A stretch of 64,000 bases of DNA from Chrysemys picta bellii. Lineage: Eukaryota > Chordata > Testudines > Emydidae. Numbering within the stretch: position 1 is the stretch's first letter; each line of letters opens with the position of its first letter. The translations under genes and the position numbers were made by a program. Below are positions 1 to 64,000 of this stretch, piece by piece. The stretch is from NCBI RefSeq assembly GCF_011386835.1, contig NC_088795.1:104530434-104594433 (forward strand), given 5' to 3'. The notes beneath the pieces were generated by a model, which saw only the letters and a program-made list of their open reading frames with translations, was not told the DNA's origin and ran no database searches.

Positions 1-736
1 TTGCTGTTTAATTTATCAATTTGTTCCAAAACCTCCTCTACTGGTAACTGAGTCTGGGACAGTTCCTCAGATTGTCACCTAAAAAGAATGGCTCAGGTGT
101 GGGAATCTTCCTCAAATTCTCTGTAATGAAGACTGACATAAAAGTTCATTTCACAATAGCCTTGTCTTCCCTTAGCATCTTGATTGTCCAGTGGCTTCAC
201 TGTTTGGTAAGTTTCCTGCTTCTGATATACTTAAAAAAAATTTGCTGTTAGTTTTTGTGTCTTTTGCTAGTTGCTCTTCATATTCTTTTTTGGTCTGCCT
301 AATTATACTTTTACATTTGACTTGCCAGGGTTTATGCTCCTTTCTATTTTCCTCAGTAAGATTTGACTTCCAATTTTTGAATTTTCCTTTTTGGCTCTAA
401 CCATCTCTTTTACTTTCTTTTTGGTATTTACATGCTTTGGATACTTATGAATAATTCTCTTATATGTAGTTTGGACAAAGTACTTCTCATTTTTTCTCAT
501 ATTTTAATGCCCCCAGTTCTTTAATCAATCATTTTGGTTGCTCATTTCTAAATTATTTCCAGTCTATTCAATTCTGAAGACATTAGCCTAACTGTGGTCT
601 CCACAATGTTGAAGAAAGTGAAACTTTAACTTCCCTCCTTTATCATATAAACTGAGAGGTTATGGCCACAGAATACACAGCCCAGGGGAACAAAGGTCAA
701 ATGTGGCTCTCCTTTTTATCCTTGTTTTCTTCAGGT
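1..736. other. AT-rich DNA, nothing recognised
   Basis: No coding, RNA or clear repeat signal is visible. The short open frames here lack composition or motifs of real proteins. Confidence 0.5.
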
Positions 737-874
737 TCTCAGATTAGGGTGACCAGATGTTCTGATTTTATAAGGACAGTCCCAATATTTGGGGCTTTGT
801 CTTATATACGCTCCTATTACCCCCCACCCCATCCCGATTTTTCACACTTGCTCTCTGGTCACCCTATCTCAGAT
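737..874. mobile_element. 122-bp MITE with 13-bp terminal inverted repeats and 8-bp target duplication
   Basis: The element at 745-866 begins TAGGGTGACCAGA and ends with its near-perfect complement TCTGGTCACCCTA. It is bounded by identical 8-bp copies of TCTCAGAT (737-744 and 867-874). An 8-bp duplication is the usual signature of hAT-type transposition, so this is probably a hAT-mobilised non-autonomous element. It has no coding capacity. I recall the same short repeat as common in turtle DNA. Confidence 0.85.
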
Positions 875-2010
875 GCTTTAATGACATGTACATTTGCTGG
901 CATAAAGTAGGCCTGATTATGGGCTTTTCTGCACTTCCATTGTATCTCTGAAGCCAGCATGGGTGGGATGGAGCTATGAGCCACTACCTCTGTATTCCTG
1001 TGGCCTGCAGGAGGTGGTGCTTAGGTGTCGTTGCTACTTTATATATAAGGCCAGCAGGAGGTAGGACCCAGCTGACAGCACCTTATCACATAGTGCTATG
1101 GAAATTCCCCTTCTACCCAGCTCTACCCACATCTCCACTTGTGGATAGGCAGCATATGACTGCTTATGCTTTTGCAAAAAGCTTGTTGAATTCTTCCCCA
1201 TCCAGATTCAGGGGCTTTTACGGCCCCTGTAGTGTAGGTGCTAGCCCACTGGAGGCCCTAAGAGGGAATATTTTTGCCCCTCCACCACCAGCACAACAAA
1301 TACTAATAATTAAGCGGGGGGCCCCCTTGAGCTGCTCAGAGCCCAAAGGAATTGCTTAGTCTTATTATGCCTATCACCGGCTCTGAATCCCTGTATGCTG
1401 TATATCACATTACAAACACATATCTAATTTGCTGTTCACTATCCTTCCTAGGTTTTTTTCAACATTACATCCTTGAGTAAATCCACCAGTGAATACAAAT
1501 CCTATACAGCATTCTGCATATCTTCTGGTTTTCTTCTACAAAACTTCCCATAACCTTAATGTCAACCTCATTATGAACACTCAAGCTTTAGAGTAGCCTA
1601 AATAGCATTTGTATATTTAATAGCATACAAAGAAACAAAGTGCTTCAATTACACTGAAAAACATAAAGAATAAAAGCCTTGTGATAATGAAACCATGTTT
1701 TTCTTTTCGTTTTGACAAGGTACTGTAATTCCCAGAGTTTATAGCAGAATTTATTATCCAGTGTTTTTAACTGTATGCCATCAGTTTGTATGCCATTCAT
1801 ATACAATGTTCACTATTAAAATATCCACAGCTACTTAAACTTAGCACAATTGTTTCCTATTCTCTGACTAGGGATGAAACAGCTATCTCTCAGTTATAGT
1901 AACTATTGGCAAATGTTATCTCTTATATATTAAAGACTCTCTTTTTACCTCCTTACACAATTTTGCATTGGAACAACAGGACATTTTGAAACAGCATAAA
2001 CAAGCTATGC
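875..2010. other. No gene recognised
   Basis: The 127-codon open frame at 976-1359 has no recognisable domain and lies in mixed-composition sequence. A TATA-like run near 1040 has no gene after it. Confidence 0.4.
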
Positions 2011-2318
2011 TAGTGTTGCCGACTCTTGTCATTTTTTCACAAGTCTCATGATATTTGGTGTTTCTCCTAATGTCCTAACTACCAGAGCCATGTGATTATG
2101 TAAAAATGTCAGCTTTCATTTTAGAAAATGGTGTCTGTCCTTCAAGCTTATGGAGAAAATCTTGAAAAGATGAAATTTAAAGGCTCAAAAACCAGAAGGC
2201 ATATAAAAAGATCCCAACATGTATTATATTTAAAAAATCTCATGATTTTGAAGACAATGTCATGGGTTTTGAGGGTCTCTGATGCATGTTTTTTTAACAT
2301 TTGGGGTTGGCAATACTA
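2011..2318. mobile_element. MITE with TAGTGTTGCC / GGCAATACTA ends
   Basis: The left end TAGTGTTGCCGACTC and the complement of the right end (TAGTATTGCCAACCC) form an imperfect terminal inverted repeat. The outermost TA may be a TA target duplication, which would suggest a Tc1/mariner-like mobiliser, but no longer duplication is seen. Internal sequence is AT-rich and non-coding. A partial second copy lies at about 45640-45770. Confidence 0.65.
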
Positions 2319-5300
2319 ATATTGATAATTCCAACGTAGCCTTTATTTGACAGAATACTTCAACAGTAATGAAAGTCCTGTTAACAATTTTCAGAGGTGA
2401 TGGAAAGCGGACCTAACTAGTCACAAAGTCTGGATTTCAGTTTACACCTGTTGAGTTTGAAGAATTTCTGATACAAAATAAAAACAGACACAGACTTGCT
2501 TCCATTTATTATCCTAAGGTCCATGAAGAAATAAAACATTTGTATATGATTCTGAATTACTTGTTGCAAAAATTTGACCTGAAAGAAAAGTCACCTGTCA
2601 TAGTTTTCCTATCAAGCTATCAAGCAACTCAACATGCAACAGTACAACATGTCTTATATGACAATGGTAAGCATTCACAGAGAGTCTTTTAACACTGGGG
2701 GTATGCAGCCTCCCCCCCCTCCCACACACACACACTCCCCACCCCCAAATCGCCACTGGATGTTCTTTAAGCAGAACCCTTTCACCAGCACAGTCCCAAC
2801 TTCCTCTCAGAATCTCACAAGACACAACTCAATGGCTATGGCTCAATCTAGAAGGTTACATGCAGTGGCCACATTACTGAAAAAAAAATGTACACCTATC
2901 CCTTCTATTAGTAGCTCATATGGACTTTGAATTGTCCCAGACAATTCTTCTATTCCCATGAGAAATTTTTCCACTCCTATTTTCCTGGGCTGCTCCAACT
3001 TACAGCTAGATTTCCTCTCCTCTCCTTTACAAATCAGTCATTTCTGGACCTGAATCAATTTTAAATTTAATAAACAGTATTTCAAATATTGAGATACACA
3101 GTCCCAAATTGTTCATGAATGCTATCTTTGAATAGGGATCCTAGTTACAAGGCATGTCTCACCCTTCCTTAGGCTATCTTCCTTGTTTCTATGCTTCAAG
3201 ATATGCTCACATTATCATTTTTTTTCACTTCCATTTCTTATGCTATTGCTAGTTATCTTTCCTGTGTTCTTTCTTGCCGTACATGCCACATTTCTGGCCA
3301 GGGAAATCAGTGCCATTCAGAGGCATTTTAATGGTACTTATTTTTTCTGCATGGGGATTTTTTCTTTCATATTTCATGCACTGTGCTTTCACTAATTCCT
3401 TCTGAAGTGGCTTACCTTTTCACTAGCTCAGACCCCCAAGCAAATTGCTCTTGATTAGACAAGCACTTATGTATTCTTCCTTACTCATATCAAAATTTAC
3501 AATGTTCTGAGTTTTAATACTGAACCCAAATAAAGGCTTCAACGCTTTATCACAGACTTTATCTTTTTGCTGAATGCAAAAATATGTGTGTGTAATATTC
3601 CTGCTTACAATGAAATGTTCATCAAGTATTTTTAAGAATAGTGTCAAAGTTATTCTTATCTTCATCCTCAGCAAAGATAAATGATATATAAGTATTTACA
3701 GCTTCACTCCCTATTGCATAATTTAATGAGCTGACCTGTACTTCAATGCTTTCTGCATTAAATTTCAGTGTGGTTCAGAATCTGGTTAAGAGCATATCCA
3801 GTCAGGCTATTCTATGGCTTATCAAACTAAAAGGTTTGTGCATGGCTAAACTGTAGCATATTCTTTATCTCTTATTTATGCTGGTTCAAAACAAATCAGC
3901 TTCTGAAATCATGTGATATGGCTATGGTAAAGCATCATAGAAAGTCATTTACTTCTAACATTGAATAAAGAACTTTATCTGAATGAGGGAAACTGTAAAA
4001 ACTATTGTTTTTCTCTCTCCCTCTGCTTCACTGCAGATCTTTAGAACTGTCCCAAGTCTGTTCCTTCCTGCCATCCTGTCACCAATTTAAAGAAAGAGAA
4101 CACATGACCTCACAGATGGCTGTTCAACAATTGTTGCATGGAAGGCATCATCAGGCCAAGGTAATTGTTGAAGTTTTAAAACTCTAGATAAAAACTGAAT
4201 TCTCCTTTATTTTCTTTTTATAAGTCTCTGTTTACAAACAAAAGAACCACATTCAGGCTCCGGTGCCCTGTTCAGTCTTTTCCTCATTAGAAGCAATTTG
4301 GTAAAGTGCTTTCCTGGCCAGGACAAGTCCATTGTGTGTTTCAGTTGTCCTCCTGCTAGTGTTTCTCACACTGCTCCAGCTGCTTCATTGTGGATGTAAT
4401 TTGGCTACAAACCACCCCCCACTTCCCATCCTTAATTGCAGATTGTCTTCTGTTACAAGGACAGTAGCCCATTCTCTTGGATCCAACACCCAATCAGAGC
4501 ACACTGACCACTGCCTAGGCTAATGTCCAATGTCTAAGGTACCCTGGCTGCAATAGCCATCTTCAGGCTCCTGTCCCTTTAGGATCCTGGGCTGACTGCT
4601 AGATCTGTGTCTCTGAGACTTCCCTTCAAGCCCCTTTCTACTCAGCCTCAGCTGCATCTCTGCTGCCTCCCATAAATTCTTCATGGACCTGTATCCAGCT
4701 GTAATGTCTGCCATTCACAGTCTGCCCCACTTGAGGCTTCTGCTCCCTTGGTTTGCTTCTTGCTGTGCATGTGATTTCTCAGATTCCCTGGAGCCTGCTT
4801 CTTTGCTCTGTCCCCAGCACACTATGAAGACCCTCCAGCAGCCCTCAGCTCCTACTTCCCTGCTCACCAGGCAATTCACCATCTGTTCTGCTACATCATT
4901 GCCTTCCCATATGCAGGGAGAGGTCACTTATTGGAGCTGAATCTTTTCAAAGAGTTTCTACACCCTTCCACTAGTGTCTGGAAGAGGGGACTGGCTCTGC
5001 TTGTTCTGCCTTTTAGGGTCAAAAATCACCAAGGATGGGGCTGATGGAAATACTTGTTAATTTCCTGCTTAGCAGATTCATCACACTGTTTAAAGATGCT
5101 TTTATTCCCTCTTACTTGCAATCCATAAAATTCTGTAGTATCCACCACTGTACTTCTTTCTCCTTCTCTGCCTATCATTTGCCTTATTTCTATGGTTCTC
5201 ACCACGGTTTCCTCTTTTTTATTCTTTCCACCATTCCCTCGAACTCCCCCAGTTTTCCTCTCTCACTGAACACTTTAAGTATGAACATGCTGCTTATGTC

Positions 5301-5697
5301 CCCTTCGAGGCTTGTGGCTCAGCCTGTTACCAGCCATTCTAATGATTGTGTTTCTATGCAGCACCTCCTGATTTTATAATAATGCAGCATGATGAGATTA
5401 GAGAAACTGCATAAATAAGGTACATAAATAAAGTAATCTGCAATGATTGATCTGCAAGCTCACACCTTGCAAGATAACATTTCCTTGCAGGATCAAGATT
5501 CAGAAGATTATTTCCTCAAAGTAGTAAACTGTGACATGATGACAGCCAGATGTGGGAGACTTGACACATCTGATATAGGGTACGTAATATAACCCCAGAG
5601 TTCTGAGGATCCTCCAGTACTTAGTCTCAAGGGGTGAGTCAAGGACACAAATGCTAATCCTTGCCTCTGATGTAGTACTGTGTGTAATACCTGTTGT
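2319..5697. other. No gene recognised; diverged DNA
   Basis: There is a short C/A-rich low-complexity run at about 2708-2752. No open frame here shows a recognisable domain; the longest is 114 codons at 5035-5379 and looks like chance. Confidence 0.4.
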
Positions 5698-5839
5698 TCC
5701 ATTCTATATGCATCCGAAGAAGTGGGCTGTAGTCCACGAAAGCTTATGCTCTAATAAATTTGTTAGTCTCTAAGGTGCCACAAGTCCTCCTGTTCTTCTT
5801 TTTGCGGATACAGACTAACACGGCTGCTACTCTGAAACC
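5698..5839 (+). mobile_element. Penelope-like element 3' tail, isolated copy
   Basis: This 140-bp segment is the complement of the 3' tail that follows the GIY-YIG open frame at 32790-33746. Shared stretches include the region around GCATCCGAAGAAGTGGGCTG and the one around AGTCTCTAAGGTGCCACAAG. It continues past the point where the 32.5 kb copy stops, ending near CTGCTACTCTGAAACC, as does the copy at 39.7 kb. No open reading frame remains. It is a 5'-truncated, dead insertion. The DNA transposon at 5869 starts only about 30 bp downstream. Confidence 0.85.
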
Positions 5840-6040
5840 TTACAGTAACGATAATAACACATTGGTTACACTGCTCTACAGCCAAAACGCTTCTGAAATA
5901 AATGTACTCAAACTTTACTAATTCTGGGTCACTGAGAAGAAAAATGATGCTTAAAATTGTTGATTGGCTCTAGTTTTCAAGATATGCTATTGAGTCAGTA
6001 TATACGACCCTTGACTTGGGAATGGCGGAGGATAAGTGAG

Positions 6041-6049
6041 TTATAAAGG
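6041..6049 (+). promoter_or_regulatory. TATA-like box of the CACTG transposon
   Basis: TTATAAAGG stands about 320 bp before the start codon of the 560-codon gene and inside the transposon. It is the clearest core-promoter candidate there. The assignment rests on sequence and position only. Confidence 0.4.
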
Positions 6050-6150
6050 GAAGGGATCTCATTTTAAACCAGAAATGACTAAAATACATCTTTGACTGGA
6101 TCTAGGACACTGGGTGTGGACAGTACTTGCTTTTTAGGCAAAACAATGAA

Positions 6151-6250
6151 TGATGCAATCTGAAGCTGGTATTGCGTCATATATGATATGAATTGCATCA
6201 TGTTATTCCTAGAAGTTATGGATGATGCAATCATAACAAAGCTTGCATCA
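6151..6250. promoter_or_regulatory. Cluster of five TGATGCAAT-type 9-mers
   Basis: Exact TGATGCAAT occurs at 6151-6159 and 6223-6231 on the + strand and at 6192-6200 on the minus strand. One-mismatch versions on the minus strand are TGACGCAAT (6171-6179) and TGATGCAAG (6242-6250). The 9-mer fits the known C/EBP-ATF composite response element consensus (TGATGNAAN), used by ATF4 and C/EBP factors. The cluster lies between the TATA-like box and the start codon. It could instead be a repeated transposase-binding region. No such cluster is seen near the right end of the element. Confidence 0.6.
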
Positions 6251-6368
6251 CTCTGCTGAATAAATTGCCCTATATCAGCTCTAGAAATCATACAGTGTCG
6301 TACTCTCTTATTTGTCAGTGTTTGATTTTGCAAAGGGACACATTTCTGTTTAGCCAAAGTGAGCAGAG

Positions 6369-8051
6369 ATGCCTCGTACTTGTGTGAACAGTGCAGATAA
6401 CTTCTGCTATGTTTGTGGTGAAGTGACTTTTGCATCACAAAAACGCAGTATAACCACTATGGTTAAGAAAGCCTATCACCTTTATTTTGGCTGCAAAACT
6501 GGAGATCAGGACAAGAGGTGGGCCCCACACATATGCTGCAACACTTGTGCAACAAATCTTCGCCAGTGGTTGAACAGGAAAAGGAAATCTATGCCTTTTG
6601 CAGTGCCAATGATTTGGAGAGAGCCAACAGATCATACCAGCAATTGTTACTTCTGCATGGTGCCTCCAGTTGGGAAAGGTGTGTCAAAGAAGAAAAAGTG
6701 GATTGTGCATTATCCAAACATTCCATCAGCTATACGCCCAGTACCCCACAGAGAAGGACTGCCAGTTCCTGATGCACCAGAATCATTCTCACTTGAGTCA
6801 GACGAGGAAGAGGAAGAGGATGAAACTTCTGGTCCTGAATCATCAATGTCACAGGACCCACATTTTCTCCCATCCTCGTCCTCTCAACCACACCTCATAA
6901 CACAAGTTGAACTGAATGACCTTGTCAGGGATTTGGAAGTACCCAAGAGTAAGGCCGAGCTGTTGGGCTCCAGACTACAGCAGTGGAATTTCCTGGCAGG
7001 TGATGTTAGGGTTTCCATGTTCCGTGACCATCAAAAGGATCTTGTCCCATTCTTCTTCATGGAAGGTGATCTTGTAGCCTGCAACAACATCGATGGTGTG
7101 ATGGCAGCCCTCAATCCAGATGAGTGGAGACTGTTCATTGATTCATCGAAGACGAGTCTTAAAGCTGTTTTACTGCATAATGGCAATGATTTGCCATCAA
7201 TTCCAGTTGGTCATGCAGTCCATATGAAGGAAACCTATGACAACATGAAACAACTTTTGAGGTGCATAAACTATGACCAACATCAGTGGCAGCTTTGTGG
7301 CGATTTGAAGGTTGTTGCTCTCTTGCTTGGTCTGCAGACTGGATACACAAAGTACTGCTGTTTTCTCTGTGAATGGGATAGTCGTGCAAGAGATTTCCAC
7401 TACATCAAGAAAGATTGGCCACTCCGACAGTCATTGGAGCCTGGCAGGAAAAGTGTTCAGCATCCACCACTTGTTGAATCAAGGAAGATTTTGTTACCAC
7501 TCTTACACATCAAGCTGGGTCTGATGAAGAACTTTGTCAAGGTCATTGACAAAACACAAGCAGCTTTCAAGTACCTCCGTGGAAAATTTCCAAGGTTAAG
7601 TGAAGCTAAGATAAAGGAAGGTGTCTTTGTTGGTCCTCAGATTCGTGAACTTCTTCGAGATGATGCATTTGACCATGCACTGCGTGGCAAGGAAAAGATG
7701 GCATGGAAATCCTTCCAGTTAGTGGCAATAAATTTTCTCGGAAACAACGAGGCAGACAACTACAGGTTGTTGGTGGAAAACCTCCTCAAGGCATACAAAA
7801 GCCTTGGCTGCAACATGTCACGAAAGATAAATTTTTTGCACTCTCATCTAGATTTTTTTCCACCGAACTGCGGAGCAGTGAGCGACAAGCACGGCGAGCG
7901 ATTTCACCAGGACGTTGCAACAATGGAGAAACGCTATCAGGGCAAATGGAGCCCATCAATGTTTGCAGACTATTGCTGGACAGTGACAAGAGATGCTCCA
8001 TTTAATGAATACAGGAGACAAGCCAAGATGCACCGAGTAGACACTGAATAG
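6369..8051 (+). CDS. Intact 560-residue transposase-like protein, cysteine-rich N-terminus
   Basis: This is a single uninterrupted exon. It probably acts in the nucleus as the transposase of the surrounding element, inferred from its position between inverted repeats. Residues 13-60 hold C13, C16, C56, C57 and C60, and C93/C96 follow: a zinc-finger-like, likely DNA-binding region. Residues 143-175 are an acidic/serine linker. The rest looks like a catalytic domain: D258 (LFID), D312 (CGDLK) followed by a C330/C331/C334 cluster, and E510 (HGERFHQD) are candidate DDE residues, though this triad is my proposal. The start is the first ATG after the leader and fits a fair Kozak context. An AATAAA lies 27 bases past the stop. 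I recall close relatives in many arthropod genomes and some vertebrates, annotated only as uncharacterised. An intact frame suggests fairly recent activity or selection. Confidence 0.85.
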   Translation: MPRTCVNSADNFCYVCGEVTFASQKRSITTMVKKAYHLYFGCKTGDQDKRWAPHICCNTCATNLRQWLNRKRKSMPFAVPMIWREPTDHTSNCYFCMVPPVGKGVSKKKKWIVHYPNIPSAIRPVPHREGLPVPDAPESFSLESDEEEEEDETSGPESSMSQDPHFLPSSSSQPHLITQVELNDLVRDLEVPKSKAELLGSRLQQWNFLAGDVRVSMFRDHQKDLVPFFFMEGDLVACNNIDGVMAALNPDEWRLFIDSSKTSLKAVLLHNGNDLPSIPVGHAVHMKETYDNMKQLLRCINYDQHQWQLCGDLKVVALLLGLQTGYTKYCCFLCEWDSRARDFHYIKKDWPLRQSLEPGRKSVQHPPLVESRKILLPLLHIKLGLMKNFVKVIDKTQAAFKYLRGKFPRLSEAKIKEGVFVGPQIRELLRDDAFDHALRGKEKMAWKSFQLVAINFLGNNEADNYRLLVENLLKAYKSLGCNMSRKINFLHSHLDFFPPNCGAVSDKHGERFHQDVATMEKRYQGKWSPSMFADYCWTVTRDAPFNEYRRQAKMHRVDTE

Positions 8052-8077
8052 GACTAGTTTTTTGCCTTTTGTTTCAT

Positions 8078-8083
8078 AATAAA
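8078..8083 (+). terminator. Poly(A) signal AATAAA after the 560-codon gene
   Basis: A canonical AATAAA hexamer lies just after the TAG stop and inside the transposon, about 300 bp before its right end. Confidence 0.7.
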
Positions 8084-8559
8084 TGTTATTTATATAACCC
8101 TTTTGCTGATTTTTAAAGTGTTACATAAACAGGACAGGTGAAATATTATCATGTAAAGCAACCATAAACACATGAAAAGACCTAGGTTTATAATTTATGA
8201 TTAAAACTGTACTATCTACACAATATACATAGACATAAAATGTAAAAACTTAAATATCTTAGAAACAGTAGCCAATCAGTTGTTTTAATTGTCATATTTG
8301 AATTCAGCACATCAAAATACATAATAAATAGCACAATTTATCTCTGAAGCAGACGACTTCTCAAAAATTGTAGACCAGTGTTATATTCTGTTCCAGAATT
8401 GTGACCCAGCATCCGGATTGCTTTCTTTGTTACAGCTGAATATCAGGCTTAAAGCTTTAGGGATTTTTATACAACAAATCCCAAAGCACTTTCCTGGTCA
8501 GTATGCAGTATTTCTTTCCATTTAGCAAATATTCCATCTTCTCACTCCTTGCTATGAGA

Positions 8560-8890
8560 ATCTTTATTCTGCATTTATTTGCATTGAGCTGCATTTGCCA
8601 TCTGTTACTCCAAGTATTTAAAAGATCTAACTCTCTCAGTGTCTAATTGCATTGTTCCTCATAATTTACTGGGCCCACCAAGTTAGTACCATCTGCAAAA
8701 TTGTAAAAAAAATAAAAATAAAAAAAATCCTTGCTTTTGGTATTGTCACCCAACCAAACCACTTATTGTATAAAAGGATTAAAAAGACAAGACCTTGTCA
8801 TTGATTCCCATGGTTCCTCTTTTGTAGGTTCATTTTTCCTTTAAAACATTCTGGTTATAGCTATTGTTTGCTTCTTGTCCCGTATGCAGT
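8560..8890 (-). mobile_element. Highly diverged CR1-type LINE remnant
   Basis: Read on the minus strand, stretches around 8650-8700 and 8790-8820 resemble the reverse-transcriptase region of the CR1 copies elsewhere in this window (for example 18.7 kb). An internal A-rich run at 8702-8728 interrupts it. Similarity is patchy and no frame survives. Confidence 0.4.
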
Positions 8891-9540
8891 ATTTAGGCTA
8901 TGAATTTACCTTTATTCCATGAGTATAGGGATTATTCTTTGATGTGAAATTTGTTAACTGCCAACAGAAACACCATGCAGCTGTCTGTAGTATCCTCACA
9001 AAATTTTAGTGATCAATTAAATTTTCCTATCAAGATATTTAAGCTAAAACTCTTTTCCCCATTTTTTTCCGAGATTGGTTCCCTTCAGAATCTTAAGAAA
9101 TGTACAGCCACCTAGGACTTCAGTTGACACTCTGCTGTAACAACTATCACTTGCTGGGGTTTAAATGGGGGAAACTGAATCACAAATTCACCCAATTTGG
9201 CCTTATTCAATGTTTGCCTTTATTTATACAATTTCAGACAAAATTATTGTCACTTATTTTGTCTGAACATACATTTATGGCAGACAACAAAAACAAACAA
9301 GACAGAATTGGTAAAGGGCTGAAGTTACCACATTCCAGGGAATTGGGAAGTCCTACTATACTTCTTCCTTTCAATTTTTCATCTGGTGTTTTTCCAATTT
9401 GGGCTTTGTTCACGGAGGTATTTTATAAATTTCTACAATACAGATTACACTGAACATGAAGCAGTTAACAATAAGCAGGTGCAAAGTCATATTAACTAAT
9501 CTATAATGTGTCACTTCCTCATGCCTCTTTTTCCATTTTC
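8891..9540. other. No gene recognised
   Basis: The sequence is AT-rich. The 117-codon open frame at 9100-9453 has no recognisable domain. Confidence 0.4.
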
Positions 9541-9809
9541 AGGGCTTGACTACACTTAAAATGCTACAGTGGTGGAACTGCAGCTGTGGTGCTGTTGAGT
9601 GATTCCCTGTAGAAACTATCTACGCCAACCAGAGGTGTTCTTCCATCAGCATAGATAAACCACCTAGGTAGGCTGATGGAAGAATTCTTCCATTGACCTA
9701 CATGGGGACTTAGGTCAGTCTATCTACATCGCTCAGTGGTATGGATTTTTCACACCCCGGCCAACATAGTTAAACTGATCTAATTTTCTACTGTAGACCA
9801 GGCCTCAGA
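9541..9809. mobile_element. MITE-like element with imperfect inverted ends
   Basis: The left end GGGCTTGACTACACTTAAAA and the complement of the right end (GAGGCCTGGTCTACAGTAGA) are similar. The GTCTACAC-type motif recalls the end of the Harbinger element at 60293. An internal inverted repeat (TTCCATCAG...CTGATGGAA, 9640-9682) is also present. No target duplication was identified, so the superfamily is open. Confidence 0.55.
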
Positions 9810-12659
9810 TATTCTTCTAAAGGATTATGAGCCAGATTATATCTGGCCCTGCATGGGTGCATAGGAGTGGACTGGGAAAGCATACAAGGAGCCTACTTAG
9901 CCGTAGTGCCCTTCCTCAAGCGTCAGCCACATGTGGATAGGAAATAGAGCCCCTGCGCTATGTGAATGCTGGCAGAGGTACTACCTCCCCAAAAGGGACC
10001 AAAATAGGCATGAATTGCCCACATTTCCATTTCCCTCAGTCCAGCTGCCTAGGTGCAAGGGAAATTGCACACTGCATCCAAATAAAGGGTATGCGAATTC
10101 TCACAGCAAGGTAAGCTCCCTACCAGTCTCAGACAGAATTCTTGGTGAGGAGTTGTAACCCTTATGGTATAATTCTGTGCTTGGTTTTTGACAGTTTGTT
10201 TTCACTTCTGTATTTTGCAAGCTCTTTTCCTTTCATTTCTGAATATGCTTTTCCTGGCTGCTTTTTTTTTTTTTTGGATCAGTTTCTTGCTTCTTCTGGA
10301 CACATTTTTCACACTGAAAAATATTGCACTGGAAAGATAATAATATCACAAGCATGCTTTCATAACAAATTATAATTTCATGATTAAGCCATTTTTTATT
10401 TTTTGTATGTTAAATTGAACTGCTGTGTTACAGTATGTGTGTTATTGTACCTGTAGAAAAACGATTTGATCAGTATGCATATTCCACATAACTTTCTTGG
10501 ACTATGTACCTGCCTTCATTCCTCTTCTTGGCACCTATTCCTTGTATTCTTCCCAGACTTACTGCAACACCACCCCTTTTTCCTCTCTTAACCCAAATCT
10601 ACAAAAATACAGTGTTCATTGAGCCTTGTACATTGTACCACAAACCCTCTAGACTTGAATTATGGAGACTTGAAACTTGTGTTGCTTTATATGGCATGCA
10701 AGAGGACATCATGTTTGTTGCTGTCATGGTGTAATTAGACATTGCCTACTTTATTCAATAGAATCAAGCTTTTTTTCCCTTGTGAAATATGCTCAAAGCT
10801 TCACAGGTCTTAAATAAATAAATAAACAAATAACAACCTGAATTTAGCACATAAATAGTGCTGTTCACCTCAGCTCCCTGTTAATGGTAAAGAAGTACCA
10901 TTTTGTAGACAAGGACTACAACATAACACCATTTTCACAGGAAGTTCAAAGTAAATGAATGATTTATTATATTCCGGACTGGGCAAAAGGTTCATGAAAT
11001 ATATATATAGACCTAGATTTTAGCTTAAGAGACTTCATCTGGAAGCTAGAGGTGTGCTAGTTAAAAATATCTGACTCTGCTAACTCACAGATACTGTGTT
11101 CTTACTTGCCACTGGTTTTGTTTTAGCTTGTTTAAGGGAACTGGTAAAGTAAGTTTTTAAGATCAAAACATTCTTCGAGGGTATGTATTACATACCCAAT
11201 CTATAGAGAATATAAATCTTTACCTCAAGCTGTAGACACTCATATTTTTTTAATCTCTGGAGGTTCCCAGTTCAATCCCTGATATGATGGTCAGGTTGGT
11301 GGCTGTCACAATTGCAACCCGGCAGAGAAATTGGGTATAGTTACATTCCCTTTGTTCTCTGAAGTGAAGGGACTACTCCTTCTGTGTGCTCCCTGGATGT
11401 AAGACATGGTAAGGACGAACAAGACAGACCCAAGACCACAGCCCAGTCCCAATCCACTGAACGGTGGAGCTCGTTGGGCATGCAATCAAGTTTGCTGCAA
11501 GCCATGAAGGGGTATAGTCTGCAGGTGTCCTTTGTATGCATGCCCAGTGAGTTTCTGGAGGAATTCTGGGGATTATACCATTCGACACCACAATGCATGT
11601 GTCTCGTTTAAATGATATGGGAGAATCCTTAGTTAGAGAAGTGTATTAATGGTAGGTTTCCATTTATTTTGATATATATGTTATTAATTTCCAAATAGTT
11701 TGAATTCTGAATGTCCCTTATGTAAGTCAGGTCTGTCAGACCACAGATCTCAACAGGTGAATTTATTATGATTGTCTCCTTGTATATATTTCAGAAATTC
11801 AAGGAACTAACAGATCTTATTAGCATTTATTGTTCTCTCAAGGTCAGAAGAAGAAAATGGTCAGCTAGAATGAGAGACATATTTTACCCAGTCTCCTCAG
11901 ACACAGTGATTTTTATTACAGAATTTTAATCGGGGCTGAGAAGAGCCCTAAGAGACTATTGTAAATGACATCTTGAAACAAAAATCAATTGCTCTTGAAT
12001 TTGAAATTATAAATATTTTCTCTGCATTATTCTGCAACAGTAGTGAAAGCAAACATAACTCTGCCTGTTATTAAAAATCCCTGTTTTCTATTTATTTTCT
12101 GACTTTGCAGCTATTCATTTGAAGTGGCATGCCATTGTGTTTTACTCCCTGGGGAATAACATTATATTACAGTTATCTTCCATATTCAGCTTTAATACAT
12201 GAAAAGTTAGTTGCACAGGCTCCTTAATTAACTGCATTTATTTTTAGTTTTCATGAGGATCTGAACACTGCATCTTACACTTCATTAGCCTGCTGTTTTC
12301 AGAAGAAAATATGTGTTTTAAGATGTTACTAATAGATGAAAAAAATATTTACCTATTTATGGGTAGATGTGCCAAAAAGATTTAAACTATTTATCTATTT
12401 ACAGTGAAAAGTAAGACTTCAAGTTCTTTAATTTGAATTTCTAAATATGTTCCAAATAATAAAATTAAATATCCTGTCAAATGTCATAGGCTACAGCCAC
12501 AGGTATTCTAATAACTAATAACTTAGTGTTTAAAAAATTTAAAACTGATCAAGGTTCAAAATAATACTTGTATTTCATTAGTTCTACATCTTTACTTTTT
12601 CTTATTATGTCCAGCAATTCAGCAATCATAATATGGTTTTCAACTGGCAAAACAAAATT
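9810..12659. other. No gene recognised
   Basis: AT-rich sequence with simple runs: oligo-T at 10261-10276 and an AAAT/AAAC run at 10810-10835. The open frames around 11341-11611 overlap on both strands and show no domain. Confidence 0.4.
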
Positions 12660-12676
12660 AACCAGGTCTAATTTAT

Positions 12677-12699
12677 ATATATAACTATAACTATAACTA

Positions 12700-12765
<66 letters not shown>
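12677..12765. repeat. (TA)n microsatellite with adjacent CTATAA repeats
   Basis: Three to four CTATAA-type units at 12684-12704 run into about 60 bp of uninterrupted alternating TA. The Tyr-Ile reading frames across it are artefacts. Confidence 0.95.
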
Positions 12766-12768
<3 letters not shown>

Positions 12769-14178
12769 GCAATTAGTCCCGAAGGCTTCCTAGAGAATCC
12801 ACCATCTGACATTCACTTACTGGACTCAGGATGAAAAGGAAGACTTTAATTGTACAGTATGCTATACAGAAGAGAGGGTGATCAAGTTAATTTGTCTGGA
12901 AGTGAGGCCAGAAATGCAAGGAGAAGAGTGTTGAGAACCTAGTCAAAAATTTGCACATTTAGGACTCAGTCTGGCTTTGCTACACTCTTATAAAAAATAA
13001 GCTATTTTGCTTTCCCATTACTGTTAGTATCTATTCTATCAAGATAATAGAAGAATAGTCCATAAAGTTATGCACACACATTGAAACACTTTATTTACAT
13101 TTTCTTTCTTCGCTGTATGTCCATTGACTTTTACCAAGATCTTCTTGTGATTATAGTCATGGGGTAGGGATGGGTGGGTGTTCTAAGGCAAAAGCATTCT
13201 TCAAAGACACTTTCTCTCTCTACTCTTCACAAAGCAGCTTTATTGTTTCTTTTGCAGAGTTCTGCAGTAGGGATACTAACTAGAAATTAGTCCACTACAA
13301 TATTGACTGTATTTATATACGGTATGTAAATACTGTAATGTATTTACTCAGCAAAATTAAGTGGCACACATTTTGAATAAAAAACCATTCTTGGTGCAAT
13401 TATCAATATTTCTAATATTTAATTACAATTTTCTTATCCATAAATTAATAAAACTGGATACTTCTGCAAATACTAAACACCAGATTGTTAGATGTGTGTC
13501 TGTTAAGGTCAATACAAGAACAATGTATTGTCTTCCATTAGAAATAAAAGGCCAGATAAATTAAGTTCAGAGTAAGAAATCATAAGCTAACTGTATTGCC
13601 ATTACATTACACTTCTTTACATTACATTAAGATTTAAAAGACATGAACTTCAGTACAAATAAGTCTGATCTTCAACATAGACCTGCATTTCATGTGAGAT
13701 TTCCAGAAGGCACTAAATCAGTTAGATGCCCAGTTCCCATTGCTAGTGTGAATTTGATGCCTAATTCCCTTTGTTACTTTTGAAAATCCCATCTGAATTT
13801 ACTCTTTGCATAGGGAAAAAGAAGAGCAAATGTAAGAATATAAGAAGCAGAAAGAAGTCTAAACACTGCTTTAGAAAATTAAAGAGAGTGCCATCCTTTC
13901 TAATGCCTTGATTGTGCCATGCACAGATAGCACAGAGCTGCTGTGTCTTAAAGGGAGATTCTGGAAGCTTCTTGCCTTAGGGGGGTAGAATGCTGCCCAG
14001 AGTTCCAAAGCATGCATAGCCTGCAAGTGTCCTGCTACACACTTTTGTGAAATGCTGCTCAATTCCATCTGCTACACCATTTTGTAGAGTGCAGTTTACT
14101 TCCCAAGAGCCAATGTTACTAGATAGTGTAGAGCCATGGCCCAGTCTCTTTTATATCCTCTTTTCCTGCTTTGGGCCT
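12766..14178. other. No gene recognised
   Basis: AT-rich sequence, no domain-bearing frame and no clear repeat boundary. Confidence 0.4.
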
Positions 14179-14680
14179 GTCATAGGGTGCGGCTCCTTGC
14201 GTGCCTACTCCTCACAGAAACATGGACTCCAGTGGTTGAGCCTTCCTCATATTCTTTTATTTTAAGTTCCCTCCACCATTTCTACAACAATCCCCATGCA
14301 ACAGTCTATTTGCAATGCCAACAACACCTTTGGCCTTCTCCCCATGACCTGAGGGGAACAGAGGTCTTCCTCATTGATGCCTCTATTACTGAGCTCAACT
14401 AGCCCTGGCCCTGGCCCCTCTTGGCACTTCCTTCCTGACTCTTTATCAGTCTTGGACAGATAGGATAATTGTCTCCTTAGACCATCCAGCTGGTTGGTTG
14501 TCTAATTACCCCCATCAGCTTTCTCAAAGGAGACTAATTAACATCTGAGTGATCAGAGTGCAGCTTCACCTGTTTCCACCCTGAATTGTATCACAGGGCC
14601 ACAGTCCACTCCAGGGGAAAAAGGGACTGGAATCTGGCCATTATTTGTTCTGGGGGAATAAGGTGGGCACCTGCAGAAGG
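14179..14680. repeat. Possible LTR-type interspersed repeat fragment
   Basis: The GC content rises relative to its surroundings, and the left edge begins TGTCATAGGG. I recall closely similar text as a recurrent turtle repeat, but no second copy, target duplication or promoter can be shown here. It is non-coding. Confidence 0.35.
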
Positions 14681-17277
14681 GTAGGTAGAATATGTGATGG
14701 GCAAGTGATACTCAGCTTTTGGACTGAAAGTACACCCTTTGCACTGCCACGTTCAAAAAACGTAATTGGCTTTCTGTCAGTTTTTGAATCCACTACAGAC
14801 TCTCCATTCTGCATTGTGTCTGTAAGATCCTCCAATGATTTTCTCTCCCTCTCACTTCTCTCAATTTAACCTTAATCTTAATCTTCTGTGTTCCTTCCAC
14901 TCATTTGAATGTCTTTCCTGTTCCTTTGTACAGAATTAAAAACCTTATTCTTTTCACATGCTATCACAAGGCTCAACTTTTCCCCTGGCCTATTAACCCT
15001 CTGTCCAATAAAACAATAACATCTTAATGCCCTGAAATTTCACCTTGGGTACACTTAATTATTTTTTTGTCATGCCATAATATTATATTTGGCATACTTT
15101 ACCTATATGCATATATAAAACCAGAATCTCATCTGAATTACCAGTGCAGCTCTGGATTAACACTAGGATAACCAAGTTCTTCAGCATGTGACCCATATAT
15201 TGGATCCAGCTAACAAAACTGTTGAGAGTTTGTTCAGACATCTAAACTTACCTGAAATGAAACTCTGAACCTTTTAATGTTCACCTATCACTAATTCTAA
15301 ACTAGACTGAGAATTGGAATCCTGTTCTTGTTTTATTATTCTAATAAGAAAAATGAGCATAATGTAAAGATAATGTAGAAATATAGAAGCTTAGAATGTA
15401 TGTATTTTTTGACAAGAAACAACAATCATGTTATTGTTTTCAGTCTATGTGACTGACAATCCAGATCTTTTGCAACATGTCATGGCACAGTAGGTAAAGT
15501 GACAGTCTTTGCTGCTATTTATTTTAGAAAGAAAATGAATGTTTCCGATCACACCACTCATTTGTTCCAAAAATAATGAAGTTTAGTTTTTTTTAAGCTA
15601 ATAGACCATTCTAATTTTTCCAGCTAAAGATACTGAATTTGTTATATTTGCTTCTATCCTATTGATTCCATTGAGAACACCAATGTACTCCTTCAGCTCT
15701 ATTTAAACACCATTGGAGCAACTTTTTGACATCTTTCTTCTTCATAACTAGGCTGGGGATGGGGGAAGAACAGTGAAAAGGGATCAGATTAAAAAAAAAA
15801 GAAAGAGGGAGAGAGAGAGAGAGAAAACCTGTTAAAGAACTCTAGTTTGAAGTATCTGAAGCTTGAAGAACTGAGAATTACTGTGAGTGGGAAGATGGAT
15901 CAAATAAAAAGTGTTGCAGTCCCAAAGTCATCCCCAACTGACATTTATCATTCTTGTTGTCTCAGTAAGGCAAGAAAAACTTAAGGACCCCTGAGAGAGT
16001 GGAACAAGATATTGATCAGAGCTGTGCAAGCTTTGAAATACTGTAGTGGAATCTAGAGTAAGTCCTTTCAAAAAGCTGTGTAAGCTCAAAACTTGTCTGT
16101 GTTGTAATACAAGAATAGAACCTCAGATGTCGGTATGTGGAAACTCATATTTGAGTTTTCTGGTTATTGGTTAAGTAATAAAACCCAAAGTCACTGTTAC
16201 GCTATAGAGAAGGCTCATTAGAATAATAGAGACAACAACAACAGCTCTGCCTTTATTACAGGGTGATAGAACTGTCAGAAGTGATCCCTTGTTATTTTGA
16301 TGCTTAGCATCACCTCATTGTGCTACTGACTTCAGTGTTACTACTTCTGAGAGTAACTGCCCATGAATGGAATTAAAGGGTTCACAGTTATACCCTTTGA
16401 GATGATTTTATGAGGTAAGGGGACCTGACAAGCATCTTTTCATGTGCATTTGCAAGTTTGATCCAGGACAAAACATCTGTCTGCAAACATAGCTTTATGT
16501 AATGAAAATAGTACCTTTCTACCCTTGAAACAACAACCACCAAAAAAAAACCCAGCAACAGCAACAAAAAAGAATTTTCATATTGCCCCAACAAGGAAAA
16601 AATATTACACAGACACAAATGACAGGGCCTTTTACTTTTTTCTCTCTCTTTGCCTGTGAGAACTGCATTCAGTTTCTGTGAAAATGTTAAGGCAAAACAA
16701 CAACAACAATGTATTTTGCCTTTTTCCCAGTTTTGTCAGCAGTAGGAATTTTAGTATGTGTCTCTGTGGCATGTACAACTCAGAGATATTTGAGTTTCAT
16801 GAATCATTTCGGATATTCAAAAAGTTTTAGATGGTTTGTGAAGTGAGCAACTTTTAGAACATTTTTTGAGAAGGCATGACTTCGTTTTTTCAGCCCAGGA
16901 AACTATTCAAGGAGCAAAACCATTGTGTTTCTCTCAATAAAAGTATTTAACTGGTATTAAAAATGAAGACTCCCACTAAAGTTCTCCATTTGATTGTTTA
17001 ATATGTCAGTGATAATTTACATAGCTGTTGCTCTACTGGTCTGCAACTTTTATTTATATTATATTTACTGTTCCAGGTATTTCAGCTACCTTGGAGATGA
17101 AAATAAATATACAATATCACATCTACTTCATACTCAAATATATATGTTTAGGACCATCCAAACCACCCAACTTCTCATCTCCTAACACATATACGCAGCA
17201 TATTCTGAAAAAGTTGCTATGGGACCGTTATCTGGGGTTCTTTCAACCCAAAGCTCTTGGTAATTTTTACTCTGTGC
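14681..17277. other. No gene recognised
   Basis: AT-rich DNA with an A-run and (GA)n tract at 15791-15827 and CAA-type runs near 16230 and 16697. No coding signal is convincing. Confidence 0.4.
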
Positions 17278-17987
17278 GAGGTGGTGTCAGGAAATAAATC
17301 AGGGGCGACACAACCGTCCGACTGATAGATGGCTGGCACAAACAGGACAACACAAGAGTTCTTTCACTTAAAGCTAAACTTTACTTAGTCTCAAGCACTT
17401 AAACATGTCTGCAACAGGTTAGTAAAACACCCCCAACCGTTGATAATTGCCAAAGCTGAGTGTGGCTCTCGAGTGACACAGTGGCAGGCTTCCAGTGGCC
17501 AAATCTTCCGTCTGCTGGTGGAGACTGCAAGATGTATCCAGAGGGAGAGTCCAAACGAGTCCAACTACCTCAAACTTCCCCCCTTATTTATACATTAGTA
17601 ATTGAATGACATGTCCCTTAAAGAAAACTTGTTAGGTAAGCTGTTTCAATGGTCAAGCAAGAGGTTCCTTCTGATTATTGATTAACCAGGTGTGGGTTTT
17701 TCCAGAGTTTGCAGCTTTGAAGCCCCAATAGACATTCCTGGGGCACATCCTGCTCTTCTAAAATGCATGTATCAGCAACTTCAACACAATGCTTATCAGG
17801 AAGGATGTGGGGTTAAGCGTCTCTTTCTGTGGCACCCAAAACCTCCTCCCCTCCTGCCTTGGTTAAGCTGCATGGCCACTTTATAGCCTGATGACTAGGC
17901 TGTTTTTAGCAATAAGCCATAGTGGTTTCAGGCACTTTACTGGTTTGCCAAAATCTTCCCGTACAGGGACCAGAGAGTCAGAGGTGG
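17278..17987 (-). mobile_element. LTR candidate on the minus strand, with flanking direct repeats
   Basis: The body 17285-17980 starts TGTCAG and ends GAGTCA, giving TG...CA ends. An identical 7-mer GAGGTGG lies on each side (17278-17284, 17981-17987). On the minus strand TGTATAAATAAG (complement of 17583-17594) is a good TATA box. The direct repeat is one or two bases longer than usual for vertebrate LTR elements, so chance extension or a wrong right edge is possible. There is no internal retroviral coding sequence; it would be a solo LTR. Confidence 0.55.
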
Positions 17988-18534
17988 TAGACAAAGTGGA
18001 AGAGTAACATCTTCAAGTGTTGAAGGTGCGTTCAAGTATTGTTAGGGTCTAAGTCTCTTGGGAATGAAAATGAGTTCCAATGTAGTGAAAGCACTCCTTC
18101 TGGGGGAAGGGGAGCTTTGAAGAGATACAATAATATATAGAGATACAATATTTGGATTTGAAATAAAATCCAAAGGGACAATGGAAATTAGTTGTTTACT
18201 GAGCAAAGATGCAAACCAGGAGGTTCCTGGTCAGCTGCAGGAAAATCTCTTTCTGATATGTTTTGAACTCAATGCAGGATCTTTCTACTGTGCACAATTT
18301 CAGAGTCCAGTGGTGTCATTACAAAGATTAAAAAATCAAATCAAATCTAGTTTTTTTCATGTGTTGTTCACAAAGTTCCTAATTTTAATATAAAATCACA
18401 ATATATTTCCACAGGAACACTTTCCCAAGCTTCTCTCTCTTTCTTGAGAATATTTAATCTTTGTCCTATACTATAAATTGAGCCTGCAAATGTCTGTGTG
18501 ACAGGTGAGCCATGTCAAATCTGCTTTGATTTTT
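17988..18534. other. No gene recognised
   Basis: No feature is supported in this stretch. Confidence 0.4.
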
Positions 18535-19806
18535 TTAAAAGCCCTTCTGCTGAACAATCATTCTGTGGGAAGGATAGTGAAAATAAATGGAATCCATCAA
18601 GATCACAGCTGTACAGTGAAAAAAGGTTGGTAGGAATAAATGGTCAGTTTCAGAACAGAGAGAGGTAAATAGTACTGTCACGCAAGGGTTTGTACTGGGA
18701 CCAATACTGTTCCACATATTCATAAATGATCTGGAAAAAGGGAGCAAACAGGGAGGTGGCAAAATTTGCAGATGATACAAAGCTACTCAAGATAGTTAAG
18801 TCCCAAGCAGACTGCGAAGAGTTTCAAAGGGATCTCACAAAACAGCTAACAAAATGGCAGATGAAATTTAATGTTGAAACATGCAAAGTAATGCTTATTG
18901 GAAAACATAATCCCATCTAGACATATATAATAGTGGGTCTAAATTAGCTGTTACCACTCAAGAAAGAGATCTTGGAGTCATTGTGGAAAGTTCTCTGAAA
19001 ACATCCACTCAATGTGCAGTGGCAGTCAAAAAAGCTAACAGAATGTTGGGAATCCTTAGGAAAGGGGTAGATAATACGACAGAAAATATCATATTGCCTC
19101 TATATAAAACCACGGTATGCCCACATCTTGAATATTGCATGCAGATCTGGTTGCTGCATCTCAAAAAATATATTGGAATTGGAAAAGATACAGAAAAGGA
19201 CAACAAAATGCTTAGGGATATTGAACAGTTTCCATATGAGGAGAGATTAATAATCATGGGACTTTTCAGTTTGGAAAAGAGATGACTGGGGGTGGGATAT
19301 GATAGAAGGCTATAAAATCCTGACTGGCATGCAGAAAGTAAATAAGGAAGTGTTATTTACTCCTTCTCATAACACAAGAACTAGGGGGTCACCAAATGAA
19401 ATTAATAGGCAGCAGGTTTAAAACAAACAAAAGGAAGTATTTCTTTACACAATGCATAGTCAATCTGTGGAACCTTTTGCCAAAGGATGCTATGAAGGCC
19501 AAGACTAAAACAGGGTTCAAAAGAAAACTAGATAATTTCATGGAGGAAAGGTCCACCAATGGCTATTAGCCAGGATGGGCAGGGATGTAAAACCATGCTC
19601 TGAAGAGTCTGTTTGCCAGAAGCTGTGAATATAGAACCTCTATTTGCCAGAAGCTGGGAATGGGTGACAGGGTATGGCTCACTTGATGATTACCTGTTCT
19701 GTTCATTCGCTCTGGGGCACCTGGCATTGGCCACTGTCAGAAGACAGGATACTGGGCTAGATGGATGATTGGTCTGACCCAATATGACCGTTCCTATGTT
19801 CTTATG
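18535..19806 (+). pseudogene. CR1 LINE fragment: reverse transcriptase C-terminal half and 3' end
   Basis: The stretch encodes broken pieces of the CR1 ORF2 protein. At 18715-18920 lies the reverse transcriptase catalytic box FADD within VAKFADDTKLL. At 18983-19285 lies the C-terminal segment with CPHLEYCMQIW and YEERLIIMGLFSLEKR, closely parallel to the minus-strand CR1 at 50112-50687. Stops and frameshifts separate them. The 3' untranslated part ends at the short repeat around TTCCTATGTTCTTATG (19790-19806), typical of CR1. It is 5'-truncated, as most CR1 insertions are, and cannot produce an active enzyme. The left edge is uncertain by about 100 bp. Confidence 0.85.
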
Positions 19807-21348
19807 AGTTTAAAGTGTAAGAGAGACTGGTGAATGGTTTGGGGAGCAGAGGATTTTTTCTTAGATTCTCGGACTAGTTTGTATGCCTTTCTTGCTATTC
19901 TGTAATACCCCTTATCCACACCACCAAATGGGATGTATAATGCTAGTGACGATAAATTTGTTTAAATAAAATAATATTTTACAGGTGTCACGAGGTTGTG
20001 CTGTTACACATGTTCTTTTTCCTTAGAGTTTGAGCAAATGTTTAGCCTTGGGAAGACTTGCAGTAGTATTGCTAGGTTAGTTATGCAAGGTTCTTGGTAG
20101 AGGGAGCTCTTTGTGTAGCAGGAAAGTTTGCTTTCTCACCCGGTTTCTGATTGGAGTCAGTTTTTGAGGCAACACTAAGAATTAATCCAAAATTTTCCCC
20201 CAAAATTTAAACTTCTGAGGACATTCAAACAAATTTGTATAACTTAATGCTCTTCTTGATTCTGTCCAGAAGTAGAAATACCAAAATACCACAGGAAATC
20301 TTGTGAAAAAAGAAAATTGCAAAGAAACAATAATTGATTTAGTTTGGATGAAAATATTACGCAATAAACATTTTGGGTGCTCATTCAAATTGATCCTCAA
20401 AACTGTGTTGGTCAACATTATTGACTGCAGCCATACTTTTAAATGTGTGGGTGTGGGTTAATTATAAGCAGGCCCACACTACTTTGATTAGCAGCAAGTT
20501 TATGTAGTGTGGAGGAACTTATAAAGTTCATTCTGGATCTAGAGATATTATCAATTCTAGTGATATTCCCCATTTTCACTGTATGGAATATTTCTGAAAC
20601 TTGTAATATCTTTAAAACTGGAATGAGCTTTTTTAAGTGCACACACCATAAGAAAGATAACTTTAAAAATATTATTTTCTGTTTTTAAAAAAACTGGAAC
20701 TTGATATTGTGATATTGTTTCTGATCACACAATTTTCAATAGTGCTTTGGAGTTGCTTTACCATGTCAGGAGATAAACGAAGCCAAGGAACAGTGTTAAC
20801 CATATAATCCAAGTGTGATTGTTGGCATGCAAGTTTATTATTTAAAGCACAACTCCCCCTCTTCTTCTCTGCTTCCCTATAGTAAATTGTACCATGCTAT
20901 GTTTTCATTATTGTGCATCTGTTCTGTTCTATTTTATTCTTTTCTATTCTGGTTCCTACACTGCCCCTGAGATCATGATATGCCCATTCAAGGACAATAA
21001 ACTCCAGTTAGAACAAAGATCTGCACGTTTAAAGACTGCCCAGAGGATTAGCATTTTCCATGAAAGAAAAAGAAATGGATATAAATTCACCCCACTGTTT
21101 CAATTGGATACAATCTTTACTTTCTGTTTTAAACTGTTGTATATCATTGCTTACTGTTTTCTACCCAAAGGTAATTGAACTATGTTATATGTGTTATATG
21201 AACAATGAACTGTGTTAAAAAAACATTATTAAGGTTGAAAAACCAAGAACTCAAAAATTAGAATATACCAGAATTAAGGTTGTTTTTGTTTTCTCCTCAT
21301 TTTTTTCAATTTGTTGCCCCTGGCCTTATCTAAGGTGAACTATTTAAA
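19807..21348. other. No gene recognised
   Basis: AT-rich sequence with chance open frames only. Confidence 0.4.
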
Positions 21349-22516
21349 CCCTGTGTGATGGGTTGGATCATAGAAACCCCCTTGGAATCTGCCACCTGAT
21401 GTGCCAAGAGTACTTCTGCTCCTGCTTTCCCTGCCAACTCGGGACCCCAGCACCCTGTCTTGCTGAGCCAGACCCGCCCGTCTGCTCCAGCACAGACCCA
21501 GGGTCTGAATTACTTGCCCCAACGCTGCAGACTTAACTGAAAGCAGCTTACAGAAGTGTTCTTGTCTTTAACACTCAGATGCCCAACGCCCAATGGGGTC
21601 TAAAACCCAAATAAATCTGTTTTACCCAGTATAAAGCTTATACAGGGTAAATTCATAAATTGTTCACCCTCTATAACACTGATAGAGAGGTATGCACAGC
21701 TGTTTGCCCCTCCCCCGCCCCCCCGTGGTATTAATACATACTCTGGGTTAATTAATAAGTAAAAAGTGATTTTATTAAATACAGAAAGTAGGATTTGAGT
21801 GGTTACAAGTAGTAAAAAACAGAACAAAGTAAGTCACCAAGCAAAATAAAAAGCACAAATCTATGTCTAATCAAACTGAATACAGATAATCTCATCCTCA
21901 GAGATGCTTCAGCAAGTTTTTTCCCCAGACTGGACACCTTCCAGGCCTGGGCACAATTCTTTTCCCTGGTACAGCTCTTGTTCCAGCTCAGGTGATAGCT
22001 AGGGGATTCTTCATGATGGCTCCTCTCCTGTTTTGTTCTGTTCCACCCCTTTATATATCTTTTGCATAAGGCAGGAATCCTTTGTCCCTCTCTGGGTTCC
22101 CACCCCCTCCTTCTCAATGGAAAGACACCAGGTTAAAGATGGATTCCAGTTCAAGTGACATGATCACATGTCATTGCAAGACTTCATTGCCCATTTGCCA
22201 GCACACAGGTATACAAGAAGACTTACAGGTAAAACACAGCCATCTGCAGTCAATTGTCCTGGTTAATGGGAGTCATCAAGATTCCAAACCACCATTAATG
22301 GCCCACACTTTGCATAATTACAATAGGCCCTCAGAGTTATATTTCATATTTCTAGGTTCAGATACAAGAGCGGTACATTTATACAAATAGGATGATCACA
22401 CTCAGTAGATTATAAGCTTTGTAATAATACCTTACAAGAGACCTTTTGCATGAAGCATATTCCAGTTACATTAGCATATTTTCATGAAATCATATAGAGT
22501 GCAACGTCACACCCTG
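21349..22516 (-). mobile_element. Solo LTR, 1158 bp, with perfect 5-bp target duplication
   Basis: The body 21354-22511 begins TGTGA and ends TCACA, a perfect 5-bp terminal inverted repeat with TG...CA ends. CCCTG occurs directly outside both ends (21349-21353, 22512-22516). These are the marks of retroviral-type integration. On the minus strand a TATA box (AGATATATAAA, complement of 22050-22060) and an AATAAA (complement of 21771-21776) sit in the right order for U3-R-U5, so transcription would run leftward. No internal gag, pol or env sequence is present, so recombination between two LTRs has left a solo copy. Confidence 0.9.
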
Positions 22517-22574
22517 CTCTGAGGGGGGAAAAATCATTTCCTCATGGGCTTTCCTATGGTGTTCACCATAGAAT

Positions 22575-22700
22575 TAGTGACCCACTGTAAAAAGTTTGGT
22601 TTAAGTGACTTGCCCAGCATCACATGGAACTCTGCCATAGGCCAGGATAGAATCCAGTTCTCTAGAGCAGCACTCAACTTCCAGAACCATGAAACCTTTG
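22575..22700. repeat. SINE-like interspersed repeat, copy 1
   Basis: A stretch with CTGTAAAAAGTTTGGTTTAA followed by GTGACTTGCCCAGCATCACA resembles 48680-48770, where CTGTGAAAAGTTTGATTTAA is followed by GTGTCTTGCCAAGCACCATA. The conserved GACTTGCCCA block is reminiscent of MIR/CORE-SINEs, but assignment is uncertain. Confidence 0.55.
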
Positions 22701-22839
22701 TCTTTCTGAAATCCCTTGTCTCATTCACTAAGTTAAGCAAAAGTCCTACAGATAATAGTCTCCTTCACTACACAACCCTAATCCAAGTCTCCTTCACTTC
22801 CACAAACCCAGGGGTCCTGTGAGAAAAATGTTTCTTTTT

Positions 22840-23250
22840 CCATCAGTCTCAGTCTTGTCTACCCCTACTCCCAAGTCCCACTCTTCGCCCCACTCCTAGT
22901 ATCTTTGTCCCAGTCTATTCCCTCCACCCCCCCCATCCAACTCATTTCTTGTTCCCTCTGCATTCCAGTGAGGTTGCTTCCTATTTATGTTGCTTGAGCA
23001 CCAGAAGGGGAAGCATTAAGAGCATAGGAGAGAGAGTTTCCCTTCTCTCAGTTCTGGTGCCCTCTACCTGCAGCAATTGCAGCGAAAGCCCTGCTTAACC
23101 CCCACAGGATTGGGATGGAGCATGGTCAGTACAGACAGATTCTTCATAGAATTTAGCTTCCAAACTCTACTGAGCATGTGCAAACTGGAATTTATCAAAG
23201 CTTTTAACTCAGCCAACTTGCGGTTGTGTGAAGATGTATTTCCTTATGGT
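22840..23250. repeat. Pyrimidine-rich repeat, same family as 49480-51120
   Basis: A C/T-rich stretch of CCCAGTCTC-like units is followed by a unique part containing AGAGCATAGGAGAGAGAG and GAGCATGTGCAAACTGGAA. The order matches the copy at 49.5-51 kb (AGAACATAGGAGAGACAG, then CATCATGTGCAAACAG), so both derive from one interspersed family. It has no coding capacity. Its class is unknown. Confidence 0.55.
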
Positions 23251-23294
23251 TTTTTTTTAAACCTGCTGCCTATTACTTTCGTTGGTTCTTGTGT

Positions 23295-23502
23295 TATATG
23301 AATGAGTAAATAACACCACCTTATTCATCTTCTCCACACCATTCATGATTTTATAGACCTCTATCATATCCCCCCTTAGTCATCTCTTTTTTAAACTGAA
23401 CAGTCCCAGTCTTTTTAAACTCTCCTCATATGGAAGCTGGTCCATATTTCTAGTCATTTTTGTTGCCCTTCTCTGAACTTTTTCCAATTCTAATGTACTT
23501 GC
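23295..23502 (-). mobile_element. CR1 LINE fragment, ORF2 C-terminal part
   Basis: The minus strand reads as a short section of CR1 ORF2. It corresponds to the [20 protein letters not shown] region and following residues of the CR1 copy at 50.1-50.7 kb. No open frame of useful length remains, and both ends are truncated. Confidence 0.85.
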
Positions 23503-25874
23503 AGCAGCCTTCAGCCAAGGACACACAGACTGCTGTATATCCTTTATTTATCTTATAGGACCTGATTAAAGTGTGTAGAGCATTTTGAGAACCTTGGCTG
23601 AACGGAGCTATGGAAATAGATAGTATTACTACTTTTATTATTATAGCAATTATTACAAATGGGTTTCCATTGAGAGCATTAATTCTACAGAAAGATCCAA
23701 GAGAATTATTGTGATTTTCTCATATGAGCTGAAATCTTAACTGCCTCTTTTATGGTATTCTTATCATTCAAATATGAACCCATTTTACAGAGGCCAAGGT
23801 ATTCCACTGCTAATGTCATTGTCAGCAGATACTGTGGAATAAAAGTACACACAGCTGTGTTAGTGAGGGTGATGTCAAAGGTGATCACTTTGCTAGCTTC
23901 AACAACACCCCTCTCATTTGCAAAGCCATTTAACCTTTCATCACAGTCAGAATCAGTTGGTGCTTTCAGTGGCAGTGTTGGATGGCAGGATGTTAGATGT
24001 CATAACAGGACTGATGTGCTTATGGAAGCAGAGAATCTGCTTCCGCTTAAACTATTTTTTTGTAATATTAGTTACAGATGGTATGAAAAAAATCACATTT
24101 CCAAACAAAACAAAAAATACACACACTACACACATGGCTGACCCTTCCTTTAATGTTGTGAGGCCCATTTCAGGATTCTTGCTGATTGTTGGTGCATCGG
24201 CTAATTTACTAAATTTTCACCAACCTCTAAACTCATGCTATTGTGATAGCAGTAGGTAATATGTTGATTTTTCTTAAACTGTAGGTGATGATTAACTAAG
24301 TTACAAGTTATGCCAGTTTTTTCAACATGCATTGCTTTTGAGCTGCAAATGAGGACCATACATATGGGAAGATCTGCATATTCATTTGATGCTACACTCA
24401 CTCTGCCTGAATCCCAAATAAAGTGATCAAGATGTCAAAGTCAGGAGTATTCCCAAACTACCTGAACTATGCATATCAGGCAGAGTGGGACATTCTGAGT
24501 AAATTGAACTAGAAGGACAGGAACCACAAACATCACTTCTCATCCACCACCTCAACCCCATCCTAAGCGATAAAAAGAAAGGAAATGGTTCTGAAATGAA
24601 GATCCAGTTTGCTTTGAATGGACATTAAAGATGGGATGGATCTTTCTATAGGAATACAGCATTAATCTGATGTCCTTTGCCAAAATTAACAAACATGAGG
24701 TCCATGAAATTTAGGATCCAAACTCCATATTTGTCTCTCTTTCATTGTTGCCTACAAGTGTTTGTCACTTGATTCTATTTGGGATTTCACAGTGAACCAC
24801 TTTTTCAACATGTAACATTAATTACCATTAAAGATAATGCAAAATTAAATAGCCGCCACAGCCATAATACAGCTCCTGTACCAGATATGCAAATATGTTG
24901 TACCTGTTACAATCACCATGAATATACCTAAATGATACCAAAATGCAAAGTATGGCAAGAAGGCACAGATGCTTTAAGGCACAGTGTAGGTATTTCAGAA
25001 GATAGATTCCTCAGTCTGGTATCTGGAGCCTACAAATTACAGAAAAGTGTCATAGGTAGGGTATTTGTTGTAGTGCTACTGCACCTCAACAGGAAGGTGG
25101 GGATACCCAGAATTGATAAAAGCAATAACAAATACAGGATTTTTTCCCCAAGTTTCTTCATGAAATCAAACATTTGTAATGACATGGATTTGAGTACTGT
25201 TTATGAATTCCACTGTTGCCTTTTGTTTACTTATGAAGAAGATGACTTTGAGAATATGACCAGGTGACCTGGAAGCCTGATTCAGAATACAACACCACTC
25301 TTACCCCTGCTGACCTAGTTTACTTTGTGTTGGTTTTTTATTTGTGAGTCATTTGTGTCACAAAAATATGGCTATTTTTGAAGTCTAGTATAACTCTAAC
25401 CATGAACTGAGATGGGAACAGATTATATAAAATGGGTGGGAGAATAGATTCACTTCTTGTTATGCTTTATTTTTCATACATGACATGGGGAAAAGGAGAC
25501 TGGTACAAAATGGATTTTATGTATTTGAGAATACGAAAGGAAGAAAATTGCAATATTGCTTTCATACAGGCTTCATAATACAAATCAATCCATCTTTCAA
25601 GTGTAGTGCATAAAAGACTGGGGAATAGGGATTTAAACTTTTTTTAAAGACTTCTAAGGACAGCAGATGGAACTTTTTTAAAAGCTTCAGCTAAAGTTGT
25701 TTAGACATATTGGGTCCAATCCATAGTTACCTTGCAACTTGTGTAGCTACTCACATCAGTGCAAAATGACTGCAAAGTAGATATAAAATGCTGCCAAATC
25801 AGAATGGTAGTATTTTACACATCCTTTGTGCACATTTTGCCTTTGCATAGTTGATGAAATAAGGGTCCTGATTC

Positions 25875-25878
<4 letters not shown>
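23503..25878. other. No gene recognised
   Basis: AT-rich sequence. The 129-codon frame at 23752-24141 and the 111-codon frame at 24932-25267 show no domain or homologue that I recognise. Confidence 0.4.

Positions 25879-25958
<80 letters not shown>
25879..25958. repeat. (TA)n microsatellite, about 80 bp
   Basis: Uninterrupted alternating TA. Long pure TA tracts are usually length-polymorphic and hard to sequence. Confidence 0.97.
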
Positions 25959-25960
<2 letters not shown>

Positions 25961-26858
25961 TAAGGCCACTTTACACTGCTCTGTCAATTTAAAGTCACCT
26001 TAAAATGGGCATAAGTTTCATTTACATGAACTTCATGCACCAGTCATGACAGTGTACTTTATTTCTAGTGAAAAAGTTTGTGCATGCCAAATGGTATGGT
26101 TTTTCAGAGAAACCAACTTGAATGTGCTATTTCTTCTCTGGTTCACCCAGGATTTTTCTGAATCCCCACAGAAGAATAAACCAAAATGAAAAAAACGTTA
26201 AGTACATCCATGGTAAAACATTTTTAAGTAGAAAAATGATGATGATTGGTTACAGTAGCTTGCCATGCAGTCAAACCCAATACTAGTTTTTTCCATCCAA
26301 GGTAGAACCTTCCACCCATAAAATTATGTTCCTCCAAATGGGTTACAGAACCAAACCACATAATGCAGGTGACCAATCACAAAGTTTGAATTTAAGTTAC
26401 AAATAGTGAATTCATGCAACAAACTGCTCATCAATAAAATACCATCCAAAGTTCTCAGTAATCATCTTGGGAATCATTTTCAATAATGAAAAAAATGAGA
26501 AAATTGCAATATGCTTTAGGACAATTTTTGAACAGAAAAAAGTCAGAATTCATCAAATAAATGCATTGATAATTATGTACGTAGCTCTGTTTGTTACCAA
26601 TATCAAGATTTAAGGACATAAAGTGTCAAAACCACACGCAGCTGAAAGATATAATACTGGGCAAGCATCAACTAAATTTGACCACATGTTCCAAGTCTGT
26701 GTAGTACTTGTAATCTATCTTAACAGTTTCTGTGAGGGTTCCAGTGCCTACAGAAGCCAGTAAAAAGCTCCTAAAGACTTCAATGCTGTTTTAGTCAGTG
26801 ATCACACTTTTCTATATATATCTGCACCTACACTGTAATCAAGGTGATAACTGATGTC
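25959..26858. other. No gene recognised
   Basis: Nothing beyond AT-rich sequence is visible. Confidence 0.4.
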
Positions 26859-28345
26859 CTAGGCACATAGGGAAGCACTGTCGTTATCTAGTCTTGTCTC
26901 CTGTATAACAAAGGTCACAGAACTTCCCTGAAATAATTCCTGTTTGAATTGTAGCATGTATTTTACAGAAATAGCCAATCTTGATTTAAAAATTATCAAT
27001 GATGGAGAATCCACCGCAAGGCTTCGTAAATGGTTTGAATAGTTAATTATCCTCACTGTTAAAAATGTATGCCTTATTTCCAGTCTGAATATGTCTAGTC
27101 TCAACTTCCAACCAACTTTTAGTATACCGTTGTCTGCTAGATCAAAGAGCCCATTACCAAATAATTGTTCTCCATGTAGGTACTTATATACTGTGATCAA
27201 GAAATGACTTAACTTTTCCTTTAAGACTAAATAGATTTTGCTCCTTGAGCGTATGACTATAAGGTATGTTTTCCAATCATTTAATTATTCTCAAGTCTCT
27301 TCTCTGAACCCTCTCCAATCTCCCAACATTCTTTTAGAATTGTGGACACCAAAACAGGATGCAGTATTCTAGTAGTGGCCATACCTGTATCAAATAGAGA
27401 GGAAATATAATCTTCCTATTCTTGCTTGAGCTCCCCCTGTTTATGCATCCAAGATCACATTAGCCCTTTTGGACAGCATCACACTGGGAGCTCATGTTCA
27501 GCTAATTATCCACCATAATCCCCACATTCTTTTCAGAGTCATTGTTTCCCAAATAGAGTCACCCCACCTGTAAGTATGGCCTACATTCTTTGTTCCTAGA
27601 TTATGAGATTACATTTAGCCATATTAAAATATATATTGTTTGCTTCTGCCCAGTTTGCCAAATAATACATATCGCTTTGTATCAGTGCCCTGTCCTCTTC
27701 AGTATTTACTACTCTCCAATTGTTGTGTAATCTACAAACCTTATCAGTGATGGATTTATGTTTTCTTCCAGGTCACTGATAAAATGTTAATAGTGTAGGG
27801 TCAAGGACTGATCCCCGTGGGACCTCATTAGAAAGACACCCACCCAATAATGATGTTTACAGTTGTGCTTTGAGCCCTGCCAGTTAGCCATTTTTAAACC
27901 ATTTAATGTGTGCCGTATTAATTTTGTATCCTTCTAGTTTTTTAATCAAACATTTGTGTGGTAATTAAAACTTTGTGTGGTACCAACTCAAAGGCCTTTC
28001 ATAAGTCTAAGTATATTACACAAACACTATTAACTTTGCCAATCACTGAATAATCTCATCAATAATAAGATATCAACACAGTTTGACAAGCTCTATTTTC
28101 CATAAACCCATGTTGATTAGCATTAATTATTTTACCCCCTTTTTATTCTTTATTAATTGAGTCCTGTAACACCCACTCCATTATTTTGCCTGGGATCGAT
28201 GTCAGACTGACAGGCCTATAATTACCCGGGTCATCCCATGTACCCACTTTAAATATTGGCACAATATTACCTTTCTTTCAGTCTTCTGGAAATTTCCTAG
28301 TATTCAATAATTATTGACAATCAAAATTAATTGTCTAGAAAGCTC
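26859..28345 (-). pseudogene. CR1 LINE on the minus strand, reverse transcriptase to near 3' end
   Basis: Reading leftward from 28345, the sequence follows the CR1 ORF2 order. A segment near 28200-28280 translates to ...ANIVPIFKVGTWDDP-like text, then NYRPVSLTSIPGK, then at about 28090 a KHGFMENRAC-like segment. The catalytic region is near 27720-27800, and the thumb and C-terminal segments follow down to about 26870. Many stops and frameshifts interrupt it. It is a 5'-truncated, inactive copy of about 1.5 kb, more diverged than the 50 kb CR1, so probably older. Confidence 0.85.
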
Positions 28346-28397
28346 CTGGATAGATGAATGGGGTGAAAGAAGAAATATCCCTTCTCCCTGAGGCTGA

Positions 28398-28475
28398 GTA
28401 TGTGTGCGTGCATGTGTGAACGCACACACACAAATATGTGTTTGTGTCTTTGTAACATATATGTGCACACTAATA
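28398..28475. repeat. GT/CA-rich low-complexity tract
   Basis: A run of TGTGTGCGTGCATGTGTG type followed by CACACACACA and further GT-rich text. Alternating purine-pyrimidine sequence could adopt Z-DNA. It is not a gene. Confidence 0.7.
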
Positions 28476-29339
28476 CACAGAGTAAATAATATACCTGTGT
28501 ACATACATGCACAATGTAGTTATATATAAATACGAAAGTGTGAACCTAACTGTATATTAAACAATCTTCAAAACAACTTCATGATCAGGGCTGATAAAGT
28601 AGAGTGAACAAGTGAAAATAAAAACTGAAGAATATTGACAAGTAAACTGGGCAAGATTCTACAAAAGATAGAGAAAAAGAAAGATATTAAAAATATGAAG
28701 AGAAATTTTGAAATATAGAAAAGAGTGGTTAAATAGGGCACCAAAATATTTTCATGTGTTGAACTGACATAAAGATGTTAGGATAACAGGGTATTCATGG
28801 GAAGGAATGAGGAGTACATAATATTTCCATCCTTTCTCTGTCACTGTATGCTTGCAGGATGTTTCTCTTGTTGACTGTTGGTTGTATTTTGGTTAGCATA
28901 TTTCTGAGACTCAAATTGTGTATTCTCAAATTTATTAAACATGTTGCCTGTGCTGTAATACCAATATATTAGTCAAGATTGTGCAATCCTTCCAAAACAA
29001 CACTGTATTCGTGGAATTGCTAGCTCCTGTACTGAGATGGCAGTGTACTGCAACCAGAAGGTGTCACTTGTGTGAATTGTGCCCTAGTACTAAATGACCC
29101 AAATTTATATTAATGTTGTATTTAAAATTTTCATTCTGTGATAATTTAAGCATGAAAGCTTAAAATGTGAACAGGAATGTTCACAGAAAGTGAAAAGAAT
29201 TGCAAGGCAGCCATGATCAGTATATTGCTGAAGCCAATATGAATGATGCAGAAATAAAACACAACATTTTGGTAAGTAGATTAAAGGCCAAAGACAGACC
29301 TGTATTGATATTCAGTAAATTGCAGGAAAGAGGAAGGAT
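28476..29339. other. No gene recognised
   Basis: AT-rich sequence without a supported feature. Confidence 0.4.
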
Positions 29340-29468
29340 GCTTCAGACATGAAGAACCTAGGTTCAATTCCCTGCTCTGCCACAGACTTCTTGTGTGAGC
29401 TTTGGCAAGTCACTTAGCCTCTCTGTACCTCAGTTCCCATCTGTAAAATGAGGATGATAGTACTTCCC
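29340..29468 (+). mobile_element. MIR-type SINE fragment
   Basis: The order GGTTCAATTCCCTGCTCTGC, then TGAGCTTTGGCAAGTCACTT, then CTCAGTTCCCATCTGTAAAA followed by TGAGGATGATAGTA is the core and 3' half of the amniote MIR (CORE-SINE). It is an ancient tRNA-derived, non-coding retroposon. The 5' tRNA-like part is degraded. Confidence 0.85.
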
Positions 29469-29879
29469 TACAGGTAGTAGATGGTAGCAATGTAAGCTGC
29501 TCTACTTCCGGGTGTGGTCGTCCCTGCCCACATGAGCCTCGGGTCAAACTATCCCCTGTCTCTTGTACCTGGTAAGGTCCCAGCTCAATGAAGGCCAACA
29601 ATGGACCCAGTGGAGGAGGGCCAAATTTCTCAATGGTGGTGAGGTGGTGAAGGTGGATGATCTGTAACTGTGGGTGCATGGACCACATAGGGCAGAAAAA
29701 GAGCCAAATCTTCATAACTGTCATCCAGACCCACAAGAATCAATGGCATCTGGCAGAAGAATGCCTGGGATGGTGTTCCCCAAAATAAACCCCCTTTATT
29801 TATGCCCAGTCCCAAGGAGGCAGAGTGAAATGAAGGGGCAACTTTCATATTGGTACCAGTGTAAGAATGTGCATTGGTA

Positions 29880-30390
29880 CAGGGTTTTTACCATATTTCT
29901 ATGCCACCTCAGGTGTGCAGCAGGGATGCATTATTGCCCCAGCACCATTCTGATAAGTTATCAATTGGATGTTAGCACTTACTGTTCAACACATCAGAAT
30001 CAAGGTTGGTCAAGAAGTGTTTACCGACCAAGACTACACTGATGGCATCACCTTGCTTGTAGAGAATTACAGCCCCATTCTCCAAGGTCTCCAGGATGCC
30101 ACCCACACGGTGGAGGTGAATATCTGATGGCGTAAGATCAAGGTCCAGAACCTGCAATGCAGGAATAGTCAAGTACCATGGAAAGCATTGATTAGTTCAT
30201 CTACCTGGGCTGCCAGCAGAGTTCAAATGGTCACAGCAAACTGGACATTTTTCATCAAATCAGTCACACAATCTCCTGCATGAAGTCCATGTCTTGCTTA
30301 TGGATACATAAACATCTTTGTGCTGAGACAAAGTTCGGGATCCAATATACCCCTGCACTGCTATATGTGTTAGAAACCTGGATCCAGGTA
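29880..30390 (+). pseudogene. Decayed reverse transcriptase of a non-CR1 LINE
   Basis: From about 29912 the + strand reads GVQQGCIIAPAPF, the conserved motif before the catalytic box of non-LTR reverse transcriptases. A frameshift follows, then FTDQDYTDGITLL, in which the usual YADD box is changed to YTDG. After a stop comes WRKIKVQNL, then a FIYLGCQ-like and a LLYVLETWI-like segment at about 30195 and 30355. Motif wording and order differ from the CR1 copies in this window, so it is another LINE clade, possibly R4- or RTE-like. Stops, frameshifts and the lost aspartate make it inactive. Confidence 0.65.
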
Positions 30391-31398
30391 GATTTGGAAC
30401 AACTAGTAACAATTTTCAGTCAAAACTGATTTTTTATGAAAAAATGGATTTTCAAATACAATTTTTCACAAATTATTTTTGCTTTTTTCACAAAAAAGAG
30501 ATAATTTTGTCAAAAAGCATCCCACCAAAAAACACAAATGTTTACTGGTTTTCAGAGAAAACCAAACATTTTGATTCAGACCCTGATCCATAATGAGAAT
30601 GGCTTTATGAGACACTCAACTACAGCTCCTGAGAGGAACCTAGTGGTATTACCTATTTAAAAAGTTTTAGTGTTCAGCCTAAAGTTTTGGGTTTTGTTTT
30701 TTCACTGATGAGCTGTAATTTTTGTGAACAAACCCACACTTTTTTCAACCAACTGTAATTAAAAAGATTATGGGGGACTCTGAGTTACCAACGTACTTAC
30801 ATGGTCATTCTACCATCTGCATAAGCAGCCCCCGCAAACTTCCCCACAGAAAGGTCAAGTGAGGCTCCTCATTCATATTTAAATTCTAACAAATATGCAT
30901 GGATAAGGTTTCGCATTATTTTATCCAGATCTAATTAATAACATCTGCCCATCCAGGAACAAATTTAGAAGTGCTAAATGTTCAACAGTGAAAAAATTCA
31001 TGTGCCAGATGAGAGAAGTAGGAAAAGGAGTATAGGTACTCAAGAGAATAGAAGAGATTTATCAGAGGTGCATTTCATGCCTTATTTCATCCCACAAAGG
31101 TGAGGCAACAGAAAAGGGAGATATAGTGAAGCAAAGGGAAGTTTTAGTTCTTGATCAGCCCCAGATACATTGTGACCAGGCTCAGAGTCCTCAGATAAGG
31201 GGGCAAAAGGAGAATGCAACATGAAAATCAACAGCTTAATTGCAAGAGAGAGACTGTAAGAATAAAATACTGTACAAGGGGGGCGGGGGCGGGGAAGTGG
31301 AATGAACGTGAAAAGTACCATGATGTCTGTGCTAGAAGAAAAAAGAGTTGTAGTGAATGGAAGAGACAGGCTAAAAGTAGAGTTAAAAACAACAGCTC
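30391..31398. other. No gene recognised; A/T homopolymer-rich patch
   Basis: About 30405-30560 is rich in TTTTC/GAAAA motifs of both orientations, which may be a degraded repeat. The rest shows nothing specific. Confidence 0.4.
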
Positions 31399-32368
31399 TG
31401 TGACAGGTGGAACTCATCCCGCAATGGATGGGGAAGGGTTAACTCCTCACTGTGGGTGGAGGAAGCCATGCCCCCACATCCCTACTGTGCATGCTCTGGG
31501 TGTATAAGTATAAGAGGGGGCAGCCCAGTTCAGTCTGGGCTGACCACAGAAGAGGAAGGACCCTCTTTGCCAGCTCCCAGCTGGTAGCAGCAGGAGCCCT
31601 GGACTGCAAAAGCCAGAGGTGCTGAGACCCAAGCAGACATCCAGCTACCTGTGGACACCCCAGGGAGGTCTGAGCTACAGGTCTGAATTGCACCTACCAA
31701 GGAACCCAGAGACCCTAAAGATGCACAGATCACCACCGCGAGTATCACAGTAGGAAGTAGCCCAGGGGGAGACTAGCCGTTGTCCTGACGATAGCATGTT
31801 GCAGACAGATCCCTGCTGACTCAGTGGCAGACATACTTGCCATTGACAGGGCCCTGAGCTGGGACCTGGTCAAACAGGGAGGGCCCAGATCTCATACCAT
31901 GACCACCCCCTAACCTCCGGGTCTTGGCCCACACACCCCAACTGTCCAGTAGGTCATACAGCCCCACCCGCTAGGGCAACTCTATTGATTCTGGCTGCTA
32001 AGTCTCACTGCCCTGTGAATCTGGGGTATCTCTATTGACTCTGGTCACTAGGTCTCACTGCCCTGTGAGCCCAGAGGAGCTCTACTGATACTGGCCACCA
32101 GGCCTTGCTGCCCTCTGAACCAGGGTAATTCTATGGACTCTGGTCATTAGGCCTTGCTGCCCTGCAGAGAAGGGCTACACCATTTACTTGAGCCACAAGG
32201 CCCTACTGCCCTGTGGATCAGGGGGATTACGTAGACTTTGGCAACTAGGCCTTACAGCCTGGCAGATCAGGCTTTAGCCCTTAGATCTCACTGCCTAGAG
32301 ACAGAGGGCAGCTCAAAGGATGGGGTGAACTCACCCTGCATTGGGTCCCCCACACACACACCATCACA
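31399..32368 (+). mobile_element. LTR-like repeat with TATA region and internal 50-bp tandem array
   Basis: The sequence starts TGTGACAGG and ends CATCACA, giving TG...CA and near-inverted ends. The outside 5-mers AGCTC and ACCTC match at four of five positions, a weak target duplication. GGTGGAACTCATCCCGCAAT near the start recurs as GGGTGAACTCACCCTGCATT near the end. A TATA-like TATAAGTATAAG at about 31502-31513 precedes CAGCCCAGTTCAGTCTGGG, a plausible start region. It is GC-richer than its surroundings and non-coding. A solo LTR is my best reading, but the array inside is unusual for one. Confidence 0.45.
31980..32280 (+). repeat. Degenerate tandem array, about six units of 50 bp
   Basis: Units start near 31981, 32031, 32081 and 32130, then continue less clearly to 32280. 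Each carries a TCTATTGACTCTGG-like part, a CACTAGG part and a CTCACTGCCCTGTGA-like part. Period is 49-50 bp. It lies inside the LTR-like repeat. Confidence 0.8.
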
Positions 32369-32510
32369 ACCTCCAACCCATAATAAGTAAAGCCAGACTA
32401 ATCCGTTTTTATGTGAGAAAAGTAGATTGGGGAAGTGAAATTTACCTCAAGCAGCATATGGGGAAAGAAGGGAGTAAATGAAGGGAGTTGGTGTGAATTC
32501 TCGGTGATAA

Positions 32511-33757
32511 AAAGAACAGGAGTACTTGTGGCACCTTAGGACTAACAAATTTATTAGAGCATAAGCTTTCGTGGACTACAGCCCACTTCTTCGGATGCAT
32601 ACAGAGTGTAATAAATATTGAGGAGATATATATACACACATACAGAGAGCATAAACAGGTGGGAGTTGTCTTACCAACTCTGAGAGGCCAATTCAGTAAG
32701 AGAAAAAAAACTTTTGAAGTGATAATCAAGCTAGCCCAGTACAGACAGTTTGATAAGAAGTGTGAGAATACTTACAAGGGGAGATAGATTCAATGTTTGT
32801 AATGGCTCAGCCATTCCCAGTCCTTATTCAATCCTGAGTTGATTGTGTCTAGTTTGCATATCAATTCCAGCTCAGCAGTCTCTCGTTGGAGTCTGTTTTT
32901 GAAGTTTTTCTGTTTTAATATAGCCACCCGCAGGTCTGTCATTGAATGACCAGACAGGTTAAAGTGTTCTCCCACTGGTTTTTGAATATTATGATTCCTG
33001 ATGTCAGATTTGTGTCCATTAATTCTTTTGCGGAGAGACTGTCCGGTTTGGCCAATGTACATGGCAGAGGGGCATTGCTGGCACATGATGGCATATATCA
33101 CATTGGTAGATGTGCAGGTGAACGAGCCCCTGATGGTATGGCTGATGTGATTAGGTCCTATGATGATGTCACTTGAATAGATATGTGGACAGAGTTGGCA
33201 TCGGGCTTTGTTACAAGGATAGGTTCCTGGGTCAGTGGTTTTGTTCAGTGATGTGTGGTTGCTGGTGAGTATTTGCTTTAGGTTGGGAGGTTGTCTGTAA
33301 GCGAGGGCAGGTCTGTCTCTCAAGATCTGTGAGAGTAAAGGATCATCTTTCAGGATAGGTTGTAGATCTCTGATGATGCGCTGGAGAGGTTTTAGTTGGG
33401 GGCTGAAGGTGACAGCTAGTGGTGTTCTGTTATTTTCTTTGTTGGGCCTGTCTCGTAGGAGGTGACTTCTGGGTACTCGTCTGGCTCTGTCAATCTGTTT
33501 TTTCACTTCAGCAGGTGGGTATTGTAGTTTTAAGAATGCTTGATAGAGATCTTGTAGGTGCTTGTCTCTATCTGAGGGATTGGAGCAAATGCGGTTATAT
33601 CTTAGAGCTTGGCTGTAGACAATGGATCGTGTGGTGTGTCCTGGATGGAAGCTGGAGGCATGTAGGTGCTTGCATTTGGAAAGGAAGATGATGTCTGTCT
33701 GTATCTGTACGAGTTTTTTCATGAGGTTGATGGATTTCCACTCCATACGGCTAAGAA
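32511..33757 (-). mobile_element. Penelope-like element, 5'-truncated, minus strand
   Basis: The stretch contains an open frame for the C-terminal part of the Penelope-like polyprotein (32790-33746) and, on its left, the 3' untranslated tail (32511-32789). The tail is shared with 5698-5839 and with the hairpin at 39.7 kb. Upstream reverse transcriptase sequence is missing, so the insertion is truncated. Confidence 0.85.
32790..33746 (-). CDS. Penelope-like polyprotein C-terminus: reverse transcriptase end, linker, GIY-YIG endonuclease
   Basis: The 318-codon frame is open throughout but lacks the reverse transcriptase core. Residues 1-90 are the tail of the reverse transcriptase, with HPGHTTRSIVYSQ followed by ALRYNRICS, a signature of the family. 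C178, C183 and C186 belong to the cysteine-bearing linker. The GIY-YIG nuclease starts at VIYAIMC (216-222), followed by MYIGQTGQ (229-236) and R240 with H245 in LRKRINGHKSD; E260 and N304 are further candidate active-site residues. In intact elements this nuclease nicks target DNA for reverse transcription. The first ATG is internal to the ancestral protein, so it need not be a real start. Alone it cannot transpose. The intact frame implies a young insertion. Confidence 0.85.
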   Translation of the reverse strand: MEWKSINLMKKLVQIQTDIIFLSKCKHLHASSFHPGHTTRSIVYSQALRYNRICSNPSDRDKHLQDLYQAFLKLQYPPAEVKKQIDRARRVPRSHLLRDRPNKENNRTPLAVTFSPQLKPLQRIIRDLQPILKDDPLLSQILRDRPALAYRQPPNLKQILTSNHTSLNKTTDPGTYPCNKARCQLCPHIYSSDIIIGPNHISHTIRGSFTCTSTNVIYAIMCQQCPSAMYIGQTGQSLRKRINGHKSDIRNHNIQKPVGEHFNLSGHSMTDLRVAILKQKNFKNRLQRETAELELICKLDTINSGLNKDWEWLSHYKH

Positions 33758-36700
33758 TATGCTAAGTAAATTAAAGATCAAAATATATAGGATCTTGATT
33801 AGGAAGCCTTGATGTATGCATCAGAATGCTGACCAATCAGGAAGAGAGAATAACATCTACTTCACATCTACTTCACATTAGGATGCTCAAGTGAACATTT
33901 GGTAAGATGAGAGCTGATAGGCTATGAAGTGAAATGTTATGAGCCATTATGCAGACAACCATCATTATAGAAAAGCTGAGTGAGTATCAACTGAGATGGA
34001 AGAGTTGTCTGTTATGGCATGATGTGGGAAATGTTGGTTAGAGAGCACAAGAGCTAGTAGTCATGGGACAAAGAACAGGAGGATGACCTAGAAAAAGGTG
34101 ATTCAAGATGCAGAAGGAGGACATAAAGAAGGCTGGTGTTTTGGAAGATGTACTTGACAAGAACACTTACTTGGAGAGATGAACAACAAGAACCACTGAC
34201 TCTGATTGATGGGACAAGGTGAAAAAGAAGCAACAGCACATTGGCAAGTTATATGGCTGCAGGTGCAGCCCCACTACATCACATGTCTGGGATATTAAAG
34301 TCCCATGGCCCCTTCACTGACCTTTCTCAGGTCCTGACAAACCCAATGGGGAGACCCCTTTTACTGCATACTCGGTGTGCCCATAGCTTCCATTGCAGCT
34401 TAAACAGGGATTCAAGCCATGTGGAAGGCACTGTGACAGCTGTCTGCCCCACAAGCCATTGACACCCAAAGAAAATAATGATAGGAGTTTTGAGATTTCA
34501 GGAATCCAAAAGGGCAGTGGTTTGTCTTCCAGAAAAATGAGACAGCATAAAGTAATTATATTCTACATATAGTAGGTTAATTCAGAAAGAAGGGGAGGAA
34601 TTGCTATTGGTTTTGAAAGAGTCTATAAAAGACATGAGCTGATCTCAGATTTGGAAACAAAACTGAGCCTGGAGCCTAATGAAAAGGAGATTAAAACATT
34701 TTTGACTGCATAGTTTGGGGCAGTGCAATGTAAATGTGGTACTGTCTGGTTATTTATACAAAGCACATGCTGTAAAATCTGTGTACAATAGAATGAAGTG
34801 GAAGTATAGCACCAATGTGGCAGAGAAGCAGATTGGCTGCATCTAAAAAGAAAAAGAGCTGTCAGACAAGTATTTCCTTTGTTCCCCAAACTGACAAGTA
34901 TAGTGATTCTTTTAATGGTGTGTGCATGAGTGAGATACCTTTCAAGAAAAAAACAACAAAAGAAAACAGCACCGCACTGCACATACCACGTAAAAACATA
35001 TATGAATAGAAAATGTGCAGAACCCTTTGAGCTCATTCAAGGAGTAAACCAACTAGCATTAAGTTTTATATAAACGGGATAAATTCAGCCATGCAGGAGA
35101 GTGGGATCTATAGAAGAGAGAAAAAGTATGTCTAAAAGAAGAAATTACATCTCCAGACTGGATTGAGAAGAAGGGACAGCCAAAAAATAAGTGAAAGATA
35201 AACATGCAAATTAAAACTGTCATGGGAAATGCAAGTCCTAGAGCATTGAACACGATAGATTATGAAATACTTATTCAAATAAAGGAAGCTTGTAAATGGG
35301 CTACTGATCATCACAAAAGTGCAAAAAGAGTAAATATTCAGCACAGTGCAAAAGGATTTAGCCACACAATTAAAAAAAGGTCAGCCCTCCAGAAGTGCAG
35401 TGGTATGGCATTGGCATCTCTTTCAGTTACAGTTACTTCTATACAGTGACCCTTAGATCCATTGTAAAATGTGGATTCATCTTATAGAGTTGGTGTAAAT
35501 GACTCCTGCATTCATTGTATAGTAGGAGCTGGTGCCTATTCGAAATCGTATTTCTATAGCAGACCTTCAGCAAACAATTAAAAAAATTACTTACTGTGAG
35601 GCAGCTGTAGAACAAGCAAAACATTGTAGACAATCTTATTAGGTCTTAACATTTCCCAAATCTCATCCCACAAAATGACATGTTTATTTTGGTATAAGTG
35701 ATAGAGCATTTGAATTAGAGGTTAAATAATGGTATAGTTAATAAAAGAGCAACTCAGATCCTTTAAACACAGCTGCAATGTTCTTAGAGGACTTACCCCT
35801 CCAGCACGCTTTATTTTGTACAACCAACTGACACATCACTATTACCTTTATCCCCAGGAAATTAGCAAACTCAAAAGGTCTTGGTGTTAGCAAAACTCGG
35901 GCAACCAGAGTATGAACCATAGCAGAACAGTCAGCTCTAATGCATTGGTGTGGTGGCATTACTAAAAAATTGGAAACAAGAGAGTTGTGGCTATTAAAGA
36001 GCTGTTGCAGTGAAGGAGCACCAGTATTCACCACCTAACAGCAGGAGGTGGGAAGTAAGGAAGGCTGATATGAATGGGGAAACTTGAGCACAGTCTGAGC
36101 TATTGGGTAAGCAATGGTCACCAGCAACGGCCACATTGTATTCAAAGGGGGGAAGTCTCAACTACAGTCGCTCCACTGGAATGCTGGGTCTGTTCCTCAG
36201 TGCATGTCAGCTCAAAGTGGGATGATAGGGAAGTATATGGGACCAACTCTTTGTTCTTTGTTTTATACCATATCTAGCACAATGGTGTTGTGGTCCATGA
36301 CTGGGACTTCTAGAAGTAGCTGCAATGCAAACATATTAATATAGAGATATCTGTTTTATCTATCAGCATATCTTTTTTGTTTCTTTTAATGATTTCTTTT
36401 AATTTTGAGACTGAGTCAGATTTCCAGTTGGTCTCATGTCTAAGAATACATAGAAAATGTTTAATATTTAATAAAACAGATGTCTTGCTATTACAGTCAG
36501 ACAGTACAGCTACTTGAAATTTGATGTATTTTTAGTAGACGTTTTCCTCAGAAAAAAAATTGTAAATTATTTTGGTTGAAATAAATCTGTTGCTAAGAAG
36601 TCTACGGACTGTGCAATTTTTACCATTGAAACTAATATATATTTCCTGAGTGTCTGACTTTTGGAATCCCTTGTGAAATCCAAAATGTCCTGTTTGTTTT

Positions 36701-37104
36701 ATCTACATGTAAAATCTTGTTTCTGTGTGAGGTTTGCAAAAAGAATATTTCTGTGTGCTAATTTGCCCCATGTGGGAGAGTGAGTTCTGATTCTTCTAAC
36801 AATCTTTTCTCTAATTCAAACCACAGAAGCATTTTAGCAAATAAAATATGTAATTAAAGGCATTCCTGTTTTAAGTCATCTAAATATAAAACATCAGTAT
36901 CAATTTAGTCAACCCTTTCTTTAGTCCATATTTACTGGGGCATAGAAGGTGCTCACACAATTTTCTACTGAAAATAACAAATGTGCAAATATATTATAAA
37001 ATCTCAAAATTCAACCTTAGATGTTAGATATAGGGGAGTTCATCATCCTGACAGTTCAGGATTGTTCCTTGTAGCATATTCCATAGCATCTCATCCAGCC
37101 TAAT
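33758..37104. other. No gene recognised
   Basis: Low-GC sequence. The 137-codon frame at 34623-35036 (minus) and the 98-codon frame at 35738-36034 (minus) have no recognisable domain. Confidence 0.4.
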
Positions 37105-37210
37105 ATAAAGGACTAGATCCTGCAAACTCTTATTCGGATCAGTAGCCATCCTGAAGTCAATGGGACTGTTTATGAAGTAAGAATCGCTCAGTGAAAGGTT
37201 TGCCATACTG
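37105..37210. repeat. Degraded palindromic MITE around TGAAGTCAATGGGA
   Basis: ATCCTGCAAACTC on the left and GGTTTGCCATAC on the right are imperfect inverted arms around a central TGAAGTCAATGGGA. The same central motif occurs near 46130 and in altered form at 48410, 48580 and 56290, so it is a dispersed family. Confidence 0.5.
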
Positions 37211-37861
37211 AACCCTGAAAGAAAAAGTATGAAGTGTAGGTCAAAATCTGGTTTTAAATCTAGCATAATCCAATTCATTTTGGATGGGTTACTTAAAATT
37301 TACACAACGGAAATTGATGTCAGCATTTGGTTCTATGTGTCCAATCCTGCAAGTTGCTGAGTGCCTGTTGACAGGTGCTTAGTGCCTAAAACTCTCATTT
37401 AAATTGAAAGAGGCTCACTCAGGAGGGATTCAGTATCATCTGTGATCAGGACCTCTGTATCTAAGAAGGTAGCCAAAGCATATTTCCTTGAAATGACATT
37501 TGATGTTTTGCTTTTTTTACTCCTATCACTCTTTTAATTCTCATAAAGAATGTTTCCCTTAAACTACTCAGTGTCAGGCTTAATACACATCCTTTTTCAG
37601 TATTAATAATCCTAAACAGCGTTTAATGACATAGACATTAGAATCTTGTTGAAAGAATGTGGACAATGTGGCCTGACTAACCTTAAACTTCAGCAAAGAA
37701 AATGAATTCAGAGATGGAACATAATGAACATAATGAACCAAGGTCATCAAGGCTAAGTTTACATTAGAGCTAGGTGTGTGATTCTCAGCTCATGTACTCA
37801 TACTCTTACTAGCTCTGATCCAACTAGCATGAGTGTAAATAGTAGTGTAGCATAGTTTCCG

Positions 37862-38210
37862 ATGCGGAAACTACAGAACTCAAAACACCGAAAAAGAAAA
37901 TCAAACTTCTGCTGGTGGCATCTGACTCAGATAATGAAAATGAGCATATGTCAGTCGGCTTTGGATTGTTATCGAGCAGAAGCTGTCATCAGCATGGACG
38001 CATGTCCCCTGGAATGCTGGTTGAAGCATGAAGGGACATATGAATCTTTAGCCCATCTGGCATGTAAATATTTTGCAACGCCAGCTACCACAGTGCCATG
38101 AGAATGCCAGTTCTCACTTTCAGATGACATTGTAAACAAGAAGCAGGAAGCATTATCTCCCGCAAATGTAAATAAACTTGTTTGTCTGATGATTGGCTGA
38201 ACAAGAAGTA
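37862..38210 (+). pseudogene. hAT transposase C-terminal dimerisation domain, inactivated
   Basis: The frame up to 38101 contains WLKHEGTYESLAHLA and KYFATPATTVP. After a TGA stop at 38100-38102 it resumes in the same frame with ECQFSLSDDIVNKK, then LSPANVNKLVCL. This is the hAT C-terminal dimerisation motif, found at the end of hAT transposases and of ZBED-type host genes. The first 40 residues look frameshifted. There is no catalytic region, so it is a dead fragment. The surrounding element shows it is a transposon and not a host gene. Confidence 0.8.
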
Positions 38211-38531
38211 GGACTGAGTGGACTTACAGGCTCTAAAATTTTACATAGTTTTATTTTCGAATGCAATTTTTGGTATATAATTCTGTAGTTGTAAATTCAA
38301 CTTTCATGATAAAAAGATTGCACTACAGTACTTGTACTAGGTAGACTGAAAAATACTATTTCTTTTGTTTTTTTTACAGTGTGAATACTTGTAATCAAAA
38401 ATAAATATAAAGTGAGCACTGTACAGTTTGTATTCTGTGTTGTAATGGAAATCAATATATTTGAAAATGTAGAAAACATCAAAAATAATTAAATACATGG
38501 TATTCTATTATTGTTTAAGATTAATTAATTA

Positions 38532-39279
38532 ATTGTGATTAATTTAGCTATTTAGCTATTACTTTAGCTATATAGCACTGCACTGGCGGTTAGGGAACCC
38601 ACCTGGGGACCTGCCCCTTCCCCGACTCCCACCTAGCCCGGCCACCAACCGGTCATGGGAGGGGCGCCATCCCTTCCCCCCCTCTCCCCAGCCCCAACTC
38701 ACCCTGTGGCCTGGACCTGCCGCAACCGGAGAGGCCCGGACCCAGCTGCAGCCAGATTGGGCCCAGGCACAGCACCAGACGCGGCCAGGGCGGTACGGCC
38801 GGAGCTGCATGGACCCAGCCACAGCTGGATCAGGCCCAGGCGGCTCTCCCCGACCTGACCTGCTGGGGCTTGGGGGAGGATGGCTATCCTGCAGCCCCAG
38901 CCCCAGAGCTACTGCAGTGGGGACAGGGACCTCTCCCCCCAGTCCAGGTGCTGCTGTGTAGAGAGAGCACTGGGGGGGGAGTCCTCTCTCCCCGCCATAG
39001 CTCCAGAGCATCCTCAACCCCTCATCCTCGGCCCCACCCCAAAGCCCGCACTCCCAGCCGGAGCCCTCACCCCCTTCACCCAACCCTCTGTCCCAGCCCT
39101 AAGCCCCTCAGCCCCAGGCCCACCACATAATTCCTTGACCACACCCCACACCACATGATTTTTTTTTTATGTGCACCATTATGAAGGTGATGTGTCACAC
39201 ATCACCTCCATATTGGTGCACAAAACAAAATTCATTCCGCACATGGGTGGGAAAAATTAGAGGGAACACTGATTGTGAT
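38532..39279 (-). mobile_element. Nested 732-bp GC-rich non-autonomous transposon with 8-bp target duplication
   Basis: The body 38540-39271 is bounded by ATTGTGAT on both sides (38532-38539 and 39272-39279) and lies inside the hAT remnant. Read on the minus strand it starts CAGTGTTCCCTCTAATTTTT. The opposite end is degraded, so no clean inverted repeat is visible, and part of the apparent duplication could reflect the repetitive TTAAT sequence of the host element. The interior is very GC-rich and non-coding despite a 171-codon chance frame. It includes a module shared with the transposon at 46.9 kb. Confidence 0.65.
39169..39222. repeat. Long internal hairpin of the nested transposon
   Basis: The arm TGTGCACCATTATGAAGGTG is followed after a few bases by ATGTGTCACACAT and then by CACCTCCATATTGGTGCACA. 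This gives an imperfect palindrome of about 52 bp centred near 39196. A transcript through it would fold tightly. Confidence 0.85.
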
Positions 39280-39687
39280 TAATTTTTTTAATCACGTGAT
39301 TAATCTTGATTATTTTTGTAATTGCTTGACAGCCCTCGTTTAAACCAAATACAAAAAGTGTTTGTATATAAAGAGTATTGAGATATAAAGCTCAGACATA
39401 CCAGTAAGTGTGTTTTCCCATGCCAGTTGTACATTTCCTCTTTTCTCTTTGTTCTAGTTTTCAGTTTTGCAATGCTCACAGGAGAGTCACAGCGACCAGA
39501 AGAAATGTGAACACATGCAGAAAAATCTCAGGCAATATCTGGTTTGTCACATTAACTCTTTTCAAAAGAATCACAAAATTTAAAAGAACCAGAGAAAAAA
39601 AATTAAAAGGGGCAGCCTAACCTCACTGCATACCTGGCAGTGATTAAAAAAGTTACATTAAATAGCTAAGTAGTCATCCAGATGCAC

Positions 39688-39826
39688 ATAACCTGTTCAG
39701 CAAAAAGAATGAGGAGTACTTGTGGCACCTTAGAGACTAACAAATTTAAGGTGCCACAAGTACTCCTCATTCTTTTTGCTGATATGGACTAACACGGCTA
39801 CCACTCTGAAACTTATAACCTGTTCA
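39688..39826. mobile_element. Inverted pair of Penelope-like tails with 12-bp target duplication
   Basis: A perfect 36-bp stem (39697-39732 with 39747-39782) encloses a 14-base loop. The left arm is Penelope-like tail in minus orientation, and the right arm continues into further tail sequence in plus orientation up to CTGAAACTT. ATAACCTGTTCA occurs at 39688-39699 and 39815-39826, a 12-bp flanking duplication typical of target-primed insertion. It is non-coding. Confidence 0.85.
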
Positions 39827-39930
39827 CTCCTTGACTAAGAATGCCAGAACCAAAATGTAGCACAACTTCCCCAAGAGATGATCTGTCCCTCTATGTAATC
39901 AGTGTAGGTTCTTATTTCCATCATCATAGT

Positions 39931-40136
39931 ATCTAAAGCAGGGGTTCTCAGACTTTTGTACTGGTGACCCCTTTCACACAGCAAGCCTCTTAGTGCGACC
40001 CCCCCTTATACATTAAAAACACCATTATAAATGCTGGAGGCAAAGCAGGGTTTGGGGTGCTCGCAACCTCCCATGTAATAACCTTACAACCCCCTGAGGG
40101 GTCCCGACCCCCAGTCTGAGAACCCCTGATCTAAAG
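39931..40136. mobile_element. 190-bp hAT MITE with perfect 8-bp target duplication
   Basis: The body 39939-40128 begins CAGGGGTTCTCAGAC and ends GTCTGAGAACCCCTG, a 15-bp perfect inverted repeat. ATCTAAAG flanks it on both sides (39931-39938, 40129-40136). A related copy in the opposite orientation lies at 52039-52259. It is non-coding. Confidence 0.95.
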
Positions 40137-40914
40137 TCAACATAAAGATGGCTTGGAACTTTATCGACCAACTGGCCAAACCCTAACACGGAGGAGCAAC
40201 AGATATCCATATATTCTGTAGCCTGTGGTAAGGATCCCATTGCCCCTGATCCTTGTAGAGATAACTCTGGACAAAGCCCACTTATATGGGTTTTGTGCAG
40301 GGGGGAATCAGGATTTCTCAGAGAGAGAAAATGCACCACATTGTTTTTTTCACTAAAGTTTCCATACAGCTTTTCTTAAAGCAAACAGGATATTCAGAAA
40401 CAAACAACTCTAAATTTACCAGAACTGTTATACCTGTGTAGTTCCATTGTCCTCACTAGAGTTACTCCTCAATTACACTGGTCTAAATGAAAGAAAAATC
40501 AAGCCCCTTATTTATTTTGTTTCTATCAAGGAAATACGTTGGGCTTGGTTCTTATCACACCTACATTGCAACTACTACAGCATCCAAGTGAATACTACTA
40601 TTTGTGTGAGTAAGTGTTCAGGGAAATGAGTGAGGTCTGAACAATCTATCCCTAAATGATTACACAAGAATGGACAATGAGTATCACACACATGTATATT
40701 TCTAAACATTTACAGGAATAAGAGGTATTTAAATTCTCTTTAGAGTTATACAAGTGAACTTTTATGTAAGAATCATTTGCACTCATTTAAGAATCTTAAA
40801 TTAACTCATGTTCTGCTTAACTCATTCTTCAACATATAAAATAATCATCTCCCATGGTTAGGAAGACATTATTCCCAGAAACATTATTGAGAAAATATGT
40901 ATTGTTTGGGTTTT
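40137..40914. other. No gene recognised
   Basis: No supported feature. Confidence 0.4.
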
Positions 40915-41020
40915 ATACTTTCTTCTGAAGCATCTGATGGAGACCACTGTTGGACACAAAAGACTGGCCTATATGGACAAATGACCTGATCCAGTATGGT
41001 AATTCTGATATTTTAACCAT
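40915..41020 (+). mobile_element. CR1 3' end remnant
   Basis: GATCCAGTATGGTAATTCTG and the preceding TGGCCTATATGGACAAATGA parallel the 3' end of the CR1 at 19.74-19.80 kb (GGGCTAGATGGATGATTGGT, then CTGACCCAATATGACCGTTC). Both ends are lost. Confidence 0.6.
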
Positions 41021-41599
41021 GTGAAACACCAGTATATAGCCCTCTATCAAAGATTCATTATTATAAACATGTAGCACTATGGGGGTCAGATCCTCTGGAG
41101 TACTCGAACATTTTGCCCTTCGGTGATGGTATAATCTGGCCATAAAACTATCTTCAAATGGCTGGGGAAGTATCTGCAGAAATAGAGTGGATTTGGGTGT
41201 TTTGTGCAACTCACCCTCCATGGTGCTGTTATGGCCAGCACACCATTGTGCTATGTTCACCTATGTTTTTGATTCTTAGTGGCTATTGCAATCTGGCATA
41301 AATTAGAACATCTCTAGGGATGTTTTAATGTGGTGCAGAGGAGACTAGGACGATCAGGGATGTGTACAGGAGAGTTGCAAAACACTCCCTGACCTGTACT
41401 CTGTGCAATTTGGCCATTCTGGAAGATCTGACCCATTACATTTAAAATTGTAAATTTTAAAAAGTCTGCAATTTTCAATGGTGTTTTTGCCCTTGCAAAA
41501 TGAATTACACCTGAAATCAGGTTGTTAGACGGGCCAGTACCAAGATTCATACCTGCAATTCAATTACAAGTTGTAAAAATGTGGTGCAAATTTTGCTGG
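41021..41599. other. No gene recognised
   Basis: Two minus-strand open frames (115 codons at 40913-41260, 78 codons at 41314-41550) show no domain. Confidence 0.4.
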
Positions 41600-43312
41600 T
41601 ATATATTACATCTGCAAATGACTGCCCTGCACCTTTATGCGGGGACGGGTGGTGTTTGGTTGGCTGGCCGAGTGACGGGAACAGAGATTAATGGCTGGTG
41701 GCGGTGGGGGGAGACGAAAACTGCTGTAAAAAGGGGTCAGTGTGGTCGCTGACTCATCCCCTGGGAGGGCAGGATTTAAAAGTGGAAACTTGGTGCCTAA
41801 AACCTTCCTTTTTACAGGTATACATCCATCAGGGTAGGCATGATTTCAGATTACAGAGTGTTCATGCCACAGCAGTAAGGAAAGTGTCCTAGGGGAAACC
41901 AGCATAGGGTTAATTCAAGTGTCACCCACGTGCTGGCAAGGTCACCATTTCTAGTTCAGCTGGAGATGTTAAGGTTGCTCATTTGGAAATACCTTAATAA
42001 ACCATATGAGGGCACATTTTCATGGGTTTAGGATTGTTTCCACCGCTTTGCAGGTCGTACAAGGTGTGATGGTTTGCCCAGATCTAGGACATTCCTCTCA
42101 GGACTGCAGGAAAGGAGGGAGACACCAAGGGCAGGGGTGAGTTAAATCAACAACAGAAAAAGGTTCCCAATTGCAGGGGTGTTTGGGTCTGCTTTGTGCA
42201 GAGGCTACAGGAGCTGGTTGAGGTTGGGGGCAGCCAGCCCATCCCATACATTTGGTGCCATTTATTCAGAATCGAGGCAGCATTAATTTGTTGTAATTGC
42301 ATTACAGATGTTGGACGACCGGCCATGCAGAAGGTGGTGTGGATCTGCGGGCACAATATTGTATTTTGGGTGCATAGGCACGCATCCAGGTAGCCCGAGA
42401 GTTTGCAGCTGAGCTTTGGTGGTGAAGCAGTACACAGTTGGCATGCAAGGAGGGGCACGTTATGGAATCAACTAATACCACTGCTGTATGCTATGCGGAC
42501 CTGTCAGCAGCCACCAGATATAATTGTGGTACATCTTGAGGGAAACAATTTGGGAATGCTTAAAGGGGTGGAACTAATGCTCAGAGCTAGGAGGGACTCG
42601 GGGCTGATCCTTGAACTTTTTCCAGGAGTTAACATTGTTTGGTCAGACATGCTTCAGCACAGGGTCTGGCGGCAAGCCATGAGCCCCCCCAGGGTGGACA
42701 AGGCAAGGAAGTAGGTGAACAGGGAGATAACCAAATTCCTTGGGACCATTAGAGGGGTAGTAATTTCACATCCTGACATAATATATGGGGCAGCAGAGTT
42801 GTTTGGGGGGATGGGGTTCATCTGTCCAACTTAGGTGCTGTCATGTTTTTAACTGATATAAAAGATGGCATTAGGAGATGTCTGGGTACCAACTGGATGA
42901 AGGGAGGAGGCAGTTAAGGAAATTTCTGACACCTCCTTGTCATGGATGTCCAGTGCAGGTACTCCATAGGAAAGGTATACAGTGACAGGATAAATGGCTT
43001 GGAAAAGGACTTAAAAAGAAGTGTTCATTACAAGAATGAACGGGGGACAGTTGGGGACTCCTATGATTGGGATGTCAGGGAACCAACCCCCCCATTCTTA
43101 TAGCCCACTTTAACACTCCTACGGGGTGGGGGGATGGTAAGGTCCCAGCAATAGATTTGTTGGAGGGACCTGGATGGAAAAAGAGGGGGAGCTGGTAAAA
43201 GCACCCCGGGTAATTACTGAATAAACATGGGGTTACCTGCACTGTACGCTGTTATCTGCTGGATAATCCCAAACATCTAATAATAAAGGTGCAGCCTGAT
43301 GAAACCCATGTC
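41600..43312 (+). mobile_element. Remnant of a retroelement with an SGNH-hydrolase-like gene
   Basis: GC content and reading-frame character change near 41600. The decayed hydrolase-like gene sits in the middle (42196-42831). The segment ends near 43312 after TAATAAAGGTGCAGCCTGAT, which supplies an AATAAA. Known vertebrate Ngaro/DIRS-type tyrosine-recombinase retroelements carry an SGNH hydrolase domain, so that origin is likely. No recombinase or reverse transcriptase is visible here, and both boundaries are approximate. Confidence 0.55.
42196..42831 (+). pseudogene. SGNH-hydrolase-like domain, all catalytic motifs degraded
   Basis: One frame carries the whole domain, with stops at 42391-42393, 42712-42714 and near 42830. 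Segments in order: VVWICGHNIVFW (block I, where GHN stands for the usual G-(D/H)-S), PDIIVVHLEGNNLG (block III, NN for ND), FPGVNIVWSDML, VISHPDI, and LFGGMGFICP in the place of the final D-x-x-H block. The nucleophile serine, the block III aspartate and the last aspartate/histidine pair all appear replaced, so no hydrolase activity is expected. The family normally cleaves esters. Its role in retroelements is unknown. The match is by motif order. Confidence 0.65.
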
Positions 43313-45639
43313 AAATGTCTCCTGTCCTTTTGGCATAGCCAGACAAAGACATGCTGTCTTTTTTAAACACAGCCATGAATGGCCAAATGTTAAGTAAATT
43401 GCCAGGACAATTCGGTTCTGAAATATTGGCCTAATTCGATGAAAGCTCCACATTTTCTTAGAAATAAACAGATAAGGAAATTATTTGCATACTGTATGGT
43501 GTTATTTTCACCTAAAGTTTAAAGTAATCAGTAATGAAAATGCAAGCAATGATCGATAAAGTTAGATTGCCTCACTTGAAAGAGATTTTCCTGCATCAAC
43601 TCATCAGCATTTGATTGTTATGTTATTGCACTAAGATGAGTTAATAAAAAACATTAAAAACTTTTGCAAGTTTATGGTAATTGAATCTGGTAAAAGGAAA
43701 CCTATTTAAAAAAATTAAGTGACTACTTCTACAAGCCATATAATGCATTTTATAAGTACTGGATCTGAATGACTAGACCAAGTGTACTTCTAAGGAAACC
43801 TCTGTTACCAATAGCAACATTTTTAAACAAGTATACCTACTCAGCCTCTTCTTTTTCATGATGTTCTAAATATTTTTTTCCAGGTAGCTCTTTTAATAGC
43901 ACAAAAGCTTAATGAGACTGCAAACTTTCCGGGAAACTCATCAGGTTTAGTATAAGCAGGCACACATTTCTGTAACTGATCATCTATTGTTCCAAAGCTT
44001 TAAACACAATTAATAGCATTACCAGTGTGCCAGTAATTTAAGAAGCTGGAAGATCACCAGAGCCTTGAGGTGAACATCTTTTGTCTCTGGCAATAATAGT
44101 GACATTGTAAACATAAATCAGTAGGAGAAACCCAAAGACACCTGTTTACTTGTTTTGAAAGCTAGATTAATTTGAAGGATGAGGGCATAATAAATCAAAC
44201 AAGACATGGTACGCAAGACCAGATTTCAAATGAAAGGAAGAAAGGGGCAAATTTTCAAAAATAGCCTCTCATATGGCACTGCTAGTTTTTTACACACAGA
44301 ACACAATATTTGACTGCACACACTGCATTTTCATTTGCAAGGCAGATAAAGGTCTCACTACTTCGCATGGGAAGGTTTAGCATGTGCACTCAGATCTGAA
44401 GTTTTTGCTCATGCAAAACAAGAGCATGAGCCATTGTGTTTGCAAACTCGGGGATGTATAATTTAAGAAAATGGCCTGGAATCATTTAAATATTCTGCCC
44501 AAAGAGCATGCTTACAATACTGAGAACAGGCTAAAGCTACTAACTGTCCAATATGACAAAACATGAGGCTATTATACACAGTGCAAACCTTGCTTAATAT
44601 TAAAGTGTACTTGATGTATTTTAGTTCATTTGATGCTAATCAGTCATTTCTTACGATGTAAGCCATACTAGCTGTTTTATAGCGAAATTCACACTTGAAA
44701 TTAATACTATGCACAATAAATTCAATACTACATGAAGTGATTCCTTTCCTTTGGGTATTTGAAATAAAATGATGGTTTAACCTGTAGATGGATAATATTC
44801 ATATTCAATGTGTACATATAATTATTTAAATTGGGTGAAAGCCACTCCAGTGCAGATAGCCAGTATAAGATCTGTGTAATGCTATTTTCTGAGCTTAAAT
44901 GGCACTTAGACATAAGCTTTATTCTTTCTATATAGGGTTACATTTCACCCATTAAAACCAGTAGAGCAATGTTGTTTTACACTAGCTGGAGACCTAGCCC
45001 ATTGTAACTTATATTGCAATTGTTATGTGATAGATTAATGCATAGTATATTTCAACAATGAATAAAGAATTCTTTAAGGCAACAATCCTGAGGAGTGCTA
45101 AAATCATGAAAAGAGCTTATTTAACTTTATTTATGACAACAAATGGACATTTTGGTTTCTAAATTAAGCATAATGTATATTTCACCTACATAGCTCACTT
45201 TCTGTATAAAAAAATCTATAGATTGTTATTTGCTGTTTATATTTCATTAGCATTTTAACAATCACACTATAAATTAATCTCACACACTCTATTATTACAG
45301 TTAAAGTATGTATAGTCACAAGAAAATGTCTGGCAACCATCATATATGGATACCTTTATATACAAATGTTTTGGCATTAACCTTGTTGATAATGCATTTT
45401 TTTAGCAAATGTTTCTTAAAATCTGAACACAGCTTTTCAGAATTCAGATACTGGAATATAAAATGTCAGGTTGCTCATTATTGGCATGATGCAACTTGAC
45501 TAGCATTAGACTCCATGATGAGTTTTACCAATATATCAACACAAAACATTTTAGGCATCTGCTGGGTCACCATCTCTTGTGAATTTGTCATGAATCTCTC
45601 AATAAATGTATCTAGTCATCATGCTGCATAAGAAAAGCT
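43313..45639. other. No gene recognised
   Basis: AT-rich sequence with no supported feature. Confidence 0.4.
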
Positions 45640-45770
45640 TGAAAACATGACCCAAAAGTAACCTAAGGTCTCAAAAATCAGAAGACCAATACAAAGAATG
45701 AAAAATGTTTTCTTGTTATAAATCTCATGGGGTCTGAATCAATTTATGAAACATTTAGAGTTGGCAATAC
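45640..45770. mobile_element. Partial second copy of the 2011-2318 MITE family
   Basis: The right end AACATTTAGAGTTGGCAATAC matches the 2.3 kb copy (AACATTTGGGGTTGGCAATAC) nearly base for base. An upstream AATCTCATGG also matches. The left end is lost. Confidence 0.55.
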
Positions 45771-46067
45771 ACACCTCTCTATCTGTCTGTGTTTTATAGG
45801 ATAAAGAACAAGAACTTCATGCTGAGACCTGTAAATATATCTACTGATTAAAGATTAAACAATTGAAACCTACTCAATTTTATGAAAAATTGGATGCAGC
45901 CCTTGGGCAGCTTAGAAATGGTCTATGCCACTCCTTTTGGTGTAAACTATGGCCTCTCATGTTGCAGTGGTATCCTCCATTGAACCAAAGTAGTAGTAAA
46001 CCTGTTAATGATGTTACCAGTATTGCACCAGTGGCAAGAGGATGGGATATTAACGTAATGTGTAGGG

Positions 46068-46185
46068 CCTGACCTTACAATGAGCACTGTGTTGCAGAAA
46101 TCCCTATGTCTGCATGGATCCTCATTGAAGTCAATGGGGCTTCACATGAGTACAGAGGTGCACACTGAATTCATGGCAGGATTCA
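46068..46185. repeat. Degraded palindromic MITE around TTGAAGTCAATGGGGC
   Basis: The central motif TTGAAGTCAATGGGGC and weak inverted arms (GGCCTGACCTTACAATGA against the complement of TCATGGCAGGATTC) place it with the 37.1 kb repeat family. Confidence 0.4.
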
Positions 46186-46362
46186 CGCATGGACTGGAAG
46201 ATGATGTGATGTTGTCTCATTTATTTCCATTACACATGGATTGTTATTTTTCTTTTGCCATGAGACCTCAGTATGTACCTAATTTTAATCATTATAAAAT
46301 AATATATAGACAGCCGATTTGTTAGCCTGATTTTACTCTGAAGTGCTCCCTCTCTCTCTCTG

Positions 46363-46435
46363 TGCTCACACTTGCTCTCTCTTTTTATGCTACAAACAAA
46401 AAGTGTGAGAAGGAGAGTGTGAGCATTTTGGGGTA
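46363..46435. repeat. Imperfect inverted repeat TGCTCACAC...GTGTGAGCA
   Basis: TGCTCACACTTGCTCTCTCT and, about 25 bases on, AAGGAGAGTGTGAGCA form an imperfect stem. It is preceded by a (TC)n run. Function is unknown, and it may be a diverged MITE. Confidence 0.5.
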
Positions 46436-46869
46436 ACATCAGGACAACTATAATGCTCCTTTCATTTTCAGTGATGAAGGCCTCAGTCAGACGCCTTATG
46501 CTTAACAATGGACAAAATTGTTTAGTGAGAATTCATTAGAACTTTCAAGATTAACTATATTTTTAACTAGCTTCTAACAAACTTAGTGGGAAAAAATTGT
46601 ATTAGACATTGGTGAATTAACCAAGCAATCACAATCCTATAAAAAGGAACATTATGTTTCCGAACTCTTATCTTATCAATAAGTCACTATTATAGCATGG
46701 TGTAGACTAAGAGAGCAATGTGATTGGATCCTGCACACATATTGTTTACACAGTAACAGATTGGTTATCAGAATTTATTAAGCACATTACTTTTCCTCTT
46801 TAAAATTTTACTCCAGGAAAAGGTGAACACATTAGTTGGTGAAAATTTGATTCCTCTTCCTCCCATAAT

Positions 46870-46914
46870 TATAGAATCATAGAAATGTAGGATTACAAGG
46901 GACCTTCATTTAGT
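46870..46914 (-). mobile_element. CR1 3' end fragment
   Basis: TAGAATCATAGAAATGTAGG and the following AAGGGACCTTCA match the minus-strand 3' end of CR1, as at 50014-50080. The GC-rich transposon begins directly next to it, as if inserted into the CR1, but no CR1 continuation is seen on the far side. Confidence 0.75.
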
Positions 46915-47642
46915 CGAGGGGTGGGAAAACTATGGCCCGCGGGCTGGAGTCGTTTTAAGCTGCCCGCGAGCCGCACCAGCGGCTCGGCCCTGCTCCAGTG
47001 CTCTGGCCGGGGTGCTGGATCGGAGGCCGGACCATGCAGCTCAGCCCCACTTGGGCCAGGGTGCTGGGTCAGGGGCCGCACTACGCAGCTCCTGGAACAC
47101 AGCATGGTCCTGCTCTGGCTCCTAAGCACTCCAATGGGAGCTGCAGGGGCAGCACCTGCAGATGAGGCAGCATGCAGAGCCTCCCGGCCACACCACCATG
47201 TAGGAGCCGAAGAAGGGACATGCCACTGCTTCTGGGAGCCGCTTGAAGTAAGCGCTGCTCAGAACCTGCACCCCCTGAGCCTCTCCCCATGTCCCAACAT
47301 GCTCCCCCCTCTTGATCTCCAAACCCCTCGATCTCAGCCTGGAGTACCCTCCTGCACCCCAAACCTCTCATCCCCAGTCTTATCCCAGAGCCCGCACCCC
47401 CAGCCGGAACCTGCACCCCTTCCCACACCCCTCCCCAAGCCCTGATCCTCCTCCCGTGCTCCAAACCCTTCTGTCCCAGCCATGAGCACCCTCCTACACC
47501 CCAAACTCCTCATCCCCAGCCCCACCCCACAGCCTGTAACCCCTCCCGCACCGAAACCCCAATTTTGTGAGCATTCATGGCCCGCCATACAATTTCTATT
47601 CCCCTATGTGGCCCTCGGGCCAAAAAGTTTGTCCACCCCGAT
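46915..47642. mobile_element. GC-rich non-autonomous DNA transposon
   Basis: The left end GGGGTGGGAAAACTATGGCC and the complement of the right end (GGGGTGGACAAACTTTTTGG) form a good imperfect terminal inverted repeat that goes on into CCCG(C/A)GGGC. The interior is CpG-rich with degenerate 80-90-bp units rich in CCCAGCC. The form resembles hAT-derived elements, but no target duplication was found. The open frames across it (up to 174 codons, both strands) are composition artefacts. Confidence 0.75.
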
Positions 47643-48370
47643 GTGCAGGTGCATAAAGGAGTTTGCACCGGTTTTCCCCCTTGTTCACCCTTGGAAAGAG
47701 GCCAAGGATAGTTTTAGCCCTTGATCTTTGACGAACTTCCTTCATTTGTCCATTCAGGTCAAATATCAAACCAAAGGAGGAGGTGGGTAATGGCTGTACC
47801 CCACTCCTTTGCACTGGCCATTATCGTTGACTAACAACTGAATGGCAAGCTTGCTGCAACATCTCAGATTTACCACAGGATGTGTTCTGTACCTGTACTC
47901 CCTGGAGTTCCAGTATTGTGTGTGCCTCTGGGACTCTGCACCACCCCTCACTCAGAGCTATGCCTAAATTTCAGCCGTACTGTCTTAAAGTCCCTGCATA
48001 TCAGCTATTGCTACTTTGAGACCAACTCTGTGGTAAAGGGAGCAAAAATATAAGTTATATATGCATCAGCCCTCTTGTGTGTATGGATCATGAGACTGTC
48101 TTTAGTCACATGATAACATACTATTTTCTCTACAGGAACTCATCCAGGAGACAGAATGGATGGTGCTTATTTAATGAATGATTGAATATTTTACTTTGTT
48201 TCGTTTTCTCCTCAATGAGTGCCCCCCAAGACTGTATACTATTCAAATAGTGTTAGGGTGCTAAGTATTACAGTGTTTGAGGACTTCACAAATATTAATT
48301 AATTTATTTTCACAACATCCCTTTGAGGTGAGGGAGGCATTAACATTACAGATATGAAACCAAGTTACAG
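47643..48370. other. No gene recognised
   Basis: No supported feature; mixed composition. Confidence 0.4.
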
Positions 48371-48461
48371 AGGCCCAACTCCTCAAAAGGTATTTAGATG
48401 ACTATCTCCCATTGATTTCAATTGGAAGCAAGGCATCTAATACCTTTGAGGATCTGGGCCA
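48371..48461. mobile_element. 90-bp palindromic MITE
   Basis: GGCCCAACTCCTCAAAAGGT plus ATTTAGATG on the left pairs with the complement of the right end (GGCCCAGATCCTCAAAGGTA plus TTAGATGCC). The arms cover about 28 bp each. The centre contains CCATTGATTTCAATTGG. It is non-coding. Confidence 0.75.
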
Positions 48462-48516
48462 GAGATATTAAGATAAAAAGTAACCATTAATTTTAGGGGC
48501 CCAGTATGAGATGCCT

Positions 48517-48628
48517 AGGACCTGATTTTTCAAAGAACTTAGAATTATATTGCACTTTTTTATATTCAAAGCACAGCTCCCATTGACTGCCGTTGCAGCA
48601 GTGAGCACTTCTAAAAATCAGATCCCCA
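48517..48628. mobile_element. 110-bp palindromic MITE, second type
   Basis: GGACCTGATTTTTCAAAGAA on the left pairs with the complement of the right end (GGGGATCTGATTTTTAGAAG). The centre has GCTCCCATTGACTGC. It lies 56 bp from the 48371 MITE. Confidence 0.7.
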
Positions 48629-48659
48629 TGGTCTTTAGTCAAACATAGAGAAAATGAGG

Positions 48660-48800
48660 AACACACAGTTAGTGACCACCTGTGAAAAGTTTGATTTAAG
48701 TGTCTTGCCAAGCACCATATTGGGACTCTGTGGCAGATGTAGGGATGGAATTCTATGACGCTACATTCAACTGCCCTAACCATTAGACCATCCCGTACAC
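48660..48800. repeat. SINE-like interspersed repeat, copy 2
   Basis: Shares CTGT(G/A)AAAAGTTTG(A/G)TTTAA followed by GTG(T/A)CTTGCC(A/C)AGCA with 22575-22700, and ends CCCTAACCATTAGACCATCC, a form common to amniote SINE-type repeats. No intact tRNA-like head is visible. Confidence 0.5.
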
Positions 48801-49479
48801 CTTCCAACTTCTGCAGTGAGTAAAACTGGTGTACTTCTTCATTACACCACCCTGATTCATCCCAAGATCAGGCCCATTCTGTGCATTCAATGAAGCAGGG
48901 ATCCTGTGGAAGAAATAGTATATGATTATGTAATTAAAGATTGTATAATAATAGATACATACAAGGAAACCAAATTAAGTTTGAACAGGGAACCTAAATT
49001 CTGTCATTTCCTAACTGTTGAGTGCTTGACTTTGCAACCTTAATAATTTTTTGATATGTAATTCCCTATGTTACTTAAAAAGCAAATAGAAAAAAACAGA
49101 AATTCCATCATGGGTCATCGACCGGGTTTAGACCTCTGCCACCTCAGGTAATGGAGTAACTGATAGCAGTGGTAAGTTGTTATCCTTGATGTGGCCCAAC
49201 ACTAGAGAGGAATGATGCCCAAACTTTTGCAGTAGTTTTCATAGATATTTGCTTACAGCAAAGGAATGGTAAGACTCATGAATTCTGGGTTCCATTCCAA
49301 GCTCTGGAGGGGAGTGTTCTGATTTGGGCACAGATTCTTCTGTTCATTACCACTAACCTTGACCCTTTACATTGCATCACCTCCATCCTGTTCCCATCCT
49401 AGTTCTGTCTCTTTCTTACTTCTGGAACTTTGTGACAGTCCCATTATATCCTAATTTAGCCAGCCACAGTCTCCATTAT

Positions 49480-50013
49480 CCTTAGGCTTCTTATCCCAGT
49501 TCCAGTCTCCTTGTCCAACAAGTCCTAGTTACACACCTCTGAATGCCTAGTCCCTGCCAGTTTCTCCTATCTGCTTGGTCATAAGATCTGTCTCTGACCC
49601 CCTCACCTTCTGTTGTCCCCCCCTGCCCACATTCCCTGTCCCTGCTGGCTGCCAGTACCAGTCTAATTCCATAATCTTCTTGTTCCATCTCAGTTTCTGT
49701 TATCCTGGCTCCTAACCCCACTTCCCTTACCCAACCAGCCCTGGTCTCCCCAAGTTTCCAGTCCCACTCTCCAAGCTCAACCAGTCCCAGTCTCCCACCT
49801 TGTTTCCCTATACCAGTTTCTGCCCCCAGTTTTAGTTTCCTTGTCCAGCCAGTCTCAATCTTCCATCCCATCCTACACTAACAAACAGTCCAAGTTTTCC
49901 TGTCCCTCTTTTCCCTTCCAAGCCTCTAGTACTACTCTCCCACCCAGGCACCACATCCCAATCAATCTACTTTCCCATGCCCCCAGTATTGGTTCTTGTC
50001 CACTTCTGCATTG
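49480..50013. repeat. Pyrimidine-rich degenerate repeat, left half
   Basis: Loose tandem units of CCAGTCCCAGTCTCC / TTGTCCAACC type. This is the left half of the family also present at 22.84-23.25 kb. The 126-codon minus-strand frame (49491-49871), with its repeated Trp/Lys/Leu-Glu pattern, simply reads these units. Confidence 0.6.
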
Positions 50014-50693
50014 AAATCATAGAATCATAGAATCATAGACTATCAGGGTTGGAAGGGACCTCAAGAGGTCATCTAGTCCAACCCCCTGCTCAAAGCAGGA
50101 CCAATTCCCAACTAAATCATCCCAGCCAGGGCTTTGTCAAGCCAGGCCTTAAAAACCTCCAAGGAAGGAGACTCCACCACCTCCCTAGGTAACGCATTCC
50201 AGTGTTTCACCACCCTCCTAGTGAAATAGTTTTTCCTAATATCCAACCTGGACCTCCCCCACTGCAACTTGAGACCATTGCTCCTTGTTTTGTCATCTGC
50301 CACCACTGAGAACAGCCGAGCTCCATCCTCTTTGGAGCCCCCCTTCAGGTAGTTGAAGGCTGCTATCAAATCCCCCCTCATTCTTCTCTTCTGGAGACTA
50401 AACAATCCCAGTTCCCTCAACCTCTCCTCATAAGTCATGTGCTCCAGACCCCTAATCATTTTTGTTGCCCTCCGTTGGACTCTTTCCAATCTTTCCACAT
50501 CCTTCTTGTAGTGTGGGGCCCAAAACTGGACACAGTATTCCAGATGAGGCCTCAACAATGTCGAATAAAGGGGAACGATCATGTTCCTCGATCTGCTGGA
50601 AATGCCCCTACTTATACAGCCCAAAATGCCGTTAGCCTTCTTGGCAACAAGAGCACACTGTTGACTCATATCCAGCTTCTCGTCCACTGTGAC
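50014..50693 (-). mobile_element. CR1 LINE, 3' 680 bp, inserted into the pyrimidine-rich repeat
   Basis: The left edge shows three copies of the 8-mer AATCATAG (50015-50038), the characteristic CR1 3' end on the minus strand. The open frame of ORF2 occupies most of the rest. The right edge, after CCACTGTGAC, is the 5' truncation point. Confidence 0.95.
50112..50687 (-). pseudogene. CR1 ORF2 C-terminal fragment, 191 residues, open
   Basis: The protein has the CR1 C-terminal order: [74 protein letters not shown] and [20 protein letters not shown]. The frame is uninterrupted, so this insertion is much younger than the CR1 at 26.9-28.3 kb. It lacks the endonuclease and reverse transcriptase core. 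The apparent ATG start is internal to ORF2, so no natural product is expected. Confidence 0.92.
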
Positions 50694-51120
50694 CAGTTAA
50701 CTTAATCTTCCGTGCTTCCTGGGTCCAGCAGAGAGATAATTGAGAACATAGGAGAGACAGCCTTCTTACACTTAACTCAAGTGCCCAGTCCCAAACCAAC
50801 CCATAGGAGCCCAGAACTGCAATTGCAGGGAATGTCCTGCTCAACATCAGGCTGGGACATGCCCATTGCAGACAGACTCTTCAGGAAATTTAACTGAAAA
50901 TCTCTAGCAAATCTCTGCTCATCATGTGCAAACAGTCACAGGACATTTTTCAAAGGTGTATAACTTGGCCAAACTGTGACATAGTTTCATGGGGATAGTA
51001 AAAGGCACATGACTGACACAATGGTCACCTCTCTCCTCTCTGCCAAATTTCAAGGGTCTGCTCCAAAGCATGGGAGCCCTACGGTTCCTCAAAGAAAAGG
51101 GCAACAATCTTTTTTAACAC
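50694..51120. repeat. Right half of the CR1-interrupted repeat
   Basis: GAGAACATAGGAGAGACAG, then TGCAATTGCAGGGAATG, then CATCATGTGCAAACAG parallel 23.0-23.2 kb in the same order. Together with 49480-50013 this restores the layout of the first copy once the CR1 is disregarded. Confidence 0.55.
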
Positions 51121-52030
51121 AAAGTAGAATATGGACAATATAATTTTACCTAAGTCATTTAAGATGTCTTTTCTTGCAAAATTATGGAAGCTGTAGTAAA
51201 TGATTTGTTCTTTAAGAGGGGGAATCCCTTGTCAATGATAAAATAAATCTCAATGTATAAGAGAGGATTCTGGACCAACAAGAGCTCAAGGAGATGATTT
51301 TGCTTCTGATCCTACATGCTTATTAACTGTATTGGGAACATTGTCTTTATATTTATTAGTATAGTCCTGTAGAGCCCACAGTATGCTAAGTACTTTCCAA
51401 ACATAAATGAACATGATCCCGGTCCAGTAGATCTCACAGTCTAAAGACATATGAGATGACAAACAGCAGGCAAGAAGATGGGGAATAACACATTTGCAGT
51501 TGTGTTAACAAGTAAATATAAATAGGAAAAGAAAGTTAAATTCAAGTTACTCCTCAAGGATGACAAGGCCATTTACTTAAATTCAAAGCTTGTTGGAATA
51601 GATAAGAAACAGAATTTCTGAATCTGTCAGTGTCAATATGATGGCTGAGCAGACAATTTGTCCTAGGAAAGACTTTGCTCAGATTTGGATCTGTAGACTC
51701 AAGCGGTGCTGTTTTCAGTCTATAATAGGTATCCATCTCTGCTCTAAGTGAAGGAAATATACGGTCTGTAAATAAAGGTAATATAATTCATTAATGTCAT
51801 ATCCTTGTCCATTAATTTAAATTTACATAAGTATCAGGAACTACATACATTTTCATGACCGTTCATAGTTAGTGACAATATTTAAATGAGAAACAAGAAA
51901 CATTATTACCATAAGTATCCAGTAGCCTACGTGAAATGTTTTTGTGGTCTCAGTCTGTTGTCTTTTGATTATATCACAAAAAATGGACATTACCACTATT
52001 GACAGGTGAGGTCAATACATGAAATGATAT
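51121..52030. other. No gene recognised
   Basis: No supported feature. Confidence 0.4.
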
Positions 52031-52267
52031 AACTAACAAAGGGGTTCTCAAACTGGGTATTGTGACTCCTCAGAGGGTACCAAAGTTATTATGTAGGGGG
52101 TTGCGAGCTGTCAGCCTCCATCCCCAAGCCCCTCTTTGCCTCCAGCATTTATAATAGTGTTAAATATTTAAAAATGTGTTTTTAATTTATATGGGGCAGT
52201 CACACTCACAGGCTTGCTGTGTGAAAGGGGTCACCAATACAAAAGTTTGAGAACCACTGGACTAACA
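52031..52267. mobile_element. hAT MITE, same family as 39939-40128, opposite orientation
   Basis: The body is about 52039-52259. It begins GGGGTTCTCAAACTGGG and ends AGTTTGAGAACCACTG. The interior includes GTGTGAAAGGGGTCACCAAT, the complement of the TTGTACTGGTGACCCCTTTC part of the 39.9 kb copy. Flanks AACTAACA and GACTAACA match at seven of eight positions, a slightly decayed 8-bp duplication. Confidence 0.85.
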
Positions 52268-55200
52268 TATACAGGACCAAATCAAAATAACTGTTGGGGC
52301 TTGAGGTAACAATCTCACTCGCTAAGAAGAAGGACAAGCCTTGATGCTGTATGTGTGAGGAGGAACAATCTAAATCAATAAGTAATAGTCATGGGCTTAA
52401 GTAGCTTTTTAGATATACATGTGGTGAGGACCTCTCCCTACATGAATTTTCCCAACTCTCGCATGCGTCTGAAGTAGAGGAAGCATCATAGTGGGAAGCA
52501 ATTAGCAATGGTTGGGACAGGTGAGTTGTGGCTAGAGAAGGGAGGAGCCAGAAGGTACATGTGTTGAATGTTGTTGAATGACAACACAAGGCCTGTGTAC
52601 TGCTCTATTTCCATATACATCTTATTGGGAGGAGTTAAATGAGATTTAAGTGGTTCATAGGCCATAGCTAAGTAGACACAAGGAGATTGGTGTAGAAACA
52701 TAAAGCAAGAAGAAGCTATAGTACTTTCCAGGGCACCCTCTGTAAAGCAGGTAGCCACACTGCTGGAGAACAGTGTGGGTAAGAATCCTGCCAGAGGCTT
52801 TACAGGACATTCACATGGTTAGCCTTCTTTCTTGCAGATCCCCTTGTACTTGTGAAGCTAGTGAGACAGACCTGTGGCCTGTTCTGCAAAGGCAGCAAAG
52901 TCATTTGCCCTAATTGCAATAATAATGGAGGAAATAACTTAAAGGCAAGGAAGCTTATGGAAATCTCCTCCCCATTAATAGCCTTTTGTGGGCAGATATT
53001 TTTGAAGGGCTGATCAGGCCATGTATATGTTAAATTTGTAAAACAGAATAATTGAATTAAGGCATTAGAGTGCATCTGCAATACAATATGCATAGTTTTA
53101 CATTAGCTCCTACTTCAAAAGTTCCCACAAAATTAGAGTGCCCCAATTGACACAAAAATTAAAGCAATCAACATTTGAGGCATTTCTGAAAGTTTGGATG
53201 CAATAGTAATAGGTGAACTTTTCTCACTGTAATTTGGTTCCAAACAACACAATGAAAATTAAAGGCATGAAAAAAAAAAGGGGTTTAAGAAAAAAAAAAA
53301 AAGTCCACTATATACATTAGTATGTCACAGTTTTGGGTTGGGTTCATTTCAACCTTTCAATAATATTTCAGATCACTGTATTTCATCTGAAGCAATTCAC
53401 CTATCACTACAGAGTGTTCTGCCTGTTGTATTGCTTCCCATAATTCTGGGCTTTTGTAATATTTAGCCAGTCAAATGTGAGGGTGAAACATTGCTAAGTG
53501 CTTTGTTAATATGATATAGAATTGCTTTGGTAACTTCTTCCTTTCAATTGAGTAAAAGAATAATTCGATTACATTTGGAGATGACACAACAAGGTGTTAT
53601 TTTTGCTTTGCACATCTGTTTTTCACAATTATTGTGATATTGTTCACACAATAAGGCTTGCATAAGCCAAATTCCAGTGTTTGATCTGGGATTGCTCTAA
53701 TCCCAGTTGGCTACACCTATTCTGAACCGGTACACCTCTATATCAGTATAACTGAGAATTATCCACTTTTGTGCAGCAGAAAATGGGTATTATTGTAAGT
53801 GGCAGAAAACATAGTTGTTGCTGTTTTTTTCAGGGGAGAAAGCTAACGTAAGACCTGAACATATAAAATCTTTAATAGATGTATTAGCTTTGAGCAAACC
53901 TTGACAAAACAGAATCAATAAAGAGCAATGATCTTTGTCATAGTAATTTAAGAGACGTTTTTCCCCTGTACAACATTTAATCTCATAATATAAAGGTATA
54001 AGCAACAAAGTCCATAGGGTTTGGTTCTTTGGGGCTACTCAAACTAGAAACTACAGGATGTATTCACAGGTGTTGATACCAAACAAATCCCTGCATATTT
54101 CTTTGGAATTTGGGGTTCTACAGAACCCTATGTTCTGGAAAACCTCCCTCTCATTCCCCAGGATATTTCATATAACTCCAGTTGCCTCACCTCAACCCAA
54201 GCCCCCAGTATGTTCCAACCTAATCTTTGTTGTCTTCAAGAGTAGTGAACTCAGTCCTCAAGAGGTTTGGCTGTCCAACCCCACAGCAGTAAAGAGATAA
54301 AGGGCATTACCTACCATCCAAAGGGTGTTCAAGTAAAGGATGGCAGAAAATGCTTGGGAATTTGCATAGTAACCACTTGATTTCCTGAATGGGAATTTGG
54401 CACCAAATCAAGGTTACATTACTATTCTTACTAAATGTCATAGGTGCTCTAAAGATCATACCGGTGTTATTGTGCCTAATGTGAAATATGGCACTTCCAG
54501 CAGCACAGTGGCTATTAACACAACACTGACACAAAGGTTCAGCATGGATTCAGGGGGAAGAATACATGTTACTGAGAGCATATTGTGAACCAACAGCTAT
54601 TTATTGCAATAGATATATACATTTGGGCCAAAAAGCTTTCTTTGGGTGTTGAAATAATTAGACACACACATCCAGCAAAACAGTGATTAAAAAAATTCCT
54701 CCATGTTCAGGTGATATATATATCTTATGATATGTGGTAAATATGACCGCCTATGCATGACAATTCAAAAATAGATACATACATGTCTTTTTCATATGAG
54801 GAAAATCCATAGAAGTCTTCTACAATATCCATGCCTCCAGTCTCTAGTCAGATACTCTAATATTTAATGGTCTGAGATCTAAATTACCGTCTGATAATAT
54901 TGCCCATTTTGGATGTGTGCTGCTTCAGTTTATGGGCACAACCTTCAATTCTGTTCATTATTTTGTTCTTTTTCAAGCGACTATAGTTGCAGTTTGGTAA
55001 GGAACATTTTATGAAATAGGAATGGAAGTACTGTACGGTATGAATGCAGTCTCTGGTAGTGATATGAAAAGTCCCATTTTTTAATTTAAATTGAATTCTA
55101 ATGTTGACTTCTTATGCTGTCTTTTTTTCCCTCCTTGGAACATAATCCCCAAATTTCTGACTTTCCAGAATAAAAAATCCCCTCAAAACTGCATTTGGTA

Positions 55201-56337
55201 ATTGGGTATTTAAAGTCCATGACTCACGCACTGTAAGTCTAGTATTCCAGTCTACTTTGATTTGTGCAATCACAGGAGGAGTTGTAATGCATTGAAATCA
55301 TCGCATTGTCTGTGTTATTGGAGCAGCTAGTACGAAAGAAGCTGCTTTATAATAATTCCAGCATTGCAATGTTTCTGTCATTTTGAGTTGAAATACAGCC
55401 AAATAACCTGCCCAACCACCTGCTGCCAGACTTTAAAACAACAACAAAAAAGTAGTTTTATTTATTTATTTGTTAACAAAAAAGGTTTAAAGGTACCAAC
55501 TGGATATTATTTCAATAAAGGTCATCACAAAATCTATGAGCATAAAGGAAGAAGGCTTTTTTTATGGAGAATGATCCATATTTCTGGGTCTTTTAAAAAA
55601 ACTGTTATAAGCTTAATTTTAGGGTAATTAAACTGATAAGCCCAAATTCCCTACCATTGCACCTTTACTTGCTTCAAAGGAGTTGTGTCTGCAGAGAATT
55701 GAGGCTGTAGAATATTGCAAGCAGAACAATTGCAGGTGTCACTAAATATAAGTATTAACATGCACAGTGTGTCTATTAGTTTTTTTAGAAGTGCTTTCTC
55801 TCACGTAATTTGATATGGTTGGGAAGCAGATGTGTTCCCTATTTTATATGTAGAGGAAGTATTTTTTTCCCATACTTGTGCTGATTTACATCCAAGATTT
55901 CAGGCAGTGTATTTGCTACATCACAACACTAGATGTGGGGTCGGGGCAGCTTACTCAAGTTACTATTTTAATACAAAAACTGTGCTACCAACAAACATGC
56001 TGTAATTTATTTATAGTTAGTGTGCCTTACAATGGAGTTTGTTGTAACTAATTAAAGTAACTAAGCATCCATATAGAGAATTAGTTTTTATGGGAAGATT
56101 TAGTCAAAAACAGTTTGATTTTTGATCATAACACTCTAGGGTTGTATGTATAAAAAATGAGCCATTGCATTAAAAAATATATATATTTACATAGTTCTAT
56201 AAAATGCTTGTCAAACACGCATACAAAAGGTAATTCTTTTGCATTTTTCTGGTGCTCAACCGATGCCTATTGAAGTGAATGAGAAGTTTTCCATTGACAT
56301 CAGTGGCATTGGATCAGGCCCTTGTGCATCTTTATCA
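52268..56337. other. No gene recognised
   Basis: AT-rich sequence. There are A-runs at 53270-53302 and a TTTA run near 55456. The 97-codon frame at 52800-53093 (minus) and others show no domain. Confidence 0.4.
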
Positions 56338-56519
56338 TTCTAGGTCCTTGGTTCTCAATCTGGGGGTGGACCCCTCGGGGTATGAACAGATGCAGGGGAG
56401 TCATGACCACTTCCCTTTCTTTATGGATACATGGCGGTTGGAGGGAGGAGTCAAAACTTTTTTTTTTCATTTGTAACATGGGATCATAGTAGGAAATGTT
56501 GAGAATAACTCTTCTAGGT
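56338..56519. mobile_element. 166-bp MITE with perfect 8-bp target duplication
   Basis: The body 56346-56511 has ends CCTTGGTTCTCAA and the complement GAGTTATTCTCAAC, a weak inverted repeat sharing the TTCTCAA core with the hAT MITEs at 39.9 and 52.0 kb. TTCTAGGT flanks both sides exactly (56338-56345, 56512-56519). Confidence 0.75.
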
Positions 56520-56869
56520 AACCATTAATACATCTCATATTACTGCTGTGATTCATGGCTTGACTACCACTGTTAACTGGCCTGTTGACACAAAACCTCT
56601 GTGGATGATCTCTAATAACTGAACAGAGCAAAATCCTTACTCCAGCGTAACAGCAAATATTTAATATAGATTTCAATAAAATCTTGTTACTAGTTGTTTG
56701 GAGTCTGGACTGCTGTTCATACCATGATAAACCCTCACATTCAAGCATCATGACAAACAAAAATTATATTGAATATGCAAGGGATCATGTTAAATGTATA
56801 ACTTCTCTAACTATTTAGTTTTGCATCACAGTCACAAACTACTTTTGTTACTTGTCACTTAATTCTTTG

Positions 56870-57400
56870 CATTTTATGAGTACATTTCTGGTCAGGAATT
56901 GCCCAGAACTGCATATAATGCACTTTGTGCTCTATTATTAGAAATGTATAGTGAGGAACTATCACAACCTTATTCTTTAAAATGATGCCTCCATATATGC
57001 ATTTTGGCATTTCACTAGCCTTTTTTTCTGCAAAAATGCATTTCAAACTCTTGTAATTTGTGTTCTAAAGTGTCTTTTCAGTAGTACTGTTCTCCAGGCT
57101 TCTCCATCCCAATGTGCGTCTATGGTGTAGATTATTTGTCCCCACATGTTTTACTTTACAATTTTCCAAAATTAAACTCACTTTTTTTCTTCTAATGTTT
57201 CTAATCTCTGTGTATTCCTTTGTATTTCTATCTTCTGTGATGTTTGTAAATTTTCTCAGTTTAGTATCATATCATCTGTGAATTTAATTAACCTACTATT
57301 TGTTTCCTCCTCCCGCTTGCATCTAATACTGAAGAGGAAGTTTATTAGAATAAGTAAAACAGTATTATCTCTAAAGCCTCTCTGTCTTTTCTTCATTTTA
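56870..57400 (-). mobile_element. Very old CR1-like LINE remnant
   Basis: Minus-strand stretches around 56905-57035 and 57180-57300 follow the order of the CR1 at 26.9-28.3 kb but at low similarity. No frame survives and both ends are vague. Confidence 0.45.
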
Positions 57401-58913
57401 TATCTTCTGCAGTGACTCTACCCCAGCCCTCCAAATATCTGGTTTTCCTCGACAGATTTAAAGAAACAGAAACTATATCCCATTTCTTCCAACATCAAGA
57501 TCTCATCCTGCCTTTTCCCACAAGCATAATGAGGTGCCGTACATGAGGAAGCTCCTACCTATGCCGACTATATTGAACCATCCACCTAATCAGTGCCCTT
57601 ATACCAGCTGTGGAGCAACCTGCCAAATTAATGTGGCTGATTTACTTTGATTCTCAATGTCGCAAGCTGGACTACATTTGGGAAAATCAGTGTCCCAGAC
57701 TACTACAAGAGAACTTTGGGATAGGGTATGGTCCATGGGCAGGGGACAGGGAAGAGCAGAAGGAAAGAGTGTTAGCAAAACTGCAAGAAGCAACATTTTA
57801 AGTTTTTACTTATATTTACTTATATTTACTTATATTTAACTATACGGTTAAACTGAAAACCCTGAAGCATCTTTATTCAAAATACTTCAGCTTTGATTAA
57901 AAAATATTTTAAATGCTAAAAATATTCATTGTTTCTTTATAAAAGTTAATAAACATATTTTCCCATGCATTTTTCTGGGCCATATACTTCTCTTATTTCA
58001 TTAATTGGCTAAAAAAGCTGCACAACCAATTAGTCTCTGTATCACATATAGCATCTGTAAAATGAACATTATTGTACCAGACTTACCGAAATCTGCTTTG
58101 AATTTGGGCAGTGAGATTGTAGGTTAATACAATTAAATTTCAAACCAGCACTTACTGTACTTATTGTATACACCAAGATACAAAAGAGCATCAATCACTG
58201 AAGGAAATTTTCTGTCATTTTGAAGAATGAAAAATGATTCCATGTTAGTCACCAAACACTACTATTCATTTTCTTTACAGAATTTTTGGGCTCCTTTGTC
58301 TGCTTCCATTTCTAGACAGTTGTTCTCTCCGGAAACACAGTATGTAAATGGGTACAGCTATGAAGACATTTTGGGCTTTCCTCAGGAAACAAAATGTGAT
58401 GCATCAAAAATAGGGAACTGACATGTTAATCACACTGTCCTCCCAGGGCCCATTCTTGTGATGTGCTGTGTGTTTCCTGGAGGATGGTGAAATAAATGGG
58501 AGTTGAGCACTTTCATGACCTCCCAGTAGGAATTTAGCACTATCTCATAGGATCAAGCCATAGGGACCTCTTTGAAACCAGCAAAAGAGCCCCCATAGTC
58601 AAATGTTAAGTGTCTTGGTTAAGGATTCACTATCTCTTCCCAGCCTTTCCAATAAAATCTGAGAAAGCTCCCAGTTCAAATCCCTGAGATCCTGAGTTAA
58701 TCCTTCGCCAAAACTAGAGACTATCCATCCATATGGAGCACATTGTAGAATCTCTGTATCTGTTTGGTGGATCGGGGCCTATTTTTGAAGACAGTTTAGT
58801 CTTTACTATGAACCAAGTGACTCTCCATCAAATTAGTCCAGTATTTTTCTCTCCAAGATTGCCATAAGCAGATACATTCTGCCCCATTCTATAATGCAAT
58901 TATTTTCTAGAAA
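57401..58913. other. No gene recognised; small tandem repeat
   Basis: Three and a half copies of TTACTTATAT lie at about 57805-57839. Nothing else is supported. Confidence 0.45.
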
Positions 58914-58939
58914 CTTATTTCATATATATATGAAATAAG
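58914..58939. repeat. Perfect 26-bp palindrome
   Basis: CTTATTTCATATA is followed directly by its complement, with no spacer. AT-rich palindromes can extrude cruciforms. No further context is known. Confidence 0.85.
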
Positions 58940-59234
58940 GTGTATATGTATTATGAATCAGGAATTTCACATATTTCTCTTAAGTGTCTTTACAGCTCTG
59001 TGAATTTCATTAACACTGAATTCACCAGAATCATTTTGTGCCGTGTAAGCAGGGTTTAAATGAATTCTCCCGACAGCTAGTTGGGGAGGGGAAGAGACTT
59101 CAAGAACAAACTGTATTTACATGAACACACCTATTCTGTGTAGGTTTGCAGCAGACAGAAGCTGTGTGCCTCCAAGTGATCAGCTTTGGCTTGTGTTGGG
59201 TTACAAATCACTTTAGTACTGAATGCAGGGGTAG

Positions 59235-59940
59235 TGTAATGATGTGTGGCAGGGGGACGACTCACCGCCGCGGCGCCTCCTGCTAGTCATCCTGGGAATT
59301 AGCTCTCCAGCTCTGGAGCACCCTCTGCTGGCTGATGTCCCGCCTGCCTTAGGCCCCCGTGTCCCTCCCAGACCCTGGTGCCCCTTCCCTCAGGGTTCTG
59401 CCCTCTGCAGTAATCCACACTGTCTCTGGGTCCCCCCTTCCAGGGGAACCCTCTATCCCACCTTGCCTCAGTGGCTACTGCCAGTCATCATCTAGCCCCT
59501 GTTCACTAGGGCTGACTGCAGTCCATAAACCACTCATCATCAGCAAGGGGGGGTTAGAACCTGCTGCCTTTGCCTATCTGTGGGCTGCCCCTCTGCAGCC
59601 CCAGTACCGTTTTGTAGGCCCTTTTGCAGGCCTGCAGCCTGAGGTTTTATCAGGCTGAGCTCCCCAGCTCCCTCTGCCCTTCTCCAGTACTGCTCCACCT
59701 CAGGTACCCTTCCCAGCTCCCAGGCAGCTAGGTCCTACTCTCTCAGCGGCCAGAGAGAGAGAGAGAATGTCTCTCTTTCTTCTGAACCACAGACTTCTTA
59801 TAAGGGCCAGCTGGGCCCTGATTAAGCTGACCACAGCAATGGCTGCTTTCCCAATCAGCCTAGCTTTCCCCCACTGCATCCCTCTCCAGGGCTGCTTTAT
59901 CCCCTTCAGGCAGGAGCGGGGTGACTACCCCACTGCATGT
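59235..59940. repeat. GC-rich interspersed repeat, LTR-like, class uncertain
   Basis: This is a sharp rise in GC against AT-rich flanks. It is non-coding and holds a short (GA)n run at 59753-59765. I recall very similar text as a recurrent turtle repeat, but there is no second copy here and I found no target duplication. Confidence 0.45.
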
Positions 59941-60289
59941 TGTTATAAACATTGTTGTCTTTATTGTATGAGTAAAGAGGAGCAGAACTGTGCTTAACCT
60001 GCCCCAAATGAGGATGTCATCCTCAGCAGAAACAATCTCATTAAGCCAGGGGCTCGAATGCCAGACCCCTGTGAAAGTAAAAGGGGTGGGGACAGGTGTT
60101 CCAGCCAGGCAGTATGGACTTTCCTTAAGGGTCCTCAGTCTTGTTTAACCTGTTCCTCCCCACTGTTCAAAGATAGAGCTAAATAGGCTCTATTAGGAGT
60201 GTTTTGTTATCTTAAATGGTTTACTAAGAGCTGAAATCACTTGTGGTGGGACAGCATTTCTGCCCAGTCTGCAAGGAGCTGACAGTCAC
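59941..60289. other. No gene recognised
   Basis: No supported feature. Confidence 0.4.
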
Positions 60290-60679
60290 TAAGGGTATGT
60301 CTACACTACAAAATTAGGTCGAATTTATAGAAGCCGGTTTTATAGATATTGGTTTTATACAGTGGATTGTGTGTGTCCCCACATAAAATGCTCTAAGTGC
60401 ATGAAGCCAGAGGACCGCCTCCACAGTACCGAGGCTAGCGTCGACTTCCGGAGCGTTGCACTGTGGGTAGCTATCCTACAGTTCCCACAGTCTCCGCCGC
60501 CCATTGGAATTCTAGGTTGAGATCCCAATGCCTGATGATGCAAAACAGTGTCGTGAGGGGTTCGGGGTACATATTGTCAGGCCCCTCCCCCTCCGTCAGA
60601 GCAACGGCAGACAATCAATTCTCGCCTTTTTACCTGGGTTACCTGTGCAGACAACATACCACGGCAAGCATGGAGCCCG

Positions 60680-60699
60680 CTCAGCTCAGCTCAGCTCAG
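60680..60699 (+). repeat. TCAGC pentamer repeat, four units
   Basis: Four successive TCAGC units lie in the leader of the Harbinger element, shortly before the 100-bp duplication. Confidence 0.85.
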
Positions 60700-60715
60700 C
60701 GTCACCATATGTCAT

Positions 60716-60910
60716 CTGGGTGCTGGCAGACGTGGTACTGCATTGCTAAACAGCAGCAGCTAATTGCCTTTTGGCAGTCGACGGTGCAATATGACTGGTA
60801 GCCTTCATTGGCTAGCTGGGTGCTGGCAGACGTGGGGCTGCATTGCTACACAGCAGCAGCCACTTGCCTTTTGGCAGTAGATGGTGTATTATGACTGGTA
60901 TCCATCGTCG
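60716..60910 (+). repeat. 100-bp tandem duplication in the Harbinger leader
   Basis: Two adjacent copies with a period of exactly 100 bp: GGGTGCTGGCAGACGTGG at 60718 and again at 60818, each followed by CAGCAGCAGC and CTTGCCTTTTGGCAG-type text. They differ at a modest number of sites, so the duplication is not brand new. Confidence 0.9.
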
Positions 60911-61364
60911 TCATACTCCAGTTCAATCATAGGCACCTGGGCAGGCATGCTTTGTCTCCTGGAGACTCAGTCCTGCCGGCAGTCCTATTGAACCGTCTTG
61001 ACGATGATGGCTAGCATTCGTAGTACAGTATCTTCTGCCAAGCACCCAGAAGATGCCGAGGGCTATCAGTCATGCTGCACCGTCTGCTGCCAGCTTAAGT
61101 TGTAAAAAGTAGATGGACCAGATTTGTTCTGTATTCATTTGCTTCCCTCTCCCTCCGTGAAATCAACGGCCTGCTAAACCCACGGTTTTGAGTTCAATCT
61201 TTGGGGGGGCCATTCTGTGTGACAGTTGTTTGTGTTTCTCCCTGATGCACAGCCACCTTTGTTGATTTTAATTCCCTGTACCTGTACGCCATGTCGTCAG
61301 TCGCCCCTCCCTCCCTCGTCAGTTTCGCGCCTTTTTTCAGACCAGACGCCATAGCACTGGGATC

Positions 61365-62598
61365 ATGGAGCCCGCTCAGATCACCGCGGCAATTATGAGC
61401 ACTATCTACACCATGCACATTGTCCTGGAATATATGCAGAGCCAAGAAATGCAAAGCAAAACCAGGACCAGCCGATTAGGCGATTGCAGCACGGCAACGA
61501 GAGTGATGAGGAAATTGACATGGACACAGCCCTCACACAAGGTACGGGCCCCAGCAATGTGCAAATCATGGTGTTACTGGGGCAGGTTCATGCCGTGGAA
61601 TGCAGATTCTGGGCCCAGGAAACAAGCACAGACTGGTGGAATTGCATTGTGTTGCAGGTCTGGGATGATTCCCACTGGCTGCGAAACTTTCACATGCGTA
61701 AGGGCACTTTCATGGAACTTTGTGACTTGCTTTCCCCTGCCCTGACGCGCCAGAATACCAGGATGAGAGCAGCCCTCACAGTTGAGAAGCGAGTGGTGAT
61801 AGCCCTGTGGAAGCTTGCAATGCCAGACAGCTACCGGTCAGTCGGGAATCAATTTGGAGTGGGCAAGTCGACTGTGGGGGCTGCTGTGATCCAAGTTGCC
61901 AGGGCAAAGACCTGCTGATATCAAGGGTAGTGACTCTGGGAAACGTGCAGGCCATAGTGGATGGCTTTGCTGCAATGGAATTCCCAAACTGTGGTGGGGC
62001 GATAGACAGAACCCATATCCCTATCTTGGCACCGGAGCACGAAGCCACCGAGTACATAAACCGCAAGGGGTACTTTTCAATGCTGCTGCAAGCCCTGGTG
62101 GATCACAAGGGACGTTTCACCAACATCAAAGTGGGATGGCCAGGAAAGGTACATGATGCTCGCGTCTTCAGGCACTCTGGTCTGTTTCGAAAGCTGGAGG
62201 AAGGGACTTTCTTCCCAGACCTGAAAATAACCATTGGGGATGTTGAAATGTCTATCATGATCCTTGGGGACCCAGCCTACCCCTTAATGCCATGGCTCAT
62301 GAAGCCGTACACAGGCAGCCTGGACAGTAGTCAGGACCTGTTCAACTACAGGCTGAGCAAGTGCCGAATGGTGGTGGAATGTGCATTTGGACATTTAAAA
62401 GCGTGCTGGCGCAGCTTACTGACTCGCTCAGACCTCAGCGAAAAGAATATCCCCATTGTTATTGCTGCTTGCTGTGCACTCCACAATATCTGTGAGAGTA
62501 AGGGGGAGACATTTATGGCGGGGTGGGAGGTTGAGGCAAATCGCCTGGCTGCTGATTACGCACAGCCAGACACCAGGGCAGTTAGAAGAGCACAGTAG
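61365..62598 (+). pseudogene. Harbinger (HARBI1-like) transposase with two frameshifts
   Basis: The gene reads from ATG at 61365 (MEPAQITAAIMS), changes frame between about 61455 and 61490, continues in the frame of 61484-61918 (VEKRVVIALWKLA, SVGNQFGVGKSTVG), and changes frame again near 61910 into the frame ending at 62598. The first long part holds the helix-turn-helix-like region; the last holds the DDE nuclease: D in GAIDRTHIPI (about 62005), D in GDPAYPL (about 62270) and E in ECAFGHLK (about 62378). Total length, about 410 codons, is normal for the family. The glycine after the first Asp is Arg here. The frameshifts should block a full product, though sequencing error cannot be excluded. 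Host HARBI1 descends from this family, but the context here is a transposon. Confidence 0.85.
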
Positions 62599-62783
62599 GG
62601 CGCGGTGCGCATCAGAGAAGCTTTGAAAACGAGTTTTGTGACTGGCCAGGCTATGATGTGAAACTTCTGTTTGTTTCTCCTTGATGAACCCTCTGCCCCA
62701 CCCCCCCACCCGGTTCACTCTACTTCCCTGTAAACCAACCACCCCACCCTCCCCTCCCACCTTCGAGCACCTCTTGCAGAGGC

Positions 62784-62789
62784 AATAAA
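62784..62789 (+). terminator. Poly(A) signal of the Harbinger transposase
   Basis: AATAAA lies 186 bp after the transposase stop. The partner gene's signal on the other strand is only 28 bp further on. Confidence 0.7.
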
Positions 62790-62817
62790 GTCATTGTTAC
62801 TTCACATTCATGCATTC

Positions 62818-62823
62818 TTTATT
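62818..62823 (-). terminator. Poly(A) signal of the convergent Harbinger gene
   Basis: TTTATT on the + strand reads AATAAA on the minus strand, about 110 bp beyond the end of the minus-strand reading frame. Confidence 0.55.
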
Positions 62824-62928
62824 AATTCATCACACAATTGCCAAGGTAGCCCAAGAGGGGTGGGGGAGGAGGGAAGGAGAAAGACACACTGCAGTTTAAA
62901 ACTTTAAAACTTTAACACTTATTGAAGG

Positions 62929-63414
62929 TCAGCCTTCCGATGCTTGGGCAATCATCTGGGGTGGAGTGACTGGGAGGCCGGAGGCCCCCCTATTGTGTTC
63001 TTGGGCATCTGGGTGAGGAGGCAATGGGACTTGGGGAGGAGGGCTGTTGATTACACAGGGGCTGTAGTGGTGGTCTCTGCTCCTGTTGCCTTTCCTGCAG
63101 CTCAACCATACGCTGGAGCATATCAGTTTGATGCTCCAGCAGCCGGAGCATCGACTCTTGCCTTCTGTCTGCAAGCTGACACCACCTATCATCTTCAGCC
63201 CGCCACTTGCTCTGTTCATCCCGCTATTCAGCCCGCCACCTCTCCTCTCATTTATATTGTGCTTTTCTGTAGCCTGACATTGACTGCCTCCACACATTCT
63301 GCTGTGCTCTTTCAGGGTGGGAGGACATCTGGAGCTCCTTGATCATATCATCCCGAGTCCGCCGTTTTCTCCTTCTAATCTTTGCTAGCCTCTGCGAAGG
63401 AGAAACATTTGCAG
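62929..63414 (-). pseudogene. Last exon of the Harbinger Myb-like partner gene, broken
   Basis: A polypyrimidine tract and CCACCAG on the minus strand form a 3' splice site; the exon would begin at 63414. It reads ANVSPSQRLAKIRRRKRRTR then DDMIKEL, a basic nuclear-localisation-like stretch, and SSHPERAQQNVWRQSMSGYRKAQYK, ending in TGA at 63248-63250. The later part continues only in a shifted frame to 62929. In intact elements this gene makes the Myb/SANT DNA-binding partner that helps bring transposase to the ends. The Myb domain itself should lie in upstream exons to the right, largely outside the window. Confidence 0.65.
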
Positions 63415-64000
63415 CTGGTGGAGGACAAGGAAGAGATGGTTAAAAAAGACACATTTTAGAGAACAATGGGTACACTCTTTCACGTTAAATTTTGCTGTTC
63501 ACATTACACAGCACATGTGCTTTCGTTACAAGGTCGTATTTTTCCTCTTATATTTAGGGCCTGCCGGTTTGGTGTGAGAGATCACTCACGCGGTGCCAGG
63601 CAACAGAATTCGGCTTGCAGGCAGCCATGGTAAGCCACAGCCTTTTGGCTTTTTTAACCCTCATAACATGTGGGAATGGCTTCAAACAGTAGCACCCTCA
63701 TTTCCCATACCAAGCACCCGTTGGGTTGGCCATTTAAAATGGGTTTGCAACGTAAAAGGAGGGGCTGGGGTTTCCGGGTTAACATGCAGCACAAACCCAA
63801 CTACCCTCCCCACACACACACATACCCAATTCTCTGGGATGATCCCTTCACCCCTCCCCCCCCCGCCCCCCGCGTGGCTTACAGCGGGGAACATTTCTGT
63901 TCAGCCGAGCAGGAACGGGCACCTCTGAATGCCCCCTTAATAAAATCACCCCATTTCAACCAGGTGACTGTGAATGATATCACTCTCCTGAGGATAACAA
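63415..64000 (-). other. Probable intron of the Harbinger partner gene
   Basis: No open frame with a Myb signature is visible. There are simple runs at 63805-63825 (CA-rich) and 63850-63875 (C-rich). The position right of the splice acceptor suggests intron within the same transposon. Confidence 0.4.

Follow-up and report, generated by a model that had tools for sequence, protein, structure and literature searches.

What kind of transposon lies near the left edge of this painted turtle locus, and is the copy still alive? The window, the whole stretch of 64,000 nucleotides of Chrysemys picta bellii DNA analysed here, contains an element with an uninterrupted transposase gene, which the original prediction called nearly pristine and of unclear superfamily. 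Our results indicate that it is very probably a Chapaev3 element of the cut-and-paste type (Chapaev group, CMC/CMCT clade), full-length and with its gene in a single exon, preserved as a decayed copy whose enzyme is probably dead.

Element boundaries and target site

The element and its flanks comprise the following features.

5869-8380, plus strand: whole element, CACTG...CAGTG, 2,512 bp, delimited by its end sequences and the inverted-repeat alignment
5869-5880, plus strand: left terminal inverted repeat, CACTGCTCTACA
8369-8380, minus strand: right terminal inverted repeat, CACTGGTCTACA as read on the minus strand
5869-5995, plus strand: left subterminal region
8248-8380, minus strand: right subterminal region, with inverted similarity to the left one
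5866-5868, unstranded: TTA, left copy of the TWA-type target duplication; the base before it is G5865
8381-8383, unstranded: TTA, right copy of the target duplication, followed by T8384

Over their outermost 12 bases the two ends agree, in inverted orientation, at 11 of 12 positions. This is further supported by local alignment of 170 bases from each end in inverted orientation, which joined 127 bases on the left to 133 on the right with a score of 67; when 500 pairs of 170-base stretches were drawn at random from the window, none attained this score, the best reaching 45. The pattern CACTGNTCTACA occurs in the window without mismatches just twice, at the two ends of the element. With up to two mismatches it has 31 matches where 20.6 are expected, so near matches are common.

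The original prediction had pointed to the CACTA/Mirage/Chapaev transposons, often with a 3-bp duplication, and both the ends and the TTA copies agree with this. Since ends, duplication and reading frame were all as it had described them, its account of the anatomy was right. The 5-bp duplication of Transib is absent from this element: TTA alone is repeated, and the flanking five bases differ between the two sides. Immediately 5' of the element, at about 5716-5839 on the plus strand, lies a sequence that we take to resemble a turtle tRNA-derived SINE.

Transposase gene and superfamily

The gene, its putative signals and the zinc-type motifs of its N-terminus are located as follows.

6369-8051, plus strand: transposase gene, a single open frame with 560 codons followed by a stop, from the list of open reading frames
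6042-6047, plus strand: TATAAA string 5' of the gene, putative promoter
8078-8083, plus strand: AATAAA string 3' of the stop codon
6405-6548, plus strand: N-terminal zinc domain, C13-x2-C16 ... C57-x2-C60
6645-6656, plus strand: second zinc-type motif, C93-x2-C96, with Cys in 56/56 and 55/56 rows of alignment A1

The uninterrupted 560-codon gene was correctly recognized beforehand, as were the TATA-like box and the poly(A) signal, the latter two being string matches only; a second AATAAA string, likewise a string match only, occurs at 8323.

Chapaev3 elements, in the consulted sections of Zhang et al. (2014, PMC4079192), have 5'-CAC ... GTG-3' ends, a TWA duplication with A before and T after the site, and a transposase of about 554-562 aa, usually encoded by one exon, in an element of 2.3-2.5 kb. 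The window element shares these ends, the TWA duplication (TTA on each side of this one copy), the size of protein and element, the single frame and, at the family level, the C(2)C, LH and H(4)H motifs. It differs in the lost conserved residues discussed below and in one flanking base of this one copy: T8384 agrees with the flank rule, whereas the left base is G5865, which may have arisen by mutation after insertion or may be a genuine departure from the rule. As the element shows almost every published hallmark of Chapaev3, we do not consider the superfamily unclear.

Alternatively, the element might represent an undescribed superfamily or lineage of the CACTA/Mirage/Chapaev/Transib clade that has the common fold and is not Chapaev3. 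Such a reading could draw on the base preceding the left TTA and on the profile libraries, since the window protein had no match in Pfam or NCBIfam and 56 relatives gave scattered single weak matches only. Yet this silence reflects the contents of the libraries, given that at least 1,979 relatives of the protein are known, and the termini, the TWA duplication, both lengths, the three motifs and the single exon are those of published Chapaev3. We therefore regard an undescribed lineage as very unlikely. The original prediction had named, as evidence against itself, a well-described superfamily of different termini being matched by profile; this did not occur.

CACTA/EnSpm and Mirage have CAC-type ends, as in the window element, but their elements and proteins are larger than those of Chapaev3, and Mirage makes a 2-bp duplication. 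The C(2)C and H(3-4)H motifs are common to these groups and Chapaev3, according to the consulted part of PMC12730594.

Merrow, Garfield and Conan are Chapaev3 families with repeated horizontal transfer among animals (Zhang et al., 2014, sections consulted). The genes of Merrow and Garfield have two exons, of about 78 and 478-484 aa (PMC4079192, same sections), and the single open frame of the window element argues against membership of either. Among the near relatives, P0078 and P0124 have predicted starts (MPFAV) at the equivalent of residue 75; these lie near the published exon border at about 78 aa, so some near relatives may carry an intron.

A literature search pairing Chapaev3 with turtles found nothing. 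The word turtle is absent from the main text of PMC4079192, the consulted sections of the painted turtle genome paper (PMC4054807) mention no superfamily of the Chapaev3 kind, and in the consulted passages of papers found with Chapaev, turtle and DNA transposon as terms, mentions of Chapaev concern insects and the anole.

Catalytic domain and relation to RAG1

Conservation was read from alignment A1, whose 56 rows are the window protein and 55 relatives hand-picked from 120 listed (of at least 1,979); its columns 488 and 507 hold 53 letters, three rows being gapped.

7140-7142, plus strand: D258, putative first catalytic Asp, in 56/56 rows, on a predicted strand (residues 253-259)
7302-7304, plus strand: D312, putative second catalytic Asp, in 56/56 rows, aligned gap-free but with a weak score to D708 of RAG1
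7359-7370, plus strand: C(2)C motif, C331-x2-C334, 19 residues past D312; C331 in 56/56 and C334 in 55/56 rows
7503-7508, plus strand: LH motif, L379-H380; H380 in 55/55 letters
7830-7847, plus strand: H(4)H motif, residues 488 and 493, His in 52/53 and 53/53 letters; Asn at 488 in the window
7887-7889, plus strand: codon 507, putative catalytic Glu position, Glu in 52/53 letters; AAG (Lys) in the window

At the family level the two Asp and the Glu would provide the DDE triad of an RNase H fold, and structural alignments show that the window transposase has this fold as in RAG1, in line with Transib-type enzymes. Identity to HzTransib, BbRAGL and mouse RAG1 in these alignments is about 12%. 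The spacing D312-19-C331-2-C334 is identical to D708-19-C727-2-C730 of RAG1; hhalign of this stretch gave 24 gap-free columns with 38% identity at a weak E of 0.089.

Further downstream, RAG1 has H937-4-H942 and then E962 (numbering from a match to the 1,040-residue PDB chain), and residue 507 of the window protein is the first of a predicted helix (507-522). Since hhalign with the C-terminal piece of RAG1 gave no match, E507 is the residue that we infer to be the catalytic Glu. Alternatively, the metal-binding Glu could be E510 or E520, both conserved in 53/53 letters of A1. The family also has a second H-4-H (508 and 513), whose first His is less conserved (H508, 47/53).

Chapaev3 is a cousin of RAG1, the enzyme that cuts antibody genes. 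The window element differs from the RAG1 systems in that no RAG2-like second gene was seen in it, and from Transib, which duplicates 5 bp, in its 3-bp duplication.

Judging from fold, motifs and duplication, transposition may proceed as follows. The transposase would hold both subterminal ends through its N-terminal zinc domains. Its RNase H-type domain would then cut at CAC/GTG by means of D258, D312 and E507, as suggested by the fold shared with RAG1 and Transib, and would join the element to a TWA target opened with a stagger of 3 bp, as fold and duplication suggest.

Decay of the window copy

Contrary to the original prediction, the copy is not nearly pristine. Its closest relative among the matches listed, P0001 (534 aa), differs from it at 24 of 530 aligned positions. 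Among the 52 further rows of A1 that were used, the majority backs P0001 at 18 of these positions, the window at none and neither at six. In addition, the window protein has lost four residues, shortly ahead of D258, that the other 15 of the 16 printed rows of A1 retain:

7115-7116, plus strand: four-residue gap between residues 249 and 250

Two of the changes specific to the window fall within the catalytic domain on residues that are otherwise nearly invariant: of the 53 letters in each column, its Asn is the sole non-His at 488 and its Lys the sole non-Glu at 507. The Lys codon, AAG, directly follows GAC, which would fit CpG decay. Because the putative catalytic Glu and one putative zinc His are replaced, the transposase is probably dead despite its open frame.

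A possible explanation for a frame of 560 codons without interruption is that the host has maintained the gene by domestication, the more so as a relative in Chrysemys carries a gene annotation. However, that protein ends early, at 370 aa, and the gene in the window has kept the two inverted repeats and the duplication around it. Moreover, the departures from the family majority at 18 of the 24 differences, two of them at nearly invariant residues, speak against maintenance. Domestication hence appears extremely unlikely. The copy looks like an unconstrained relic whose frame is open by chance: it would have inserted and then decayed without visible constraint. An intact transposase may still be able to act on its ends, and later mobility would be possible only with such help from an intact copy.

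Relatives and probable horizontal spread

The closest named relative among the matches listed is a Chrysemys picta protein. A tree built from 39 proteins pairs the window protein with that of Chrysemys (99/88); P0001 joins next (99/87), and P0123 and a lamprey (Lethenteron) protein complete a five-member clade (99/98); the pairing of P0123 with the lamprey is weaker (92/70). Frog, electric fish, firefly and leech relatives fall outside this clade. Arthropod relatives had been anticipated, and one is named among the matches listed, from the firefly Pyrocoelia (63%).

The lamprey protein is encoded on a 13.8-Mb contig and contains a frame-shifted stretch. With this stretch left out, it is 89.0% identical to P0001 (363/408), 87.2% to P0123, 85.9% to the window protein (373/434), 83.8% to the Chrysemys protein and 74.9% to P0002, and 58.4-60.5% to the frog, fish and firefly relatives. 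The frame-shifted stretch itself resembles the +1 frame of the window at 30 of 33 residues, with bounds and counts taken by hand from the printed alignment, and at 33 of 42 over the whole alignment; its score of 183 compares with at most 46 in 200 shuffles. Because this match lies in a non-coding frame, the DNA itself should be very alike.

Lampreys and jawed fish split about 500 million years ago (PMC4079192, sections consulted). Vertical inheritance under selection might account for the likeness of the turtle and lamprey copies, since protein relatives occur across several animal groups and transposase function can be conserved. Against this, the likeness includes the out-of-frame stretch, the lamprey copy groups with the turtle copies while frog, electric fish, firefly and leech lie outside, and its identity to P0001 exceeds that to frog, fish and firefly. 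These sequence comparisons make vertical inheritance very unlikely and horizontal spread between distant animals likely. The latter is in agreement with the original prediction, which had raised horizontal transfer as a possibility, and with the transfer already published for three other Chapaev3 families (PMC4079192, in part).

Other sequences in the window

Other likely mobile-element sequences were found elsewhere in the window, and Rfam had no match anywhere in it.

61786-62595, plus strand: match to PF13359 (DDE_Tnp_4), E 4.1e-34, within a remnant at 61355-62598, presumably of a Harbinger-type transposase
61355-61918, plus strand: likely upstream part of this remnant, no Pfam match; as it lies in another frame, a frame shift may have disrupted the gene
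32793-33761, minus strand: 323-aa open frame that includes a GIY-YIG domain (E 2.3e-5) and probably forms the end of a retroelement, which we assume to be Penelope-like
50112-50696, minus strand: 194-aa open frame, no Pfam match at E 0.01, which we take to resemble the tail of a LINE reverse transcriptase protein

N-terminal zinc domains

The C2-C2 zinc-type domain at the N-terminus is conserved in the family (A1). It may be the 'Chapa' domain named in the consulted part of PMC4411706. By predicted fold it also resembles the ZAD domains of insects, which we offer as a lead. Literature searched for ZAD and transposon terms (PMC9810180, consulted in part) mentions no link between Chapaev3 and ZAD; the reptile review PMC7397244 contains the words 'zad' and 'chapaev', each a single time. 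The ZAD of insect C2H2 factors and the Chapaev3 domain are without significant sequence similarity: zf-AD was matched by 1/56 and 1/53 members, at E 0.068, among chance matches. That the Chapaev3 domain is a true relative of the ZAD heading the large insect C2H2 transcription factor families is a tentative idea, rather unlikely on present evidence. If it were true, ZAD would be another DNA-transposon domain captured by hosts, as is thought of THAP. ZAD domains have a pairing role, which would then hint at how the transposase joins its two ends.
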